This document shows, piece by piece, positions 1 through 64,000 of a DNA stretch of 64,000 bases (position 1 is the stretch's first letter; every line of letters starts with the position of its first letter). The notes beneath the pieces were generated by a model. It did no database searches. It was not told the origin of the DNA and was given only the letters and a program-made list of their open reading frames with translations. Source of the stretch: Bacteroidales bacterium (GTDB lineage Bacteria > Bacteroidota > Bacteroidia > Bacteroidales > Tenuifilaceae); the NCBI GenBank assembly GCA_016931855.1, contig JAFGDZ010000028.1, positions 1-64,000 on the forward strand. The letters are read 5' to 3'. The translations under genes and the position numbers were made by a program.

Positions 1-128
1 AATATACGATTTTTTTCATTAAAAACAAACTACTTTGTTGATATTCAGGTAATTAAATGCTAAAATATTTTAGATGCGTTTGCCCTGAGTTTTAACACTC
101 TTAACCTGCTTTATTCTCTTTTCTTTTC

Positions 129-136
129 TACCTTTG
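129..136 (+). promoter_or_regulatory. Bacteroidetes-type promoter -7 box of the thi operon
   Basis: TACCTTTG matches the Bacteroidetes housekeeping -7 consensus TAnnTTTG. It ends about 10 bases before the first conserved bases of the TPP riboswitch, so the transcript would begin just at the aptamer. No convincing -33 TTTG is seen upstream. Confidence 0.7.
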
Positions 137-145
137 CCACACATA

Positions 146-222
146 AACTAGGGGTGCCTAACTTAACAGGCTGAGATCATACCCTTTTACCTGACCAGGA
201 TAATGCCTGCGTAGGGAAGTAA
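146..222 (+). promoter_or_regulatory. TPP (THI-box) riboswitch
   Basis: The segment carries the hallmarks of the thiamine pyrophosphate aptamer in order: a GGGGTGCC block (151-158), CTGAGAT (171-177), ACCCTTTTACCTGA (181-194) and CAGGATAATGCCTGCGTAGG (196-215), ending GGGAAG. It lies directly upstream of thi4-thiE-thiC-thiD, the expected target. About 70 bases separate the aptamer from the first start codon. I see no strong U-tract terminator there, so control could be at translation initiation. Confidence 0.95.
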
Positions 223-290
223 AGATGTTATTCTTTAGTTCGCATCCCAGTTTATTTCATTTTAAGTTAAATTAAAATAATTTAAACGGT

Positions 291-1067
291 ATGTTAGAAC
301 AAGTAGTTTCTACAGGAATTGTTACTTCCTACTTTAACAAGCTAAAAGAGAATCTTGCTGTTGATGTTGCCATTGTTGGTGGTGGCCCATCGGGATTAAT
401 TGCTGCGTACTACCTTGCAAAAAAGGGGTTACGCGTGGCGCTGTACGAGCGTAAACTGGCGCCCGGCGGCGGCATGTGGGGTGGCGCAATGATGTTTAAC
501 GAGATTGTTATCCAAAAGGATGCGCTCCACATTCTTGATGAGCTAAAAGTAACCTACAAGCACTATGAGGGCGACTACTACACGCTTGACTCCGTACACG
601 CAACTGCAGCGCTAATTTACCACGCAACCCAAGCTGGGGCTACCATTTTTAACTGCACAACCATTGAGGATGTGGTTTTCCAGAACGATAGGGTTAGCGG
701 CGTTGTTGTTAACTGGGCTCCCGTTGCCCGTGAGCACATGCACGTTGACCCGCTAGTGGTTATGGCCAAAGCAGTGCTTGATGGCACTGGCCACGACTGC
801 GATATAGTGCGCACCGTTGAGCGTAAGAACAGCATTGTGCTAAACACACCATCGGGCAAGGTTATGGGCGAACGCTCCCTATCCATTGATGAGGCCGAGC
901 GCACAACCGTTGAAAACACCAAGATGGTTTACCCTGGGCTGTACGTATCGGGAATGGCATCGAACGGTGTTAGCGGCGGTTTCCGCATGGGGCCAATCTT
1001 TGGCGGGATGCTTCTATCTGGCGAAAAGGTGGCAAAGCTAATTGCCGAGGATATTAAGAAGCTATAA
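291..1067 (+). CDS. thi4: Sulfide-dependent adenosine diphosphate thiazole synthase (Thi4 family)
   Basis: This 258-residue protein is a Thi4-type thiazole synthase, making the ADP-thiazole precursor of thiamine from NAD and glycine. The N-terminal dinucleotide-binding loop is VGGGPSG (29-35) with an acidic strand end at E53, and the family block APGGGMWGG lies near 58-65. At the position where yeast Thi4 has its suicidal sulfur-donor cysteine this protein has H151 (HVDP, 151-154), as in archaeal enzymes that use free sulfide catalytically. It is the first gene after the TPP riboswitch and sits 2 bases ahead of thiE. Most Bacteroidetes use ThiS/ThiG/ThiH instead, none of which is present here. 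Ribulose-bisphosphate-biosynthesis homologues share the fold, but operon context settles the thiamine role. Confidence 0.93.
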   Translation: MLEQVVSTGIVTSYFNKLKENLAVDVAIVGGGPSGLIAAYYLAKKGLRVALYERKLAPGGGMWGGAMMFNEIVIQKDALHILDELKVTYKHYEGDYYTLDSVHATAALIYHATQAGATIFNCTTIEDVVFQNDRVSGVVVNWAPVAREHMHVDPLVVMAKAVLDGTGHDCDIVRTVERKNSIVLNTPSGKVMGERSLSIDEAERTTVENTKMVYPGLYVSGMASNGVSGGFRMGPIFGGMLLSGEKVAKLIAEDIKKL

Positions 1068-1069
1068 CC

Positions 1070-1681
1070 ATGGAAAACTTTGGCGCTTACATTATTATTA
1101 CGCGTCCTACCCTATCCTACCAAACCATTGCGGAGCAGTGCGTTACGCTAGGCGTTAAAATGCTTCAGCTAAGGGAGAAGCATTTATCGGACAAGGAGCT
1201 AATACGCGTGGGCAAACTAATACGCAGCATTACAAAGGGCTCGCAAACCAGCTTTGTGATTAACGATAGAGCCGATATTGCTGCCATTTGCGAGGCCGAT
1301 TACCTTCACCTTGGACAGGATGATATGACCATTGCCGATGCCAGACGCATTGTGGGCGATATGCGCATTGGTCTATCTACCCACTCCGTTGAGCAGGCTC
1401 AACAGGCTCTTCTGCAAATGCCCGACTACATTGGCTTTGGCCCTATATATCCAACAAACGCCAAGGCAATACCCGATAAGCCCGTTGGCACTCAGCAGCT
1501 AGAGCAAGTGCTTAGCTTTGCCAATGTTCCTGTTGTTGCCATTGGTGGAATATTCCCAGAGAACTTACAATCGGTTATTGATGCTGGGGCAAAAAATGTT
1601 GCCCTTGTTAGGCATTTTATGCAAAAAACCGATTTTGCTAATCGCGTTAACCAGATTAACGCACAACTTAACAGTAAGTAA
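1070..1681 (+). CDS. thiE: Thiamine-phosphate synthase ThiE
   Basis: The 203-residue product joins HMP pyrophosphate with thiazole phosphate to give thiamine phosphate. The TIM-barrel landmarks are visible: QLREK (33-37), VINDR (63-67), GQDD (82-85) for the pyrophosphate/Mg site, STHS (103-106), GFGPIYPT (122-129) and AIGGI (157-161). Length is normal for ThiE. The gene starts 2 bases after thi4 and its stop overlaps the thiC start by one base (TAATG), indicating translational coupling. ThiE needs thiazole phosphate, whereas Thi4 yields the ADP-thiazole; the Nudix-type hydrolase that would bridge the two is not in this operon. Confidence 0.93.
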   Translation: MENFGAYIIITRPTLSYQTIAEQCVTLGVKMLQLREKHLSDKELIRVGKLIRSITKGSQTSFVINDRADIAAICEADYLHLGQDDMTIADARRIVGDMRIGLSTHSVEQAQQALLQMPDYIGFGPIYPTNAKAIPDKPVGTQQLEQVLSFANVPVVAIGGIFPENLQSVIDAGAKNVALVRHFMQKTDFANRVNQINAQLNSK

Positions 1682-2955
1682 TGAGTACCCAAATACAAAA
1701 AGCACGACAAGGGGTTGTAACCCCCGAAATGATAGAAGTTGCCCGCAACGAGAACGTTGATGCCAGCTGGCTTAGACATCAAGTTGCCGAAGGGCTAGTT
1801 GTAATCCCCAAAAATATAAACCACAACTTTTCTCCTCGCGGAGTTGGCGCTGGGCTTAAAACTAAAGTTAACGCCAACATGGGTACGTCTGAGAAGCACT
1901 GCAACTTTACCGAGGAGCTAGACAAAATGCGCATTGCAACCCAATACGGTGCCGATGCCATTATGGATCTCTCTACGGGTGGCGATTTGCACAAAATCCT
2001 TAGGGAAATAGTGGAGCAATCGCCCGTTATGGTGGGTACTGTTCCCATTTACGGCGTGGCTACCCGCTTGCTAAGGAACGGACAAAACATTGCGGAACTA
2101 GACCCCGAGGAGCTGTTTGCCGAGATTGAGCATCAGGCAAAAATTGGCGTTGACTTTATGACCCTACACTGCGGCGTTACCCGCACCTCGCTAGCTTTTC
2201 TTGAGGGCGATAAGCGTGTTTGCGGCATTGTGAGCCGTGGTGGTGCTCTTATTAAGCGCTGGATGACCGAGAATAACCGTGAGAATCCGCTATACGAGCA
2301 GTACCACCGCGTGCTAGAAATCTGCAAAAAGTACGATGTAACTATTAGCCTTGGCGATGGCCTCCGCCCCGGCGCTGGTGCCGATGCCACAGATAGAGCC
2401 CAAATTGCAGAGCTCCTAATACTTGGCGAACTGGTTGACCGTGCCCGCGCATACGGTGTGCAGGTTATGGTTGAAGGGCCAGGGCACATGCCTCTTGACC
2501 AGATTGAGATGAACATGCGCCTAATGAAAAGTGTGTGCCACAATGCTCCGTTCTACGTTCTTGGGCCGCTTACCACCGATTCGGCTCCGGGATACGACCA
2601 TATTGTTGGAGCCATTGGCGGAACGCTTGCAGCCATTCACGGTGCCGATTTCCTTTGCTACGTAACTCCTGCCGAGCATTTGTGCCTACCCAACCTAGCC
2701 GATGTTAAGGAGGGCGTTATGGCCAGTCGCATTGCCGCGCACAGCGCCGATGTGGTTAAAAACGTAGCCCAAGCGCGTGAGCGCGATTTTGCCGTGTCCA
2801 AGGCTCGTAGGGAGTTGGACTGGGAAACCATTTTTAACAACGCCCTTGACCCAGAAATTGCTCGCCGCAGAAAAATGGAATCGGAAAGCAGCGATGAGGA
2901 TCACTGCACCATGTGCGGAAATCTTTGCGCTGTAAAAAACGATAGGAATATTTAG
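1681..2955 (+). CDS. thiC: Phosphomethylpyrimidine synthase ThiC, short form
   Basis: ThiC is a radical-SAM enzyme converting aminoimidazole ribotide to HMP phosphate. At 424 residues this is the short form that lacks the extra N-terminal domain of the roughly 630-residue E. coli enzyme. Family blocks include NANMG near 60-64, DLSTGGD, the histidine-containing MTLHCGVT, EGPGHMPLDQ and GPLTTDSAPGYDH. The iron-sulfur ligand cysteines are C409, C412 and C416 (CTMCGNLC), that is C-x2-C-x3-C rather than the C-x2-C-x4-C of the long form. The start overlaps the thiE stop. A BzaF-like 5-hydroxybenzimidazole synthase is the only serious alternative, made unlikely by the thi operon. Confidence 0.92.
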   Translation: MSTQIQKARQGVVTPEMIEVARNENVDASWLRHQVAEGLVVIPKNINHNFSPRGVGAGLKTKVNANMGTSEKHCNFTEELDKMRIATQYGADAIMDLSTGGDLHKILREIVEQSPVMVGTVPIYGVATRLLRNGQNIAELDPEELFAEIEHQAKIGVDFMTLHCGVTRTSLAFLEGDKRVCGIVSRGGALIKRWMTENNRENPLYEQYHRVLEICKKYDVTISLGDGLRPGAGADATDRAQIAELLILGELVDRARAYGVQVMVEGPGHMPLDQIEMNMRLMKSVCHNAPFYVLGPLTTDSAPGYDHIVGAIGGTLAAIHGADFLCYVTPAEHLCLPNLADVKEGVMASRIAAHSADVVKNVAQARERDFAVSKARRELDWETIFNNALDPEIARRRKMESESSDEDHCTMCGNLCAVKNDRNI

Positions 2956-2990
2956 ATTCTAGGTATTAGACTTTAGATATTAGATAAAAC

Positions 2991-3030
2991 AAAAGAAGAG
3001 AAGGCGGGATGAAAATCCTGTCCTTCTTTT
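2991..3030 (+). terminator. Hairpin between thiC and thiD
   Basis: AAGG-CGGGAT and ATCCTGTCCTT can pair around a GAAA loop and are followed by CTTTT. It could attenuate or partly terminate thiC transcription before thiD. The stem is imperfect, so this is a modest call. Confidence 0.4.
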
Positions 3031-3047
3031 CCTTAAGCCAATAACGT

Positions 3048-3797
3048 ATGAAAAATTTCCTAACCATAGCAGCATCCGATAATAGCGGTGGCGCAGGCAT
3101 TCAGAAAGATATTAGCGTTGCATACGATATTGGTCTGTGGCCACTATCGGCCATTACGGGTATAACCGTACAGAATTTCAGTAGGGTGATAAGCGTTAGC
3201 CCTGTTTTGCCCTCTTTGCTAGAGCAGCAAATAGCCGAGTGCCTTGCCTCGTTTGATGTATCGGCCATTAAGATTGGCGCAATTTGTAGCGAGGAGAATG
3301 TTGATGTTATTGCCACGTGCCTATCCAACTGTAGCGTTAAGCATATTGTTCTAGACCCCGTTATTGCCTCAACCAGCGGAAAACTATTCCTTACAGAGCG
3401 GGCTATTGGCGTATTAAGAGAACGTATTTTTCCCCTTACCAAACTAATCACCCCAAACAAGCCAGAGTTTGAGCTGCTAGCCAACACCCCTTTACATAGC
3501 CTTGATGAGGCCATAGACATTGCCAAAACTAAAACCCAAGAGTGGAACACCTCCATACTGCTAAAGGGTGGGCATTTTACCGGTAGCACTATTCGCGAAG
3601 CGCTAGTAACCCCTTCTTCTGTATTCTTGCATGAGCATCCACGGGTAAATTTCACCTATCAGCACGGAACGGGATGCACCTTATCATCGGCCATCGCCTG
3701 CTTCTTGGGCAAAGGAGAGTCACTAAATAGCGCTTATTTAAAGGCTACTAAATATTTGGTTGGGCATTACACTGGGTGTAAGGTTTCTGGTGACTAG
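3048..3797 (+). CDS. thiD: Bifunctional HMP kinase / HMP-phosphate kinase ThiD
   Basis: This 249-residue ribokinase-fold enzyme phosphorylates hydroxymethylpyrimidine twice to give the ThiE substrate. It begins with the ThiD signature variant ASDNSGGAGIQ (residues 8-18), carries DPVIAST for the substrate pocket, LLKGGH in the middle and HGTGCTLSSAIA near the C terminus, where the GTGC loop forms the anion hole and catalytic site. Length is slightly short of the usual 260-270 but no block is missing. It follows thiC by 92 bases containing a weak hairpin, so it is probably the last gene of the riboswitch-controlled operon. Confidence 0.9.
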   Translation: MKNFLTIAASDNSGGAGIQKDISVAYDIGLWPLSAITGITVQNFSRVISVSPVLPSLLEQQIAECLASFDVSAIKIGAICSEENVDVIATCLSNCSVKHIVLDPVIASTSGKLFLTERAIGVLRERIFPLTKLITPNKPEFELLANTPLHSLDEAIDIAKTKTQEWNTSILLKGGHFTGSTIREALVTPSSVFLHEHPRVNFTYQHGTGCTLSSAIACFLGKGESLNSAYLKATKYLVGHYTGCKVSGD

Positions 3798-3943
3798 TTT
3801 ATTGTTACAGGTTACTAACTTCTCACTTACGCCTTCTTTCCTTAATCCTCTTACCTGTTCTGGGTGAGCAAAATCTCAATATTCGTGGGTAAAAACTGAG
3901 GCGCAAAGTTTGAGCCCAAAAGTTAAGTGTCTAAAAAGCAAAG
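3798..3943. other. Gene-free spacer after thiD
   Basis: No gene, promoter box or good terminator is visible in this stretch. The remainder of the gap up to 4167 is occupied by a hairpin repeat and a purine/pyrimidine-skewed tract, listed separately. Confidence 0.5.
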
Positions 3944-3984
3944 CCCTGAAAGGGTTTAACCGCTAAAATTTGACCCTTTCAGGG
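3944..3984. repeat. Perfect 12-bp inverted repeat beside the hairpin repeat
   Basis: CCCTGAAAGGGT (3944-3955) and ACCCTTTCAGGG (3973-3984) are exact reverse complements separated by 17 bases. The right arm is also the first module of the longer repeat copy at 3972-4082. The left arm has no counterpart in the second copy near 7098. Confidence 0.8.
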
Positions 3985-4082
3985 TCGAGGTTGTGTTGCT
4001 CGTATGCCGTGGGCTGCTTTGCTACGCCCACGGTTATTGAGATTGCGCCACGTTGTGGCGACTCCCTCACTCTCCCTCATCT
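3972..4082 (+). repeat. Hairpin-rich intergenic repeat, copy A (inverted relative to 6998-7108)
   Basis: About 110 bases that recur in reverse complement at 6998-7108 with only scattered mismatches. Three modules are seen: the ACCCTTTCAGGG block, a perfect stem CCGTGGGC/GCCCACGG with an 11-base loop (about 4017-4043), and CGCCAC-GTT-GTGGCG (about 4047-4061), followed by a pyrimidine-rich tail. Such modular palindromes resemble the scattered intergenic repeats of several Bacteroidetes genomes. It carries no transposase. Confidence 0.85.
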
Positions 4083-4167
4083 CCCTCATCTACATCATCT
4101 ACCTCACATTCCTCATCTTCCTCATCTTCATCCCCTCCCTCATCTTCATCCCCTTCCTCCTCTTCCT
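4060..4167. repeat. Low-complexity CTC/CATCTTC tract
   Basis: Roughly 105 bases of strongly pyrimidine-biased sequence built from CTCCCTCAT, CATCTTC and CTTCCTC units (purine-rich on the minus strand). It lies between repeat copy A and the stop codon of the VWA gene. The tail of repeat copy B is also purine-rich (6981-7019) but shorter. Open frames across it encode only HLPHLPH-like repeats and are not real genes. Confidence 0.75.
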
Positions 4168-6024
4168 CTACCTATACATCATCTGGCAAAGTTCAACCAT
4201 CTTCACAAAATCGGCTTTGTAGCCATACTTATCGTTCTCTGCCGATTGCTTTGCCCTAGCAATAACGGCACTAAAGCTGGCGCTTCCTTTGTATTCCGAC
4301 TCGCGAAGTAGCATACCAAACTCCGCAACCGACGATGCAAAGCGGATGTTGTTACTTGGAGTTGCCTTGCGCTCAAGTATTCGGTACTCTAGCAAACGGC
4401 TATCGTCCTCCTTCGGATTTTTGTACCTAACCTTAACGGTCATTAGATTGGGGCTTGTTCCCACCCTGGTTGTTTGGTACTCTAGCGGGTCAACGTTGGG
4501 CGCATGCTCCTCTGATTCGGCTGGAATAATCTCGTATAGCGCAGTAACGGTATGCCCACAGCCAATCTCGCCTGCATCCTTCTTGTCATCGTTAAAATCC
4601 TCGGTATTAAGCATTCTGTTCTCGTAACCAATCAAGCGGTAGCTCTTTACCTGTGCCGGATTGAATTCAACCTGTATTTTAACATCCTTAGCAATGGTGT
4701 AAAGCGTTCCCCACAGCTCGGCGCCAAACATCTTTTTAGCCTCAAGCAAATCATCAATGTAGCCGTAGTTTCCATTTCCAGCATTTGATAGCTTCTCCAT
4801 TTTGGAATCCTTGTAGTTGCCCATGCCAAAGCCAAGGATGGTAAGGAATACACCATCGTTGCGCTTATCTTCAATAAGTCTAACCATCTCGGCATCGCTG
4901 CTGGCGCCCACGTTAAAATCGCCATCGGTGGCAAGTATAACGCGGTTGTTGCCATTGGAAATAAAGTTCTGCTTAGCTATGGCGTAAGCCAGCTTAATTC
5001 CCGCACCACCTGCGGTTGAACCGCCTGCGTTAAGGTTATCAAGCGCATCAATAATTTTCTGCTTCTGCGTTCCAGGGGTTGACTCTAGCACTAAACCCGC
5101 AGCACCCGCATACACCACAATGGCAACCCTATCCTGAGGGCGAAGATTATCGGTTAGGAACTTGAACGATTGCTTTAGCAGTGGCAGCTTATTGTGACTA
5201 TCCATTGAGCCCGACACATCAATAAGGAAAACCAAGTTACTAGGAGGAATAACGCTCTCGCTAACATTTTCGCCCTTTAGGCCAATTAGCGCCAGCTTAC
5301 GCGATGGGTTCCACGGACAGCTATCAACCTCAACGGTAACGGAGAATGGCTCTCCCTTTTTGGGCTGCGGATAGCTATAATCAAAGTAGTTAACCAATTC
5401 CTCAATCCTAACCGCATCCTTAACGGGTTTCTGGTTCTGCTTTAGGTAGCGCCTTACGTTACTGTACGATGCCCTATCAACATCAATAGAAAAAGTGGAT
5501 AGCGGATTTGTAATGGCATCCAGAAAGCGGTTCTCATTAACCACATCGTACGACTCGGTGTTGTGCTGTTGTATGTAAGCATAATCGGCAACCGCACCCA
5601 CTGCCTGCTTAGTCATAACGGGGGCACTGTAGCTGGCATCGCAGAAAAAAGCCACATCATCAGCAACAATTTCCAACTCCTCACATATTTCTAGGTCATA
5701 TATTTGGGGTTCAAGAGTTGCATTAACAACCGTGCGCTGGCCAGCGGTTACCTTTATCCACTTGCGCAAGTAATCGACATAATCGGGGTGAGTGAATTTT
5801 ATGGTGTACGTTCCCGCATCTAACGAAAGGGTGTAGCGACCATCTGCTGCCGATTGGGTGGTAACAACCACTTTTTTACCGCTTAGCGCGGCAACCTCAA
5901 CTCCGGCAATTGGCGTTTTTGTATCACCATCAACAACCTTACCCGTAACAACACCTGTTTGCGCACATGCGCTTTCTACCATAAGTGCTAGTAATGTAAC
6001 CAGCAAAAACATCATCCTTTTCAT
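4168..6024 (-). CDS. VWA-domain protein with carboxypeptidase-regulatory-like N-domain (YfbK type)
   Basis: A 618-residue exported protein. Residues 1-22 form a signal peptide, 24-108 a carboxypeptidase-regulatory-like beta domain (VVTGKVVDGDTKTPIAGVEV), about 150-240 the conserved N-terminal von Willebrand segment and about 262-445 the VWA domain. The metal-binding MIDAS is intact: D269-x-S271-x-S273, T337 and D367. The C-terminal part (about 455-618) matches the DUF3520 region of YfbK-like proteins. Role is unknown in detail; VWA domains mediate metal-dependent protein binding, so a periplasmic or surface scaffold is likely. It is on the minus strand downstream of the 6133-6855 gene, 108 bases apart. 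Length is normal and no frame break is seen. Confidence 0.85.
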   Translation of the reverse strand: MKRMMFLLVTLLALMVESACAQTGVVTGKVVDGDTKTPIAGVEVAALSGKKVVVTTQSAADGRYTLSLDAGTYTIKFTHPDYVDYLRKWIKVTAGQRTVVNATLEPQIYDLEICEELEIVADDVAFFCDASYSAPVMTKQAVGAVADYAYIQQHNTESYDVVNENRFLDAITNPLSTFSIDVDRASYSNVRRYLKQNQKPVKDAVRIEELVNYFDYSYPQPKKGEPFSVTVEVDSCPWNPSRKLALIGLKGENVSESVIPPSNLVFLIDVSGSMDSHNKLPLLKQSFKFLTDNLRPQDRVAIVVYAGAAGLVLESTPGTQKQKIIDALDNLNAGGSTAGGAGIKLAYAIAKQNFISNGNNRVILATDGDFNVGASSDAEMVRLIEDKRNDGVFLTILGFGMGNYKDSKMEKLSNAGNGNYGYIDDLLEAKKMFGAELWGTLYTIAKDVKIQVEFNPAQVKSYRLIGYENRMLNTEDFNDDKKDAGEIGCGHTVTALYEIIPAESEEHAPNVDPLEYQTTRVGTSPNLMTVKVRYKNPKEDDSRLLEYRILERKATPSNNIRFASSVAEFGMLLRESEYKGSASFSAVIARAKQSAENDKYGYKADFVKMVELCQMMYR

Positions 6025-6132
6025 GGCTTCTCAAATTTAGGTTTAAGTAATGCTTTGTTGATAGGATTACTCCACACCTAAAATTCCACAAATTGGATTG
6101 ATTTTGACTTTTATTCCATTGATATACAGACA

Positions 6133-6855
6133 CTACCAGTACCACTCAGGGTAATACCTCTTGGCAACAATCTCGGCAAGCACATCGTCTTGCTTAACGC
6201 GCTCCGAGAGTATTTCTGAGTAAAGCATTCTCTTTTCCTCTATCAGATATTTAATGCAAAGGTGCGCTGTGAAATAGAAGAATGATGCCGAAGCGTCCTG
6301 CTCCTTAGCAAAAACAAGGCGCATACCCTCGGTAAAATCAAAGGAGCTCTCCTTGGCAATGTAATCGCAGTAGCCCTCCACCTTCCATTTGGGAAGAATG
6401 CGACTATGGAAGAAGCCCGATTTGTACCAAATTAAGCAGTGGGTTAGCTCATGGCTTAGCACGCCTATAAGTGAGCGCTTGTTGTTCTCCGCACCCCGTC
6501 GGGTTACGGTATTACTATCGATACTGGTTTTGGAAACAAACGTGCGGAAAGGGTTGGTATGCGCAAATGCGCTATGCGAGGCTGGACTAAAAATGCTGTA
6601 GTTAAAGTAATTTGAGCTTATATATATAAAGTGTTTACGCTTATCAAAGTAGAACTCGGAACGACGTAAGTTGGCATCAACAGAATCAAGAATACCTATA
6701 ATAGCGGGTGACATTGGCTCATCGGAGTGCACGCTGAAGTTCTTATGCTCAAGATGCTCATTAAAGATTAATCGCGACAGCGCAAATGGTCCAAAAACCA
6801 AGACCAATACAAAAATGACTACCGATGCTCCTACCGCCAATGCATACTTTTGCAT
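6133..6855 (-). CDS. Putative membrane-anchored zinc metallopeptidase (HELTH motif), unknown family
   Basis: A 240-residue protein with one N-terminal transmembrane segment (about 6-27) and an outward C-terminal domain. It has H135-E-L-T-H139, the zincin HExxH signature, followed 20 residues later by a glutamate in KVEGYCDYIA (E160), the arrangement of a gluzincin third ligand. The hydrophobic and aromatic residues around it look like the DUF-type membrane metallopeptidases. I do not recognise the exact family and infer peptidase activity only from the motif. It is followed by the VWA gene in the same direction; the pair may form a unit bounded by the two inverted repeat copies. Confidence 0.6.
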   Translation of the reverse strand: MQKYALAVGASVVIFVLVLVFGPFALSRLIFNEHLEHKNFSVHSDEPMSPAIIGILDSVDANLRRSEFYFDKRKHFIYISSNYFNYSIFSPASHSAFAHTNPFRTFVSKTSIDSNTVTRRGAENNKRSLIGVLSHELTHCLIWYKSGFFHSRILPKWKVEGYCDYIAKESSFDFTEGMRLVFAKEQDASASFFYFTAHLCIKYLIEEKRMLYSEILSERVKQDDVLAEIVAKRYYPEWYW

Positions 6856-6997
6856 AAATTGCCGTGTTTTATTTGAGTGCCTCCTCTATCTCAAATCCAG
6901 ATAATTAATTCCTATAGCAATAATGGCACTTTTTATTTTATTGGTCAACTTTATGGAAAATTATCTGAAAAGGAATCATTGAGGAAGAAGAGGAGGA

Positions 6998-7108
6998 AGA
7001 TGAGGGAGAGTGAGGGAGTCGCCACAACGTGGCGCAATATCAATAACCGTGGGCGTAGCGAAGCAGCCCACGGCATACAGGCAGCAGAACCTCGCCCCTG
7101 AAAGGGTC
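6998..7108 (-). repeat. Hairpin-rich intergenic repeat, copy B
   Basis: Reverse-complement partner of 3972-4082, with the same modules: purine-rich end, CGCCAC/GTGGCG stem, CCGTGGGC/GCCCACGG stem and the CCCTGAAAGGGT block (7096-7107). It lies in the divergent gap before the sigma-factor gene. An open frame through it (6877-7101) has no coding character. Confidence 0.85.
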
Positions 7109-7263
7109 GAATCTTAACCGTAAAACATACGAGGGCAAATAAAGGAGGAGAATGAAGAGAAACGTTTGTAACTTATCGCTCGTCATTAATCCAAATTTGT
7201 GTTTATCTGTAAGACTTGTGTTATTTGTGTTTCACCAAGCGGTTTTACTTTTCATCATACACT

Positions 7264-7845
7264 ATGCAAAAGAAAGAACGATTAGAAAACTTAACCGACA
7301 ACCAGCTAATTGAGCGTTACAAGCAGAGTAACGACAAGCAGGCTGTTGGTGAGCTATTTAAACGCTACACTGGTTTTGTTTTTGCAACCTGTTTTAAGTA
7401 TTTAAAGGATAGGGACGAAAGCGAAGATGCGGTTATGCAAATCTTCGAGAAGCTTTTTGACACCCTGCTGCGCCACGATATCCAGATTTTTAAGCCGTGG
7501 CTATACACTGTAGTAAAGAACCACTGCTTCCAGCTTATCAAGAGCAAAGGGAACCTACGATTATCCGATAACCACATGCAAATTCTCTCTGCCGAGGTTA
7601 TGGAAAATGGCGAATCAAGCAATCCTTACAGTGAGGACTCCTTAGAGCACACGCTGCAGCACCTTGATGGCGAGATTGAGAATCTATCGAAAGAGCAGCG
7701 AACGTGCATTGAACTTTTCTACCTAAAAGAGCTTAGCTACAAGGAGGTAGCCGACAAAACGGGCTTCACCCTAAACGAGGTGAAAAGCTACATACAGAAC
7801 GGGAAAAGGATGTTGAAAATTGGTATGAAACGCAGAAAGGAGTAA
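7264..7845 (+). CDS. ECF-family RNA polymerase sigma factor
   Basis: A 193-residue ECF sigma factor. Region 2 begins near residue 14 (LIERYKQSND...ELFKRYTGFVFATCFKYLKDRDESEDAVMQIFEKLF) and ends with WLYTVVKNHCFQLI, the -10 recognition helix. Region 4 (about 130-190: LSKEQRTCIELFYLKELSYKEVA) carries the helix-turn-helix for -35 recognition. An ATG 16 codons upstream (7216) exists in frame, but the N-terminal extension is not sigma-like and 7264 fits family starts. The next gene starts 5 bases after the stop and encodes its likely anti-sigma partner. Confidence 0.88.
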   Translation: MQKKERLENLTDNQLIERYKQSNDKQAVGELFKRYTGFVFATCFKYLKDRDESEDAVMQIFEKLFDTLLRHDIQIFKPWLYTVVKNHCFQLIKSKGNLRLSDNHMQILSAEVMENGESSNPYSEDSLEHTLQHLDGEIENLSKEQRTCIELFYLKELSYKEVADKTGFTLNEVKSYIQNGKRMLKIGMKRRKE

Positions 7846-7850
7846 CAACT

Positions 7851-8912
7851 ATGAAAACTACATATAACGGAAACGGATGCATCCCTAATCAGGTGCTAGT
7901 TGCCTACCTAAAAGGGGAGCTTAACAGCAAAGAGGCTCATATGGTTGAGCGCCACGTGGCCAATTGCCCCATGTGCACCGATGAGCTAGAGGGGTTATCG
8001 CTACTTGCAAACCCAGAGCAGATACACGCCATTGAGAACAAGCTAAATAAACAGATTGACAAGCGACTAGCATCGCCATTCATTCACCGAGCCAATCGCA
8101 CCCCATGGCTGCGCATTGCCGCAACGCTGCTGCTATTTGTTGGCGTATCATCGCTGGTTGTGTGGGTATCAATAAACAACAACAGGAACGATATGTTTGC
8201 CGAGGGCATGTACAACAACGATGAACTTGTGGCCCTTAGCCACGACCCCGTTACCATGCTGCCCCGCTTACGCGATTTAGGTCCCGATACCACCATGCAC
8301 TCCACCAAGATGCTAAAGAGTATACAAAGCAAGGAGCAAGGGCTTATTCCAACCAATCAGCCCCACGACACCAGACCAAGGTTACAGACCAAAATGGCCG
8401 ATGAGCAGTATCGCGTTATGTCCGATGCTACACCAACCTTTAATGCTGAGGCGAGTGAAAGTGCAGGTGCAATGCCCTTAAGCCAGGCACAAGTGCATAG
8501 CAAGAGAGCGGCAGGGGTAGCAAAAACCTCCGATAGCACTCCGTACTTTGCCAAATCATACTACCAGAATGGCGATTACGCCAAAGCCCTTAGCCTGTTT
8601 GAAAGCCTTCCGCAGAGCGAAAGCTCAGACTCGGTGAGTATATACATGGCAACGTGCTACTTTAACCTATCGGACTATACCAACGCAATGGCACATGCCC
8701 TACCCTACGTAAGCAGCAGCACCGACCCCAACTACTACAAGGCGTTTGGGATTGTGGTAAAATCGCTTGCAAATCAGGATAGAACCGTTGAGGCCGAAGG
8801 CTACATTGAGCGTTACGAACTTGAGGGTAAAATTCCCCAATCTATAGCAGCATCACTTAAGAATTATGTTGATGAGGTTAGGCGCAAACGGGTTGGAATG
8901 AACGAGGAGTAA
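7851..8912 (+). CDS. Putative zinc-finger anti-sigma factor with periplasmic TPR-like domain
   Basis: A 353-residue single-pass membrane protein. The cytoplasmic N terminus holds the zf-HC2 anti-sigma zinc motif H35-x3-C39-x2-C42 (RHVANCPMC). A transmembrane helix spans about 88-107. The external part has a low-complexity stretch and, from about 225 to 340, TPR-like helices (YFAKSYYQNGDYAKALSLFESLPQ). The gene follows the ECF sigma factor by 5 bases, the standard sigma/anti-sigma pairing. The TPR part suggests that the signal is sensed through a protein contact outside the inner membrane. No target operon is adjacent, since a terminator follows. Confidence 0.8.
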   Translation: MKTTYNGNGCIPNQVLVAYLKGELNSKEAHMVERHVANCPMCTDELEGLSLLANPEQIHAIENKLNKQIDKRLASPFIHRANRTPWLRIAATLLLFVGVSSLVVWVSINNNRNDMFAEGMYNNDELVALSHDPVTMLPRLRDLGPDTTMHSTKMLKSIQSKEQGLIPTNQPHDTRPRLQTKMADEQYRVMSDATPTFNAEASESAGAMPLSQAQVHSKRAAGVAKTSDSTPYFAKSYYQNGDYAKALSLFESLPQSESSDSVSIYMATCYFNLSDYTNAMAHALPYVSSSTDPNYYKAFGIVVKSLANQDRTVEAEGYIERYELEGKIPQSIAASLKNYVDEVRRKRVGMNEE

Positions 8913-8955
8913 ACCCGATAATGGTTACTAGGTATAGTTTTGATTGAGAGTAAAT

Positions 8956-8987
8956 AAAAAATCGACCTAGCTGGGGTCGATTTTTTT
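8956..8987 (+). terminator. Rho-independent terminator after the anti-sigma gene
   Basis: AAATCGACC and GGTCGATTT form a stem with a short loop, followed by TTTTTT. Confidence 0.9.
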
Positions 8988-9193
8988 ATAGGAATCCACT
9001 GGAGTCAGAACCCTTCTTCTCGCCCACTAAATATCACTCCATCCTGTATTCCAATTTGCTGTATAACATCCTCCCTATAACCAACTGATTATAGGCGCAA
9101 AAGCACATGCAATTAGCCTATTACCTATGCTATAAATCAGGTTACCTGCCCTTTTTTAAAAGAAATTCTTATTTTGTGGCAAATTGTTATGCT

Positions 9194-10159
9194 ATGAACA
9201 AAGAACTAAGAGACGCCTCAATAATTGCTCTACGCGACTGCATGGGGCTAAAACCAGAAGAAACGGTACTAATTGTAACCGACGAGCTTACACGCGAAAT
9301 TGGCCTTGGCCTTCACGAAGCGGGTAAGGAGCTCTGCAAAGAGTCTATGCTTGTTGAGATAAAATCGCGCGATATTGATGGGCAAGAGCCTCCTGTGGCC
9401 ATTGCTGCCCTTATGAAAGCGGTTGATGTGGTGGTTTGCCCAACCAACAAATCGCTTACCCACACCGATGCTCGCCGCGAAGCAGCAGCCCAAGGCGTTC
9501 GCTTTGGAACAATGCCCGGTATTAACCTTGATACCATGGTACGCTGCCTAAATGCCGATTACGATAAGATTATTGCCCTAACCGACTATATAGCCGCTAA
9601 GCTTGTTGGCGTTAGCACAATTAAGGTTACCACCGAGATGGGAACCAACGTGGTTATGCCCGTTAAGGACAGGAAAATCCTTCCCAGCAAGGGCGTTATG
9701 CGCAACAAGGGCGAGAGCGGAAACCTTCCCTCTGGCGAGGTTTACCTTGCACCTTGGGAGGACCAAACCAATGGTACCCTTATTATTGACGGCTCAATGG
9801 CTGGCATAGGAATGATTGAAACCCCTATTACCATTGATATTGTTAATGGATATGCCGAAAAGATTAGCGGAGGCAAAGAGGCCGAAAAGCTAATTCAGAT
9901 GGTTGATAAGGTTGGTCGCGATGCACGTGCGGTAGCCGAGTTTGGTATTGGTACCAACTACAAAGCCATTCTTACTGGCGAAATACTTGAAGACGAGAAG
10001 GTGTTTGGCACCATCCACATTGCCTTTGGTAACAATAAGAGCATGGGCGGGCGCATATCGGTTAGCAGCCACCTTGATGGCCTTGTTAAGGAACCAGACG
10101 TTTACTTTGACGATGAGCTAATTATGAAAAAGGGTAAGATGATAGGATTTGATATGTAA
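9194..10159 (+). CDS. Aminopeptidase of the M29 (thermophilic/AMPS) family
   Basis: A 321-residue cytoplasmic metallo-aminopeptidase. Likely dinuclear-metal residues occur in the family order: glutamates in NLPSGEVYLAP and AEFGIGTN, the histidine in VFGTIHIAFGNN, and SSHLDGL with PDVYFDDE near the C terminus. The length is short compared with the 410-residue aminopeptidase T but matches the bacterial subgroup. An in-frame ATG at 9107 would add 29 residues with no family similarity; MNKELRD at 9194 is the better start. The gene stands alone between terminators. It would trim N-terminal residues from peptides, in keeping with the peptide-using theme of the window. Confidence 0.85.
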   Translation: MNKELRDASIIALRDCMGLKPEETVLIVTDELTREIGLGLHEAGKELCKESMLVEIKSRDIDGQEPPVAIAALMKAVDVVVCPTNKSLTHTDARREAAAQGVRFGTMPGINLDTMVRCLNADYDKIIALTDYIAAKLVGVSTIKVTTEMGTNVVMPVKDRKILPSKGVMRNKGESGNLPSGEVYLAPWEDQTNGTLIIDGSMAGIGMIETPITIDIVNGYAEKISGGKEAEKLIQMVDKVGRDARAVAEFGIGTNYKAILTGEILEDEKVFGTIHIAFGNNKSMGGRISVSSHLDGLVKEPDVYFDDELIMKKGKMIGFDM

Positions 10160-10189
10160 TACCCTTTATTGCTATAAAACAAAGGCTGC

Positions 10190-10214
10190 CCAATACCAAT
10201 TAGGCAGCCTTTTG
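10190..10214 (+). terminator. Terminator after the M29 aminopeptidase
   Basis: AAAGGCTGCC pairs with GGCAGCCTTTT across a 10-base loop. Confidence 0.88.
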
Positions 10215-10365
10215 TGTTATACATAGGAGTTAACTACTCACTTACTATAGTATCATTATCTTTTCAGCCAGAAAATAGGAGGAAACAAGTTTAATATAAA
10301 ATCACATGTCATTATTTACCAGTACATTAACATCAATAAAACTTTACATGTAATGATATTAAAGC

Positions 10366-10400
10366 AAAACAGCCACCCCAGATGCTGAGGTGGCTGCTTT
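10366..10400 (-). terminator. Terminator after purM
   Basis: On the minus strand AGCCACC pairs with GGTGGCT and is followed by GTTTTGCTTT. The plus strand also ends in CTTTATT, so it may act both ways. Confidence 0.75.
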
Positions 10401-10419
10401 ATTATGAACAATGATATGT

Positions 10420-11592
10420 CTAGTAGATAAACTCTCCCTTATCGCTTCTAACAATAAGCTTGTTACCCTTTTCGCGGGCGTGGCATGAACCAATAATTTG
10501 GGCATCAACGCCAAATTCGCGGGCAATAGCCACAATATCCTCGGCAAACTCTGGGTAAACGTAAATTTCCATGCGATGCCCCATATTAAACACCTTGTAC
10601 ATCTCGGCCCAAGGGGTTTTTGACTCGCGCTGAATGATATCAAACAGCGGAGGAACAGGGAATAGGTTCTCCTTGGCAACAAGCAGATTATCAACAAAGT
10701 TCATCACCTTGGTTTGTGCACCACCCGAGCAGTGAACCAATCCGTGAATTACAGGACGGTAGTTGTTTAGTATCTCACGAATAATTGGAGCATAGGTACG
10801 GGTTGGGCTAAGCACCATTTTACCTGCAGTTATTCCTATTTCGGGGATAATATCGGTAAGCTTATATCCGCCTGAGTACACAAGGCTTTTGTCTATTGAT
10901 TGGTCGTAGCTCTCGGGGTACTTCTCGGCAAGGTAGTGCGCAAACACATCGTGGCGCGCAGAAGTTAGCCCGTTGCTGCCCATTCCGCCGTTGTACTCTT
11001 TCTCGTACTTGGCCTGCCCGTATGAGCTTAACCCAATAATTACATCGCCATCCTGAATGTTGCTGTTTGATATTACGTGAGAGCGCTTAACACGTGCAGT
11101 AACGGTTGAGTCAACAATTACGGTGCGCACAAGATCGCCCACATCGGCGGTTTCGCCACCAGTTAGGTGGATATTTACGCCAAGGTCGCGCATATCCTGA
11201 CAGAACTCCTCGGTTCCAGCAATAATTGCGCTAATAACCTCGCCCGGAATAAGGTTTTTGTTACGCCCAATGGTTGACGATAGCAGAATATTATCGGTTA
11301 CCCCAACGCAAAGTAAATCGTCGAGGTTCATTACAATGGCATCCTGCGCTATGCCCTTCCAAACGGAAAGGTCGCCAGTCTCGCGCCAGTACATGTATGC
11401 CAGCGACGATTTTGTACCTGCACCATCAGCGTGCATAACGGTACAGTACTCTGGGTCTCCGGCAAGAACATCGGGAACAACCTTACAGAATGCTTTTGGG
11501 AATAACCCCTTATCGAGGTTGGCAATAGCGTTGTGAACATCGTCCTTGGAGGCAGAAACACCTCGCTTGTCGTAGCGTAAATCGTTAGTCAT
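10420..11592 (-). CDS. purM: Phosphoribosylformylglycinamidine cyclo-ligase (AIR synthase) PurM
   Basis: A 390-residue enzyme for the fifth step of purine synthesis, closing formylglycinamidine ribotide to AIR with ATP. Features include YDKRGVSASKDDV at the N terminus, HADGAGTKS (phosphate/Mg loop), DDLLCVGVTD, the conserved GGETADVGDLV, VIGLSSYGQ and a C-terminal FNMGHRMEIYV. The sequence is the Bacteroidetes-type PurM, about 40 residues longer than the E. coli enzyme. It is 27 bases downstream of the DUF6150 gene on the same strand and may share its transcript. Confidence 0.9.
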   Translation of the reverse strand: MTNDLRYDKRGVSASKDDVHNAIANLDKGLFPKAFCKVVPDVLAGDPEYCTVMHADGAGTKSSLAYMYWRETGDLSVWKGIAQDAIVMNLDDLLCVGVTDNILLSSTIGRNKNLIPGEVISAIIAGTEEFCQDMRDLGVNIHLTGGETADVGDLVRTVIVDSTVTARVKRSHVISNSNIQDGDVIIGLSSYGQAKYEKEYNGGMGSNGLTSARHDVFAHYLAEKYPESYDQSIDKSLVYSGGYKLTDIIPEIGITAGKMVLSPTRTYAPIIREILNNYRPVIHGLVHCSGGAQTKVMNFVDNLLVAKENLFPVPPLFDIIQRESKTPWAEMYKVFNMGHRMEIYVYPEFAEDIVAIAREFGVDAQIIGSCHAREKGNKLIVRSDKGEFIY

Positions 11593-11619
11593 TATACTAA
11601 AATTATACAGTAGCGGATT

Positions 11620-11985
11620 CTATTTGGGTGGCTTAATGATACTGGGCGGCAAAAGGGCCTTTTTGGTTTCCCCTTGCCACTTTGCCTCATTGGGTGTATC
11701 AACTAGCCAAATGGTAATATCACTCTCCTTAATATCGTCAACAAAATAAATTAGTATGTCGGCCTCCTGGGGTGTAGGCACTTCCATCCAAAGCCCAATG
11801 CGGGTTACATGGGGTTTCTCGTAAACAAAGTGCACCAGCAAATCGGCATCCTTGGCTTCGTCAACGGCGTAAACCTTAAGCTTGGCATCGGCAATATCCT
11901 CAGCCTCATAAATCTTTTGGGCCGTTGCACTTAGCAAACCACCACAAAAAAGAACAAACACGGTTACAACCAGATACCTGTACAT
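11620..11985 (-). CDS. Small exported DUF6150-family protein
   Basis: A 121-residue protein with a signal peptide (about 1-22). The mature part is made of short beta-hairpin-like repeats of the form (L)KVYAVDEAKDADL, including DILIYFVDDIKESDI and TIWLVDTPNEAKW, the pattern of the Bacteroidetes family DUF6150. Function is unknown. It may be cotranscribed with purM, though the two have no obvious link. Confidence 0.65.
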   Translation of the reverse strand: MYRYLVVTVFVLFCGGLLSATAQKIYEAEDIADAKLKVYAVDEAKDADLLVHFVYEKPHVTRIGLWMEVPTPQEADILIYFVDDIKESDITIWLVDTPNEAKWQGETKKALLPPSIIKPPK

Positions 11986-12007
11986 AGATAACAGAATGTA
12001 GTTAAAC

Positions 12008-12036
12008 CAAAAAAGGAGCCGGTTGGCTCCCTTTTA
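12008..12036 (-). terminator. Terminator after the PorE-like gene
   Basis: On the minus strand AAGGGAGCC pairs with GGCTCCTTTTTT around an AACC loop, followed by the T run. Confidence 0.9.
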
Positions 12037-12047
12037 GGTATATTACG

Positions 12048-14021
12048 CTACTTATAATCAGTTCGAAGAACTCTGAACTCTGTTCTACGATTAACTTGAT
12101 AAATGGTTTCTTTTTGAGCCTCGGTAGCCAGCTTATCAACAAATATTTGGTTAAGCACATCGCCAACCTTAACGTAGTCGTACTGTGCGGCCAGAGCCTC
12201 GTCGGCAACCTTTGGCTGCGACTGGGCGTAACCTTTAGCCTTTAGCCTGTCGGCAGCAATACCCTTCTCAATTAGGTAGTTAACCACCGATTGGGCACGC
12301 TTTTGCGATAGGTCATAGTTGTACTCCATGGTACCACGGCTATCGGTATGCGAGCCAAGCTCTATGGTGATATTTGGGTTGTCGTTAAGAATCTCAACCA
12401 GGCGATCGAGCGCAGTCATAGACTCTGGGCGCAGCTCCCATCTGTCGTAATCGTAGAAGATATTGGGCAGCTCAATGGGTTTCTCGGTAGAGGTTAGCTT
12501 AATTTTTGAGTCAAAATCTTTGCTCTCCTTAAGCTCACGGGTTGTAAGCTTATCCTTTCCATTCAGATATCCCTTTTTAGATACTACCAGAACATAATCG
12601 GTATTTGGGGTAAGCATAAACTTAAAGCCGCCACGGGTATCGGTTTCGCCATTTATAACAGCGCCATCGCTACCAACCAGCTTAACGGTAGCATTGGCAA
12701 TAGGCGCTTTGGTTTTCTCGTCGTTAACCTCTCCCATTACGTTGTAAATAATTGGAGGAAGGTAGAACAGGTAAATATCGTCGGCACCACGGCCACCTGA
12801 GCGACGAGACGAGAAGTAACCTGCCTCACGCTCCTTTTCGAAGATAATGCCAAAATCGTCGGCAGGTGAGTTAACAGGGAAGCGCATATTCTCTACAGCC
12901 CAAGCACCGCCATCCTTTTGGGTTGCCTTAAAAATATCGAGGCCACCAATGCCAGGAAGCCCATCGGACGAGTAGTACAGCGTTCCATCGGGGTGAATAA
13001 ATGGGAACATCTCGTCAGCAGGTGTATTAATGCTACCACCAAGGTTAATTGGCTCGCCCCACGAGTCGCTGGTTGATGTGCGGGTTACCTTCCAAATGTC
13101 GAGCCCCCCAAAACCGCTGGGGATATTGCTTACAAAGTACATCTCGAGTCCATCATCAGAAATTGATGGGTGCGCTACAATCATGCTATCGGCAGCAATT
13201 GGAATAGAAACAGGGTCGCCCCATCCTTGCGAGCGTTTCTCCGACACCCAAATTTCGCAGCCCAGCTTATCGCGCTTGCTCACACGGCAGCGGGTAAAGA
13301 ATAGGTTGTTCCCATCGGAGGAAACAGCAGGTGTACCCTCATCGTAGCTGGTGTTAATGGCATCGCCAATGGAAACGGGCTTGCTCCAAACGCCCTTTCG
13401 GTCGCGGGTAGTCATAAAAATATCGGCAAACTTCTCGCCAGTTGCGGCATGATTCTTTGAGCCTGTAGCATCCTCTCGCGATGTGGTGAAGTAGAGCTCG
13501 GTGTAATCGTCGGAGGCGTATGTAGGGCTATAATCGCTCTGCTTGGTATTTATGGCACGGAGGTTAACAATTTCGTAGCCAGATGGGCTTGCCATCCACT
13601 GCTTTGCCAGCTCGCAGCTACGTAAGCCAACATTGGCAAGCTCATCGCCAGGAACAAGGGACTTGTACTTTTGGAACTGCTCAATGGCCTCGTCGTACTT
13701 CTCGCCCATTTTTAGCATCTCGGCATAGTAGTAAAATACCTTGGGTTCCTGAACCTCGCGCTGTATGGCTTTGGAGTACCAGATTTCCGACTGGCGCGGA
13801 TTTCCTATCAACCTGTAACAGGTAGCAATTTTATACAGATATGATGCGAACAGGGGTTTATTCTCCTGTATCTTATCAATCTCTTTTTTGTAGATATCAA
13901 TGGCTTCGTAGTACCCTCCTGCATCAAAAAGCGCATCGGCTTTTTTTAGGCGTGAGGTTTGAGCTTGCGATATCCCTGCAATTACAAGGCTTACTAAGAA
14001 TGTTAAGAGGAGCTTTCTCAT
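12048..14021 (-). CDS. OmpA-family protein with TPR, beta-propeller and CRD domains (PorE-like)
   Basis: A 657-residue envelope protein. Domains in order: signal peptide (1-20), TPR helices (about 22-135), WD40-like PD40 beta-propeller (about 150-420, repeated Y/FFTTSRED, FFTRCRVS, MYFVSNIPSGFGGLDIW, LYYSSDGLPGIGGLDIF), a carboxypeptidase-regulatory domain (about 432-510) and an OmpA C-terminal peptidoglycan-binding domain (about 518-657; SHTDSRG and the RAQSVVNYL helix). This order is that of PorE, a peptidoglycan-binding component of the type IX secretion system in Porphyromonas. Many Bacteroidetes have paralogues, so the T9SS role is an inference. Unlike PorE no lipobox is evident. The gene is monocistronic. 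Confidence 0.8.
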   Translation of the reverse strand: MRKLLLTFLVSLVIAGISQAQTSRLKKADALFDAGGYYEAIDIYKKEIDKIQENKPLFASYLYKIATCYRLIGNPRQSEIWYSKAIQREVQEPKVFYYYAEMLKMGEKYDEAIEQFQKYKSLVPGDELANVGLRSCELAKQWMASPSGYEIVNLRAINTKQSDYSPTYASDDYTELYFTTSREDATGSKNHAATGEKFADIFMTTRDRKGVWSKPVSIGDAINTSYDEGTPAVSSDGNNLFFTRCRVSKRDKLGCEIWVSEKRSQGWGDPVSIPIAADSMIVAHPSISDDGLEMYFVSNIPSGFGGLDIWKVTRTSTSDSWGEPINLGGSINTPADEMFPFIHPDGTLYYSSDGLPGIGGLDIFKATQKDGGAWAVENMRFPVNSPADDFGIIFEKEREAGYFSSRRSGGRGADDIYLFYLPPIIYNVMGEVNDEKTKAPIANATVKLVGSDGAVINGETDTRGGFKFMLTPNTDYVLVVSKKGYLNGKDKLTTRELKESKDFDSKIKLTSTEKPIELPNIFYDYDRWELRPESMTALDRLVEILNDNPNITIELGSHTDSRGTMEYNYDLSQKRAQSVVNYLIEKGIAADRLKAKGYAQSQPKVADEALAAQYDYVKVGDVLNQIFVDKLATEAQKETIYQVNRRTEFRVLRTDYK

Positions 14022-14213
14022 CCGAATAGCTTTTTATGCAATAGATGTGACTTTTACATTTTTGAAATACGATGGTAAAAGTAAGTAATATTTCGAAATA
14101 GAGGAAAGTGTATGGTATAAAGTTAATGCAATTAGGCTTTAGATGTATTGTTTGTTGATGTGACCCTCCGTTGAAAAAATGGATATTGGGAAAACACCAG
14201 ACCTGCATTGTGC

Positions 14214-14254
14214 ATAAAAAACTAGGGGTGCCTATGCATATAGACCCCCCTAGA
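14214..14254 (-). terminator. Terminator of the sigma/FecR/TonB peptidase operon
   Basis: On the minus strand CTAGGGG-rich arms (14221-14229 and 14244-14253) with an inner TATAG/CTATG pairing form a long stem followed by TTTTTT. It lies 22 bases after the last gene of the operon. Confidence 0.9.
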
Positions 14255-14275
14255 AACGAAACACTTGCAACTAAC

Positions 14276-14839
14276 CTATGCTGATTTACGGATAAACGGT
14301 ATATGAAGTTTTAAGCTACGTGGCTTATAGCTCTTTAGTCCTAATGCTTTTGCGTAGTACTTAAAGTGCCACAAAGCATGGAATATGGAAACAATAGCCA
14401 TTGCAATTCCAAACTCTACGTGTAGGTATAAAAACGAAGAGTACCAATCGCCTAAAATTTTATAGTTAATTTGCGCCACAAGCACCAACCCTAGTATACC
14501 CGAAACCAAGAAGGTAATAAGCAGCAGCACATTCCAAAGTTTATAATGAGTTGCTTTTGTTATAAAACCCAAACGCCTAAACAATGAGCTAACAATATAC
14601 AATGCCAAGGTAATGGCTGAGATAAGAATCAAACTGTAGGGTTTTGCCTTTGTTTTGGCAAGGATTTTGGCCTGATTAGCCGATAATCCGCCTATATCGC
14701 AAAAGCCATCACCGTTTTTATCAATAAATCGCCCGCACTTTCCGGTACAATCAACCTCATGTTTACCACACTCAACCTGTTTTGCGCAGAAAGCGGCAAG
14801 AGGTGCAATCAAAAGCATTAAAAACAAAACGTATTTCAT
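14276..14839 (-). CDS. Small membrane protein with Cys/Asp-rich N-domain, possible haem-binding helices
   Basis: A 187-residue protein. A signal peptide (about 1-18) precedes a short exported segment with five cysteines (within ECGKHEVDCTGKC...DGFCD) and an EF-hand-like loop DKNGDGFCD. Three transmembrane helices follow (about 68-88, 103-124, 140-162). Histidines in the last helices (HVEFG, FHALWHF) are placed as in DUF4405/cytochrome b561-like haem proteins. I do not recognise a named family. It starts 3 bases after the S46 peptidase stop and is the last gene before the terminator, so it belongs to that operon. Confidence 0.6.
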   Translation of the reverse strand: MKYVLFLMLLIAPLAAFCAKQVECGKHEVDCTGKCGRFIDKNGDGFCDIGGLSANQAKILAKTKAKPYSLILISAITLALYIVSSLFRRLGFITKATHYKLWNVLLLITFLVSGILGLVLVAQINYKILGDWYSSFLYLHVEFGIAMAIVSIFHALWHFKYYAKALGLKSYKPRSLKLHIPFIRKSA

Positions 14840-14842
14840 TAC

Positions 14843-17038
14843 TTACTTTTTATTTGGTACTAATTCGTTTAAAACATAGTTATTTGGAGCATACTTATCT
14901 AATGCCAAAAGAATATAGCGAATATCAACTGATACAGTTCTAGACAATTCTGGACTATATCTATAATCGGAAGCAACACCTTGCCAAATTCGATCGAAGT
15001 TTAGGCCAACAAGTTCACCTTTGCCATTAATAACTGGCGAGCCAGAATTACCGCTGGTTGTATGGCAACTTGTTAGGAAGTTGGTAACCATATCGCCATT
15101 TTTTGCAATATACAAGCCATAACTCTTGTTATGGTAGATATCGCGAAGCTTTTTGGGTAGGTAGAACTCCTCGTTATCGACGTTATTAACATACTTGTTA
15201 TAGGCACCTTCTAGGGTAGTAAAAGGGTAGTATTTAATACCATCTTCGGCATCGGTTCCCGAAACTTTACCATAGCTAATTCGCAACGAGTTATTTGCAT
15301 CGGGATATATAGCATTCCCCTTATTCATCTCAAGTAAACCCTCAACAAAGATAGCATTTAGATCCATCAACTTACTCTGCAAATCACCATGCCGTCTTGC
15401 TATTCTATCAATTTTAATTCTGTAGTACCCAATGGCAATTTGGTAAAGCTCATCGTCTTTAATAAGGCCTTTCACGTCGCGCTCTTCGCTCTCCAGAAAA
15501 GCCATAAGCTTATCTTTGCTGGTAAACATGGAGTTTTTAAACACCTCGCTGCTTAGCATTTCAATATCGCCATCGTACTTTTTAATGCAGGCAAGCAACT
15601 CCTCTGCAACAAACTTAGGTTCAAGTTTTTGGTAGTAACGGTAAGTTAGATTACGAAACATGCATCTATCCACCTCATAGCTCCAGTTGCGGAAGAACTG
15701 ATCGGTTAGCTTCACAAGTCTTTCCGCTTCGGCATTTGCGGCTTTTAGGTTAAGCTCTTTCCTATCGTACATTGCAACCAGCTTCTCAAACTTTCCAATA
15801 AAGGGAACAATCTCTGAGCCGTTAATACCTGCCTCCAAGAAGAAGGTATTAGCAAGATTATACACAGCAACCTCCTTGTAGTGCTCCTCCATTTGCTCAA
15901 GTATGTTGCCGTATTTTTGAATGCGCTTAGGATCTTTAGCAACCCACTCCTTAAAGAGCTGCTCCTCCTGTTGCTTCTTGGCAACTAGGTCCATTTGGTT
16001 TACCCCCATAATCTCGCCGCTCCAACGAAGGTAACTGTTCCCTACCGACGAAAGACGGGTGGTGTAACGAAACTTTGTATCAGGATTCTCCTCTATTGCT
16101 TTCTCAAGGATTTTCATCTTTTCGCGAGTAATAGCCACCTTCTCCGCAGTCTCGCTAAACACTATTTTGTCTAGTGCAAAAGAGGGGATGTACTGGCGAG
16201 TAGAGCCAGGGAAGCCCATTATCATCACAAAATCGTTCTCCTGAACGCCTTTTTTGGCAATGGGAAGAAAGTGTTTGGGCTTGTAAGGAACATTTTTTGC
16301 AGAGAAGTTTGCAGGGTTGTTTTCCTTGTTAGCATAAACCCTAAGCACAGCAAAATCAAGTGTTTGTCGTGGCCAGCGGTAGTTGTCGGTATTTCCACCA
16401 AATTTACCTAGGGAAAAAGGAGGAGCAGCAACCATTCTTACATCCTTATAAACCGCGTACACGTTCATAATGTACTGGCTGTTGCCAAACAGAGCCTGCA
16501 TACGCACCTCGTGCTTGGTTCCCTTAGTAGCCTCATCGGCAATTTTTTTACCGTTCTCATTTATCTTATTCTGGCGCTCGCGTCCGGTAAGCCCTTCGGT
16601 TCCCACAAGGATTCTATCGGTTACATCTTCCATTCTAACCAGCTGCTTAATTTGCAATCCCCGGCAAAGAGACTCCTCGCTACGGTTACTAGCCCAATAG
16701 CCGTACTTAATAAAATCGTTCTCAGGGGTAGAGAAGCGCTCAATATAGGAAAGAACTACATGGTAGTTGGTTATTAGCAACCCATCGGCAGAAACAAAAC
16801 TTGCAGTACCATAGCTCCTAAGATTGGAACCCTCGCCCATCAATCCAACAATAGCATCCTTAAGGCAAGCTTGGTTAACGCTGTATATCTCCTCTGCGCT
16901 TAGCTTTAAGCCCATTTTCCTCATCTCGGCATACTTCTCGTTCTTTAGTAGGAACGGAAGCCACATACCCTCATCGGCCATTGATACGTTAGGTAAAATC
17001 AAGAATATTGAAACGAATAAATAAAGAAGTCTTTTCAT
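14843..17038 (-). CDS. S46-family dipeptidyl-peptidase (DPP11/DPP7 type)
   Basis: A 731-residue periplasmic serine exopeptidase removing dipeptides from peptide N termini. After a signal peptide (1-21) come the trypsin-fold residues: H93 in LLITNYHVV, D228 in TLDFAVLRVYA and S665 in GNSGSPV, with a helical lid between about 310 and 560. The S1 residue position, G673 in DPP7 and R673 in DPP11, is R683 here (GLNFDRIW), which favours acidic (Asp/Glu) P1 residues. The histidine block is unusual: the family normally reads TNHHCGY, here TNYHVVL. It lies 26 bases after the metzincin gene and 3 bases before the membrane-protein gene. Confidence 0.85.
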   Translation of the reverse strand: MKRLLYLFVSIFLILPNVSMADEGMWLPFLLKNEKYAEMRKMGLKLSAEEIYSVNQACLKDAIVGLMGEGSNLRSYGTASFVSADGLLITNYHVVLSYIERFSTPENDFIKYGYWASNRSEESLCRGLQIKQLVRMEDVTDRILVGTEGLTGRERQNKINENGKKIADEATKGTKHEVRMQALFGNSQYIMNVYAVYKDVRMVAAPPFSLGKFGGNTDNYRWPRQTLDFAVLRVYANKENNPANFSAKNVPYKPKHFLPIAKKGVQENDFVMIMGFPGSTRQYIPSFALDKIVFSETAEKVAITREKMKILEKAIEENPDTKFRYTTRLSSVGNSYLRWSGEIMGVNQMDLVAKKQQEEQLFKEWVAKDPKRIQKYGNILEQMEEHYKEVAVYNLANTFFLEAGINGSEIVPFIGKFEKLVAMYDRKELNLKAANAEAERLVKLTDQFFRNWSYEVDRCMFRNLTYRYYQKLEPKFVAEELLACIKKYDGDIEMLSSEVFKNSMFTSKDKLMAFLESEERDVKGLIKDDELYQIAIGYYRIKIDRIARRHGDLQSKLMDLNAIFVEGLLEMNKGNAIYPDANNSLRISYGKVSGTDAEDGIKYYPFTTLEGAYNKYVNNVDNEEFYLPKKLRDIYHNKSYGLYIAKNGDMVTNFLTSCHTTSGNSGSPVINGKGELVGLNFDRIWQGVASDYRYSPELSRTVSVDIRYILLALDKYAPNNYVLNELVPNKK

Positions 17039-17064
17039 CTTAATACTGTTTATTTATGGTGCCT

Positions 17065-19344
17065 TTACAAAAGTGAAATCAGATACTGGTAGTGTAACCC
17101 ATTTTGGCCTCCCCGCTTAGCTAGCTTTTGCAGGCGTTGCTTTGTTTTTTGAAGCTGAGCATAGGCTGCGCTGGCCGTTACAGCATCGGCAGCTACCTTT
17201 GAAGCATCGTCGGGCGACGCAATTTTTGCAAGATTCTTTAGAGATAAGATGTAAACCACCTGAAGCCCTTTTTGGTATGGGGTGTTGGGTTTTGTATCTA
17301 GAATAAGCTCGTCCAAATCGTGCAGATACTCGGTAAGGGAGTAATCACTGTTAGGGTTAGCAGTGCTAGCAAATATTCTTGGTATAATTAAATTGCTTAG
17401 CAGCGCTTGTGTAACCTCAGCCTGACGCTTAAGAATATTGTCGGTTTGCGAACCAATTGCCGCTGTTAGCTTAACTTGGTCTAAATATGTGGGCGCATTA
17501 AATAGATGATTAACAGCAAAGCGTAGCGCCTCTTTTTGCTTCGCCTTATCCACTGGTATATAGCGCGTACGCTCCTGGTTTAGCGGACCATAAACGGTGT
17601 ACGTTCCTCCTAGGTACGACATGGATAGGGATATGTACCTATAGTACTGCTTAAGCAGCGCATCGTAGCGATCCTCAATATCCGAGGTTTTCCCCCCATA
17701 CTGTAGCGTCCACTCAACCAAATTGGTTAGAAGCACTTGCGTGTTCTCTATACCTCTGGCTGAAGACCTTAACACATCGTTGCCCAAGGATTCGGTTTGC
17801 GCCGAAGGATCTGGCGATATGGCCGAGGTAATAAAGGGCGAGAATAGGTACATGGGGTCATCTGACTTCGACTTAAGCAATGAGTCCAGAGCCGCAACCT
17901 CATCGGCAGGAGTTTTTGCATTGTGCAAATAGATGTAACCATACTCCACCGAAAGGAAGTCGAAGGCACCTAGCATTGGAGGGGTTAGCTTTACTCCGCG
18001 TTCCAAATCGCCTGGCTCGGCAATGTGGTTAAACCTTGCGTAGTCCATTATGGAAGCCGTTGTGCCATACTTTTGAGTAAACGATGGCGAACGTAGCGAA
18101 TCGGTAGGGTACGCGTAAGAGCTCTTTAGGTTGTGCTGCAATCCCAGTACGTGTCCAATTTCGTGGGCAATGGCGTACCTAATCATTTCGCCCATAAAAT
18201 CTGGCTCATACACCAAGGCTCTTGCCCGTGGATCAACAACCCCAGTTTGCATAAAGCGCCACTTGTTAATTAGCTCAACCACGTTATTCCACCAAAGCAC
18301 CTCGCCATTAATAATCTCGCCGCTTCTAGGATCTGTCCATATCTGCCCTGCGGCATTTGCTTCGTCAACAGGCAGATACCTAATAACGTTGGTTTTAATA
18401 TCGTAAGGATCGAAATTGGGATCGTTCTCTGGAAAATCCTTAGCAACAACCACGTTTTTAAATCCAATCTTTTCAAAAGCTTTGTTCCAAACCTCTATAC
18501 CCTGCTTTATGTAAGGTATCCAATCCTTTGGGAAGTAGGGTTCAACATAAAAAACTAGCTGCTTTTGTGGTTCAACCAGCTCGCCAGCCCTGTGTTTTGC
18601 CATATCGACAGGAGCAGGCTCAATTCTCCACCGTGAGATGTACTGATTGTTTGATATTGGCTTACCACTTGCAAATGCTTTCCGCTTGAAATTTTGATAA
18701 CCAACACGTTCATCGTCGAGCCTATACCTTAGAGGCTCTTTGGGTAGCTGCAGTAAAAAGTACTGAACGGTAATGGTAAAAGTCTCCTTTCCACCCAAGA
18801 ACTCATAGTAGGTTCTGATATTTACCCTATCGGTGTGCTGCTTAACAAATTGCAGCTCCGAGAGCTTGCTATCTAACTTCCCTTTCTTAACGTTATCGGG
18901 TAAGGGCCATGCAAGCTGAACCTCGTTGGAGAAATATTTAGTTGCGTCAATAATAGAAGCGCTATTGGCACTGTTTCTAGATTCGATATCGAAATACTCA
19001 ACACCACCCACCTTCATGTTTCTTACTAAAGGCTCCTTAATAGGATCATTACTATCAACGTCAACAAAGTTGTTGATCTCCTTAATTACGATTAGATTAT
19101 TGCGTTTGGCAAACCTAATAAGCACAGGTTCACTCCTCATTTGTCCTGCAGAGTAAACCTTTGCCGATGGAGCGCTGATATCAACAATGCGCGAGCCGAA
19201 TAGGATGTCTTGCCCCAGCAATGAATCTGGAATCTCAAATTTATACTTAGAACCGCTCTTGATAACCCTTATAAACGATCCCTGACTAAAAGTAGGAATA
19301 GCGGTAAGGGAAAGCAGTAGCAGCAATGCCAATCGTTTTAGCAT
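17065..19344 (-). CDS. Exported zinc metalloprotease of the metzincin type (DUF5117/DUF5118 family)
   Basis: A 759-residue secreted or surface protein with a signal peptide (1-20). The N-terminal half matches the DUF5118/DUF5117 Bacteroidetes architecture and the catalytic core has H394-E-I-G-H398-x5-H404 (HEIGHVLGLQH), the metzincin zinc site, and a Met-turn at SIMDYARF (M433). A lysine/alanine-rich helical region forms the C terminus. It would cut extracellular proteins and feed the neighbouring dipeptidyl-peptidase. A 111-base gap containing a perfect 16-bp hairpin separates it from the upstream lipoprotein gene, and 26 bases separate it from the S46 gene. Confidence 0.85.
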   Translation of the reverse strand: MLKRLALLLLLSLTAIPTFSQGSFIRVIKSGSKYKFEIPDSLLGQDILFGSRIVDISAPSAKVYSAGQMRSEPVLIRFAKRNNLIVIKEINNFVDVDSNDPIKEPLVRNMKVGGVEYFDIESRNSANSASIIDATKYFSNEVQLAWPLPDNVKKGKLDSKLSELQFVKQHTDRVNIRTYYEFLGGKETFTITVQYFLLQLPKEPLRYRLDDERVGYQNFKRKAFASGKPISNNQYISRWRIEPAPVDMAKHRAGELVEPQKQLVFYVEPYFPKDWIPYIKQGIEVWNKAFEKIGFKNVVVAKDFPENDPNFDPYDIKTNVIRYLPVDEANAAGQIWTDPRSGEIINGEVLWWNNVVELINKWRFMQTGVVDPRARALVYEPDFMGEMIRYAIAHEIGHVLGLQHNLKSSYAYPTDSLRSPSFTQKYGTTASIMDYARFNHIAEPGDLERGVKLTPPMLGAFDFLSVEYGYIYLHNAKTPADEVAALDSLLKSKSDDPMYLFSPFITSAISPDPSAQTESLGNDVLRSSARGIENTQVLLTNLVEWTLQYGGKTSDIEDRYDALLKQYYRYISLSMSYLGGTYTVYGPLNQERTRYIPVDKAKQKEALRFAVNHLFNAPTYLDQVKLTAAIGSQTDNILKRQAEVTQALLSNLIIPRIFASTANPNSDYSLTEYLHDLDELILDTKPNTPYQKGLQVVYILSLKNLAKIASPDDASKVAADAVTASAAYAQLQKTKQRLQKLAKRGGQNGLHYQYLISLL

Positions 19345-19372
19345 AGTAGTTATGAAATTATGATTAGTTTAA

Positions 19373-19443
19373 AATTAGGTAACAAGGCTCCTAGCAAAAC
19401 AACAAACCGAACAGATACAATTAAATGGCCTTGTTACCTAATT
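19373..19443 (-). other. Perfect 16-bp inverted repeat (long-loop hairpin) inside the operon
   Basis: AATTAGGTAACAAGGC (19373-19388) and its exact reverse complement (19428-19443) enclose a 39-base loop, between the Calx-beta-like lipoprotein gene and the metzincin gene. On the minus strand the second arm is followed by TTTTAAAC, a weak terminator-like run. It may be a partial terminator, a processing site setting different levels for the downstream peptidases, or a regulator site. Confidence 0.75.
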
Positions 19444-19455
19444 ATTTACGTAAGT

Positions 19456-20940
19456 TTAAAGGCGTGGGTAAAGCCTATAAGTGACCTTATAGAAATCGCC
19501 ATCCTTAACTACATCAAGACCTACAGGGAAGTTCTTCATAAAATAAGGAGAATTGCTCTTATACCATGCCTCGAAAATGATCTCTGGCTCAGCAAGGGTA
19601 AAGTCATAAGTACCCTCAAGCTTATCCAACCAAACCTCAACGGTATGGAAGGTAGCCACGGTGCTGTTAGCAAGAACACCATTGGTTGCCTTTGAGTCTA
19701 TATGCCAAGGTTTCTGTGTGTTTGCTCCAAGTTCCCAGTTATCTTTAAGTATAAGATTTGCTGTAAACTTTTGTCTTGGGGCTGTAACTGTACCTTTAGT
19801 TGCATCCTTACCATTTGCAACAAAACGAAGCAAACTATCAGATGGAGAGAAATACCTAGTGGCACGAGCAGCACCATAATCGGCAATAACGGTATCGGAA
19901 ACAAACCTTAACATATCAGCAAGCCTTAGCACATCACCGCCAACAGAATTAGCCAAACAGTCAAAAGCCGATATGAAACTCATGTTCCTAAAGGATTTAA
20001 GGTAATTCCCCTTATTGGGGTTAGCCGCAACGTTTAGGGCAATTTTACCATCCCACAAACGCTCAACATTACGTATTTGCTGATAAACCTGATATCCGTT
20101 TCCACCTTGTAGCGCAGGAACCACCAAGATTGAAGCAAAATCAACGGTAGGGTCACCTGCCTCTAGGGTAAGTGCTCCTGCAGTCTCAGATATTGCAACT
20201 TTTTTAGGGTCGGCAGGAACAAGTCTTAATGATATCTCCTTATTAAAACCAGCTTCGTCCTTTTTTAAAATGGTAAGCTCAACCTCATACGATGTAACAC
20301 CCTTTGGAAATGTAAATGATGATCCAGAGGCATTGTTTAAAAGAAAATCGGTTCCAAAAGCCATATCACCAGTAACCTCTAATGACAGTACCGCATCGTA
20401 AGCTAAAGCCTCACTAGACACTAGCTGCAACTTTATAGTCTCAGCATTATATGGGTTAGTGAATACGCTAGCTGTGCTACCAAAACCAATTTGAGGAAGT
20501 ATAATCTCCTTGGTTAGCTTAACGGTTATTTTATTGGTAAGCTGTGGGTTAATTGAATAATCGGTACCAGGAGCCAACAGAATAACAATGGTAAGCTCAG
20601 AATCCCAAATATTCTGGTTAAGAATGGTAATTGGAATAATGCCTTCGGTATCGCCCTTTTTAAGGGTAATTTCCTTTGAAGGAATGGTGTAGTGCTCATT
20701 CTCCACTGCTGTACCCGATACGCTAAGCTTAACGGGAATGTCCTTGTACGCTGCTGACGAAAGCTGAAGCTTTACATCGTAGGAACTATTGTCATCGGTA
20801 TTCACTGCTATTTGAGCCGTTTCAAAAGAAATTACAGGAGGGGTATTCTCCAATTCATCTTTTGTACATGAGTTGTTGAAAATCATTGCACCTATAGCAA
20901 CAAAGGCTATGGTCAATGATCGTCTAAGGGTAAAATTCAT
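19456..20940 (-). CDS. Lipoprotein with tandem Calx-beta-like domains
   Basis: A 494-residue surface or periplasmic lipoprotein; the signal sequence ends at C25 (IFNNSC). Two beta-sandwich repeats are evident at about 34-150 and 150-265 (VSGTAVENEHYTIPSKEITLKKGDTEGIIPITILN and FGTDFLLNNASGSSFTFPKGVTSYEVELTIL), the style of Calx-beta/DUF4843-like domains. The C-terminal half is a separate domain of unknown type. The gene begins 12 bases after the DUF6850 gene in the array and is therefore expected to act with the TonB receptor as an outer-surface binding partner. Confidence 0.65.
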   Translation of the reverse strand: MNFTLRRSLTIAFVAIGAMIFNNSCTKDELENTPPVISFETAQIAVNTDDNSSYDVKLQLSSAAYKDIPVKLSVSGTAVENEHYTIPSKEITLKKGDTEGIIPITILNQNIWDSELTIVILLAPGTDYSINPQLTNKITVKLTKEIILPQIGFGSTASVFTNPYNAETIKLQLVSSEALAYDAVLSLEVTGDMAFGTDFLLNNASGSSFTFPKGVTSYEVELTILKKDEAGFNKEISLRLVPADPKKVAISETAGALTLEAGDPTVDFASILVVPALQGGNGYQVYQQIRNVERLWDGKIALNVAANPNKGNYLKSFRNMSFISAFDCLANSVGGDVLRLADMLRFVSDTVIADYGAARATRYFSPSDSLLRFVANGKDATKGTVTAPRQKFTANLILKDNWELGANTQKPWHIDSKATNGVLANSTVATFHTVEVWLDKLEGTYDFTLAEPEIIFEAWYKSNSPYFMKNFPVGLDVVKDGDFYKVTYRLYPRL

Positions 20941-20952
20941 AGTTTTGGGGAA

Positions 20953-22539
20953 TTAAAGGGTTAGTAATCCTATGGCAAGTCCAAATACATGCCAGTTGTA
21001 TGAATTGCTAGCAAACATGTTTTCTCCGTAAATACGAGCGTAGCCTGTCATAGCACCTCTGCCGGCAAATACAAGGGGGAAGTTATAGGTAATAGCGCCC
21101 CCTACTTGAGCAGTACTGCGCTTGTAGTACTCCAAATCGGGAGTCAGAATAAGATCAGATACCTCGGATGTGTTAGCCAAATCCAGCTCTGCATCAAGGT
21201 TTATTCCCCCTTTTGCATAAGAGGAAATCTCAATAGAGTGAGAGCGCCGATCTAATAGTAAATAAGAGCCACTTATACCTGCACACGCAACACTTGCACT
21301 ATATGTTGATGTGGGTAAATAGTAAGTATTGCTAAACGATGAGTACGAAGCATCTATACCAAGACTCCACTTGGTTTCGTGCCCATTCTGTTTCAGCCCA
21401 TAAGTTTTCCAAGACAGATCCAAATTGTAGGTTTCAGTAACAAATCTATTCTTGTAGATATAATCAGTAACCCAATATTCAGAGGATGTGCCTGTAGCAG
21501 GATCAAGAATCGTAAACAATGACTGCCTATACTCATCGGCCGCACCATTGCTGTACTTTGCAGCTAAAACTGCGTTGTGAACAAAGCGGTTTGATTTAAT
21601 CAGTACGCTTGTTAATAAGTTATATCCAAAGGAGTTGAACGAACCTGGCGATTGTTTCTTCTCGCCAGCAGTTTCCTGCCATTGTAAATCTACACCCCCA
21701 GAAACAAGTACGTTTACCGCATCATTTGTATAGTTGTACTGAACTGCCGAGCCTATAAAATCACTTTCAAACTGTCGTCTAAACCCCTTGTAACCACCTA
21801 CATTGCTAGTAAAATTCTGAAGCCCCCAAAAGGTGTAGTACTTTAAGTTTGGGTCTGTTTGAACTGTTGTAATACTAGGCATTTTCTCTTTTTGAAACCT
21901 GTAGTATAAATTTGCTCCAAGCTTACTATTTGCTGATACTTTATAGGTAACAGATGGAACTATATTATAATCGAGCAGATACGTTCTGGTGCGTGGGTCA
22001 CGCTGCCTTGATACATCTAGAACTTCATAGTTTGATGATAAGCCATAGGTAAATCGACCTATTGTGTCGGTATATACCTTAAGGGTTAGCCCAATTTGCT
22101 GGCTATCGTAATCGCCCTTAACGCTGCTTCCCATTATGTAAGGATTCGAGTTGTTTGTATTTACAACATCGGACCAAGCTCTATTTTGCTCAATAAACTT
22201 GTTAAAATGGAAGCTCCCCCTTGCAAATAGCCTTTTGTTAAAGCTACGGTATCCCTCGGAGTAAAAGCGTATGCCATTAAGCCCATCGCCTTCCTGCGCC
22301 CTATGGTGGTTCCCTCCAGAGAAGTACTTCTCAAAGGTGGTAAAGCCACCCTTGTTCACATTGGCAAAGGCTAATCCCGCTGCATTGTCGGTATTAATCC
22401 AGTGCTGCATTACCACCTGAAGGTTTCGCTGGTTAATACTTGGAGTTATGGCTACCGAGTCAACTTTTTGCGAGTAAAGGGGCTGAGATAGAACTATAAA
22501 TGCAATAAGAGAAATAAACCTATTCATACTACTGCTCAA
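20953..22539 (-). CDS. DUF6850-family outer membrane beta-barrel protein
   Basis: A 528-residue protein with a signal peptide (about 1-24) and alternating aromatic/hydrophobic beta strands to the end, typical of an outer membrane barrel. The neighbourhood DUF4876-DUF6850 behind a TonB receptor fits the known Bacteroidetes arrangement. Function is not known. Its start overlaps the end of the DUF4876 gene by 11 bases, implying coupled translation, and the two products probably work together. The assignment to DUF6850 is by context and overall look. Confidence 0.65.
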   Translation of the reverse strand: MSSSMNRFISLIAFIVLSQPLYSQKVDSVAITPSINQRNLQVVMQHWINTDNAAGLAFANVNKGGFTTFEKYFSGGNHHRAQEGDGLNGIRFYSEGYRSFNKRLFARGSFHFNKFIEQNRAWSDVVNTNNSNPYIMGSSVKGDYDSQQIGLTLKVYTDTIGRFTYGLSSNYEVLDVSRQRDPRTRTYLLDYNIVPSVTYKVSANSKLGANLYYRFQKEKMPSITTVQTDPNLKYYTFWGLQNFTSNVGGYKGFRRQFESDFIGSAVQYNYTNDAVNVLVSGGVDLQWQETAGEKKQSPGSFNSFGYNLLTSVLIKSNRFVHNAVLAAKYSNGAADEYRQSLFTILDPATGTSSEYWVTDYIYKNRFVTETYNLDLSWKTYGLKQNGHETKWSLGIDASYSSFSNTYYLPTSTYSASVACAGISGSYLLLDRRSHSIEISSYAKGGINLDAELDLANTSEVSDLILTPDLEYYKRSTAQVGGAITYNFPLVFAGRGAMTGYARIYGENMFASNSYNWHVFGLAIGLLTL

Positions 22540-23764
22540 GATTTAAAAGGTTGGGGTTTTGGTAATCTCTAGGAGTTGGCCCATTAATCACCACAAAATC
22601 TTCGCTACTGTTGTTGGTATCCTGCAAGTAAACCCTATTGTTACCAAGTCTGCATACCTTACGCTCAACCGACTCGTTAACAAATCCTGTTGAAGCCGAA
22701 ATACACACAAAGCCAACATCAATAAAATTTTGAAGCCGTTTAAGCCCCATGTTTGAGCCACTTACTGCTTCATTCTTAAGCACCTCAATGCCATCTATAA
22801 CCGTACCAACGGGAACTTGCCTAAACCGTTCACTTGAAGAGCTTCCTGGAATGTTAACTTCTGGCCAACTCAGCACGTCCTGGTCGGTTTCAAAAAGGAA
22901 TACTCCGTTAGGTCCACCTGTTAGTAAATTAAAGTACTTTGTTGACGTTGATGTGGAGTACATGGGAAGGGAAAGAACATCGGGATTGCCCATTCCATCA
23001 TAATCCTTAACCTCAAAATCGGCATTGGATAAATCCACAGAGTTGGCTGCGCTAAGGGTATGATTTCTTGCGCTACGAGCTGCAATAACAATACTCTGCC
23101 CCGGATAAACAGGAAAATCGGTTCCGCTACCAGGAAATTTGCATATCTGCCTAGCATGAATATATTCAGGATTATCAATTGCTAAGAAAACAGCTGGGTT
23201 TCTAGACTCGGTTAGGGCTATGTACTTTCCATCTATATAAACAATTTCGTCGGAGTTGTTAAACACCTCTACAAACTGATCCGATGAGTAGCTCCTATTT
23301 AAATTATCCTTAGTTCCAGAATAGTAAATCTTAGAAATAACCAAGTCCTTTAGTACTAAACCCTCTAGAACAATGCTTAAATCTTCCGATGAGTATATAG
23401 GCGTGTTGGGTAAAGTACCTTTTACCAGCACTTTTGCTCTATCCTCCAAACTAATTGGTTCATCAAGTAACTCCTTGTACTGTGCACCAGTTAGCTCCCA
23501 GCATGTATTAATGGTATACACATCTGGGATTATATTCGGAATCTCAACAACACCCGCCTCGTTTGTACAACACGTATAGGTTACATTCTGGTTGGAGAGC
23601 ACAATCTCCCTGTTATTGTACTTTATATCTGGCTTAAAGTTTAAAGGAAGCACAGTAGCTATGCGAACATTTTTTATGCATTGGGGCTCCTCCCTGTCAC
23701 ATCCAAAAATTAGCAACAGAAGGGCTGCAAGAATGCTAGTTATTCCTATCCTTTTCATGCTCAA
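22529..23764 (-). CDS. DUF4876-family lipoprotein
   Basis: A 411-residue lipoprotein; lipobox LIFG-C22. The N-terminal part (about 30-130) is a carboxypeptidase-regulatory-like beta fold (FKPDIKYNNREIVLSN...VEIPNIIPDVYTI). The central LKDLVISKIYYSGTK...DQFVEVFNNSDEIVYIDGKYIALTES segment is characteristic of DUF4876 and resembles a lamin-tail-like beta-sandwich. No enzymatic motif is seen. It is the gene immediately downstream of the TonB receptor (6-base gap) and could be its extracellular lid or ligand-binding partner. Confidence 0.75.
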   Translation of the reverse strand: MSMKRIGITSILAALLLLIFGCDREEPQCIKNVRIATVLPLNFKPDIKYNNREIVLSNQNVTYTCCTNEAGVVEIPNIIPDVYTINTCWELTGAQYKELLDEPISLEDRAKVLVKGTLPNTPIYSSEDLSIVLEGLVLKDLVISKIYYSGTKDNLNRSYSSDQFVEVFNNSDEIVYIDGKYIALTESRNPAVFLAIDNPEYIHARQICKFPGSGTDFPVYPGQSIVIAARSARNHTLSAANSVDLSNADFEVKDYDGMGNPDVLSLPMYSTSTSTKYFNLLTGGPNGVFLFETDQDVLSWPEVNIPGSSSSERFRQVPVGTVIDGIEVLKNEAVSGSNMGLKRLQNFIDVGFVCISASTGFVNESVERKVCRLGNNRVYLQDTNNSSEDFVVINGPTPRDYQNPNLLNLEQ

Positions 23765-23770
23765 AACAGG

Positions 23771-26700
23771 TTATATTTTAACTGAAAATTCCATTCCAAA
23801 AGCAAAAGTGTTGGCATTCCGCTCTATTGGAGTACTGGACACATTTGATGTTTGCAGTGGCGTGTAGAAAAAAAGATTACTGGTATAGAACGAAAGCCGC
23901 ATATTCTTGGCAATGTCCTTTGTAAGCCTTGCGCTAATAAGCCAAACAGGGGGCATTGTAGTGGGACGTGTCTCCTTTGGATCAAGAATCTGATCTGATA
24001 GCAATATGTCCTTTATCCTGTAGTTAGGATCGGCTAACATCTCCTCCGTTATCTTATGGTAGCTTAAATCGGTATCGAGCCAACCAATGGGTACCTTTCT
24101 TTGGTTTGTTGATACGCTGTATGTGTACCAAATTACCTGTGCGTTTAGCGAAGCCACCATTCGCATTTGCGGTATGCTGTAAACGGCTCTTAGCACACTG
24201 CTAAACCTACGCTGTATGCTCTTTTGCAATCCGCTAGGATACTCCAACTTAAAGGGAGGGGTGTTTGGGGCACCCTGACCGTAAACCGATGATGGGGGTA
24301 TTCCAATAGGACTTTTGTAGTTTGGTCCTGTAGTCCACGATTTGGACTCCATGTATGCCCCACTTAAGTAAAACTGAGTCCGAAGGCTCTTTACCTGACC
24401 CAAGTAAAATTCAAACTCTAATCCCCTATCGTTGCTTGCTTGGGTATTACCCGTCAAACCTGAAGAGGTAAACACTGTATCAACTCTGGCCGGATTACTC
24501 CAATCTATAACTGGCTTTGAGTCAGGAATAACAATTATACCATTGCCTACAGTATAGAAATTGGAGTAGTAGATTTGGGGCTGAGAATAACTTCCAAAGC
24601 CGCCCTTCATTCTATCGTTATAAGCAACAACAGAAAAGGTCATACCATTGGGCAACTTGATGTCAAAACCTAACTCCGACTTAGTATTTGTGGTATTATC
24701 AAGGCTTTTATTGCGAAGAATAGTGTTAATATATGTGTGATAAACTACCAACTGCTGACTGGGATTAGAGTGCAGATACTGTGCAACCAACCTATCTGAG
24801 TAATTTGGCTCTGGGTAAAGATGAGAAAGCCCTGGAGTTTTTGAGTTCTGCCCCCAACCGCCCCTAAGCTCTAGCCACTTATTCACTTTAAACGAGGCGT
24901 TTAACCTTGGCGATAGCGACGAAACCTGCTCAGCAAGTCCCGGCTGTTGCATTCCATATCGTACCCCCGCTTGCAATCGGAACTGCCTATTCTCAGAAAA
25001 ATCAACAGTTACGTTATCCTCAAAGTATGCCGAGAGCTGATTAAGCTGTGGAATATTGTAGTATGGTCTTGGGCGCCCGTTGCTATTGGGTCTAATTGGC
25101 ATAGCATCGTTGTTGTTGTAAAAGCCACGCGCATTATTTTGATCCAGCTTATACTCAACCCCCATATTGAAACGCTGCCTAAACTTTTTAAAGTTTAAGT
25201 AGAAACCGTTTCCCACCTTGGCAAAAATAGAAAAGGGCTCTGACTCGGTTCCACCAGAAGCTCTGTATGAAGAACTTAAATAGGGAACCTCAGCATAACC
25301 ACTAGTAAGGGATGTAATAATAGGAAGTCCTCCATCGGCTGATACAGTGGTTGAAGAGGTAGACTCGTTAAGAGATTGGCTTACACCAAACGAGTAGGAA
25401 AGAGTTCTCATTAGTAACTTATTTACGCTAACCTTACCATTATGGCTAAAACGTAGTGTTAGCGATTTTTGATTAACTTCTGTTCCCTCGATGATAGCAT
25501 CGGGGTCATCCCCTTTAAAATCCAAAAGGTTACTAACGTTTATCTTTGTATTTGTGTACCAAATCTTTTTAATGGTTTTGGTATAGGTAACACCACCCGT
25601 TATGCGGTCGAATGATGATGTCTTTTGGCGAGGATCACCCCACGACTGGGCGTAGTCGATATTAGCATTCAGACTACCCCTGCGCCCCTTAAGCTTCCAT
25701 CCCTTGCTAAGTGATGTGTTAAACGTTTCGGGGTTAATCTTGGCTCTTATCTCTAATGGAGAATAGCCCGCTTTGGTGTTAACAATAACAGCACCCGAGG
25801 CTAAATCGCCATACTCGGCAGAGGGGATTCCTCTTATCACCTCTATGGATTCAATATTATCGGCACCAATCTCACGTAAATCAACACCAGTACCTCCTGT
25901 TGATGTAGCGCCAATTTTACCGTTAAGCGATGCATTATCGGAAATAGGCACACCATCAACAACAACAGAAGTTCCAAATGCGTTATTTTCACTATCGGTA
26001 TTCAGCGTCCTTATGGTAACCTTTTCCGATGAGGTTAAGTTGGCTGCACCAGTCATAAGCTGCCCAGGAATTAGCTGCATTACATCCATTAAGCTGGTAG
26101 CCTGAAGGTGATCCATCGCTTGCCTCCCTATGGTTGAACTGGTTGATGTTCCCGCTGCACTAGCTCTAGCAACAACAGTTATCTCCTCCAAAGCAAGTGA
26201 TGTTTCGGTTAGCTTAATATCTATCTCCATATCGCCAGAAACAACTATGGTTTGCGAGTAAGGCTCGTAGCCAAGCATCTGAGTCTCCAACTTTGCTTTA
26301 CCAGTAGGAATATTCTGGAGCGTGGCATAGCCCTTTTCATCATATACAGTAGCATAGGACTCATAGGCCTTTATCATTACCACTGCACCAATAAGGGGAT
26401 CTTTTGATGATTTATCGGTTATTTTTACCTTAAGTTCGTACCCCTTAGGCTTTGCTGTGGGTTGCGGTTGCTTGGGCTTGGGTTGTGGAACCTTTATTAA
26501 AAGGATTACCCTATCGCTTATTTCAAAGGTATAACCGGAATTCTCCAGTACCTTTTTCAGCACAACGCTCACATCAACATTGCTACCCGTGTAGCTAATG
26601 CCCTTAATCTCTTTTATTTTATCATCCTTGAAAAGGTAGCCCAAGCCTGTTTGGCTCTTTATTTGAACCAAACACTCCTCTATTGATGCATTCTCTAATT

Positions 26701-26797
26701 TTATTGACTTTATAGTTTGCGATTTAACTACAAAAGAGAACGATGAAAAGCCTAAAACTAAAGACAATAAAAACAAATACCTGCAAAGCCTCTTCAT
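23771..26797 (-). CDS. TonB-dependent receptor with N-terminal signalling (STN) domain
   Basis: A 1008-residue outer membrane receptor. After a signal peptide (1-27) come an STN/secretin domain (about 30-105: IEECLVQIKSQTGLGYLFKDDKIKEI), a proline-rich linker (PQPKPKQPQPTAKP), a carboxypeptidase-regulatory domain (about 120-205), the plug (about 215-330, with VVDGVPISDNASLNG and IESIEVIRGIPSAEYGDLASG) and a 22-strand barrel. The STN domain is the part that touches FecR in cell-surface signalling. The gene follows fecR by 10 bases, so the receptor is both gatekeeper and sensor of the unit. The transported ligand cannot be read from the sequence; the operon suggests a peptide. Confidence 0.9.
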   Translation of the reverse strand: MKRLCRYLFLLSLVLGFSSFSFVVKSQTIKSIKLENASIEECLVQIKSQTGLGYLFKDDKIKEIKGISYTGSNVDVSVVLKKVLENSGYTFEISDRVILLIKVPQPKPKQPQPTAKPKGYELKVKITDKSSKDPLIGAVVMIKAYESYATVYDEKGYATLQNIPTGKAKLETQMLGYEPYSQTIVVSGDMEIDIKLTETSLALEEITVVARASAAGTSTSSTIGRQAMDHLQATSLMDVMQLIPGQLMTGAANLTSSEKVTIRTLNTDSENNAFGTSVVVDGVPISDNASLNGKIGATSTGGTGVDLREIGADNIESIEVIRGIPSAEYGDLASGAVIVNTKAGYSPLEIRAKINPETFNTSLSKGWKLKGRRGSLNANIDYAQSWGDPRQKTSSFDRITGGVTYTKTIKKIWYTNTKINVSNLLDFKGDDPDAIIEGTEVNQKSLTLRFSHNGKVSVNKLLMRTLSYSFGVSQSLNESTSSTTVSADGGLPIITSLTSGYAEVPYLSSSYRASGGTESEPFSIFAKVGNGFYLNFKKFRQRFNMGVEYKLDQNNARGFYNNNDAMPIRPNSNGRPRPYYNIPQLNQLSAYFEDNVTVDFSENRQFRLQAGVRYGMQQPGLAEQVSSLSPRLNASFKVNKWLELRGGWGQNSKTPGLSHLYPEPNYSDRLVAQYLHSNPSQQLVVYHTYINTILRNKSLDNTTNTKSELGFDIKLPNGMTFSVVAYNDRMKGGFGSYSQPQIYYSNFYTVGNGIIVIPDSKPVIDWSNPARVDTVFTSSGLTGNTQASNDRGLEFEFYLGQVKSLRTQFYLSGAYMESKSWTTGPNYKSPIGIPPSSVYGQGAPNTPPFKLEYPSGLQKSIQRRFSSVLRAVYSIPQMRMVASLNAQVIWYTYSVSTNQRKVPIGWLDTDLSYHKITEEMLADPNYRIKDILLSDQILDPKETRPTTMPPVWLISARLTKDIAKNMRLSFYTSNLFFYTPLQTSNVSSTPIERNANTFAFGMEFSVKI

Positions 26798-26807
26798 ATA
26801 GAAACAA

Positions 26808-27944
26808 TTACGATTTTTTACTTACAATAACAACGTTATCCTCAACCCTAAACTGAACCGACGAAACCTTTGAAAACATGTTCAGTATTACGCTCAGGTT
26901 CTCATTTAATGGTATAACTCCGGTAAACGTAGAATCTTTAAGGTCTTCATCTTCAAAAACAAACTGCACATCGTACCTCCTTTTTAGCTGAAGAACGATT
27001 TCGTTTAGCGGCGTTCCGTTTAGCTTAATGGAGCTGTTTATCCACGATGTGTATAGCTCGGTATCCACCCGTTCTATAGCAACCGTTTTGTCTTCGCGGT
27101 TAAACCTAAACTGTTCACCTGGGGCAATCACCTTTTCCTCGGCAAAACCAGATGGAATTGAGATTGATCCCGAAACAAGGGTTGTAGCAACCACATTTTC
27201 ATCCTTGTAGGACTTAACGTTAAACTTGGTTCCTAGTACCCGAATGGAGTAATCGGCAGTTTTCACAATAAATGGACGGGACTTATCCTTAACCACATCA
27301 AAAAACGCCTCGCCCTCTACAATCACCTCTCGCTGATTGCTTGCAAACTCAACCGGGTAGCGAATGGAACTCTCGGCATTTACCCACACCTTTGTTCCGT
27401 CGCTTAAAACCAAGGAGAACGATTTTCCCTTAGGTATTATCAGCTCATGGTATTGCAGCTCATCTATTCCACCCTTTTGGGGGCGATTTCCCGATGATAC
27501 TGCCTCATTACCTTTGGCCAAATAGGATATCTCCTTTCCCTCTACGTCCAGATTAGCCCCTTCTAGTTTACCTTGCTGATTTTGTGCCTGTTCCAAAGCA
27601 ACCGTCTCTCCCGATGGCAACTTTATTGTTACAGTACCCTCCGCAGGGTAAATGTTGGCGGCTATCTGCTCCTGAGCGTTATCATTAAATTCAAAGAGCG
27701 TAAAGAATGCTATTACTACTGCTGCAGCAACCGACGATGCCTTAAGTATTAACCCCCTATTTGCCCTGAGCATAAACTTCATCCATGCTCTATCTACACG
27801 TAACCCTTTAAGGTATTTATGCCTTTGGGCATAGTCCTGCATTAGCGTATCATCTAATGCTTGGTCCTCTGCAGAGAGGATAGTACGGCTCAACTCTTCG
27901 GCCTCCTTGATGGCTCGCTCGAATAGCTCTTTATTCTTATTCAT
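26808..27944 (-). CDS. FecR-family anti-sigma factor
   Basis: A 378-residue inner-membrane regulator. The cytoplasmic N terminus (1-65) is followed by one transmembrane helix (about 68-86) and a periplasmic FecR domain (about 125-260; FSLVLSDGTKVWVNAESSIRYPVEF, VEGEAFFDVVKDKSRPFIVKT, RVLGTKFNVKSY), with the DUF4974 module at the C terminus (LNEIVLQLKRRYDVQFVFEDEDLKDSTFTGVI). DUF4974 resembles the STN domain. It sits 10 bases before the TonB receptor and 215 bases after the sigma gene, where an ECF-type promoter is seen. Confidence 0.93.
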   Translation of the reverse strand: MNKNKELFERAIKEAEELSRTILSAEDQALDDTLMQDYAQRHKYLKGLRVDRAWMKFMLRANRGLILKASSVAAAVVIAFFTLFEFNDNAQEQIAANIYPAEGTVTIKLPSGETVALEQAQNQQGKLEGANLDVEGKEISYLAKGNEAVSSGNRPQKGGIDELQYHELIIPKGKSFSLVLSDGTKVWVNAESSIRYPVEFASNQREVIVEGEAFFDVVKDKSRPFIVKTADYSIRVLGTKFNVKSYKDENVVATTLVSGSISIPSGFAEEKVIAPGEQFRFNREDKTVAIERVDTELYTSWINSSIKLNGTPLNEIVLQLKRRYDVQFVFEDEDLKDSTFTGVIPLNENLSVILNMFSKVSSVQFRVEDNVVIVSKKS

Positions 27945-27964
27945 GTTAACAACGTTGTATTATA

Positions 27965-27995
27965 AAAACGACTTGGTAGTAAAAACGGGTGACAA
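27965..27995 (-). promoter_or_regulatory. Putative ECF-sigma promoter of the fecR operon
   Basis: Reading the minus strand, GTCACCC (27993-27987) is followed after 14 bases by GTCG (27972-27969), about 25 bases before the fecR start codon. The GTCACCC...GTC pattern with a poly-A/T lead-in is what I recall for FecR-associated ECF promoters in Bacteroidetes. It would let the adjacent sigma factor drive the whole downstream operon. Confidence 0.55.
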
Positions 27996-28159
27996 GTTTT
28001 TTAAACTTTTTTAAGAAAAAGTAACATTAAATACAAATACAAGTGCATGTAATTGATTTACAGCACTGTAAAAACGTAATGTTTTTAACAGTATCGTTCT
28101 CAAAATAACTTTACGGTAGGTCAATTAGGGGCGGGTGTATTGCAAACTCATATTAAACC

Positions 28160-28690
28160 TTACACAACAAGCTTAATAAGTAGTAATAGGTACGCACAGT
28201 TTTCCTTCAAAAACTTGTATGCTCTTTGTTTAAGGGTTTTCACTGTATTAACAGAGATGTTTAGCTCATCGGCAACCTCTTTTACCGACATGCCCTTTAA
28301 CGAAAGCATAAGTACATCCCTTGTCTTGGCGGGGAGCTTTTCTATTGCCTCATCAAGAAGTCGGAAGGCCTCCTCCCTTACAACGGAGTTCACCTCCTGC
28401 TCTATGGGCTCAAAGGGGATTGTTTCTAGGTAGATAGGATTGCGTTTTTTCAAAACGTCTAAAGCCTTATTCCTTACGGTTAAGTATAAGTAGGCTCTAA
28501 AAGAGACTGTGTTTGGAAAGGAGGGTTTCTTTTCCCATATACCAATAAAAGCATCCTGAACCACATCTTCAGCATCATGCTTATTCTTTAGAATTTTAAA
28601 AGCAAAATGATGCAGTGATGGGTAATACTCAGTAAAGATTTCTCTAAAGCTGAGCCTCTTCTCTCCTATCGATATATAGCTCCCGAACAA
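28160..28690 (-). CDS. FecI-like ECF RNA polymerase sigma factor
   Basis: A 176-residue sigma factor: region 2 about 14-80 (FREIFTEYYPSLHHFAFKILKNKHDAEDVVQDAFIGIWEKK, then FRAYLYLTVRNKALDVL) and region 4 about 113-170 (EKLPAKTRDVLMLSLKGMSVKEVADELNISVNTVKTL). It heads the 14.4-kb minus-strand gene array and is the cognate factor for the FecR at 26808-27944. No clear TAnnTTTG promoter precedes it; TACTTTG near 28765 is one base short of consensus. Confidence 0.92.
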   Translation of the reverse strand: MFGSYISIGEKRLSFREIFTEYYPSLHHFAFKILKNKHDAEDVVQDAFIGIWEKKPSFPNTVSFRAYLYLTVRNKALDVLKKRNPIYLETIPFEPIEQEVNSVVREEAFRLLDEAIEKLPAKTRDVLMLSLKGMSVKEVADELNISVNTVKTLKQRAYKFLKENCAYLLLLIKLVV

Positions 28691-28913
28691 TTAATATTAT
28701 TGTTGTTGATGCGCAATTATACATTGCTATTAACTCTCCACACAAATGGCAAAAGTGTCGCAAAGTAAGGACATAAACTATAAGTACAAAGTTCATTGAC
28801 CAAAATACCTATCAATGGGGATGTTTGATGATGAGTTTTATTGATTACACCAACCCCACGCAACAATCTGTATATATTAACTTTAGATCACAAAACGCAC
28901 ACTAACTGCACGT

Positions 28914-28946
28914 AAAAAAAGCACAGCGCCCTTTTGGGGCGCTGTA
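28914..28946 (-). terminator. Terminator after glnN
   Basis: On the minus strand CAGCGCCC pairs with GGGCGCTG around CAAAA and is followed by TTTTTTT. Confidence 0.92.
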
Positions 28947-28969
28947 CAGCTGCGAGAATGTTAGAAAAA

Positions 28970-31162
28970 CTAACGGACAAACAGTAGCTCACGATATTTA
29001 GGAAGTGGCCACATTTCGTCATCAACAATAAGCTCTAGCTTATCGATGTGATATCGTATCTCCTCAAGAAAAGGCTTCACCTTATGGGCATAAGCATCGG
29101 CAAGGGCAGGCATATCACTTATTAGGTTGGACTCCTTGCGCACCTCCACAAGCTCCTTAACCAGCTCCCTTATGGCTCTAACATGCTCCGATATTTTCCT
29201 TATGCTTTGCAGCTGTGGTCCGGCAAGATGCTGGAAATCTTCATCAATAGAAAATAGTTCCTTAATGCCTTTTACATTGGTTATTAGCACATTTTGGTAG
29301 GCAATTGCAATGGGAACAATATGGTTTATGGCTAAATCGCCAAGAACGCGAGCCTCAATCTGCACCTTTTTGCTAAATATCTCGTTTCTAATGTCGTACC
29401 TAGCCTCAAGTTCACGCTCTGTTAAAACTCCATTCTCGGTTAGGAGCTTAATTGAAGAGGGAAGCAAAAAGGTTTTAAACGCCTCTACAGCATCGGGAAT
29501 ATTATGTAAGCCACGGCTCACCGCCTCTTCTAACCACTCCTTACTATATCCGTTGCCCTCAAACCTAACCGGTTTTGATTCAATTATCACCTTACGAATG
29601 CACTGGAATATGGCCTCGTCCTTCTTTACTCCAGCCTCAATAAGCTCATCTACTTGAGTTCTAAATAGGTTTAGCTGATTGGCCACAGCCGTGTTAAGCA
29701 CTATAAGCGGCGATGCGCAGCTTGCCGATGAGCCAACAGCTCTAAACTCGAAACGGTTACCAGTAAACGCAAAGGGCGATGTTCGGTTGCGGTCGGTATT
29801 ATCAAGGAGAATCTCAGGAATTTTTCCGATGTCGAGCTTAAGCTCCGTTTTCTCGTCGGGGCTCATCTTCTTTTCGCTTACCCGCTCTTCCAAATCGTCT
29901 AGCACTTGGCTTAGTGTACGCCCAATAAACACCGACATAATTGCTGGAGGAGCCTCATGTGCGCCCAAGCGGTGAGAGTTTCCCTCGCCAGCAATACTGC
30001 CAATTAGCAGGGCGCTATGGTCATAAACCGCCTTTACGGTATTTACAAGGAATGCAATAAACTGCATGTTGTTTTTAGGCGTACCGCCAGGCGAGAGCAG
30101 GTTAACCCCAGTGTCGGTTAGCATGCTCCAGTTGCAGTGCTTGCCCGAGCCGTTTATCCCCTTAAAGGGTTTCTCGTGGAAAAGCACCCTAAACTTATGC
30201 TTACGGGCAATCTTATCCATAAGCGACATTATAAGCTGGTTGTGATCCACTGCAAGATTTGCCTCCTCAAAAATTGGAGCACACTCAAACTGGTTGGGAG
30301 CAACCTCATTATGGCGCGTTTTAACGGGAATACCTAGCTTGTATGCCTCCGTTTCAAAGTTTCGCATAAAGGCACTAACACGCTCGGGAATGGAGCCAAA
30401 GTAGTGATCCTCAAGCTGCTGATCCTTTGCTGCGGCATGCCCCATAATGGTGCGGCCACACAGGGCCAAATCGGGACGTGCATTGTAAAGAGCCTCATCA
30501 ACCAAAAAGTACTCCTGTTCCCACCCAAGGGTAACCTGCACCTTTTTTACGTCCTTATCAAAGTAGGTGCAAACTGCTGCTGCCGCTTTATCTAGCGCTG
30601 CCAGCGACTTTAAGTGTGGCGTTTTAAAATCTAGTGCCTCTCCGGTGTATGAAACAAAAATGGTTGGAATACAAAGGGTTTGCTCAAGTACAAACGCTGG
30701 CGACGAGGGATCCCATGCGGTGTAACCGCGAGCCTCAAAGGTATTACGTATGCCTCCACTTGGAAAGCTGGATGCATCAGGTTCCTGCTGAACAAGTAGA
30801 TCACCACTAAAACTCTCAACAGCATGCCCCTCCTTAGTAAGGGAGAAAAAGGCATCGTGCTTCTCGGCAGTTGCCCCATTCAATGGGTGAAACCAGTGGG
30901 TGTAATGCGTTGCCCCGCGCTCCATTGCCCAGGCTTTCATTCCCGATGCAACTTGGCTAGCAATTCGCCTGTCAATTCGCCTACCCTCATCAATAGCGCT
31001 AATTACGCTTTCGTAGGCTTCCCGGGTAAGGTAGCGGCGCATCTTCTCCCTGTCGAATACATTTACAGCAAAAAGATCCGAAATATTGCCACTGCCCACT
31101 TCTACTAGTTGTGGTGACCTTTTGTGAGCCTCTTCTACAGCTCTGAACCTAATGTGTGCCAT
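28970..31162 (-). CDS. glnN: Glutamine synthetase type III GlnN
   Basis: A 730-residue (from the chosen start) type III glutamine synthetase, assimilating ammonia into glutamine with ATP. Landmarks: GGIRNTFEARGYTAWDP, VTLGWEQEYFL, the metal-site EVAPNQFECAPIFEEANLAVDHN, FHEKPFKGINGSGKHCNWS and EAPPAIMSVFIG; all are GSIII rather than GSI blocks. In-frame ATGs at 31204 and 31171 exist, but a TATTTTTG promoter box at 31185-31192 places transcription start near 31178 and family alignment by eye begins at MAHIRFRAVEEA. Typical length is about 729. Divergent from gpmI. Confidence 0.93.
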   Translation of the reverse strand: MAHIRFRAVEEAHKRSPQLVEVGSGNISDLFAVNVFDREKMRRYLTREAYESVISAIDEGRRIDRRIASQVASGMKAWAMERGATHYTHWFHPLNGATAEKHDAFFSLTKEGHAVESFSGDLLVQQEPDASSFPSGGIRNTFEARGYTAWDPSSPAFVLEQTLCIPTIFVSYTGEALDFKTPHLKSLAALDKAAAAVCTYFDKDVKKVQVTLGWEQEYFLVDEALYNARPDLALCGRTIMGHAAAKDQQLEDHYFGSIPERVSAFMRNFETEAYKLGIPVKTRHNEVAPNQFECAPIFEEANLAVDHNQLIMSLMDKIARKHKFRVLFHEKPFKGINGSGKHCNWSMLTDTGVNLLSPGGTPKNNMQFIAFLVNTVKAVYDHSALLIGSIAGEGNSHRLGAHEAPPAIMSVFIGRTLSQVLDDLEERVSEKKMSPDEKTELKLDIGKIPEILLDNTDRNRTSPFAFTGNRFEFRAVGSSASCASPLIVLNTAVANQLNLFRTQVDELIEAGVKKDEAIFQCIRKVIIESKPVRFEGNGYSKEWLEEAVSRGLHNIPDAVEAFKTFLLPSSIKLLTENGVLTERELEARYDIRNEIFSKKVQIEARVLGDLAINHIVPIAIAYQNVLITNVKGIKELFSIDEDFQHLAGPQLQSIRKISEHVRAIRELVKELVEVRKESNLISDMPALADAYAHKVKPFLEEIRYHIDKLELIVDDEMWPLPKYRELLFVR

Positions 31163-31184
31163 AGATAACATTTTAAATTCGGCA

Positions 31185-31192
31185 CAAAAATA
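31185..31192 (-). promoter_or_regulatory. Promoter -7 box of glnN
   Basis: TATTTTTG on the minus strand matches TAnnTTTG; it lies inside the longest possible reading frame and therefore supports the later start. Confidence 0.65.
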
Positions 31193-31462
31193 TATTTTTT
31201 TCACAACACCCCCTATTTTTATACCTATATTTTATTTTTTTAATTGTTTTATCTTATCACACCCCTTAATACACAGGGTCAAATTCATTTTATTATGCAT
31301 TTTACCCATTACCCCCCGTTTTTCATCATCTACCCAATAATACAAATTACAAATACTCCATATCTACCAAAAAAGCGCTATAGCAACATGCCATACCAAG
31401 CACCTAATCAAACGTTTTCGGTGATTTTAGACACAAATCTCCCTCATCAATACAAAAATGGA
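31193..31462. other. Divergent intergenic region glnN/gpmI
   Basis: AT-rich sequence with long T and CCCC stretches and no gene. Open frames here have no family content. It holds the divergent promoter regions of glnN and gpmI; no nitrogen-regulator site is recognisable. Confidence 0.5.
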
Positions 31463-31470
31463 TACCTTTG
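31463..31470 (+). promoter_or_regulatory. Promoter -7 box of gpmI
   Basis: TACCTTTG matches TAnnTTTG, 69 bases before the chosen start codon of gpmI. Confidence 0.65.
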
Positions 31471-31538
31471 TGAACTTATCCCGCATCCTAGATGTTAGAA
31501 GGGAACAAGCAGACAATCAACTTAACACATATATTACT

Positions 31539-33062
31539 ATGAGCAACAAAGTACTTTTAATGATACTCGATGGCTGGGGAATAGGCAAGAAGGATAAATC
31601 CGATGCCATTTTCAATGCCCACACCAACTACATGAACTACCTTCACAAAACATATCCTAACTCACAGCTGCTAACCTGTGGCGAACACGTTGGGCTACCC
31701 GATGGGCAAATGGGTAACTCTGAGGTTGGACATCTTAATATAGGTGCAGGTAGAGTTGTTTATCAAGATTTAGTGCGTATTAACAAAGAGATTAAAGAGA
31801 ATAAGATTGCAGAGAACCCCGTTCTAGTAAATGCCCTTAAACTTGCCAAAGAGAAGGGATCTAGCGTTCATTTCCTTGGACTTGTTTCCAACGGCGGCGT
31901 TCACTCGCTAGATAAGCACCTGTACAAGCTTTGCGATATCACCAAGGATTACGGCCTTAGCAACGTGTTTATTCACGCCTTTACCGATGGCCGCGATACC
32001 GACCCCGAAAGTGGCTTAGGGTTTATTACCGAACTAGAAAAGCACTTGGAAACCAGCAATGGAACCATTGCAACACTTGTTGGCCGCTACTATGCAATGG
32101 ACAGGGATAAGCGCTGGGAGCGCGTTAAAGTGGCCTACGACCTTCTTGTTAACGCCAAAGGGAAACCAGTTCGCAGCATAGCTCAGGCTGTTAAGGACTC
32201 CTACGCCGAGGGCATTACCGATGAGTTTATAAAGCCTGTAATTAAGGTTGATGCAAACGGCAGCCCCATTGGAACCATTAAGGAGAACGATGTGGTTATC
32301 TGCTTCAACTTCCGCACCGACCGACTAAGGGAGCTCACCATTGCCCTTTCGCAAAAGAATATGCCAGACCACGGCATGGCAACCATGCCACTTCACTACG
32401 TTACCCTCACCCGCTACGACGATACCTTTAAAAACGTAAGTGTTGTTTACGAAAAGGACAACCTAGTTAATACACTTGGCGAAATAGTATCAAAAGCCAG
32501 CCGCAAGCAGCTTCGCATTGCCGAAACCGAGAAGTACGCACACGTTACCTTCTTCTTCTCTGGTGGACGCGAAGAGGTGTTCCCTGGCGAGAGCCGCATT
32601 CTAATCCCCTCGCCTAAAGTGGCAACCTACGACCTGCAACCAGAGATGAGCGCCTTTGAAGTTAAGGATGCCATTGTTGCCGAGCTTAAAAAACAGGAAC
32701 TAGACTTTGTGTGCCTAAACTTTGCCAATGGCGATATGGTTGGCCACACTGGCGTTTATAGCGCAATAACCAAAGCCCTTGAGGCCGTTGACACCTGCGT
32801 TAACGAGGTGGTTGAAACCGCCAAAGGCAATGGTTACAACGTAATTATTATTGCCGACCACGGCAACGCCGATAACGCGCTTAACACCGATGGCTCTGTA
32901 AACACCGCACACTCTCTTAACCCAGTACCTTTTATACTTGTTTCCGATGAGTACAAAAAGGTAGAGAACGGGATTCTTGCCGATGTTGCTCCAACCATTC
33001 TTTCAATTATGGGGCTAAACATTCCAACCGAAATGACAGGCAAAGTGCTTTGCTCAAAATAG
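31539..33062 (+). CDS. gpmI: 2,3-bisphosphoglycerate-independent phosphoglycerate mutase GpmI
   Basis: A 507-residue glycolytic enzyme interconverting 3- and 2-phosphoglycerate with two manganese ions. D11 ([10 protein letters not shown]) and the catalytic S61 in MGNSEVGHL are the metal and phosphoserine residues; [20 protein letters not shown] and the late ADHGNADN metal block are all present. An upstream in-frame ATG (31458) would add 27 residues; the TACCTTTG promoter box at 31463-31470 overlaps it, so 31539 is the start. A perfect terminator follows. Confidence 0.95.
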
Positions 33063-33085
33063 AGCAATAAAATAGTTACCTTTAC

Positions 33086-33126
33086 GGCGATTATAACGCG
33101 TTAAACGTGTTATAATCGCCTTTTAA
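33086..33126 (+). terminator. Terminator after gpmI
   Basis: GGCGATTATAAC and GTTATAATCGCC are exact complements, 12 bp, followed by TTTT. Confidence 0.92.
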
Positions 33127-33146
33127 TTTGTAAAGACACCTCTGCA

Positions 33147-33728
33147 ATGATTCAGATTGAAGATAAAATACTTAGCCTCGACCTTTTCGAGAAGCACTTT
33201 TGCTGCGACCTTCCTAAGTGCGTTGGCATATGCTGCGTATATGGCGAGTCGGGTGCGCCACTAGACGATAACGAGGTTGATATTCTTGCCCAAATATATC
33301 CACGCGTAAAACCCTACCTAAAACCAGAAGGGATTGCAGCCATTGAGGAGCAAGGAACTTCTGTAATCGACAGCGATAACGACAACGTAACGCCCCTTAT
33401 TAACGGTAACGAATGTGCCTACTCCATAAACGAGAACGGCATAACCTTTTGTGCCATTGAAAAGGCGCACCGCGAAGGCGTTGTTGATTTCCCAAAACCC
33501 ATATCGTGCCACTTATACCCAATAAGAACAAAGCGGTTTAACGATGTTATTGCCCTTAACTACCACAAGTGGGATGTGTGCAAACCCGCGCGCGAGTTGG
33601 GTCATTCCCTCCAGCTACCCGTTTACAAGTTCCTAAAAACCCCTTTAATTAGAGCCTTTGGCGAGGAGTTTTACAAACACATAGAAGATGTTGCCGAGAT
33701 ACTTGAGAACGAAGGGAAGGAAGGTTAA
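33147..33728 (+). CDS. DUF3109-family cysteine-rich protein
   Basis: A 193-residue protein of the widespread Bacteroidetes family DUF3109. It has clustered cysteines (HFCCDLPKCVGICCVYGESGAPLDD at the start, then ECAYS, TFCAIE, ISCHLYPI and WDVCKPA), a pattern that looks like a metal or iron-sulfur centre. Biochemical role is unknown. It stands alone between the gpmI terminator and the M20 peptidase gene. Confidence 0.8.
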   Translation: MIQIEDKILSLDLFEKHFCCDLPKCVGICCVYGESGAPLDDNEVDILAQIYPRVKPYLKPEGIAAIEEQGTSVIDSDNDNVTPLINGNECAYSINENGITFCAIEKAHREGVVDFPKPISCHLYPIRTKRFNDVIALNYHKWDVCKPARELGHSLQLPVYKFLKTPLIRAFGEEFYKHIEDVAEILENEGKEG

Positions 33729-33906
33729 AGGAGAATAGTTAAAGGCTAAAGTTCAAGATTCATAATTTAAGATTTAGGGACTAAATACTAGTCAACTTGT
33801 ATCGGCATTAGACAAAACCAAACACTAAACACCAATTACTAAAACCTAAAACTCAGCCTTTTTTACTATATTGGGCTCGCTATAAATTACATTAAACAAA
33901 ACAACC

Positions 33907-35277
33907 ATGGATTACATCAAACAGTACATCGAGGAGAACAAAGATCGTTTCGTCGATGAGCTTTTTGGGCTACTTCGTATCCCATCAATTAGCTCGCTAC
34001 AAGAGAATAAACCAGATATGGTCAGGGCAGCCGAATACTGGAAAGAAGCAATTATTAAAGCAGGTGCCGACAAAGCAGAGGTTATGCCAACCGAGGGCAA
34101 CCCTGTTGTTTACGGAGAAAAGATTATTGATCCTAAGCTTCCAACTGTTCTAGTTTACGCTCACTACGACGTAATGCCCGTTGACCCTATTGAGCTTTGG
34201 AAAAGCAACCCATTTGAGCCAGAGATTCGCGATGGCAAAATTTGGGCTCGTGGTGCCGACGACGACAAAGGACAAGGCTTTATGCACGCCAAAGCCTTTG
34301 AGCTAATGGTAAAGAACAACACCCTTCCCTGCAACGTTAAGTTTATGATTGAGGGCGAAGAGGAGATTGGATCTGGCAGCCTAGGCAAATGGTGTACCGA
34401 CCATAAAGAGATGCTTAAAGCTGATATTATCCTTGTATCAGACACTTCAATGCTTGGCAAAGATGTTCCTTCTATAACCACCGGGTTAAGGGGATTAGCC
34501 TACATGGAAGTGGAGGTTACTGGCCCTAACCGCGACCTTCATAGCGGACTATTTGGTGGTGCTGTTGCCAACCCAATAAACGTACTATCAAAGCTAATAG
34601 GCTCACTTCACGACGAGAACAACCATATCACCGTAAAAGGCTTTTACGACGATGTAATGGAGGTTAGCGCCGAAGAACGCGCCGAAATGGCTAAGGCTCC
34701 ATTCAATCTCGACAACTACAAAAAAGCCCTTGATATTGATGAGGTTCACGGCGAGAAGGGGTACACAACCCTTGAGCGCACAGGAATTCGCCCAACCCTT
34801 GATGTTAACGGGATGTGGGGCGGATACATTGGTGAGGGTGCTAAAACCGTACTTCCATCAAAAGCCTTCGCAAAAATCTCTATGCGCTTGGTGCCAAATC
34901 AGGATCACCATAAAATTGCCAAGCTATTCCAAGAGCACTTTGAGGCCATTGCCCCTAAATACGTAAAGGTTAAGGTTGTTGCGCATCATGGTGGACAAGG
35001 CTACGTTTCGCCAACCACTAGTCCAGCATATATGGCTGCTAGCAAGTCCGTTGAAACGGTTCTTGGAAAAAAACCAGTTCCTTACCGTAGCGGTGGAAGC
35101 ATTCCAATTATTAGCTCATTTGAATCTATTCTTGGAATTAAGTCTATCCTTCTTGGTTTTGGACTTGAGTCGGATGCAATCCACTCTCCAAACGAGAACT
35201 ATCCGTTAGACAATTTCTTTAAGGGTATTGAAACCATTACCCATTTTTACCAGAACTTTGCAAAGCTTAACAAGTAA
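33907..35277 (+). CDS. M20-family dipeptidase / peptidase
   Basis: A 456-residue cytoplasmic dinuclear zinc peptidase of the CNDP/PepV-like type. Metal and catalytic residues can be seen: H and D in VYAHYDVMPVD, the bridging D in ARGADDDKGQ, catalytic EE in EGEEEIGSGS, D in LVSDTSM and the late H in SDAIHSPNEN. The RSGGSIPIIS loop is typical of dimerisation-domain dipeptidases. The function is cleavage of imported dipeptides, matching the DPP-like genes in the window. A terminator follows at 35290. Confidence 0.9.
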   Translation: MDYIKQYIEENKDRFVDELFGLLRIPSISSLQENKPDMVRAAEYWKEAIIKAGADKAEVMPTEGNPVVYGEKIIDPKLPTVLVYAHYDVMPVDPIELWKSNPFEPEIRDGKIWARGADDDKGQGFMHAKAFELMVKNNTLPCNVKFMIEGEEEIGSGSLGKWCTDHKEMLKADIILVSDTSMLGKDVPSITTGLRGLAYMEVEVTGPNRDLHSGLFGGAVANPINVLSKLIGSLHDENNHITVKGFYDDVMEVSAEERAEMAKAPFNLDNYKKALDIDEVHGEKGYTTLERTGIRPTLDVNGMWGGYIGEGAKTVLPSKAFAKISMRLVPNQDHHKIAKLFQEHFEAIAPKYVKVKVVAHHGGQGYVSPTTSPAYMAASKSVETVLGKKPVPYRSGGSIPIISSFESILGIKSILLGFGLESDAIHSPNENYPLDNFFKGIETITHFYQNFAKLNK

Positions 35278-35289
35278 CACATCAACATA

Positions 35290-35320
35290 CCATGCGGATT
35301 TTACCATCCGCATGGTTTTT
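35290..35320 (+). terminator. Terminator after the M20 peptidase
   Basis: CATGCGGAT pairs with ATCCGCATG and is followed by GTTTTT. Confidence 0.92.
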
Positions 35321-35361
35321 CCTATCTCCGTTTAACCACCACCCAACCTAATAGCGAGATC

Positions 35362-35856
35362 ATGAAAAAAATAGATAGGATACTTACCTTAGCCATTGTT
35401 TTACTATCCTTTTTTAGCAGCTGCAACATCAGCAGTAAAAAGGAACAGGACACCCCTCAGTCCAAAGCAGAGCAATCCATTACGCTATGGATGGAAAGCT
35501 CTATTGACGAGCATCCAAAGTACAAACCGCTAGGCTTTAGCGAGGTTACTCCGCGCTACGAGCGCACCGACCGAACCCTACAGCTCACAAATTTAATTGA
35601 GGAAGAACGTGCTAAAAACGAAAGTTCCCCTAAGCTAGATAGCCTTAAGAGCTTACTTGAGAACAACAAGGGGCTTTTATTAGGATATACCATACTACAC
35701 AGGTACTCTACAACTGGAATTGATGGCGAGGTTACCATTAAAGAGGATCTGTTTTTCCTAGATTCCACCTTTAGGGTTGCTACCATTTTAAACCCGGACG
35801 CTTTCGATCAGATTCTTAATGAGAAGCTGCTTTTTCGCCCCGACAGCATGGACTAG
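35362..35856 (+). CDS. Small lipoprotein of unknown function
   Basis: A 164-residue lipoprotein: hydrophobic signal ending in the lipobox LSFFSS-C21, then a charged helical segment (residues about 25-105) and a short beta-rich end. No family is recognised. It lies alone between two terminators. A partner is not suggested by the context. Confidence 0.65.
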   Translation: MKKIDRILTLAIVLLSFFSSCNISSKKEQDTPQSKAEQSITLWMESSIDEHPKYKPLGFSEVTPRYERTDRTLQLTNLIEEERAKNESSPKLDSLKSLLENNKGLLLGYTILHRYSTTGIDGEVTIKEDLFFLDSTFRVATILNPDAFDQILNEKLLFRPDSMD

Positions 35857-35880
35857 GCTCGCATTATATCAACATATCAG

Positions 35881-35918
35881 AATCCTTGTGGAAATAGCTT
35901 TCTCCAAGGATTTTTTTT
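35881..35918 (+). terminator. Terminator after the lipoprotein gene
   Basis: AATCCTTGTGGA pairs with TCCAAGGATT, with one mismatch, followed by TTTTTTTT. Confidence 0.85.
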
Positions 35919-35955
35919 GAATCCCTACTAAATATTTTAGGCCATTAGCACACAC

Positions 35956-35993
35956 AAAAAAAGACAACCATATAATATGATTGTCTTTTTTTT
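35956..35993 (-). terminator. Bidirectional terminator beside tRNA-Phe
   Basis: AAAAAAAGACAA pairs with TTGTCTTTTTTT; each strand ends in a T run. It is 2 bases from the 3' end of the first tRNA-Phe. Confidence 0.85.
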
Positions 35994-35994
35994 G

Positions 35995-36067
35995 TGGTGC
36001 CACCAGGAATCGAACCGGGGACACAAGGATTTTCAGTCCTTTGCTCTACCAACTGAGCTATGGCACC
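35995..36067 (-). tRNA. tRNA-Phe (GAA), copy 1
   Basis: 73 nt cloverleaf: 5' GGTGCCA pairs with TGGCACC, D arm TAGCTCAGTTGG, anticodon loop CTGAAAA (GAA), T arm GTTCGATTC; discriminator A. CCA is not encoded. A second identical copy is at 36902-36974. Confidence 0.97.
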
Positions 36068-36084
36068 AACGTTTAATTGCGATG

Positions 36085-36092
36085 CAAAGATA
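36085..36092 (-). promoter_or_regulatory. Promoter -7 box of tRNA-Phe copy 1
   Basis: TATCTTTG on the minus strand matches TAnnTTTG, 18 bases before the tRNA 5' end. Confidence 0.7.
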
Positions 36093-36219
36093 GCTATTCC
36101 CGTATTACTTCAAAGCCTACTGCCAATAAAAATGGCATCAACAAGCAAATAAAATGGGGTACCCAGGCATCCCCAATGTGGCCGCACTAGGTTAGTGGCT
36201 ATATATCAACACAAAACAG

Positions 36220-36720
36220 CTAGGCATTAGTCTCGCAAGCACTAGGAGTAGAAACCTCTGCGTTGGCAAACACAACATCGTAAACGGCCGACACAGCATC
36301 GGCAACAACTGCATGGCAAATATTCTTGTGGAAACGGGGCTTCCCCTCGTCCGCATTACGAACCTCAAACTTCATCTCGGCATCGCGCTTAAGCAGCTCG
36401 CCGCAGCTAGATGTGCCATAAATCTCCTCAATCCCCTTGTTAAGCTCGCGAACCTTTTTAAAAAGGGCTCTACGCGCCTCTACGTCTCGTGGCTGAGAGC
36501 CGCCACAACCTAGCCCAACTACCATAAACGAGCCCGTAAGTGCTCCGCACTTCTCGCGCAAGCCCGACATGCCCACGTTAAACGGAAACGCCAACCGCAT
36601 GGCAATATCGGTATCTAGGTTATATAGTGGGGCAAAGGTAAGCAGCACCGATTGGGTGCAACCATACCCCTGCTCAAACAGGCTAAGCGCCTTATTAACA
36701 CATTGCTCTTTTGTCATCAT
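36220..36720 (-). CDS. C_GCAxxG_C_C-family putative redox protein
   Basis: A 166-residue protein with the conserved cysteines of this family: C7 at the start, C21 in GYGCTQS, C58 in REKCGALTG and C72 in GLGCGG, plus C107 in SSCGEL. The pattern suggests a redox or metal role, but the function is uncharacterised. It has its own TAACTTTG promoter box (36746-36753). The gene lies between two identical tRNA-Phe genes in the same orientation. Two consecutive Met codons make the exact start (36720 or 36717) uncertain. Confidence 0.8.
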   Translation of the reverse strand: MMTKEQCVNKALSLFEQGYGCTQSVLLTFAPLYNLDTDIAMRLAFPFNVGMSGLREKCGALTGSFMVVGLGCGGSQPRDVEARRALFKKVRELNKGIEEIYGTSSCGELLKRDAEMKFEVRNADEGKPRFHKNICHAVVADAVSAVYDVVFANAEVSTPSACETNA

Positions 36721-36745
36721 AATACAGCTTTTGCATAAACGGTGG

Positions 36746-36753
36746 CAAAGTTA
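36746..36753 (-). promoter_or_regulatory. Promoter -7 box of the C_GCAxxG_C_C gene
   Basis: TAACTTTG (minus strand) matches TAnnTTTG. TTG at 36773-36771 is a possible -33 element, 17 bases away. Confidence 0.6.
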
Positions 36754-36837
36754 TTCATTAAAATACTTCCCAATAAAATTTGAGTAACAGAGTTTGCCAT
36801 TGCTGCCGCACGACATAAAAAGCGAGGCTTAAGAGCA

Positions 36838-36877
36838 CAAAAAAAGCGAGGCTGCCTAAAATTAGACAGCCTCGCTT
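36838..36877 (-). terminator. Terminator after tRNA-Phe copy 2
   Basis: On the minus strand AAGCGAGGCTG pairs with CAGCCTCGCTT and is followed by TTTTTT. The plus-strand sequence repeats the arm GCGAGGCT also at 36821. Confidence 0.88.
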
Positions 36878-36901
36878 GCTTTAAGCACAATTTTTATGAT
36901 G

Positions 36902-36974
36902 TGGTGCCACCAGGAATCGAACCGGGGACACAAGGATTTTCAGTCCTTTGCTCTACCAACTGAGCTATGGCACC
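36902..36974 (-). tRNA. tRNA-Phe (GAA), copy 2
   Basis: Identical in sequence to the copy at 35995-36067 with the same anticodon GAA and no encoded CCA. The 5' flank is nearly the same as well (TTAATTGCGGTGCAAATATAGC against TTAATTGCGATGCAAAGATAGC), so the promoter was duplicated with the gene. Confidence 0.97.
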
Positions 36975-36991
36975 AACGCTTAATTGCGGTG

Positions 36992-36999
36992 CAAATATA
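36992..36999 (-). promoter_or_regulatory. Promoter -7 box of tRNA-Phe copy 2
   Basis: TATATTTG on the minus strand, 18 bases upstream of the tRNA 5' end, in the duplicated flank. Confidence 0.7.
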
Positions 37000-37198
37000 T
37001 AGCATTTCCCATTACCACCAAAGCCTCTATGCCTTGTTTAGCATATTTTTTTGCGCACTTTTTTTTGCCGATTTGATTTTCAGCGAAATAATAAAAAACC
37101 AATGCGTCTATTTAGATTAATTCTATGCCCCCATGCGTAAAAGCATCCTAAAGAGGAATGCCCCAACACAATTCCCCAATTTTACTTTTACTAACAAT

Positions 37199-37229
37199 TT
37201 TGGTGTTACCGTGTTTTGCTGTACGTTTG
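37199..37229 (+). promoter_or_regulatory. Promoter of the M16 peptidase gene
   Basis: TTTG at 37199-37202 and TACGTTTG at 37222-37229, 19 bases apart, match both the -33 and -7 consensus of Bacteroidetes. The transcript would start near 37236, 13 bases before ATG 37249. Confidence 0.75.
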
Positions 37230-37248
37230 CAGATTATATTTACAGGCA

Positions 37249-38469
37249 ATGGATTTTGAATCAATAACCCTACAAAACGGAATTAGGGTAATACATAAGC
37301 GCAACACCTCCCCTGTTTCGCACTGCTGCATTATGATTAATGCTGGCACACGCGACGAGCATAGTAACGAGCAAGGCATTGCGCATTTTATTGAGCACGT
37401 AATTTTTAAGGGCACAAAAAAGCGCAAGGCTTACCATATTATGAGCCGCCTAGAGGATGTTGGAGGCGAGTTAAACGCTTACACCACCAAGGAGGAGACG
37501 GTAATTCACGCCACATTTCTTAACGAGGACTACCCGCGCGCTGTTGAGCTAATTTCCGACATTACATTCCGCTCTACCTTCCCCGATAAAGAGGTTCAAA
37601 AAGAGAAGGAAGTGGTAATTGACGAGATAAACTCGTACAAGGACAGCCCCTCTGAGCTTATTTTTGATGAGTACGAAGAGCTGGTTTACCAAGGACATCC
37701 CTTTGGGCAGAATATACTTGGGACAAAAAAGCACATAAAGTCGTTTACCAAAAAAAATATCCTCGATTTTATTGCCCGTTGCTACAACACCGATCAAATG
37801 GTATTCTGCTCCATTGGCAACATTCCTTTTAGCCGGGTTAAGAAAATTGCCGAAAAAAACCTAGGATGGGTTACCCCAAACCTAAGAACCCAACCAAGAG
37901 AGCGTTTTGCACTGTACATACCCCAAAGTAAAACGGTAAAAAAATCTACATTTCAGTCGCACTGCATTGTGGGTAACATAGCCTACGACCTTCAAACACC
38001 TAAGCGCATAGGGATGCATCTGCTTAACAACCTTTTAGGAGGGCCAGGGCTAAACTCGCGCTTAAATATGAGCCTAAGAGAGAAGTACGGGTATGCCTAT
38101 AACATAGAGTCCATGTACCAACCCTACTCCGACACGGGCCTATTCACCATTTACTTTGGAACAGATAAGGATAACCTTGAGAAGTCGCTGGCCATTATAC
38201 ACAAAGAGCTAAACCTGCTGCGCGATAAAAAGCTGGGCACACTACAGCTACACAAGGCAAAACGCCAGTTCATGGGACAGCTTGCCATTGCAGCCGAAAG
38301 CAACGAAAGCCTTATGCTATCGGTAGCAAAAAGCTATTTAGTGTACAACACTGCCGATAGCCTACAGGAGGTTTACGCACAAATAGAGAACGTATCGGCC
38401 AACGACCTTATTGATATCTCCAACGAGATATTTGAACCAAGCAACCTCTCCTACCTAATTTACAAGTAG
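37249..38469 (+). CDS. M16-family zinc peptidase (processing-peptidase-like)
   Basis: A 406-residue inverzincin. The zinc site is H46-F-I-E49-H50 (HFIEH), with the third ligand expected in EKEVVIDEINSYKDSP. The C-terminal half carries the non-catalytic repeat with GGPGLNSRLNMSLREKYGYAYNIES. It is half the size of pitrilysin and so resembles the small YmxG/PqqL-like group. An in-frame ATG at 37216 precedes the promoter -7 box; 37249 is therefore the start. The next gene follows by 7 bases. Confidence 0.88.
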   Translation: MDFESITLQNGIRVIHKRNTSPVSHCCIMINAGTRDEHSNEQGIAHFIEHVIFKGTKKRKAYHIMSRLEDVGGELNAYTTKEETVIHATFLNEDYPRAVELISDITFRSTFPDKEVQKEKEVVIDEINSYKDSPSELIFDEYEELVYQGHPFGQNILGTKKHIKSFTKKNILDFIARCYNTDQMVFCSIGNIPFSRVKKIAEKNLGWVTPNLRTQPRERFALYIPQSKTVKKSTFQSHCIVGNIAYDLQTPKRIGMHLLNNLLGGPGLNSRLNMSLREKYGYAYNIESMYQPYSDTGLFTIYFGTDKDNLEKSLAIIHKELNLLRDKKLGTLQLHKAKRQFMGQLAIAAESNESLMLSVAKSYLVYNTADSLQEVYAQIENVSANDLIDISNEIFEPSNLSYLIYK

Positions 38470-38476
38470 CATAAGA

Positions 38477-39115
38477 ATGAGCACACAGGATCAGGAGCTA
38501 GAGGCCTACTTGAGCGCCAATAGCAAGCCCGAGAGCCAAGTACTATATGAGCTATCGCGCTATACCAACTTAAACACCTTTAATCCAAGAATGGTTAGCG
38601 GACATATTCAGGGCAAGCTCTTCGAGATGATTGTTCATATGGTAAATCCCAAACGCGTACTAGAAATTGGCACTTTTACAGGCTACTCGGCAATATGCAT
38701 TGCCTCTGCTCTTGCTAGTAACGCAATGCTAGATACCATTGAGGTGAACGATGAGCTAGAGGATGCCGCCCTTTGCTTCTTCCAAGAATCGGGTTTAGCC
38801 AATAAAATAAACCTACACATTGGCAGCGCACTAGAAATTATACCCAACCTACCCCACTCATACCAGCTTGCATACATTGACGGCGACAAACGTGAATACC
38901 CCAATTACTACAACCTAGTACTCCCCAAAGTAGAGCCAGGAGGGTTTATTATTGCCGACAATGTGCTGTGGAGCGGCAAGGTAACCAACAAAAGCTGCAA
39001 TGACCTGCATACCAAAGCAATTATTGAGTTCAACCAAATGGTAACAGCCGACAAAAGGGTTGATAACGTGCTACTCCCCATACGCGATGGGCTAATGCTG
39101 ATTAGAAAACTTTAA
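38477..39115 (+). CDS. SAM-dependent O-methyltransferase (COMT/CCoAOMT type)
   Basis: A 212-residue class I methyltransferase. The SAM loop is EIGTFTGYSAICIA; LAYIDGDKREYPNYY contributes a metal-binding aspartate and IADNVLWSGKV follows. The pattern matches the catechol O-methyltransferase-like bacterial family. The substrate cannot be told. It lies 7 bases after the M16 peptidase gene, likely the same transcript, and 55 bases before the MerR gene. Confidence 0.85.
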   Translation: MSTQDQELEAYLSANSKPESQVLYELSRYTNLNTFNPRMVSGHIQGKLFEMIVHMVNPKRVLEIGTFTGYSAICIASALASNAMLDTIEVNDELEDAALCFFQESGLANKINLHIGSALEIIPNLPHSYQLAYIDGDKREYPNYYNLVLPKVEPGGFIIADNVLWSGKVTNKSCNDLHTKAIIEFNQMVTADKRVDNVLLPIRDGLMLIRKL

Positions 39116-39170
39116 CCAGAAATGAACCATAGCAACAATACTTTGTTGTAATTCTCAAAGCAACAGCAAC

Positions 39171-40049
39171 ATGGGAAAGTATAGCATAAAAGATGTTGAA
39201 ACACTTACAGGAATTAAGGCTCATACCATTAGGATATGGGAAAAACGTTTCAACCTTTTTAATCCTTCACGAACCGACACCAACATCAGAAAGTATTCCG
39301 ATGAGGATATACGGCTTGCCCTTAACATATCGTTACTCCAGCAAAAGGGATTCAAAATTAGCCAGATTGCCCGCATGAATACCCAGCAAGTTGACGCTGA
39401 GGTTAAACGAATACTATCCGATAAAAGGAATGGGAATATAGGCGTTGAGGCCATGCTAATTGCCACTAGCAACTTTAACGAATCCGATCTAAAGCAGTAC
39501 ATAGAACGCGCCGTTAACGCAAAAGGCGTTAAAGCAATATTCACCGAACTTATCTCCCCGTTCCTAACAAGAATTGGCGCGCTTTGGCAGGCAGGGGTAC
39601 TCAATCCCGCTCAGGAGCACTTTGCGTCAAACATTATTAAGGAGTACCTATTTAGCCAGCTAAACCGAATTGAAGAAAGCACAACAACAAGTCCGCTTAT
39701 AATATTTTACCTACCCGAGGGCGAGTTTCACGAAATAACCCTGCTATACAGCGCCTTACTGTCAAAAATGGCAAAGTACAGAGTCATTTACCTTGGACAA
39801 ACCGTACCATTGGAGAACCTTATTGCCACATCAAAAAACCTTAAACCGTGGGCGCTCTTCACCTCAATAAGCAAACGAATGCCAAGCGAAGAGGTCACCT
39901 CTCACTTTACACATCTAAAAAGGGCGCTACCCTCAACGCAGCTACTTGCCACAGGATATCAGGTAAACGTTGAACAAACTGCACTACCGTCCTATGTTAC
40001 AGTAATTTCGTCGCAAGACGACCTAGATAGAGCTATACCCTCGCTATAA
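39171..40049 (+). CDS. MerR-family regulator with degenerate B12-binding domain (CarH/LitR-like)
   Basis: A 292-residue regulator. Residues 3-72 form the MerR winged helix (YSIKDVETLTGIKAHTIRIWEKRF). The centre (about 90-165) is the four-helix cap of the cobalamin-binding module and 175-290 the Rossmann part. The CarH photoreceptor signature W-x9-E-H is intact (W139, E149, H150). The lower axial ligand H187 is kept in ExHxxT (185-190), a variant of DxHxxG. The residue after W139, the light-state ligand His132 in Thermus CarH, is Gln140 here. No carotenoid genes are adjacent; the next gene is an ECF sigma factor. B12 binding or light response is therefore plausible but uncertain. Confidence 0.8.
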   Translation: MGKYSIKDVETLTGIKAHTIRIWEKRFNLFNPSRTDTNIRKYSDEDIRLALNISLLQQKGFKISQIARMNTQQVDAEVKRILSDKRNGNIGVEAMLIATSNFNESDLKQYIERAVNAKGVKAIFTELISPFLTRIGALWQAGVLNPAQEHFASNIIKEYLFSQLNRIEESTTTSPLIIFYLPEGEFHEITLLYSALLSKMAKYRVIYLGQTVPLENLIATSKNLKPWALFTSISKRMPSEEVTSHFTHLKRALPSTQLLATGYQVNVEQTALPSYVTVISSQDDLDRAIPSL

Positions 40050-40190
40050 TTTTTTTTGCCTTAGACGAAATTTAGAATCACCCACCAGAACCTGCAGGAG
40101 ACCTAGCCTAGAAGGCTCTTCTTATTTAGAATGATTTTAGAAATAGGGGTTTCGCGGAATTTAAAAAGAACAACTTGTTGAATACCGCCG

Positions 40191-40198
40191 TATATTTG
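40191..40198 (+). promoter_or_regulatory. Promoter -7 box of the ECF sigma gene
   Basis: TATATTTG matches TAnnTTTG and lies 46 bases before ATG 40244. It falls inside a longer in-frame reading (from 40175), showing that the earlier start is not used. Confidence 0.7.
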
Positions 40199-40243
40199 TT
40201 AAACATTTATTTAGATTGTTTAAAAATAAAAACCCCAAATATT

Positions 40244-40744
40244 ATGACAACTACCCAGTTTCATAACGCACTGATAGAGCTTGAACCAAACTTAGAGCGG
40301 TTCGCTTACAGTTTAACATCAAACCCTGATGATGCTCTCGATTTACTACAGGAAACTTACCTTAAGGCCTTAACCTATAGGGATAAGTTTGAAGATGATA
40401 CCAACATAAAGGCTTGGACCTTTACCATAATGAAAAACACGTTCATAAACAACTACCGCAAGGCCATAAAGCAGAACACCACTTTTGACTCAAGCGATAA
40501 CCAGTACCTTATGAACAGCCGCCCAGAGAACAATGGGCCAGAGAGCATGTATTCCCACTCTGAAATAAGTAAAAAAGTTGATGAGCTGGACGACGACTTC
40601 CGCATCCCATTTCAAATGCATACATCGGGATACAAGTATAAGGAAATTGCCGATAAGCTAAACCTTAAAATTGGAACCGTAAAAAGCCGAATTTTCTTCT
40701 CCCGCCAAAAGCTAATGCAGGCGCTAGAAGACTATCAGGACTAA
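40244..40744 (+). CDS. ECF-family sigma factor (LitR/CarH-linked type)
   Basis: A 166-residue sigma factor. Region 2 is about 10-75 (LEPNLERFAYSLTSNPDDALDLLQETYLKALTYRDKFED...AWTFTIMKNTFINNYRK) and region 4 about 108-162 (DELDDDFRIPFQMHTSGYKYKEIADKLNLKIGTVKSRI). ATG 40175 is upstream of the promoter box and is rejected. No anti-sigma gene follows. A B12-type MerR gene sits just upstream, a pairing found next to carotenoid genes in other Bacteroidetes. A strong terminator follows. Confidence 0.9.
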   Translation: MTTTQFHNALIELEPNLERFAYSLTSNPDDALDLLQETYLKALTYRDKFEDDTNIKAWTFTIMKNTFINNYRKAIKQNTTFDSSDNQYLMNSRPENNGPESMYSHSEISKKVDELDDDFRIPFQMHTSGYKYKEIADKLNLKIGTVKSRIFFSRQKLMQALEDYQD

Positions 40745-40805
40745 CATCACAATACCAAAAGAGTTTACAGTGAAAACCATGGACTAGCAAAACAAGTCAA
40801 TTCAC

Positions 40806-40840
40806 TAAAGCCCCAAGCTGCGCTTGGGGCTTTTCTTTTT
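40806..40840 (+). terminator. Terminator after the ECF sigma gene
   Basis: AAGCCCCAAGC and GCTTGGGGCTT pair around TGC, followed by TTCTTTTT. Confidence 0.93.
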
Positions 40841-40924
40841 ACCATACAGCAGCACCGCAGCGCCCAATATGGCAAGAAAATATCAGCATAAAAGAAAAGG
40901 CTAGGCTACAATTAATATATTTGT

Positions 40925-41118
40925 CGGGTAAATGGGTTACTCTTTCATATCCACAAAATGGCACGGAATGGGAATTGGGTGAGAATCCCAAGTAGCCCCT
41001 CAGCAGTGAGCCTCAGTACGTTTAAAGGCAGCAGCACAGCCACTAGCTCTATGCTGGGAAGGCCTTTGGAATGGGAGCAAGCAAGAAAATCAGCCCGCTT
41101 ATTAGTGCATTGTCGCCT
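40925..41118 (+). promoter_or_regulatory. Cobalamin riboswitch
   Basis: The aptamer core reads GGGAATTGGGTGAGAATCCC (40970-40989), AGTAGCCCCTCAGCAGTGAGC, then GCCACT (41039-41044) and GGGAAGGC (41056-41063), all conserved pieces of the B12 element in the right order. The final B12 box (near 41084-41100, AAATCAGCCCGC) is more divergent. It lies about 245 bases upstream of the MarC-family gene. There is no strong U-tract terminator, so control may be at translation. The exact ends are approximate. Confidence 0.82.
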
Positions 41119-41362
41119 CTAAGGTTAGACCGCAAGGAGAATCTAAGCGCAAGCATCAACAAGCAAGAGGAGAAAGAAGACACAGCTGTGCCTAACGGCA
41201 ACCATACCATAAACGCCCTGCTCTAATCGCTACAACGAAATGCGCATTGCACGTAAACAGCTGAGAATATAGCCTATTAGCCTTTAATGGCTACATGGCG
41301 CTACTTATTAAGTAATGCTACAAATACTTTTAATTACCTTATATACAACAACATCACAAACC
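41119..41362 (+). other. Long leader between the cobalamin riboswitch and marC
   Basis: No gene is seen. AGCC and GGCT words around 41272-41300 could form short hairpins near the start codon (expression platform), but no classic terminator is present. Confidence 0.45.
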
Positions 41363-41944
41363 ATGCTACAGCTAAACTTACAAGAGATTCTTACCTCGTT
41401 CCTTGTCCTATTCGCGGTAATAGACATTACAGGCTCCATCCCCATTATCATGAGCCTTAACAACTCAGGGACAAAGGTTAAAGCGGGAAAAGCCGCAGTA
41501 ATATCGCTAATACTCATAGTGGGTTTTCTTTTTGCAGGAGAATGGATACTTAGGCTATTTAGCACCGATATAGAGTCGTTTGCCATAGCCGGAGCTTTAA
41601 TCCTGTTTGCGTTAGCCATAGAGATGACATTTAGCATTGAGATATTCCGCAACGATGGCCCTCCTGGCTACTCAACCATTGTACCCGTAGTGTTCCCTCT
41701 TATAGCGGGAGCCGGCACGCTAACTACAGCACTATCGTTACGAGCAGAGTGTAGCACAATAAACATTATTATAGCAATAGCGGTTAACATGATAATTGTT
41801 TACGTTGTAATCCGCAATGTAAGCTTAGCTGAACGCCTAATTGGCAAAGGGGGGATATATATACTGCGCAAATTCTTTGGGGTTATTCTTATAGCAATGG
41901 CCGTAAAGCTTTTTGCATCCAACATAACCTTGCTACTTAACTAG
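41363..41944 (+). CDS. MarC/YhgN-family membrane protein
   Basis: A 193-residue six-helix inner membrane protein of the MarC family (UPF0056). Hydrophobic helices occupy about 8-28, 40-60, 68-88, 103-122, 132-152 and 170-190, with the family blocks FAVIDITGSIPI and FPLIAGAGTLTTALSL. An in-frame ATG at 41315 adds 16 residues with no family match. The family has no settled function; older links to antibiotic resistance were not confirmed. What is unusual is the cobalamin riboswitch ahead of it. Confidence 0.85.
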   Translation: MLQLNLQEILTSFLVLFAVIDITGSIPIIMSLNNSGTKVKAGKAAVISLILIVGFLFAGEWILRLFSTDIESFAIAGALILFALAIEMTFSIEIFRNDGPPGYSTIVPVVFPLIAGAGTLTTALSLRAECSTINIIIAIAVNMIIVYVVIRNVSLAERLIGKGGIYILRKFFGVILIAMAVKLFASNITLLLN

Positions 41945-41956
41945 CAGCAGCCCTAA

Positions 41957-41994
41957 TAAAAAAGCGCCAAAAGATTTTATTCTTTGGCGCTTTA
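41957..41994. terminator. Bidirectional terminator between marC and tRNA-Leu
   Basis: AAGCGCCAAA pairs with TTTGGCGCTT; the minus strand continues with TTTTTT, serving tRNA-Leu, and the plus strand with TTAA for marC. Confidence 0.88.
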
Positions 41995-41999
41995 ACTTG

Positions 42000-42084
42000 T
42001 ACCCGGAGCCGGGATCGAACCGGCACAGCCGCTATGGCCACAGGATTTTAAGTCCTGCGTGTCTACCAATTCCACCATCCGGGC
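42000..42084 (-). tRNA. tRNA-Leu (UAA)
   Basis: 85 nt, with GCCCGGA/TCCGGGT acceptor, anticodon loop CTTAAAA (UAA), long variable arm as expected for leucine and a GGTTCGATCC T arm. Discriminator A, no encoded CCA. Confidence 0.97.
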
Positions 42085-42152
42085 CCGAAATTGGGTTGTT
42101 TCAATACGATAAAAACAAAAAGGGTATCTAACAAATGAAGGTTAGAAAATTG

Positions 42153-42225
42153 AGCAGAAGACGAGACTCGAACTCGCGACCCTAACCTTGGCAAGGTTAT
42201 GCTCTACCAACTGAGCTACTTCTGC
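42153..42225 (-). tRNA. tRNA-Gly (GCC), copy 1
   Basis: 73 nt, acceptor GCAGAAG/CTTCTGC, anticodon loop TTGCCAA (GCC), T arm AGTTCGAGT. No encoded CCA. Confidence 0.97.
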
Positions 42226-42246
42226 AACAAAAAGAGTAGAACTTGA

Positions 42247-42276
42247 TATAAAAACAGCGGAATAATGAATCCGCTG
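42247..42276 (-). terminator. Terminator between the two tRNA-Gly genes
   Basis: On the minus strand CAGCGGA pairs with TCCGCTG and is followed by TTTTTATA, giving each tRNA-Gly its own transcript end. Confidence 0.75.
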
Positions 42277-42287
42277 GTATTCTTTAG

Positions 42288-42360
42288 AGCAGAAGACGAG
42301 ACTCGAACTCGCGACCCTAACCTTGGCAAGGTTATGCTCTACCAACTGAGCTACTTCTGC
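42288..42360 (-). tRNA. tRNA-Gly (GCC), copy 2
   Basis: Identical in sequence to the copy at 42153-42225, 62 bases away in the same direction. The TACTTTTG promoter box is at 42391-42398. Confidence 0.97.
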
Positions 42361-42390
42361 ATGGGCAGTGATGTGTTTCACTTGCGTGTG

Positions 42391-42398
42391 CAAAAGTA
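42391..42398 (-). promoter_or_regulatory. Promoter -7 box of tRNA-Gly copy 2
   Basis: TACTTTTG on the minus strand matches TAnnTTTG, 31 bases upstream of the tRNA 5' end. Confidence 0.65.
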
Positions 42399-42567
42399 TA
42401 TATAAACCGCCAATCACCAAAAAAATATCCACTTTTTTTAGCCTGTTTTGTAAGTTTTTTTGTTCTCAGTTGATTCTCAACGCCCTTTAAACAGGAGCTC
42501 TGCAAACATTTAATGCCAAAAAGATTAATAAAGTGCAATTTTAGCGCACAAACACCATAAGCGCGGC

Positions 42568-45180
42568 TTATAGTCCAGTAATTCGCTTTATCTCATTAAG
42601 CTTATTAAGTGCCTCTACTGGTGTTAGGTTGTTTATGTCAAGTTTTGCTATTTGGTCGCGCACTTGCTTTAAAACGGGATCGTCAAGTTGGAAAAAGCTC
42701 AGCTGCATACCCTCTCTATGAGAACCAATCTCTTTTACAGGTTTGTGCAGCTCATGTTTTTGCTGTGCCGTTTCAAGCTGAGACAGGATCTCCCCTGCAC
42801 GCTTAACCACGCTTGGCGGCATACCCGCCATACGCGCTACATGAATACCAAAGCTATGCTCACTCCCTCCGCGGACTAATTTTCTAAGGAAAATAACCCT
42901 ATTCTCAAGCTCCCTAATCGATACATTATAGTTCTTTATGCGCCCAAAACTAGACTCCATCTCGTTGAGCTCATGGTAATGCGTGGCGAAAAGAGTTTTG
43001 GCTTTTCCTTGCGGATTCTCATGAATATACTCGGCCATTGCCCAAGCAATGGAAATACCATCGTAGGTGGAAGTTCCGCGTCCAATCTCATCAAGTAGAA
43101 TTAAGCTGCGCTGCGATATGTTGTTAAGAATACTTGCAGCCTCATGCATCTCAACCATAAAGGTAGATTCGCCTTGCGATATGTTATCGGAGGCGCCCAC
43201 TCTGGTAAAAATCTTGTCAACATAGCCTATTTGCGCCCTTTTTGCGGGCACAAAAGAGCCCATTTGGGCCAGTAGTACTATTAGCGCCGTTTGCCTTAGC
43301 AAAGCCGATTTACCCGACATGTTTGGCCCCGTAATAACAATAATTTGCTGCTCCTTTGTATCAAGAAACACATCGTTATCTACATATACCTCACCAAGTG
43401 GAAGCATTTGTTCAATAACAGGATGGCGACCGCCACTAATAATCAGCTCATCGGTGGTGTTAACCTCAGGCTTAGTGTAGCTGTACTCAATGGCACACCG
43501 AGCAAACGATAGCAAGCAGTCTAGCTGAGCCACAAGTGCCGCGTTTAGCTGGATTGGGGCTATGTACTCGGCCAAGCTGTGCACCAGCTCCTGATAAATT
43601 TGAAATTCGATGGAGGCGATTTTCTCCTCAGCGCCCAGTATTTTTGCTTCGTACTCCTTTAGCTCCTCAGTAATGTAACGCTCGGCCGAAACTAGGGTTT
43701 GCTTTCGTATCCAATCACCAGGAACCTTGTCCTTGTGGGTGTTTCTAACCTCAATATAGTAGCCAAACACATTGTTGAAACTAACCTTAAGGGATGGAAT
43801 ACCCGTACGCTCTGATTCCCTTTGCTGCAACTTTACTAGGTAATCTTTGCCCGAGTAAAGAATCTCCCTAAGGTCATCCAAATCTGGATTAACCCCGCTA
43901 GCAATAACCTGCCCTTTGTTTAGCTGAGCAGGAGGATCCGGTACCACCTCACGACTTATTCTATCGCAGATACGAGAACAAGGGTTTACTTGTTCGGCAA
44001 TACGCTGTAGTGTAGGCTCCATGGAGCTATCGCACACCTCCTTTATGGGCACCAAGGCCAGAAGGGCCTGCTTAAGCTGCACTATTTCGCGTGGGCCAAT
44101 TCTCCCTACTGCCGCTTTGGAAATTACCCGCTCCAAATCGCCAATGTCCCTAATTTTCTCAAGTAAAAGATCCCTTACGTCTGGATCATTTATGAAAAAG
44201 GCAACAACGTTAAGGCGCTCATTAATGGCAGTAACATCCTTAAGGGGAAGTGCCACCCATCGCTTAAGCAGCCTCCCCCCCATGGGAGAAACGGTTTTAT
44301 CAATAACATCGATAAGCGTTTTAGCGCCCTCGTTAACCGAACCAAAAAGTTCGAGGTTCCGCATGGTAAACTTGTCGAGCCAAACATACTTATCCTCATC
44401 AATTCTAGCAATGCTTGAGATATGCGAAACCTGATGATGCTGTGTCATCTCTAAATAGTAGAGAATAGCCCCAGCAGATACCAGCCCTAAGTGGTAATCC
44501 TGAACACCGAACCCCTTAAGAGAAGCAGTTTGAAAGTGCTTAAGCAGCTTTTCCTCGGCAGCATCGGGGTTAAAAACCCACTCGTCAAGCTTATAAACGT
44601 ATAATTTGGTTCCAAAAGCCTCCGAAAAGAGCTGACCATGCGAGCGCTCAACAAGAACCTCCTTAGGCACAAAGTTTGTGAGCAGCTTATCAACATACTC
44701 TAGCGAACCCTCTGAAACGTAGAACTCACCAGTGCTAATATCAAGAAAAGCAACGCCTGCATGCTTCTTCTCGAAATGAACGCAAGCAAGGAAGTTGTTC
44801 TCCTTCCTATCCAGCACATTGTCGTTCATTGAAACACCAGGGGTAACAAGTTCTGTAATTCCCCTTTTTACTATGGATTTGGTAAGCTTAGGATCCTCAA
44901 GTTGCTCGCAAATAGCAACCCGCTGCCCAGCCCTTACCAGCTTAGGCAAATATGTATCCAGAGCATGGTGTGGGAATCCCGCCAACTCAACAGAGCTCGC
45001 CGATCCGTTTGCCCGTTTGGTAAGCGTAATGCCTAGTATCTCGGATGCACTTATTGCATCCTCACCAAAAGTCTCATAAAAATCACCAACCCTAAAAAGC
45101 AGAATAGCATCAGGATGCTTACGCTTAATGCTCAGGTACTGCTTCATTAAAGGGGTTTCAACAATATCGGCTTTTGACAC
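42568..45180 (-). CDS. mutS: DNA mismatch repair protein MutS
   Basis: An 870-residue (from the chosen start) mismatch-recognition ATPase. The mismatch-reading F-x-E lies in [13 protein letters not shown] near the N terminus. The Walker A loop is [15 protein letters not shown], followed by [12 protein letters not shown] (Walker B) and ATHYHEL. The frame is open to an ATG at 45258, but a TACCTTTG promoter box lies at 45234-45227, downstream of that ATG, so the start must be later. GTG 45180 gives (M)[14 protein letters not shown], the usual Bacteroidetes N terminus; TTG 45213 and ATG 45147 are alternatives. Confidence 0.93.
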
Positions 45181-45226
45181 AGAAGTAGTATTGTTAGAAA
45201 AAAGATTAGTCAACGTTAAACCTTCG

Positions 45227-45234
45227 CAAAGGTA
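45227..45234 (-). promoter_or_regulatory. Promoter -7 box of mutS
   Basis: TACCTTTG on the minus strand. Transcription would begin near 45220, which excludes the ATG at 45258. Confidence 0.7.
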
Positions 45235-45356
45235 GAAAATCCTATATAGGCATGGCAAAAACTACCCCCACAAATTGTTAACATATTTTAACGGCTAGGT
45301 GTTGCTAAAATGCTGTTAAACTCGTTTTTGCATTAGGACAGAAGTATTCTGTAGTC

Positions 45357-45364
45357 TATTTTTG
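45357..45364 (+). promoter_or_regulatory. Promoter -7 box of the 45371 RNA
   Basis: TATTTTTG matches TAnnTTTG; about 7 bases further is the first base of a stable hairpin. TTG words near 45328 are too far for a standard -33 element. Confidence 0.55.
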
Positions 45365-45370
45365 CATAAA

Positions 45371-45577
45371 ATAGAATCCCCGGTCGGGCAAGACCAGGGA
45401 TTCTGCAGATGGGGTTAAGGTATTAGTTTGGGTTGGGAAAAAAGACATCGGTAAATTTATGTTTTTTTCAACAATCAACACAAATTTTAGGTTTATAATT
45501 GGGTACCCCGATAACCTTTTTCCCAAATAACAATACTGCTCTTCTGCAAAAAGCCCCCTTATTCAGGGGGCTTTTGA
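45371..45577 (+). ncRNA. Candidate structured small RNA (6S / Bacteroidales-1-like)
   Basis: A 207-base transcript is predicted between a TATTTTTG promoter box and a strong terminator, with no reading frame. It starts with a hairpin (45374-45385 with 45392-45403, one mismatch). Then a long rod forms with internal loops: 45404-45409/45543-45548, 45420-45424/45532-45536, 45433-45442/45517-45526 (10 bp) and 45447-45451/45508-45512. A rod broken by a bubble is the shape of 6S RNA. The Bacteroidales-1 motif, defined by such a promoter and terminator, is what I recall as its Bacteroidetes form. Not confirmed by a covariance model. Confidence 0.55.
45549..45577 (+). terminator. Terminator of the small RNA
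   Basis: AAGCCCCCT pairs with AGGGGGCTT around TATTC, followed by TTTTG; flanking A and T runs make it usable both ways. Confidence 0.88.
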
Positions 45578-45616
45578 TTACTAGGGAATTAGCCATTAAA
45601 TTCACCCATTTAGGTG

Positions 45617-45647
45617 TGCATGTTATAGATTACATCTATAACATGCA
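45617..45647. repeat. Perfect 14-bp inverted repeat with 3-base spacer
   Basis: TGCATGTTATAGAT (45617-45630) and its exact complement ATCTATAACATGCA (45634-45647) flank TAC. There is no T run, so a terminator is unlikely; operator or recombination-type site are options. The rest of 45650-45927 shows nothing recognisable. Confidence 0.75.
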
Positions 45648-45927
45648 GAGCAACACTTGGGATTGAAAATAGCTGATTACTTCCCTGTTGTCATAGAGTG
45701 AGTTTTAAAAGAGTATTCAACCGCTTACCCGCCCACTTATAGTTACAGACTATGTCTCCTTTCTTAGATTATGGGCTGTACTCAAGAGACTAAATTCTAC
45801 AATTGCCTCTGAAGCATTACATCTAAATAGGTTAAAATTCTGATTCCGCTCCTACGGCAAAAACTTATTCACTAGCATAAAAAGGACGGCCAAATAACCC
45901 TAGAGTAAAACGGAATCAAGGAAAGAG

Positions 45928-45960
45928 CAAAAAAGGGGGTGCCTGATTGGCACCCCCCTT
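45928..45960 (-). terminator. Terminator of the SusCD operon
   Basis: On the minus strand GGGGGTGCC pairs with GGCACCCCC and is followed by TTTTTTGC, 22 bases after the last gene. Confidence 0.92.
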
Positions 45961-45981
45961 AAGTTCAGTCATCAACCGAGG

Positions 45982-46659
45982 TTACTTGTAATGATCTTCG
46001 GGAAATCCTGTATAACGGTGACCAGCAATCACATATGACTCATCTAAGGTGTTATCATAAGTTACTGATTCTAATTCCCATCCAAACTCCTCAACTTCTG
46101 GATCAGCCCACAAACTTTGTGGCAGCTTATAGCTAGCAAAAGTAACAGAGCCACAATAAAGCCTAACTTTCATGTAAAGGCTATCTGCAACATTTCCTCC
46201 AACCGTAGTCGCAGCACCTTTAAGAATTTTAGCCTCCTCAATAGCAACACGAATATAATCTCTATCTACAATTACCGTTTCGCCTAAACCAAGCGGTTTT
46301 GAGGTTGTAGGAGGCTCTATTGCTAGCAAGTTATTTTCCAGATTATTGAAATCTAAACTAGCAGAAGCAAAAGAATTCGCATTACCAGTTAACCGTTGCT
46401 TGCACTTAAAAGGGAAAAGATGGTCAACATCCTCAATCCATACCTCATTAGCAACATTGCTAGCGGTACTGTAAATATAAATCTGCTGAGCATCATCAAA
46501 TCCAACTAACGTTGCCGTACCTGTTTCATCCTGAAGTTCAAACAAGAACCTTCCAGAATAATCAAGAACAGCGCTATCCCAAATCTCTAACTCTTCCTGA
46601 CAAGAGATTAGCGAAGTAGCACCTATAGCCAGTGCAATATATAAAAGGATTTTCTTCAT
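45982..46659 (-). CDS. Exported lipoprotein, lipid-binding-like, of the SusCD locus
   Basis: A 225-residue lipoprotein (lipobox SLIS-C20). The beta-rich body looks like the Bacteroidetes putative lipid-binding family (pfam12888 type), often the last gene of a SusC-SusD-DUF5011 set. It is 27 bases after the preceding gene and before the terminator. Ligand unknown. Confidence 0.6.
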   Translation of the reverse strand: MKKILLYIALAIGATSLISCQEELEIWDSAVLDYSGRFLFELQDETGTATLVGFDDAQQIYIYSTASNVANEVWIEDVDHLFPFKCKQRLTGNANSFASASLDFNNLENNLLAIEPPTTSKPLGLGETVIVDRDYIRVAIEEAKILKGAATTVGGNVADSLYMKVRLYCGSVTFASYKLPQSLWADPEVEEFGWELESVTYDNTLDESYVIAGHRYTGFPEDHYK

Positions 46660-46686
46660 TATATTATCTCCTTAACATTATTATTG

Positions 46687-47355
46687 TTACTCTAATTCCT
46701 TAGTAAGGGTTACCCCAAATGAAAAAGTACCTTGTTTTACAGTATGGGTAATTACATTCGTTGTTGGGTTATATACTCCGTTAAGAACTTCCCATGGTCC
46801 CCAAGGAGAATCACTCCACAACGCAATAATAGTGTTATCACTATTTAAAACAAAGTAAGTTTTCAGGCGGTAAGCCAGCCCATATCCTGCCACTTTATTG
46901 TAGTATCCTCCAAATAAATCATCGGCAAAGAATACACCATCGGCTAGTTTATTAATATTACATGCACTAGGAACTGCAGCGGCTCCTGTACGCTGACCTG
47001 TAAACGTACCTGTCAAATCGGCACTACTTAAGTTCGCAGGAACAACTAGTACCAAACGAGAAGCTGTTTTAGGAAATCCATCAGCATTAAGTACAGTGTA
47101 AGTTAGCTCATAAGCACCAACCTCTGAGGTATTAAGACCACCTGTAACCTGAACATTAGCAGAAACATCAACTTCATTCTCAATTGCAACATACCCTGGC
47201 TCAACATACGTTGAATTAACAGGCATAACAACAACTCCAGGACCAGTGAGGGTCAACTCGGCAAAAAAAGTAGTTCTAGAAACACCCTCAGTCTCTTTCT
47301 CACAAGAGAATAAGAAGGGAAGAACTAATAGTGAAAGAAAAAATATTTTTTTCAT
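46687..47355 (-). CDS. DUF5011-domain lipoprotein
   Basis: A 222-residue lipoprotein (lipobox LFS-C18). Residues about 35-108 form an immunoglobulin-like DUF5011 domain (VMPVNSTYVEPGYVAIENEVDVSANVQVTGGLNTSEVGAYELTYTVLNADG), and the C-terminal half resembles the BT_2262-type domain. Such proteins ride with SusCD pairs as surface accessory binders. It lies 19 bases after the susD-like gene. Confidence 0.75.
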   Translation of the reverse strand: MKKIFFLSLLVLPFLFSCEKETEGVSRTTFFAELTLTGPGVVVMPVNSTYVEPGYVAIENEVDVSANVQVTGGLNTSEVGAYELTYTVLNADGFPKTASRLVLVVPANLSSADLTGTFTGQRTGAAAVPSACNINKLADGVFFADDLFGGYYNKVAGYGLAYRLKTYFVLNSDNTIIALWSDSPWGPWEVLNGVYNPTTNVITHTVKQGTFSFGVTLTKELE

Positions 47356-47374
47356 CGTAATTTAGTGTTAGGGG

Positions 47375-48904
47375 TTATAAACCTGCTTTCTTATTCCACC
47401 AAACTTTCTCGCCAACATTTATCTTTTGGCCAGGTGCATTCTCATTACGAGTAAGCACAGCCTCTGGGTAAATAGGGGAAGCAGGAAGATTTCCATTTAA
47501 CTTGGCACGGCCGTTAACTGAAACAGTAAGCTGACCTATAGGGAAGTTACGGAATGCATTTTCACGATCCAACTTAATATCCATTGGGTTTACAGATGGA
47601 TATTTTGTCCTGTTGCGCTCAAGAAACGATTCAATATGCTGATAGTAAGCATTGGCAACCCATTTCTGCATTGCAATCTGCTTTATATTTCCCTCAACTG
47701 TTAAGTTTTGCCATTCAGCCTTACCTCCTGCATTAATAATGGAGAAATCGGAAATCCCATTCTGAACCAAAGAAGCCTGAACCCCTAAATCATAATAGGT
47801 TTTAGCTTCAGGATCAGATGCACGAGCATAAACCTCTGCAATATAGAAATTTACCTCCCAATCAGACATAATCATAATATCCTGATCACCAGCAAAAGCT
47901 GCCTTGCTGTAACTTTCTTTATCATCAGTAGCTCCTGCTCCATCAGAATTCTCCTTAGAGTCAAAATCACCAAAGAATGCACCTTGGAACTCACCTGAAG
48001 TGTTCTGAGTGAAATATACCGATAAGCGAGGGTCGACATTAGTGGCAAGGTAATCTACAAAACTTTTACATGCAATAACATTAGTTGACAAGTAGTTTGC
48101 TCCACCCTCTTGGAACTCACGCATTGGATGGCGCTTGCCTTCCTGAGTGTCACTCCAAACAGAACCATCAATCTTAGCACTAGAAACTAAAAGATCGGCG
48201 CTCTGAATAAAAGCGAGTGCTGCTGCATTGCTATAATTTGAAGTTTCCGATTGACGAATCATTAGCTTTAACTTTAGCGAATTAGCAAAACGAATCCAGT
48301 TCGCAATGTTTCCAGCATAAATAAAATCAAACTTGCTGTCCAAGGTTGCACCCGACATATCCAAAGCAAGAAGCGCATCTATTCTGTCTTGTAGATCAGC
48401 ATAAATAACATCACCTGTATCAAACTTTGGAGAAGAGATGTTCTCATCACCGCGTAACGCCTCAAAATAAGGAACATTACCCCAAACATCGGTAATAACC
48501 TGCCAAGTATAAATAGAAAGAGCCTCAGCAACAAAATAAATTCCTCTTGCTTCCTCCTTATCGGCGGTTAACTTCTTGATCTTGTTTAAATCAGCAAGAA
48601 CGCCTGCAGTTAATTCACCGTAAGCAGAACCAAAACTAGCATCCTGATACTCACATAAAGCCTTAAACTGAGAAGCGGTATAACTTTGAGTCCAATACTG
48701 TACCCAGTATGCTCCACCAAAACCAAAATCCCATCCCATCAGTTGATTAGCCAACCCTATTTCAGCAGAAGGTAGAAGTACCTTTGCATCAGGAATTGCC
48801 TCCAACACATTTGGATCGTGGTTCACATCCAAATAATCTTCGCATCCCCAGTTAAAAACGAGTAGAAGCGATGCCAATGCGGCTATAAATATTTTTCGTT
48901 TCAT
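47375..48904 (-). CDS. SusD/RagB-family nutrient-binding lipoprotein (SusD-like 2)
   Basis: A 509-residue surface lipoprotein (lipobox VFNWG-C21, CEDYLDVNHDPN). The helical TPR core begins near 40 and includes AKVLLPSAEIGLANQLMGW, EALSIYTWQVITDVWGNVPYFEAL and IANWIRFANSLKLKLMIRQS, diagnostic of the SusD-like 2 group. It binds ligand on the cell surface and passes it to the SusC partner 19 bases upstream. The ligand class cannot be read from sequence. Confidence 0.92.
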   Translation of the reverse strand: MKRKIFIAALASLLLVFNWGCEDYLDVNHDPNVLEAIPDAKVLLPSAEIGLANQLMGWDFGFGGAYWVQYWTQSYTASQFKALCEYQDASFGSAYGELTAGVLADLNKIKKLTADKEEARGIYFVAEALSIYTWQVITDVWGNVPYFEALRGDENISSPKFDTGDVIYADLQDRIDALLALDMSGATLDSKFDFIYAGNIANWIRFANSLKLKLMIRQSETSNYSNAAALAFIQSADLLVSSAKIDGSVWSDTQEGKRHPMREFQEGGANYLSTNVIACKSFVDYLATNVDPRLSVYFTQNTSGEFQGAFFGDFDSKENSDGAGATDDKESYSKAAFAGDQDIMIMSDWEVNFYIAEVYARASDPEAKTYYDLGVQASLVQNGISDFSIINAGGKAEWQNLTVEGNIKQIAMQKWVANAYYQHIESFLERNRTKYPSVNPMDIKLDRENAFRNFPIGQLTVSVNGRAKLNGNLPASPIYPEAVLTRNENAPGQKINVGEKVWWNKKAGL

Positions 48905-48923
48905 AGTTGTCGTAGATTACGGT

Positions 48924-51900
48924 TTAAAAATTCAAAGTTAAACCAAGTGTGTAATATTCGTTGGAAGGGTTAGCGCCAAATTCGCCAAACTTTGCTCCAA
49001 GGTCATTTCCAAAAGTAGTGGTTTCTGGGTCGATGTATGGATTCTCGGCAGGTGTCCACAAAAGAATGTTATTTGCACTTGCAGAAACACGAATGCCACC
49101 AACACCAAGCCTTGTGCAGAAACTCTTAGGAAGCTCGTATGATAAACCGATGTTTCTTAACTTAAAGTAAGATCTATCAATTACAGCATACTCTTCTCCT
49201 ATCATACCTCCCGTACTATAGAAAGTATGTAACGCAGTTGGATCTACAGGAATATTATTCTCGCTATAAGTTCCATCGGCCTCTTGAATAACAGAATTCG
49301 GAATAATAAATGGATTTCTATCGTTCAAAACAGACTCGGGAGAACTACCTGTCCAATGCATATAATCCTTTGTATTTGAATAGATGTAACCTCCATAACG
49401 GAAATCAAGAGTTCCAAATAAAGAGATCCCCTTATAGGTAAAGGTATTAGTTAAACCCATGCGGTATTTCTCATTAGCATCTTTTCCTATAAACTCAGGA
49501 TCAGCAGTGGGTTGAGGGTTACCCTTTGAGTCAACAACAACAAAGGTCTCTCCGTTCATTTCAATCTCTTTCACACGTTGAAACTTAAACTGACCAAGTG
49601 CCTTACCTTCGATAGCATAGATACCTCCGCCACCAAAACCACCAAGGAATACTTCGCCAACATCAAGACGCTCCACTTTATTTATGTTCTTAGAATAGTT
49701 CCAAGAAATATTCCAAGTGAAATCGTTAGATCGGATAGGAGTAAAATCAACCACTAACTCAAAACCTTTATTACGAACATCACCTAAATTGCTAATTTGT
49801 GAGGTGTAACCAGTTGAAGGATCTTTTGGAAGAACTTCAATAAGACCTTTTGTAAGCCTGTTATAGTATGAGAAATCAAATCCGAAACGATTATTAAAGA
49901 ACTTCATCTCAGCACCAAATTCAAGCTCAGTAGTTAACTCTGGTTCTAGGTTTGAGTTTCCAAGACGATTAGAAACCGAGAATGAGTTGATACTTGCTAG
50001 AGGGAAGGTCAAGTTATCTACGCTAGGAAAACCTGGATTAGAAGACGCAGCCGCAACATAACGGTCATATATATAGTAAGCATCAGCATCATTTCCAGTC
50101 ATACCATAAGCAGCTCTTACCTTTGCAAAACTTACAGGCCCCATATCAATACCTCTCTTATCCAACAACTCATCAATCAGCAAGCTAAATGTAGCACCTG
50201 GATAGAAAAATGAGTTCTTGTCTTGAGGTAGAGTAGAAGACCAGTCGTTCCTAGCAGTTAGGGTTAAGAATGCAAAGTTACTATAACTAAAGTCTAAGTT
50301 TGCAAATGCACCGATAAGGCGACGCTTGCTGCGGCTCTGATTCGATACAGATGGAGATAAACTATTGGATAAGTTATAGTATCCTGGCACATCAATAGAT
50401 GTAATGTAACCATGCAAATAAGAAGCCTGTCTTTCATTCACGTTAGCACCAACAACTGCATTTAAAGATATGTCATCAGTAAACTTTGCGTTGTAATTAA
50501 TTAAGAAATCGTGGTTTAACTGAATGCGTTCTGTTCTTTCCTCGTCATATGAGCCAGGATTCTCAGTAGAAGAACCTGCATTAATAGCACCTTGAGAGAA
50601 AGCAATAACCGCTTGATGTGTTTCTGCAATAGAAGTTTCAAAGTCACCACCAAAACGATAGGTTAACTTCAGGTTATCTAACACATCATAGTCAAACTGC
50701 ATCTTTCCAAAGAACTTATTCTTATTTTGCTCTGCACCATTCTCGTTAAGAATATAGTATGGGTTAACACCATAAGGAGTAAAATAGTTGTCCAAGTTGT
50801 TAAACTTGTTCTTGTAGTCCTTTAGGTCAACAATAGAAATATCATTTGCAATTTCGTAAAGAGAACGGAACATAGAAGTCCCTTGACCAGATGCAACTGC
50901 CTTATTCTTCTCAGTACTAAAGTTCAAAGAAGAGCTAACTGTTAATCGTTTAGCCTTGTGCGAACCTCTAGTAGAGATAGTGTAGCGCTTGTAAGAATCA
51001 TTATCGGTTGGAATAACACCATCTACACTATTTTGAGAAAACGAAGCAAAATAGTTTGTCTTTTCGGTACCGCCGCTCAAAGAGATTGCATTTTTAAAAC
51101 TTTGACCATAATCAAAGAAATCTCTAATGCGATTGTCAAGGTAAACGTAAGGCTTAATTTGCTGGCTATTATCAACAATACTACCCCATAAACGATCTTT
51201 AGCATCATAGGCTGGACCCCAGTTTCCATTTTCATTTAAGGCACGATCTCCGCTCCAACCTTGTCCAAACTGAGTTTGCTCTTCAGCAAGGCGTCCAACT
51301 TTAGTTAGAGTAAAACCACCATCGTAAGACACCTGAATCTTGCCATCAGTATTCTGTCCTGATTTGGTTGTAATCATAATTACACCATTAGCAGCACGAG
51401 AACCATACAATGCAGTCGCAGCAGCACCTTTCAATACGGTCATATCCTTAATGTCATCAGGGTTAAGGGCGTTAATACCGCTACCAAAGTCAACCTGATT
51501 ATTTAAGTTATCACCAGCCCTATTCTGGCTATTAGTGATAGGCACTCCGTCGATAATATACAACGGCTGGTTATTACCAAACGAAGATGCTCCACGAATG
51601 ATAACGTTTTGGGTGGCACCAGGGCCAGGAGCAGTAGAAATATCAACCCCTGCAACTTTACCTTGAAGTGCACTCATTGGGTTAACAGCCTTAGACGCAA
51701 CGATATCGTCGCCACCTACTGATGTTGCTGCATATCCAATTGCCTTCTTTTCTCGGCTAATACCCAAAGCAGTCACAACAACCTCTTCCAGTTGCTGACT
51801 GTCAGATTCCATAACCACATTGATTACAGATTGTGTAGTGGGCATTTCAACGGTCTTAAGACCAACAAAGGTAAAAACAATAGAAGCCCCATCTTGAGGT

Positions 51901-52094
51901 ACGTTCAATGCGTACTTACCATCAATGTCGGTAGTTGTACCAATAGTGGTTCCTTTTACAACCACTGATACACCAGGGATCCCCATCCCGTCTTCGGCTG
52001 AGGTTACTGTACCTGTGATTTGCTTGGTTTGTGCGAACACAACCTGCAAACCTAGAAGTACTAGGAACCCAAGTAAGACTGTGATTCTTTTCAT
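48924..52094 (-). CDS. SusC/RagA-family TonB-dependent outer membrane receptor
   Basis: A 1056-residue receptor: signal peptide (1-20), carboxypeptidase-regulatory domain (about 22-105), the SusC box LEEVVVTALGISREKKAIGYA, plug (about 120-235; YIIDGVPITNSQNRAGDN, MTVLKGAAATALYGSRAANGVIMITTK) and barrel. No STN domain, so unlike the 23771 receptor it does not signal. ATG 52184 in the same frame is rejected, since a promoter (52195-52226) places transcription start right at it and MKRITVLLG is a normal signal-peptide start. Confidence 0.93.
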   Translation of the reverse strand: MKRITVLLGFLVLLGLQVVFAQTKQITGTVTSAEDGMGIPGVSVVVKGTTIGTTTDIDGKYALNVPQDGASIVFTFVGLKTVEMPTTQSVINVVMESDSQQLEEVVVTALGISREKKAIGYAATSVGGDDIVASKAVNPMSALQGKVAGVDISTAPGPGATQNVIIRGASSFGNNQPLYIIDGVPITNSQNRAGDNLNNQVDFGSGINALNPDDIKDMTVLKGAAATALYGSRAANGVIMITTKSGQNTDGKIQVSYDGGFTLTKVGRLAEEQTQFGQGWSGDRALNENGNWGPAYDAKDRLWGSIVDNSQQIKPYVYLDNRIRDFFDYGQSFKNAISLSGGTEKTNYFASFSQNSVDGVIPTDNDSYKRYTISTRGSHKAKRLTVSSSLNFSTEKNKAVASGQGTSMFRSLYEIANDISIVDLKDYKNKFNNLDNYFTPYGVNPYYILNENGAEQNKNKFFGKMQFDYDVLDNLKLTYRFGGDFETSIAETHQAVIAFSQGAINAGSSTENPGSYDEERTERIQLNHDFLINYNAKFTDDISLNAVVGANVNERQASYLHGYITSIDVPGYYNLSNSLSPSVSNQSRSKRRLIGAFANLDFSYSNFAFLTLTARNDWSSTLPQDKNSFFYPGATFSLLIDELLDKRGIDMGPVSFAKVRAAYGMTGNDADAYYIYDRYVAAASSNPGFPSVDNLTFPLASINSFSVSNRLGNSNLEPELTTELEFGAEMKFFNNRFGFDFSYYNRLTKGLIEVLPKDPSTGYTSQISNLGDVRNKGFELVVDFTPIRSNDFTWNISWNYSKNINKVERLDVGEVFLGGFGGGGIYAIEGKALGQFKFQRVKEIEMNGETFVVVDSKGNPQPTADPEFIGKDANEKYRMGLTNTFTYKGISLFGTLDFRYGGYIYSNTKDYMHWTGSSPESVLNDRNPFIIPNSVIQEADGTYSENNIPVDPTALHTFYSTGGMIGEEYAVIDRSYFKLRNIGLSYELPKSFCTRLGVGGIRVSASANNILLWTPAENPYIDPETTTFGNDLGAKFGEFGANPSNEYYTLGLTLNF

Positions 52095-52194
52095 TAGATC
52101 TAGTTTTAGAGTTAGTAATTGAGGTTTAGGTGAAACACTTATGGCTTTCACACCATACTTTTTGTTAAAAAAAACTAAAAACAACTGCTAATGG

Positions 52195-52226
52195 CAAAAA
52201 TAGCAACCCTTTTTTGATTTTTGCAA
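52195..52226 (-). promoter_or_regulatory. Promoter of the SusCD operon
   Basis: TTG (52226-52224) and TATTTTTG (52202-52195) on the minus strand are 21 bases apart, fitting -33 and -7 elements. A leader of about 95 bases precedes the start codon. Confidence 0.6.
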
Positions 52227-52518
52227 CTTTTCGAGAACTAAAAGGTGATATTTAACATATCTCATCCTACCAACAATATGTTTACAACTCTGTTATAACC
52301 ACTTAGGTGGTATAATAAAATTATCGAAATCGTTTTAGATGGGGAGGTTCGTAGTTTTAACGCCAAGGATACGAGCAAAGTTTCTGGCTGGCAGAGGCTA
52401 TAAAATTGCTGCAACACACACCTATGTACCTCACAGGTAGCATGCACGCATTATTAGAGGACTGCGGAGGTACTAAGTGACAAGAAAGTAGTGGGGTGAA
52501 GCGACGAGTTAAAAATCT
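52227..52518. other. Gene-free region between susC and trmN6
   Basis: No gene is recognisable. TTATAACCAC and GTGGTATAA (about 52293-52314) give a small imperfect hairpin without a clear T run. Nothing else is seen. Confidence 0.45.
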
Positions 52519-53232
52519 TTAAAATGCGAGGTAAAAATCTTTGGTTAGCGCTCTATAGGCGTCGGTATATGCGCCTTCTTTTGTATGGATATACATATCG
52601 TGCTCCTCAACCAACCCGCGGGTAAAGGAGAACTGTAATAGCACCCGAATAACTGGTTTACCAGGAACGCTATACACATTTAGCCTGCGATTGCAGAAAA
52701 GCCCAAACGTGGCGGCAAGTGCTACAAATACATTTCCCTCGGTATAGGGGAATACGGCACAAAAGCATCCGTGAGGCGATAGGACAGAGGCCACGCCCTC
52801 AAGAAGCTGGTTGTGAGGAAGCATGTCGGTATGACGAACAAGGGTTCGAGCCAGCTCTGGCGATTTTAGGGATCGAGAGAAGTATGGTGGATTGGAAACA
52901 ACCAAATCGTACTTAGCAGAACATGCTTTACCATAGGCCTGAAAATCGGACTTGTGTACCGCAAGTCTATTGCTCCAAGGAGAGCGCTTAAAATTCTCAT
53001 CGGCTTGCTGCACCGATGCCTCATCAATATCCACGGCATCTATTTGTGCTACCGATCGTTGGGCTAGCATAAGGGCTATTATGCCAGTTCCTGTACCAAT
53101 GTCGAGGATCTGCCTAACATTATCACCTACAGGAGCCCAAGCTCCAAGCAGAACGCCATCGGTACCAACTTTCATGGTTGCCAACTCTTGGTTTACCGTA
53201 AACTGCTTGAACTTAAAGTAACTATTGGGCAT
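52519..53232 (-). CDS. trmN6: tRNA1(Val) (adenine-37-N6)-methyltransferase TrmN6 (YfiC)
   Basis: A 237-residue SAM-dependent N6-adenine methyltransferase. The SAM loop is LDIGTGTGIIALMLAQR, an acidic AVDIDEASV follows, and the catalytic NPPY motif is in DLVVSNPPYFSRSLKSPE. The preceding FKQFTVNQELATMKVGTDGVLLGAW block is diagnostic of TrmN6/YfiC. It modifies A37 in tRNA-Val. The DUF2400 gene is 36 bases further up on the same strand. Confidence 0.92.
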   Translation of the reverse strand: MPNSYFKFKQFTVNQELATMKVGTDGVLLGAWAPVGDNVRQILDIGTGTGIIALMLAQRSVAQIDAVDIDEASVQQADENFKRSPWSNRLAVHKSDFQAYGKACSAKYDLVVSNPPYFSRSLKSPELARTLVRHTDMLPHNQLLEGVASVLSPHGCFCAVFPYTEGNVFVALAATFGLFCNRRLNVYSVPGKPVIRVLLQFSFTRGLVEEHDMYIHTKEGAYTDAYRALTKDFYLAF

Positions 53233-53268
53233 TACTTAGGTGTTTTGTGTTAAACGTTAACTATACTA

Positions 53269-54060
53269 TTAATAAAAGGTGTTGCTTTTGTTGTTCTTTT
53301 GTGCGATACCTATTCCAAAAAGAGCGTAGTCAAACCTAACTGGATCATCGGGGTCAAACTCCCGAAGGGTTTGCGTAAGCTGTTCAACGGCAGACCAATC
53401 GTTTTGGGCTCTGCTTAGCAACCCTAATTCACGAGCAACTCTCCCGCTATGAGTATCTAAGGGTATCATTAGGGCCGATGTGGGGATTTGAGTCCAAAGG
53501 CCAAAATCAACGCCTTCCCTATCTGTTCTAACCATCCAGCGTAAAAACATGTTAAGCCGCTTCCCTGCCGATCCTCTGCTTACATCTGCTACATGCTTAT
53601 GCGAACGGGGCGCAAAATTACCCTGCGTAAAAACATGCCGAAAATATTCTAGTGCTCCTTTTATGCTTTGGGATTGCTGATAACCTTTAACAAAAACGCC
53701 CTGCAAGCCCTCTTCAACCCTGTAAATGCGCTGCAAAGATAATAGAAAAGAGAGTAAATCGTCTGTGTTAAACGTTCTATGGACAAACCCTGATAGTTGC
53801 TGGTAATCGCGTATGGAAAAGTTGCTCACAAAGTCGAACGGGGCGTAATCCATTCGCTCCATAAGCATATTGGCATTCTTCACTATTGATTTGCGCTGCC
53901 CCCAAGCTATAGTTGCAGATAAAAAAGCTGCAACCTCTATATCCTTATCCGCAAGGAATTTATGTGGCACCTGAACAGGATCATTGTCAATAAACTCACT
54001 GTTTGCATACTGATTATAGGCCGTATTAAGTAGTTGCGGAAGCTGTTCCTGGGAGCGCAT
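53269..54060 (-). CDS. TIGR02757 (DUF2400)-family protein
   Basis: A 263-residue helical protein of the Bacteroidetes/epsilon family TIGR02757 (DUF2400). Signatures include DPVQVPHKFLADKDIEVAAFLSATIAWGQRKSIVKNANMLMERM, then RSHKHVADVSRGSAGKRLNMFLRWMVR and IPLDTHSGRVARELGLL. The helix-hairpin-helix-like end and that fold suggest DNA or RNA binding, resembling DNA glycosylases. Function is not established. It lies next to trmN6 and probably shares its transcript. Confidence 0.8.
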   Translation of the reverse strand: MRSQEQLPQLLNTAYNQYANSEFIDNDPVQVPHKFLADKDIEVAAFLSATIAWGQRKSIVKNANMLMERMDYAPFDFVSNFSIRDYQQLSGFVHRTFNTDDLLSFLLSLQRIYRVEEGLQGVFVKGYQQSQSIKGALEYFRHVFTQGNFAPRSHKHVADVSRGSAGKRLNMFLRWMVRTDREGVDFGLWTQIPTSALMIPLDTHSGRVARELGLLSRAQNDWSAVEQLTQTLREFDPDDPVRFDYALFGIGIAQKNNKSNTFY

Positions 54061-54185
54061 TTGGTTGGTATTTAGGTGAAATGCGGGAGACTCATGTTTT
54101 GCGGACGGGTTACGAGGGAATGTGTATTCCGCTGCGTTACTATTTACACTTAGCTCCGCTGGGTTAGTCAGAAACGGGGTATGCC

Positions 54186-54839
54186 TTACTCCTCCATTCG
54201 GCCATCGTTCATGCCCAGCTGAATATCGGCCATGGTGGCCAAATCCTTATCGTGGGTAACTACAACAAAGGTTTGCCCAAGCTGATTCCTAAGCGTAAAG
54301 AACAGCTTGTGCAGCTCCTCCCTGTTCTTAGAGTCGAGGTTTCCTGAGGGCTCATCGGCAAGAATAACAAACGGATCGTTTATTAAAGCGCGCGCCACGG
54401 CTACCCGTTGCTGCTCTCCCCCCGATAGTTCCGATGGTTTATGCTCAAACCTGTGGCTAAGCCCTAAAAAATCGAGCAGTTCCTTTGCTTTGCGCTCAAC
54501 GGCATCCTTGTTTTTTCGGGCAATAAGGCCTGGGATACACACATTTTCCAGCGCGCTAAACTCAGGCAAAAGATGGTGGAACTGAAAAACAAAGCCGATG
54601 TTCTCATTCCTAAACCTTGCCAACGATTTCTCTTTAAGCGAGAATACATCCTCGCCACCAATAAAAACCTTGCCAGAGTCGGGCGAGCTAAGCGTTCCAA
54701 TAATTTGTAACAGCGTGGTTTTTCCTGCACCACTTGGCCCAACTATGGCTACCACTTTTTTTTGTGGTATCGCTACGCTAACCCCTTTTAGTACGGTTAA
54801 GGCCCCGTATGTTTTTACTATTCCTGTTGCAGTTATCAT
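54186..54839 (-). CDS. lolD: LolD-like ABC transporter ATP-binding protein
   Basis: A 217-residue ATPase of the LolD/MacB/FtsE group: Walker [11 protein letters not shown]-loop [16 protein letters not shown], signature LSGGEQQR, Walker [13 protein letters not shown], switch VVTHD. An in-frame ATG at 54929 precedes a promoter box (54867-54874), so 54839 is the start. No permease gene is adjacent. LolD proteins work with separate LolCE permeases; it could equally power the MacB-like permease at 58097-59452, which lacks an ATPase. Confidence 0.85.
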
Positions 54840-54866
54840 TGTGCTAGGTATTTTCTCTATCAGGTT

Positions 54867-54874
54867 CAAAAATA
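54867..54874 (-). promoter_or_regulatory. Promoter -7 box of lolD
   Basis: TATTTTTG on the minus strand; transcription starts near 54860, 21 bases before ATG 54839. Confidence 0.6.
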
Positions 54875-55115
54875 GAAATAAATTTTGGAGGACAAGGATG
54901 ATGAAGAGCAAGAGAACAGAATGAGACACCTAGAGACTTAAATCCGGTACATTTTTTAGCGTTAATACTGTTAAAAAAGGCCGTTACAAATGGTTACTAC
55001 TTAATTATATCTAGTGCTACTCTATTTCCATTTAAATCGGCAAAGCTTTTTCGGTAGCCACGTTTTAGTATTCCCTTTTTTTTATGACCTTTGCTTCAAT
55101 AAACTATTAGTAACG

Positions 55116-56501
55116 ATGACACTAATCAAATCAATATCAGGGATTAGGGGCACTATAGGAGGTGTTCCAGGCGATTCACTATCCCCTTTAGACATAAATA
55201 GGTTTACATCTGCGTATGCAAAATGGGTAAATACCCGAAACCCTAAGCAAAAGTGCAAAGTGGTTGTTGGTCGCGATGCCAGAATATCTGGCGAAATGGT
55301 TGAGAATATTGTTGTTGGAACCCTTATGGGATGTGGTGTTGATGTTATTTCCTTAGGATTAGCAACTACGCCAACGGTTGAAATTGCCGTAACCCAGGAG
55401 CAAGCCCAAGGCGGTATAATTATTACCGCAAGTCATAACCCAAGGCAGTGGAATGCGCTTAAGCTTCTTAACGAAAGGGGTGAATTCCTATCGGATGCCG
55501 ATGGCAAAGCAATTCTAGAGTTTGCCAGCAAGGAACACTTCGACTTTGCAGCGGTTGACAACCTTGGTGAAATTGTTGCTGAGTACTCGTACCTTGATGA
55601 GCACATTAAACAGATCCTGGATCTACCCCTAGTAAACAGAGCCGCTATAGCAAAAGCTAACTTTAGAGTTGCCATTGATTGTGTTAACTCCGTTGGAGGT
55701 ATAGCATTACCAAGGCTTCTTGATGCGCTTGGCGTAAAGGAGGTTATTGAGCTATACACCGACCCCACAGGTGAGTTTCCCCATAATCCAGAGCCGCTAC
55801 CCGAGCATCTTACAGAGATATCGAGCGTTGTTATAGCAAAAAATGCGCATGTAGGCTTTGTGGTGGATCCCGATGTTGACCGTCTTGCCATTGTAAATGA
55901 GGATGGAACCATGTTTGGCGAAGAGTACACACTTGTTGCCGTTGCAGACTACGTTCTGTCGCACACAAAGGGCAATACCGTATCTAACCTTTCCAGCACA
56001 GCAGCGCTTAGGGATGTAACCCAGATGCGTGGTGGCGAATACTTTGCCGCAGCAGTTGGTGAGGTTAACGTTGTTAAAAAAATGAAGGATTGCAGTGCTG
56101 TTATTGGAGGCGAAGGTAACGGAGGCGTTATTTACCCTGAGCTGCACTACGGGCGCGATGCTCTAGTGGGTATTGCCCTTTTCCTAAGCCAATTAGCACT
56201 AAAAGGAGGTTCGTGTTCCGAACTCAGAAAATCGTACCCGAACTACTTTATCAGCAAGAATAAAATTGAGCTAGGAGCTGGCCTTAACCCCGACTCAGTA
56301 CTAAGAAAGCTAGAGGAAGAGCACAAGGATTTCCAGTGCAACACAGAGGATGGCTTACGTATTGACTTCCCAGGAGAGTGGGTTCACATGCGCAAATCGA
56401 ACACAGAGCCTATAATCCGCATTTACGCCGAAGCCAAAAGCGCCGATAAAGCGAACGCCCTTGCAGAAAGGATGATGGCAAAAATTAAAGGTTTAGCCTA
56501 A
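55116..56501 (+). CDS. glmM: Phosphoglucosamine mutase GlmM
   Basis: A 461-residue phosphohexomutase converting glucosamine-6-phosphate to glucosamine-1-phosphate for peptidoglycan. The start MTLIKSISGIRGTIGG, the phosphoserine loop TASHNPRQWNALKL, the metal loop DPDVDRLAI and the sugar-ring GEGNGGVIYP are all present. An in-frame ATG at 55014 adds 34 unlikely residues. Bacterial mannose-phosphate mutases are close relatives, but the loop and length favour GlmM. Confidence 0.9.
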   Translation: MTLIKSISGIRGTIGGVPGDSLSPLDINRFTSAYAKWVNTRNPKQKCKVVVGRDARISGEMVENIVVGTLMGCGVDVISLGLATTPTVEIAVTQEQAQGGIIITASHNPRQWNALKLLNERGEFLSDADGKAILEFASKEHFDFAAVDNLGEIVAEYSYLDEHIKQILDLPLVNRAAIAKANFRVAIDCVNSVGGIALPRLLDALGVKEVIELYTDPTGEFPHNPEPLPEHLTEISSVVIAKNAHVGFVVDPDVDRLAIVNEDGTMFGEEYTLVAVADYVLSHTKGNTVSNLSSTAALRDVTQMRGGEYFAAAVGEVNVVKKMKDCSAVIGGEGNGGVIYPELHYGRDALVGIALFLSQLALKGGSCSELRKSYPNYFISKNKIELGAGLNPDSVLRKLEEEHKDFQCNTEDGLRIDFPGEWVHMRKSNTEPIIRIYAEAKSADKANALAERMMAKIKGLA

Positions 56502-56530
56502 CTGCTGCATAGCATTAAAGCCAAAATAAT

Positions 56531-56569
56531 ATGGGCTTTCGGTTTACGTTGGTTAAACTGAAAGCCCAT
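56531..56569 (+). terminator. Hairpin after glmM
   Basis: ATGGGCTTTC pairs with GAAAGCCCAT and the inner GTTTA/AAAC extends it. No long T run follows, so termination efficiency is unsure. Confidence 0.55.
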
Positions 56570-56688
56570 TCTGCCATCAAAAGGGGAGTTTTAACACTTT
56601 TTCCACATCTTGCGTTAGGTTGTTGTAAAATGTAACGCTAATTTCACACTAATGTAACGCTACCTATAAACTAACCCCAAATAAACCA

Positions 56689-58047
56689 ATGAAAAAGAAG
56701 ATACTTATTGGGTCCGCTATTGCAATTGTGGTAATTATACTAATAGTAATTTTTGGCTCAAAGGGAAGTAAAGTTGCACGCCCACAAATTACATCGGTGC
56801 TTAAAGGCGACTTTGAAATACTAGTTCCCGTAACAGGTGAGCTACAAGCACAAAGCTCCGAAATGATAACAGGCCCCGATGGGCTAAGAGGGCGAAGCAT
56901 GCGCTTTAGCGAAATAAAAATTCAAGATCTTATTCCAGAAGGAACGGTTGTTGACTCAGGCGAATACGTAGCAACCCTTGACCGATCTGCCCTAAGCAAC
57001 AGGGTGAAGGAAATTGACGATGAGCTGGAAAAAAGCCAGCAGCAGTACATTAAAACCCAACTCGACACAACGTTACAGCTCCGCAGCCTCCGCGACAACC
57101 TTATCAACCTAAAGTTTGATATGGAAGAGAAGAAAATTGTACTTGAGCAGTCCATATACGAACCACCAGCCACGCAGCGCCAAGCACAAATCAACCTAGA
57201 AAAAGCCGAGCGAGCCTTTAAGCAGGAGCAGCATAACTACAAAATAAAAAGGGAACAGGCAGAGGCCTCAATGAGAGAGGTTGCCATTAACCTAGCCCGA
57301 CAGGAAAGAGAAAAGCAGGATATGCTAAACGTGCTAAGCCAGTTTGAGGTGCGCGCGCCAAAATCGGGGATGGTTATTTACTACCGCGAATGGGGCGGAC
57401 AAAAGCGTAAGGTTGGCTCGTCGATATCGCCTTGGGATCTAAACGTGGCCACCCTCCCCGACCTATCGGTTATGATGAGCAAAACCTACGTTAACGAGAT
57501 TGATATTAGCAAGGTAAAGAAAGGCCAAGAGGTTAGGATTGGCGTTGATGCGTTCCCTGAGAAGAAGTACACCGGGAAGGTTACTGATGTGGCCAATATA
57601 GGGGAACAGCTCCCCAACACCGACGCTAAGGTTTTTGAGGTTCTGATAAAGGTTAACGAGTTTGACGATATTCTGCGCCCATCGATGACCACCAGCAACC
57701 AAATCCTGATTAACAAATACAGCAACGTACTTTACATTCCGTTAGAATCGTTGCATACAGCCGACTCTATTACGTTTGTTTACACAGAGAAGGGCAACAA
57801 ACGCGTGGTTCTGTCGGGTGATATGAACGAGAATTTTATTATCGTAGAGAAAGGGCTTGACGAGGGCGATAAAATTTACCTATCGATACCCGACGATGCC
57901 AACTCCTTTAAGCTCTCGGGCGAGGTTCTTGTACAAGAGGTAAAGCAGCGAGCCAAGGATAAGCTACTAAAGGACTCAACACACGTTGCAGCTAAGCAAG
58001 AGGATGTAGCCGACAAGGGGAAAGGAAAGCGCAGGGAGCAAAAGTAA
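56689..58047 (+). CDS. HlyD-family periplasmic adaptor of a tripartite exporter
   Basis: A 452-residue membrane-fusion protein. One N-terminal transmembrane segment (about 4-21) anchors it; the biotinyl-lipoyl half-motifs flank a long coiled coil (about 105-215), and GKVTDVANIGEQLP... and FVYTEKGNKRVVL belong to the beta-barrel and membrane-proximal domains. The C terminus is charged and lysine-rich. It starts the exporter operon; the permease follows by 49 bases. Confidence 0.9.
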   Translation: MKKKILIGSAIAIVVIILIVIFGSKGSKVARPQITSVLKGDFEILVPVTGELQAQSSEMITGPDGLRGRSMRFSEIKIQDLIPEGTVVDSGEYVATLDRSALSNRVKEIDDELEKSQQQYIKTQLDTTLQLRSLRDNLINLKFDMEEKKIVLEQSIYEPPATQRQAQINLEKAERAFKQEQHNYKIKREQAEASMREVAINLARQEREKQDMLNVLSQFEVRAPKSGMVIYYREWGGQKRKVGSSISPWDLNVATLPDLSVMMSKTYVNEIDISKVKKGQEVRIGVDAFPEKKYTGKVTDVANIGEQLPNTDAKVFEVLIKVNEFDDILRPSMTTSNQILINKYSNVLYIPLESLHTADSITFVYTEKGNKRVVLSGDMNENFIIVEKGLDEGDKIYLSIPDDANSFKLSGEVLVQEVKQRAKDKLLKDSTHVAAKQEDVADKGKGKRREQK

Positions 58048-58096
58048 AAAGTTACATTTAACCGCGTTTACTAATTACCATTTACACGCTACAGCA

Positions 58097-59452
58097 ATGA
58101 TAAAAAGATACCTACACGATATAACCATCGCAACGGAGGCCATCCTATCCAATAAGCTAAAATCCATACTAACAGCACTGGGTATTATTTTTGGCGTTGC
58201 GGCAGTAATAAGCATGCTGGCCATTGGGAATGGAGCCAAGCAGGAAATACTTGAGCAGATGAAGATGGTAGGCGTTAATAACATAATTATTAACCCCATT
58301 TTCGAGGAACAGGACTCACAGCAGTCCGAGGGAGACAACGGCAAAAAGCAGAACCAGAAGTTTTCACCAGGGCTCACCGTTCTGGATGTTAAGTCTATAA
58401 AAGATATTATCCCCTCCGTTAAGAGCATTAGCTCAGAAATAAGCCTTAATTCCTTTGTACAGTACGAAGGGCTGAGGATGCCAGCCAAAATAATGGGCGT
58501 TTCTACCGACTACTTCGACCTTTACAACATGCCCCTAGACTATGGCTCCTACTTTTCCAAACAACAGGAAGAGCATGGGATTCCGGTATGCGTAATTGGC
58601 TCAAACATCAAAACCAAATTCTTTGGCAAAGTTAACCCAATAGGCCAGTACGTTAAGTTTGGCAGCGTTTGGCTACAGGTAATTGGAGTGATAAAAAAGA
58701 ACGACGTTAAGGTTACTGGCTTTGAGAGCGCAGGGGTAAGCGTGTACAACGATAACGTTTACATACCCGTTAACACCATGCTCCTGAGGTATAAGAATAG
58801 AGCCGTAATAAATTCGCAAAAGCTACAATCATCATTCGGTGGCGACGGCTTTTTCATATTCTCCTTTGGTGGCAATACAAAGTCCCAATCGCCATCCAAC
58901 TATCACCAGCTGGATAGGATAATTGTTCAAGTTGCAGAAACGGAAGATATCAACACAACAACTGAAACTATTAGCCGAATGCTGCTACGCCGCCATGCTG
59001 GGGTTAAGGATTTTGAAATTACCGTTCCCGAACTGTTGCTAAAGCAGCAGCAACGTACCAAGGACATATTTAACATTGTACTTGGAGCCATTGCCAGCAT
59101 CTCGCTTGTAGTTGGAGGGATAGGCATTATGAACATCATGTTTGCATCGGTAATGGAGCGCATTAAGGAAATAGGAACCCGCTTGGCCATTGGGGCAAAA
59201 AAGGCCGATATTATTGCCCAATTCCTATCCGAGGCCGTACTAATAAGCGTATCGGGCGGATTTATTGGGGTGATACTGGGAATCGTTCTCTCCAAGCTAA
59301 TCACCCATTTTGCCGATATAAAAACGGTTGTCTCCCTTGTGTCGGTACTCATTGCCTTTGGCGTTTCGGCAGCAGTAGGCGTAATATTTGGGCTATCGCC
59401 CGCAAAACGTGCCGCAGAGAAAGACCCTATAGAATCACTTAGATACGAATAG
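58097..59452 (+). CDS. MacB/FtsX-type ABC transporter permease
   Basis: A 451-residue permease with one N-terminal helix (about 22-46), a large MacB periplasmic core domain (about 47-300) and the FtsX domain with three C-terminal helices (IVLGAIASISLVVGGIGIMNIMFA, VSGGFIGVILGIVLSKLI, GVSAAVGVIFGLSPAKRAAEKDP). MacB itself has an N-terminal ATPase; this protein has none, so a separate ATPase is required. No such gene is in the operon. TolC follows by 17 bases. Confidence 0.9.
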   Translation: MIKRYLHDITIATEAILSNKLKSILTALGIIFGVAAVISMLAIGNGAKQEILEQMKMVGVNNIIINPIFEEQDSQQSEGDNGKKQNQKFSPGLTVLDVKSIKDIIPSVKSISSEISLNSFVQYEGLRMPAKIMGVSTDYFDLYNMPLDYGSYFSKQQEEHGIPVCVIGSNIKTKFFGKVNPIGQYVKFGSVWLQVIGVIKKNDVKVTGFESAGVSVYNDNVYIPVNTMLLRYKNRAVINSQKLQSSFGGDGFFIFSFGGNTKSQSPSNYHQLDRIIVQVAETEDINTTTETISRMLLRRHAGVKDFEITVPELLLKQQQRTKDIFNIVLGAIASISLVVGGIGIMNIMFASVMERIKEIGTRLAIGAKKADIIAQFLSEAVLISVSGGFIGVILGIVLSKLITHFADIKTVVSLVSVLIAFGVSAAVGVIFGLSPAKRAAEKDPIESLRYE

Positions 59453-59469
59453 TAAAAACGCAACCAGTC

Positions 59470-60945
59470 ATGTTAAAAAGTATAGCAACTCCCCTTCTAC
59501 TTATACTCTCCTTAGCGTTAAGCGCCCAATCTACAGTAAACAGGCTAACTCTGCAGGAGGTTTTAGAACTAGCCAAGGAGCAATCCCCACAAGCCATTCA
59601 AGCAAAGCACCAGTTTAGATCGGCATACTGGCAGTACCGGTCGTACAAAGCCGAATACCTACCAGGAGTTACCTTTAGAGGTACACTTCCCGCATTTAGC
59701 CGCCAAATAGTAAAGCACCAAAACAACGAGGGTGTTTACTCCTACGTAGAAGAGAACACAAACAGCATCTCGGGAGGGCTAAGCATTACACAAAACATAG
59801 GCATAACGGGCGGACAAGTATTTGTTGAAAGCAACCTGGAACGAACCGATATTCTTGGCGACAACAAAACAACCAGCTACCTCTCTGTTCCCGTTAGAAT
59901 AGGTTTTCGTCAAGAGCTCTTTGGCTTTAATGAGCTAAAGTGGAAAAAGAAAATTGAGCCCCTAAAATACCTCGAAGCAAAAAGATTATACATCGACGCC
60001 TTAGAGGGTATATCGTACAAGGCCACAGAAGTTTTCTTTGATTTGATTCTTGCCCAACAGAATCTTGCTACAGCAAAGCTCAACTACGCCAACTCCGATA
60101 CTCTGTACAAAATAGCCAAAGGACGCTACAATATAGGCACAATAGCAGAGAACGACCTACTCCAAATGGAGCTTAAATTCCTTAACGCAGGAAACGATGT
60201 TAACGATGCCGAAGTGGAGCTACAGCTCATGAAGTTCAAAATTAAATCGTTTCTGGGACTCAACGATCAGTTCGATGTTGAGCTCGTTATTCCTAGTGAT
60301 TTCCCAAAACTAAAGCTTAACCACGAGCAGGTACTGGCCCAAGCAAAGCAGAACAACCCAAAAATAGTCTCGTACGAAACAAGTTTTATTGAAGCACAAA
60401 AAAGGGTAGCCCAAGCTAAGGCACAAAGAGGCTTTAGGGCCGAGCTAAACGCAAACTATGGCCTAACCAAAAGCGCCGAAACTTTTGATGACGCTTACAT
60501 TAACCCCATAGATCAGCAGCGCGTTAACATTGGCGTTACCATCCCCATTCTTGACTGGGGCCTAGGAAAGGGGCGCGTAAAAATGGCACAATCCAACATG
60601 GAGGTTACAAGAACCACCGTACAGCAGCAAATTATTGATTTTGAGCAGAATGTTTTTCTTGAGGTAATGCAGTTTAACCAACAGGACAACCAGCTAATAA
60701 TTGCCTCTAAAGCCGATACCATTTCCCAGCTACGGTACAATGTAACCAAAGAGCGCTTCCTTATAGGTAAAATTGATGTTTTAGACCTAAACGTAGCCCA
60801 AGCAGAGAGGGATCAGGCTAAGCAAAAACTGATACAGTACATGCGAGAATACTGGCAAAACTATTTTAATATGAGGCGACTAACCCTTTATGATTTTGAG
60901 AACAACAAACCTCTAAGTTTCGATTTTGAGGAGCTAATAAAATAA
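59470..60945 (+). CDS. TolC-family outer membrane efflux protein
   Basis: A 491-residue outer membrane channel. A signal peptide (1-19) precedes two OEP repeats, about 40-220 and 275-470, with long coiled helices (ALEGISYKATEVFFDLILAQQNLATAKLNYANSDTLYKIAKGRYNIGT) and the strands of the barrel. Completes the adaptor-permease-channel trio with the two genes upstream. The substrate is unknown. Confidence 0.88.
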   Translation: MLKSIATPLLLILSLALSAQSTVNRLTLQEVLELAKEQSPQAIQAKHQFRSAYWQYRSYKAEYLPGVTFRGTLPAFSRQIVKHQNNEGVYSYVEENTNSISGGLSITQNIGITGGQVFVESNLERTDILGDNKTTSYLSVPVRIGFRQELFGFNELKWKKKIEPLKYLEAKRLYIDALEGISYKATEVFFDLILAQQNLATAKLNYANSDTLYKIAKGRYNIGTIAENDLLQMELKFLNAGNDVNDAEVELQLMKFKIKSFLGLNDQFDVELVIPSDFPKLKLNHEQVLAQAKQNNPKIVSYETSFIEAQKRVAQAKAQRGFRAELNANYGLTKSAETFDDAYINPIDQQRVNIGVTIPILDWGLGKGRVKMAQSNMEVTRTTVQQQIIDFEQNVFLEVMQFNQQDNQLIIASKADTISQLRYNVTKERFLIGKIDVLDLNVAQAERDQAKQKLIQYMREYWQNYFNMRRLTLYDFENNKPLSFDFEELIK

Positions 60946-60948
60946 GCT

Positions 60949-61371
60949 GTGCGAGTAAAAATCCCCTTTGAGCTAATAGAAATAGAAAAGCATAGCTTTC
61001 ATCCAGTTATTGAGGTAACAATAAAGGATGAAAGCTACCTTTTTGTTATCGATACCGGTGCATCGCGTACCGTTATCCACAGCAACCTTGCAGCACAATT
61101 CCCCCCCGTTGATATGGGTGCAGTGGAGCCATATGCTGCAAGCATAACCGCAGAGTCGCTACCAGTTACAATGGTTTGCATAAATTTGCTACACATTGGC
61201 AGCTACCCATTTGTCAACACACAGGCATTTAGCGCCGACCTAACAAGTATTGCATCGTACTATGAATCCATGACAGGAAGAAAGCTCTATGGCCTGCTAG
61301 GATGCGATTTTATGCTAAAGACCAAAGCGGTAATGAACTTCCCTAAAAAGATATTAACATTATCGGTTTAG
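60949..61371 (+). CDS. Small retropepsin-like aspartic protease-domain protein
   Basis: A 140-residue protein with the catalytic signature FVIDTGASRTVI (about 32-43) and the GLLGCDFMLK loop near the end. It is a single-lobe retropepsin domain like those in other bacterial clan AA families. The start is GTG (60949), 3 bases after the tolC stop, and no nearby ATG gives a full domain. It may be active only as a dimer. Why it follows an exporter operon is not clear. Confidence 0.78.
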   Translation: MRVKIPFELIEIEKHSFHPVIEVTIKDESYLFVIDTGASRTVIHSNLAAQFPPVDMGAVEPYAASITAESLPVTMVCINLLHIGSYPFVNTQAFSADLTSIASYYESMTGRKLYGLLGCDFMLKTKAVMNFPKKILTLSV

Positions 61372-61498
61372 GCTAATTAAACGTGTATGAGAAGGTTGAG
61401 GAAACCTACCCCCACATATTTTGGGTAATACAGCGCAATTAGTTAGCAATAACAGCCCACATCAATAAATATCGGGTATCTATTCTGAAAAAAAAGTA

Positions 61499-61506
61499 TA
61501 TATTTG
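61499..61506 (+). promoter_or_regulatory. Promoter -7 box of secDF
   Basis: TATATTTG matches TAnnTTTG, 54 bases before the secDF start codon. No clear -33 element. Confidence 0.6.
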
Positions 61507-61560
61507 CCCGATAATTTTCGGAATAAAGTAAAAATATCCAACCAATTAACACCAAAACCA

Positions 61561-64000
61561 ATGCAGAATAAAGGTGCGATTAGGTTTATAGCCATTGCAT
61601 TAGCGCTGGTTTGCTTGTACCAGCTATCGTTTACTTGGGTAACAAAAAGGGTAGAAAAACAAGCTCGCGAATATGCTAACGGAGATCCAGCAAAGGAGTT
61701 CTACTACTTAGACTCTATTGCGTCGGAACCTGTTTACAACTTCATATGGGTAAGAGATTTTACCTTTAGGGAGTGTAAGGAACGTGAAATCAACCTAGGT
61801 CTTGACCTAAAGGGTGGAATGAACGTAACCCTACAGGTTTCTGTTGAGGACATCGTTAAGTCGTTATCGAATAACAACACCGATAGCACTTTCCTTAAAG
61901 CATTTGAACTTGCCAAAACCCTTCCTGGCAATCAGGAATTCATTACCCGTTTTGGAACAGCCTTTGAAACGGTTGCTCCAAATGCAAGGCTTGCCCCATT
62001 CTTCCAAACCAGAGAGCTAAGCGACAGAATAACCTTTAACTCAACCAACCAAGAGGTAATTGAAGTTATTCGTGCTGAAGCAGAGGGCGCTATTTCAAAC
62101 TCGTTCAACATTATCCGTAACCGTATCGACCGCTTTGGCGTTTCACAGCCAAACATTCAGCGCCTCGAGAACTCCGGACGTATTCTTGTTGAGCTACCAG
62201 GTGTAAAAGAGCCTGAGCGTGTTCGTAAACTTCTACAAGGAACTGCTAGCCTAGAGTTCTGGGAGACCTACGACAATCAGGATGTTTACCCAATTCTTGA
62301 GTCTGCCAACAGAAAGATTAAAGAAATTCGCGATGCCCAAGAGGTTGCAGAGGTTACTGAGGTTCAGGAAACCCGTGAAACTGCCCCTGCTGATTCTACT
62401 GGCAACGAACTAGTTGATCTTTTAAAGCAAGAGGGTGCTGCCGATACATCTGCATTGGCTAGTAACGCCCAAATAGAGAAAGAATTCCCTCTATTTGCAA
62501 AGCTAAAGCCTTCTGCTGGGCCCAACAACCAGCTAATGCCAGGTCCCGCTGTGGGTCTAGCGCATTACAGGGATACCGCCGCAGTTAATGCGTTGCTTAA
62601 GATGCCTCAGGTTAAGACCCTTTTCCCAAGGGATATCAGATTCCTGTGGACTATAAAGCCTGTTAAATGGGACAAAACAGAAAGCCTTTACGAGCTTATT
62701 GCCATTAAAGTATCTAGCCGCGATGGCAAAGCGCCGCTTGATGGTAGCGCAGTTACCGAAGCTCGCGAGGAGTTTGGCAATAACGGCGGAAGCACAGCCG
62801 AGGTATCAATGGTTATGAACGCCGAAGGTTCTAAAACTTGGGCTAGATTAACTGCTGATAACATTGGAAGCAGCATTGCTATTGTACTTGATGATTACGT
62901 TTACTCATATCCTAGGGTTAACGACGAAATTAAAGGTGGACGCTCATCTATTACTGGTGACTTTACCGTTAACGAAGCAAAAGACCTTGCAAACGTGCTA
63001 AAATCAGGTAAACTACCTGCACCAGCACGCATTATACAAGAAGAAATTGTTGGCCCATCGCTTGGTAAGGCAGCCATTAACTCTGGCTTTACCTCATTCC
63101 TCCTAGCGTTTGTTGTAGTGCTTATCTTTATGCTATTCTACTACAGCGTTAGCGCGGGGCTAATTGCCGACATTGCTCTTATTGCCAACCTATTCTTCCT
63201 AATTGGAATACTTGCCTCGTTTGGAGCAACCCTAACCTTACCTGGTATTGCCGGTATTGTGCTTACCCTAGGTATGGCGGTTGACGCAAACGTGCTTGTT
63301 TTTGAGCGTATCCGCGAGGAGCTTAGAAGCGGAAAAGGCGATTCCCTATCCATCTCGGAGGGGTATAAAAATGCATACTCGGCTATTATTGATGGTAACG
63401 TTACCACGCTACTAACGGGTATCATTCTTTACATTTTTGGTTCAGGTCCTATTCGTGGTTTTGCTACCACCCTTGTAATTGGTATCCTAACCTCACTGTT
63501 CAGCGCCCTGTTCCTTACCCGCCTAATTGTTGAGATGATGGCTAAACGCAAAGGTGGCCTACGCTTCTCAACCCGTTTCTCCGAAGGCGCATTCAAAAAT
63601 GCCAAGTTCGATTTTATTGGAAGCCGCAAAATTGCTTACATAATCTCATCTGGTTTAATGATTATCTTTATTGCTTCTCTTGCAATTAGAGGGCTTAACC
63701 CAGGTATCGACTTTGCCGGTGGACGTACCTACGTTGTTAAATTTGACCAAAGCGTTTCAACTGTAGATATTGCAGCCGATTTAAAAGACGTATTTGGCAA
63801 TGCTCCTGAGGTAAAAACCTTTGGTGACGACAATCAGGTTAAGATTACTACCAAGTACAAGATTGACGCTGAAGGAGAAAACGTTGACAATGAGGTTGAC
63901 TCACTTCTATACATTGGCGTAAAAAATCTACTTCCCGAGAATACGGATCTAAGCGCCTTTAGAACTGACTACAAGCAAAGCTCCATGAAAGTTGGGCCAA
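61561..64000 (+). CDS. secDF: Protein translocase fusion SecDF (partial, runs off the window)
   Basis: The frame is open from ATG 61561 to the window edge (813 codons). An N-terminal transmembrane helix is followed by INLGLDLKGGM, the SecD P1 domain (about 80-490, with a Bacteroidetes insertion near 250-330), SecD helices VLIFMLFYYSVSAGL onward and DANVLVFERIREE. The SecF part begins near 700 with LNPGIDFAGGRTY. SecDF uses the proton gradient to help pull proteins across the inner membrane. The C terminus and SecF helices lie beyond the window. Confidence 0.95.
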   Translation, partial: MQNKGAIRFIAIALALVCLYQLSFTWVTKRVEKQAREYANGDPAKEFYYLDSIASEPVYNFIWVRDFTFRECKEREINLGLDLKGGMNVTLQVSVEDIVKSLSNNNTDSTFLKAFELAKTLPGNQEFITRFGTAFETVAPNARLAPFFQTRELSDRITFNSTNQEVIEVIRAEAEGAISNSFNIIRNRIDRFGVSQPNIQRLENSGRILVELPGVKEPERVRKLLQGTASLEFWETYDNQDVYPILESANRKIKEIRDAQEVAEVTEVQETRETAPADSTGNELVDLLKQEGAADTSALASNAQIEKEFPLFAKLKPSAGPNNQLMPGPAVGLAHYRDTAAVNALLKMPQVKTLFPRDIRFLWTIKPVKWDKTESLYELIAIKVSSRDGKAPLDGSAVTEAREEFGNNGGSTAEVSMVMNAEGSKTWARLTADNIGSSIAIVLDDYVYSYPRVNDEIKGGRSSITGDFTVNEAKDLANVLKSGKLPAPARIIQEEIVGPSLGKAAINSGFTSFLLAFVVVLIFMLFYYSVSAGLIADIALIANLFFLIGILASFGATLTLPGIAGIVLTLGMAVDANVLVFERIREELRSGKGDSLSISEGYKNAYSAIIDGNVTTLLTGIILYIFGSGPIRGFATTLVIGILTSLFSALFLTRLIVEMMAKRKGGLRFSTRFSEGAFKNAKFDFIGSRKIAYIISSGLMIIFIASLAIRGLNPGIDFAGGRTYVVKFDQSVSTVDIAADLKDVFGNAPEVKTFGDDNQVKITTKYKIDAEGENVDNEVDSLLYIGVKNLLPENTDLSAFRTDYKQSSMKVGP

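Follow-up and report, generated by a model that had tools for sequence, protein, structure and literature searches.

A minus-strand array coupling a sigma/FecR/TonB-receptor switch to two peptidases: a candidate import-and-digest system in a Bacteroidales genome

Organization of the array and properties of its products

The window is the whole stretch of 64,000 nucleotides analysed here (contig JAFGDZ010000028.1, positions 1 to 64,000) from a Bacteroidales bacterium of the Tenuifilaceae. Its minus strand carries nine genes at 14276-28690, in the order (5' to 3') ECF sigma factor, FecR, STN-bearing TonB-dependent receptor (TBDT), DUF4876 lipoprotein, DUF6850 barrel, Calx-beta lipoprotein, metzincin, S46 (DPP11-like) peptidase and small membrane protein, followed by a terminator. 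All nine genes and their domains were found as originally predicted; gene coordinates below refer to the minus strand. The genes had also been described as tightly packed apart from the gaps upstream of fecR and before the metzincin, with one overlap. The gaps were re-measured as 215 bases (sigma-fecR), 10 (fecR-TBDT), 12 (TBDT-DUF4876), 12 (DUF6850-Calx-beta), 111 (Calx-beta-metzincin), 26 (metzincin-S46) and 3 (S46-small protein); the overlap, between the DUF4876 and DUF6850 genes, depends on a TTG start of DUF6850 (22539); with the ATG at 22527 as the start, the two genes lie 1 base apart. The predicted strong terminator (14216-14253, minus strand) was confirmed as an intrinsic one, with a hairpin at 14222-14253 and a T run (z = -4.2 relative to shuffles). 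The gene upstream of the array has a terminator of its own at 28921-28947. The 111-base gap contains a 16-bp inverted repeat (19373-19443, minus strand; z = -2.7, with 3 of 200 shuffles equally stable), a possible attenuator, and transcription of the peptidase genes could thus be separable from that of the receptor.

The ECF sigma factor (28160-28690; TTG start provisional) matched Pfam Sigma70_r2 and r4_2 and scored 137.6 bits with TIGR02985 (cut-off 126.4); the FecR anti-sigma regulator (26808-27944) matched PF04773 and PF16344. The receptor (23771-26797) is composed of STN, CarboxypepD_reg, plug and barrel domains according to Pfam, and the STN signalling domain, already assigned from the letters alone, lies above the Pfam cut-off (30.8 versus 28.4 bits). 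The sigma factor, FecR and STN-bearing receptor are thus arranged in tandem as in FecIRA-type surface signalling; the difference is that the switch is here coupled to two peptidases, which are unrelated to each other. A shared ECF promoter motif for the operon was sought in the genome and none was found. The candidate TGTCACC...CGT upstream of fecR was dropped: it preceded 1 of 20 fecR genes (that of the window itself) and none of 32 sigma genes, and the pattern run over the whole genome had a spacer one base longer than that of the window's own site.

In a sequence search against solved structures (E 0.01), the matches listed for the receptor included the enterobactin, PQQ and YncD receptors but not FusA. 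The DUF4876 protein (22529-23758; PF16215, 83.0 bits, cut-off 27.9) is a lipoprotein whose cysteine, C20, is invariant in the 46 sequences aligned, and the Calx-beta protein (19456-20940; PF03160) is a second one. The residues around the two cysteines (LIFGC-DREE and NSC-TKDE, respectively) are what we take to be surface-exposure signals, and both proteins are predicted to be surface-exposed. The AlphaFold2 model of the DUF4876 protein (pLDDT 82.5) has as best solved match 4q1z (BT_1938), a structure titled merely as a DUF4876 protein; the protein had no match among viral contigs. In a comparison of the ORFs of these and other loci, L286 and L288 alone had relatives of the Calx-beta lipoprotein. 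DUF6850 (20953-22527; PF21012, 215.8 bits, cut-off 27) is a predicted outer-membrane barrel. Its AlphaFold2 model (pLDDT 91.1) has 18 long strands and resembles channel and porin barrels (VIA-align; best match CymA, Z 19.5, 285 residues, rmsd 4.5); overall, the structural matches are general outer-membrane barrels and receptors. The window's DUF6850 had no match in 26 other genomes of its family or in a search of genome contigs, and the domain is not mentioned in the literature searched.

The metzincin (DUF5117/DUF4953; 17065-19344; PF16313, 290.8 bits) has both the HExxHxxGxxH motif (HEIGHVLGLQH) and the Met-turn (SIMD). The S46 peptidase (14843-17038) scored 655.1 bits with PF10459 and 507.8 with the Dpp7 equivalog, below its cut-off of 1200. 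It retains the serine of NSGSPV and the histidine of TNYH, which we take to be catalytic, as well as the arginine of NFDR, presumably a marker of DPP11. Its best solved relatives are Asp/Glu-specific dipeptidyl peptidases (DPPs), and it was aligned to 5jxf and 4xzy. Because of its family and conserved catalytic residues, the enzyme probably removes dipeptides after acidic residues. Signal peptides read by eye, that of the metzincin included, suggest a periplasmic location of both peptidases. The small membrane protein (14276-14839) belongs to no Pfam family and has, as judged by eye, a Cys-rich loop (DKNGDGFCD) and about three membrane helices. Homologues occur in 26 of 198 genomes of the order (own genome counted), and in the 12 of 20 loci where they were read they have other neighbours. 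A role as ferredoxin-like partner was discarded, as a strict pattern of the Cys motif was present in no other ORF scanned, Fer4_5 proteins included.

Recurrence of the receptor-peptidase unit

The original prediction was to be checked by a genome survey of the gene order. The exact nine-gene set was present in no other genome compared, but the co-conservation asked for holds for a core of five genes: TBDT-DUF4876-DUF6850-metzincin-S46 recurs, identically ordered, in G626 (locus L290) and G768 (locus L292), which belong to a different family and in which the metzincin and S46 are separate genes with stops between them. In G503, a third genome of that genus, a single fused protein of 1226 aa carries the active-site motifs of both enzymes, and its gene starts 2 bases past a DUF4876 gene. 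In two further genomes (G694 and G586), a Calx-beta-metzincin-S46 cassette is placed after a SusC/SusD pair instead; G694 has a SusD-like lipoprotein beside the receptor.

Trees, all from short searches, agree with this distribution. The six cassette S46 enzymes form one clade (SH-aLRT 100; 52 rows), the six metzincins likewise (support only 87; 30 rows), and the window's DUF4876 protein groups with the G626 and G768 proteins and the two from G503 (support 99; 150 rows). The metzincin-S46 pair was conspicuous in a comparison with 393 genomes of the order: below the matches in G503, G626 and G768, the S46 enzymes of G694, G586 and the window itself scored 381-369 bits, and the next score was down at 253. 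The nearest relatives of the receptor (45%, among the loci read) and of DUF6850 are encoded in L290 and L292 as well; the receptor alignment starts only at residue 115, that is, behind the STN domain. S46 genes lie within 10 kb of DUF4876 in 7 of 56 cases in 27 genomes against 0.53 expected (P = 1.5e-6), and without the own genome the figures are 4 and 0.44 (P = 0.001). The five core genes are co-inherited, and all parts have intact active-site motifs; the data support the view that the receptor genes have evolved as one unit with the two peptidases. The sigma factor, FecR, STN domain, Calx-beta lipoprotein and small membrane protein are absent from the distant TBDT-DUF4876 versions. Since no sigma or FecR gene is labelled beside the two complete distant units (G626 and G768), control by substrate looks like a local addition.

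DUF4876 loci and known systems

The genome itself contains two further TBDT-DUF4876-DUF6850 loci, and the triad was present in 136 of the 146 DUF4876 loci read. Peptidase genes on the same-strand run comprised M16 (10 loci), S46 (6, plus one fused) and metzincins (3, plus the same fused one); 98 of the 146 had no recognised peptidase, even with unproven HEAT proteins counted as such. A di-haem peroxidase gene was found in 8 loci and never together with a peptidase (0/146), although 8 loci are too few for this exclusion to carry much weight. On the same-strand run, Fer4_5 or PepSY genes were present in 31 of the 146 loci and ABC genes with DUF4857 in 31. M16 was dropped as a strong general partner: among the matches listed there were 1 to 11 M16 genes per genome in 34 genomes, several of them near DUF4876 on the other strand, and the claim is limited to the 10 same-strand runs. 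Nor is it proven that the HEAT proteins are C25 peptidases. Of 20 members, 1 had a match to Pfam C25 (E 0.0038), the profile comparison with C25 (E 0.0031) was hardly better than the best unrelated control (0.0044), and matches to solved structures run through the HEAT repeats, with no gingipain listed. A motif pattern, composed after both families had been viewed, fits 25 of 45 HEAT proteins, 16 of 23 C25 and none of 2094 other ORFs (20, 5 and 0 with a stricter pattern). The HEAT proteins are therefore treated as no more than probably C25-like.

In two other species, loci of this kind respond to iron starvation. It induced PG1019-22 of P. gingivalis 20.8-214.5-fold, BT3625-33 of B. thetaiotaomicron 38.1-128.1-fold and BT1933-39, its HEAT protein included, 3.5-7.4-fold; the accessible part of that report names no cargo (PMC10434189). 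These loci have the TBDT and DUF4876 in common with the array; in contrast to the array, no metzincin or S46 is named for them there. One of the other loci of the own genome, L004, resembles BT3625-33. In a survey of Proteobacteria, as far as the excerpts report, the proteases of Fus clusters are M16 or of other kinds, and several clusters that lack FusC have a cytochrome c peroxidase instead (PMC6793856). The array resembles Fus and YddB/PqqL in having a TonB-dependent receptor beside a dedicated, predicted periplasmic protease gene, and the DUF4876 family as a whole resembles Fus in that some loci have a protease and others a di-haem peroxidase. The array differs in its unrelated proteases (metzincin and S46, with M16 domains absent from all nine genes), its DUF4876/DUF6850 partners, its FecIR control and the absence of a TonB-like FusB gene among the nine.

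RagAB is a SusCD pair. According to the portions seen, it imports oligopeptides (PMC8048996), and S46 DPPs, described as periplasmic, free dipeptides from N-termini and supply P. gingivalis with them. The array and these importers share a receptor with a surface lipoprotein and peptides cut by S46 DPPs, and in G694 and G586 a relative of the peptidase cassette is found behind SusCD; in the array there is no SusD domain, and DUF4876 and DUF6850 take its place.

Proposed function and alternatives

That five genes keep their order in two distantly related genomes of another family points to a dedicated system, and we consider it somewhat probable that the array forms a self-contained unit for import and digestion of protein or peptide cargo, possibly iron-bearing. 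The receptor, the DUF4876 protein (as surface-binding lipoprotein) and DUF6850 (as accessory outer-membrane channel) would capture the cargo, and TonB energy would drive it through the outer membrane via the receptor. As judged from family and catalytic residues, the metzincin would make internal cuts in the periplasmic cargo, and the S46 peptidase would then strip off dipeptides. By analogy with the FecIR paradigm, the STN domain, FecR and sigma factor would raise expression while the receptor works. Our best reading is a protease-associated import system that would work like Fus without necessarily being homologous to it.

Two special cases of this explanation differ in the cargo, and nutritional peptides and an iron-bearing protein are about equally likely. 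Purely nutritional, RagAB-like uptake of oligopeptides, with the receptor set replacing SusCD, the peptidases trimming to dipeptides and no metal involved, would fit the placement of the same cassette after SusC/SusD, the known roles of S46 DPPs and RagAB, and the nine genes themselves, in which no ABC, DUF4857, PepSY or Fer4 domain was found at E 0.01; set against the iron-starvation genes and redox or ABC/DUF4857 neighbours of other DUF4876 loci, it is, taken singly, rather doubtful. Uptake of metal or haem by a Bacteroidota counterpart of Fus, with an iron-bearing protein as the substrate of the peptidases, is possible but not probable either: the iron-induced loci and the alternation of protease and peroxidase in both families speak for it, but the induction is known from other species and other DUF4876 subtypes. 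The iron-starvation response, together with the membrane redox, DUF4857/ABC and di-haem peroxidase genes of related loci, argues for a cargo with a metal or cofactor, at least in relatives. Of the original prediction of a peptide-sensing, -degrading and -uptake unit controlled by its own substrate, the receptor-peptidase unit (trees and recurrence), the anatomy of import and periplasmic digestion and the FecIR-type switch are retained; a nutritional peptide as the substrate is put in question by the same iron-starvation loci and redox neighbours.

The many DUF4876 loci that lack a recognised peptidase, and the abundance of S46 enzymes and metzincins elsewhere in these genomes, would suit a receptor for a small iron or vitamin chelate with unrelated housekeeping peptidases sharing its transcript. 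This is unlikely, given that the two enzymes form a distinct clade, travel with each other and with the receptor subtype, and in one genome make up a single fused protein. A role in envelope remodelling or quality control, in which a stress sigma factor would control peptidases that mature or clear lipoproteins of the cell surface, is highly improbable. The array does combine an ECF sigma factor with lipoproteins predicted to be surface-exposed, but S46 enzymes release N-terminal dipeptides, as far as the sources seen describe them, and import is favoured because the cassette pairs with two unrelated importer types.

Inheritance of a DUF4876 subtype with two peptidases gives a concrete hypothesis for the family, namely import and processing of proteins or peptides. 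Speculatively, TBDT-DUF4876-DUF6850 might be a protein-import platform of independent origin, with interchangeable enzymes (C25-like HEAT, M16, S46, metzincin or di-haem peroxidase) that take iron or haem from the imported proteins; the window would hold its metzincin-S46 subtype, controlled by a surface-signalling switch of its own. In this full form we regard the proposal as unlikely. The three genes are found together in genomes titled in their records as Bacteroidota, Balneolota, Chlorobi-type and Gemmatimonadota.

Parts of the nine-gene array

Nine genes lie on the minus strand between 28690 and 14276, in the order (5'→3') ECF sigma factor, FecR, STN-bearing TonB-dependent receptor (TBDT), DUF4876, DUF6850, Calx-beta lipoprotein, DUF5117/DUF4953 metzincin, S46 peptidase and small membrane protein. 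The gene array, spacing and terminator of the original prediction were confirmed on checking, and the motifs were verified as well; in the close packing that it described, only the overlap hinges on the choice of start codon. HEIGHVLGLQH and a SIMD Met-turn are both intact in the metzincin. The S46 peptidase has kept the histidine, the NSGSPV serine and an arginine, the last of which is a mark of the acidic-specific DPP11 type; a valine replaces the cysteine that adjoins the histidine in two aligned solved enzymes. In DUF4876 and the Calx protein the lipobox cysteine is followed by acidic residues, the usual sign of surface lipoproteins in Bacteroidota, and the metzincin and S46 peptidase carry plain signal peptides as judged by eye.

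The AlphaFold2 model of DUF4876 (pLDDT 82.5) found its best solved match in the DUF4876 protein BT_1938 (4q1z). The model of DUF6850 (pLDDT 91.1) is a barrel of 18 long strands (hand count) and its structure matches are general outer-membrane channels and receptors; DUF6850 is thus an outer-membrane barrel, which might act as an accessory channel.

The array was proposed to be a substrate-controlled unit for peptide import and digestion. Cargo would enter via the receptor and be digested in the periplasm, and the array would be autoregulated. PMC8048996 describes dipeptidyl-peptidases as periplasmic and also covers the peptide importer RagAB. Downstream of the Calx gene, ahead of the metzincin, is a long-looped inverted repeat of 16 bp (19373-19443), possibly an attenuator or partial terminator, and given this hairpin the peptidases may conceivably be transcribed separately.

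Related peptidase cassettes with two kinds of importer

The G503 genome, of a distant family, encodes metzincin and S46 in one open frame of 1226 aa, 2 bases past a DUF4876 gene. With this fusion as query against 393 genomes of the order, the best matches were G626 and G768 (of the same genus as G503), then the window, and G694 and G586 (the latter two of one genus), followed by a clear drop. At most two candidates were scored per genome and only the matches listed were counted, so the pair is present in at least six genomes. G706, the fourth genome of the G503 genus, gave no match to the fusion, and profile searches of G486, from the genus of G694 and G586, found no adjacent metzincin and S46. 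In short tree searches without bootstrap, the six cassette S46 peptidases formed one clade with full SH-aLRT support (52 rows, with L156 unresolved). The six metzincins formed one clade at support 87 (30 rows, after five shorter versions of genes already in the set were removed), and DUF4876 of the window formed a clade with those of L105 and L106 (G503), L290 (G626) and L292 (G768) (150 rows; support 99).

G626 and G768 share the order TBDT-DUF4876-DUF6850-metzincin-S46, with a gene for a leucine-rich-repeat protein next; homology of their receptors to that of the window begins behind the STN region, and no sigma/FecR label was found in the stretches examined (a 12.7-kb contig for G768). The G503 fusion (L106) and the receptor triad of that genome (L105, at a contig end) are on different contigs, and the contig end adjoining the fusion holds a CRISPR-like array with a 36-base repeat, noted by eye (L106:6540-7028). 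G694 and G586 have SusC-SusD-Calx-metzincin-S46 and an FMN/Fer4_5 protein (domain scan on G694). The related cassette thus stands behind two importer types, and the core of the array is co-inherited. The predicted co-conservation held for the five core genes (TBDT, DUF4876, DUF6850, metzincin and S46) and not for sigma, FecR, Calx and the small membrane protein; among the distant copies, Calx is common only to the SusC/SusD version. Homologues of the small membrane protein in five other loci (L298, L305, L306, L308, L313) are fused to an apparently spermidine-synthase-like protein, beside an apparently MEMO1-like gene.

Of 34 DUF4876-bearing genomes of the order, 28 have S46 and 18 have DUF4953. 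Seven of 56 S46 genes in 27 genomes lie within 10 kb of DUF4876, versus 0.53 expected under random placement (4 versus 0.44 when the genome of the window is left out); the counts were entered by hand and exclude a weak match in G415, fragments and genomes lacking S46. Two of the seven are not placed as in an operon: the one in G486 is on the opposite strand, and in G575 a gene of opposite orientation intervenes. L005 and L113 likewise have S46 beside DUF4876, and their enzymes fall outside the cassette clade; S46 was therefore probably recruited beside this type of receptor more than once.

Variation among DUF4876 loci

The genome of the window holds two further TBDT-DUF4876-DUF6850 triads, L004 and L005. 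L004 has ABC, DUF4857 and PepSY genes. In L005 (L005:2-9224) the triad is linked to two S46 genes, and a T9SS-tailed protein and a Fer4_5 protein sit between these and DUF6850. The wider survey drew on 40 further regions (a subset of the above-cut-off DUF6850 places in 395 genomes of the phylum), 37 regions surrounding DUF4876 in 198 genomes of the order, and 79 named loci. These last came from the 80 best of at least 456 contig matches and were selected non-randomly through two conserved motifs. The 161 loci, including L290 and L292, were reduced to 146 by removing five without a labelled DUF4876 open frame and 10 recognised repeats. Gene calling took the longest open frames, and labelling relied on profiles made for this analysis; the labels are therefore approximate.

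The triad lies on a single same-strand run in 136 of the 146 loci. The same run includes a HEAT protein in 35 loci, M16 in 10, S46 as a separate gene in 6, the metzincin as a separate gene in 3, and the metzincin::S46 fusion and M28 in 1 each. At least one peptidase class is present in 48 loci when HEAT is counted and in 16 (hand count) when this unproven class is left out. ABC with DUF4857 occurs in 31/146, Fer4_5 or PepSY in 31/146, and a di-haem peroxidase in 8/146; the peroxidase is absent from all 48 peptidase-bearing loci.

The literature describes Fus-like clusters, a protease-associated import system, with M16 or other proteases, several of those without FusC having cytochrome c peroxidase instead (PMC6793856). 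PMC10434189 reports induction by iron starvation for PG1019-22, BT3625-33 and BT1933-39. A transcriptome table for strain FLL361 includes PG_1019 and PG_1020 (PMC10101095), and a DUF4876 gene appears in a table of haemin-dependent expression (PMC10470040). The literature searched made no mention of DUF6850 or DUF5117; DUF4876 appeared in three papers there, and DUF4857 and BT1938 both appeared in a single one. Among the papers listed for protease-associated import, no title dealt with such a system in Bacteroidota.

In the HEAT-repeat proteins near DUF6850 (35 loci, among them L172:12817-15003), the N-terminal domain contains a His and a Cys that are invariant (20/20 aligned) and a GDP motif, resembling C25 (gingipain) peptidases with no clear pass in profile tests. 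A family of ~300 aa, c5 (for example from L116:12724 and from L120:12807), lipoprotein-like by eye, has a conserved YGYLFGYPDYAVDFFV and adjoins the triad on the same-strand run in 39/146 loci; the two members scanned had no Pfam match. At L041:3954-10817, DUF6850 is followed by tandem DUF4876 genes and an M16 peptidase gene. In Arthrospiribacter ruber the triad region occurs in three apparently identical copies on three scaffolds (L160, L161, L162).
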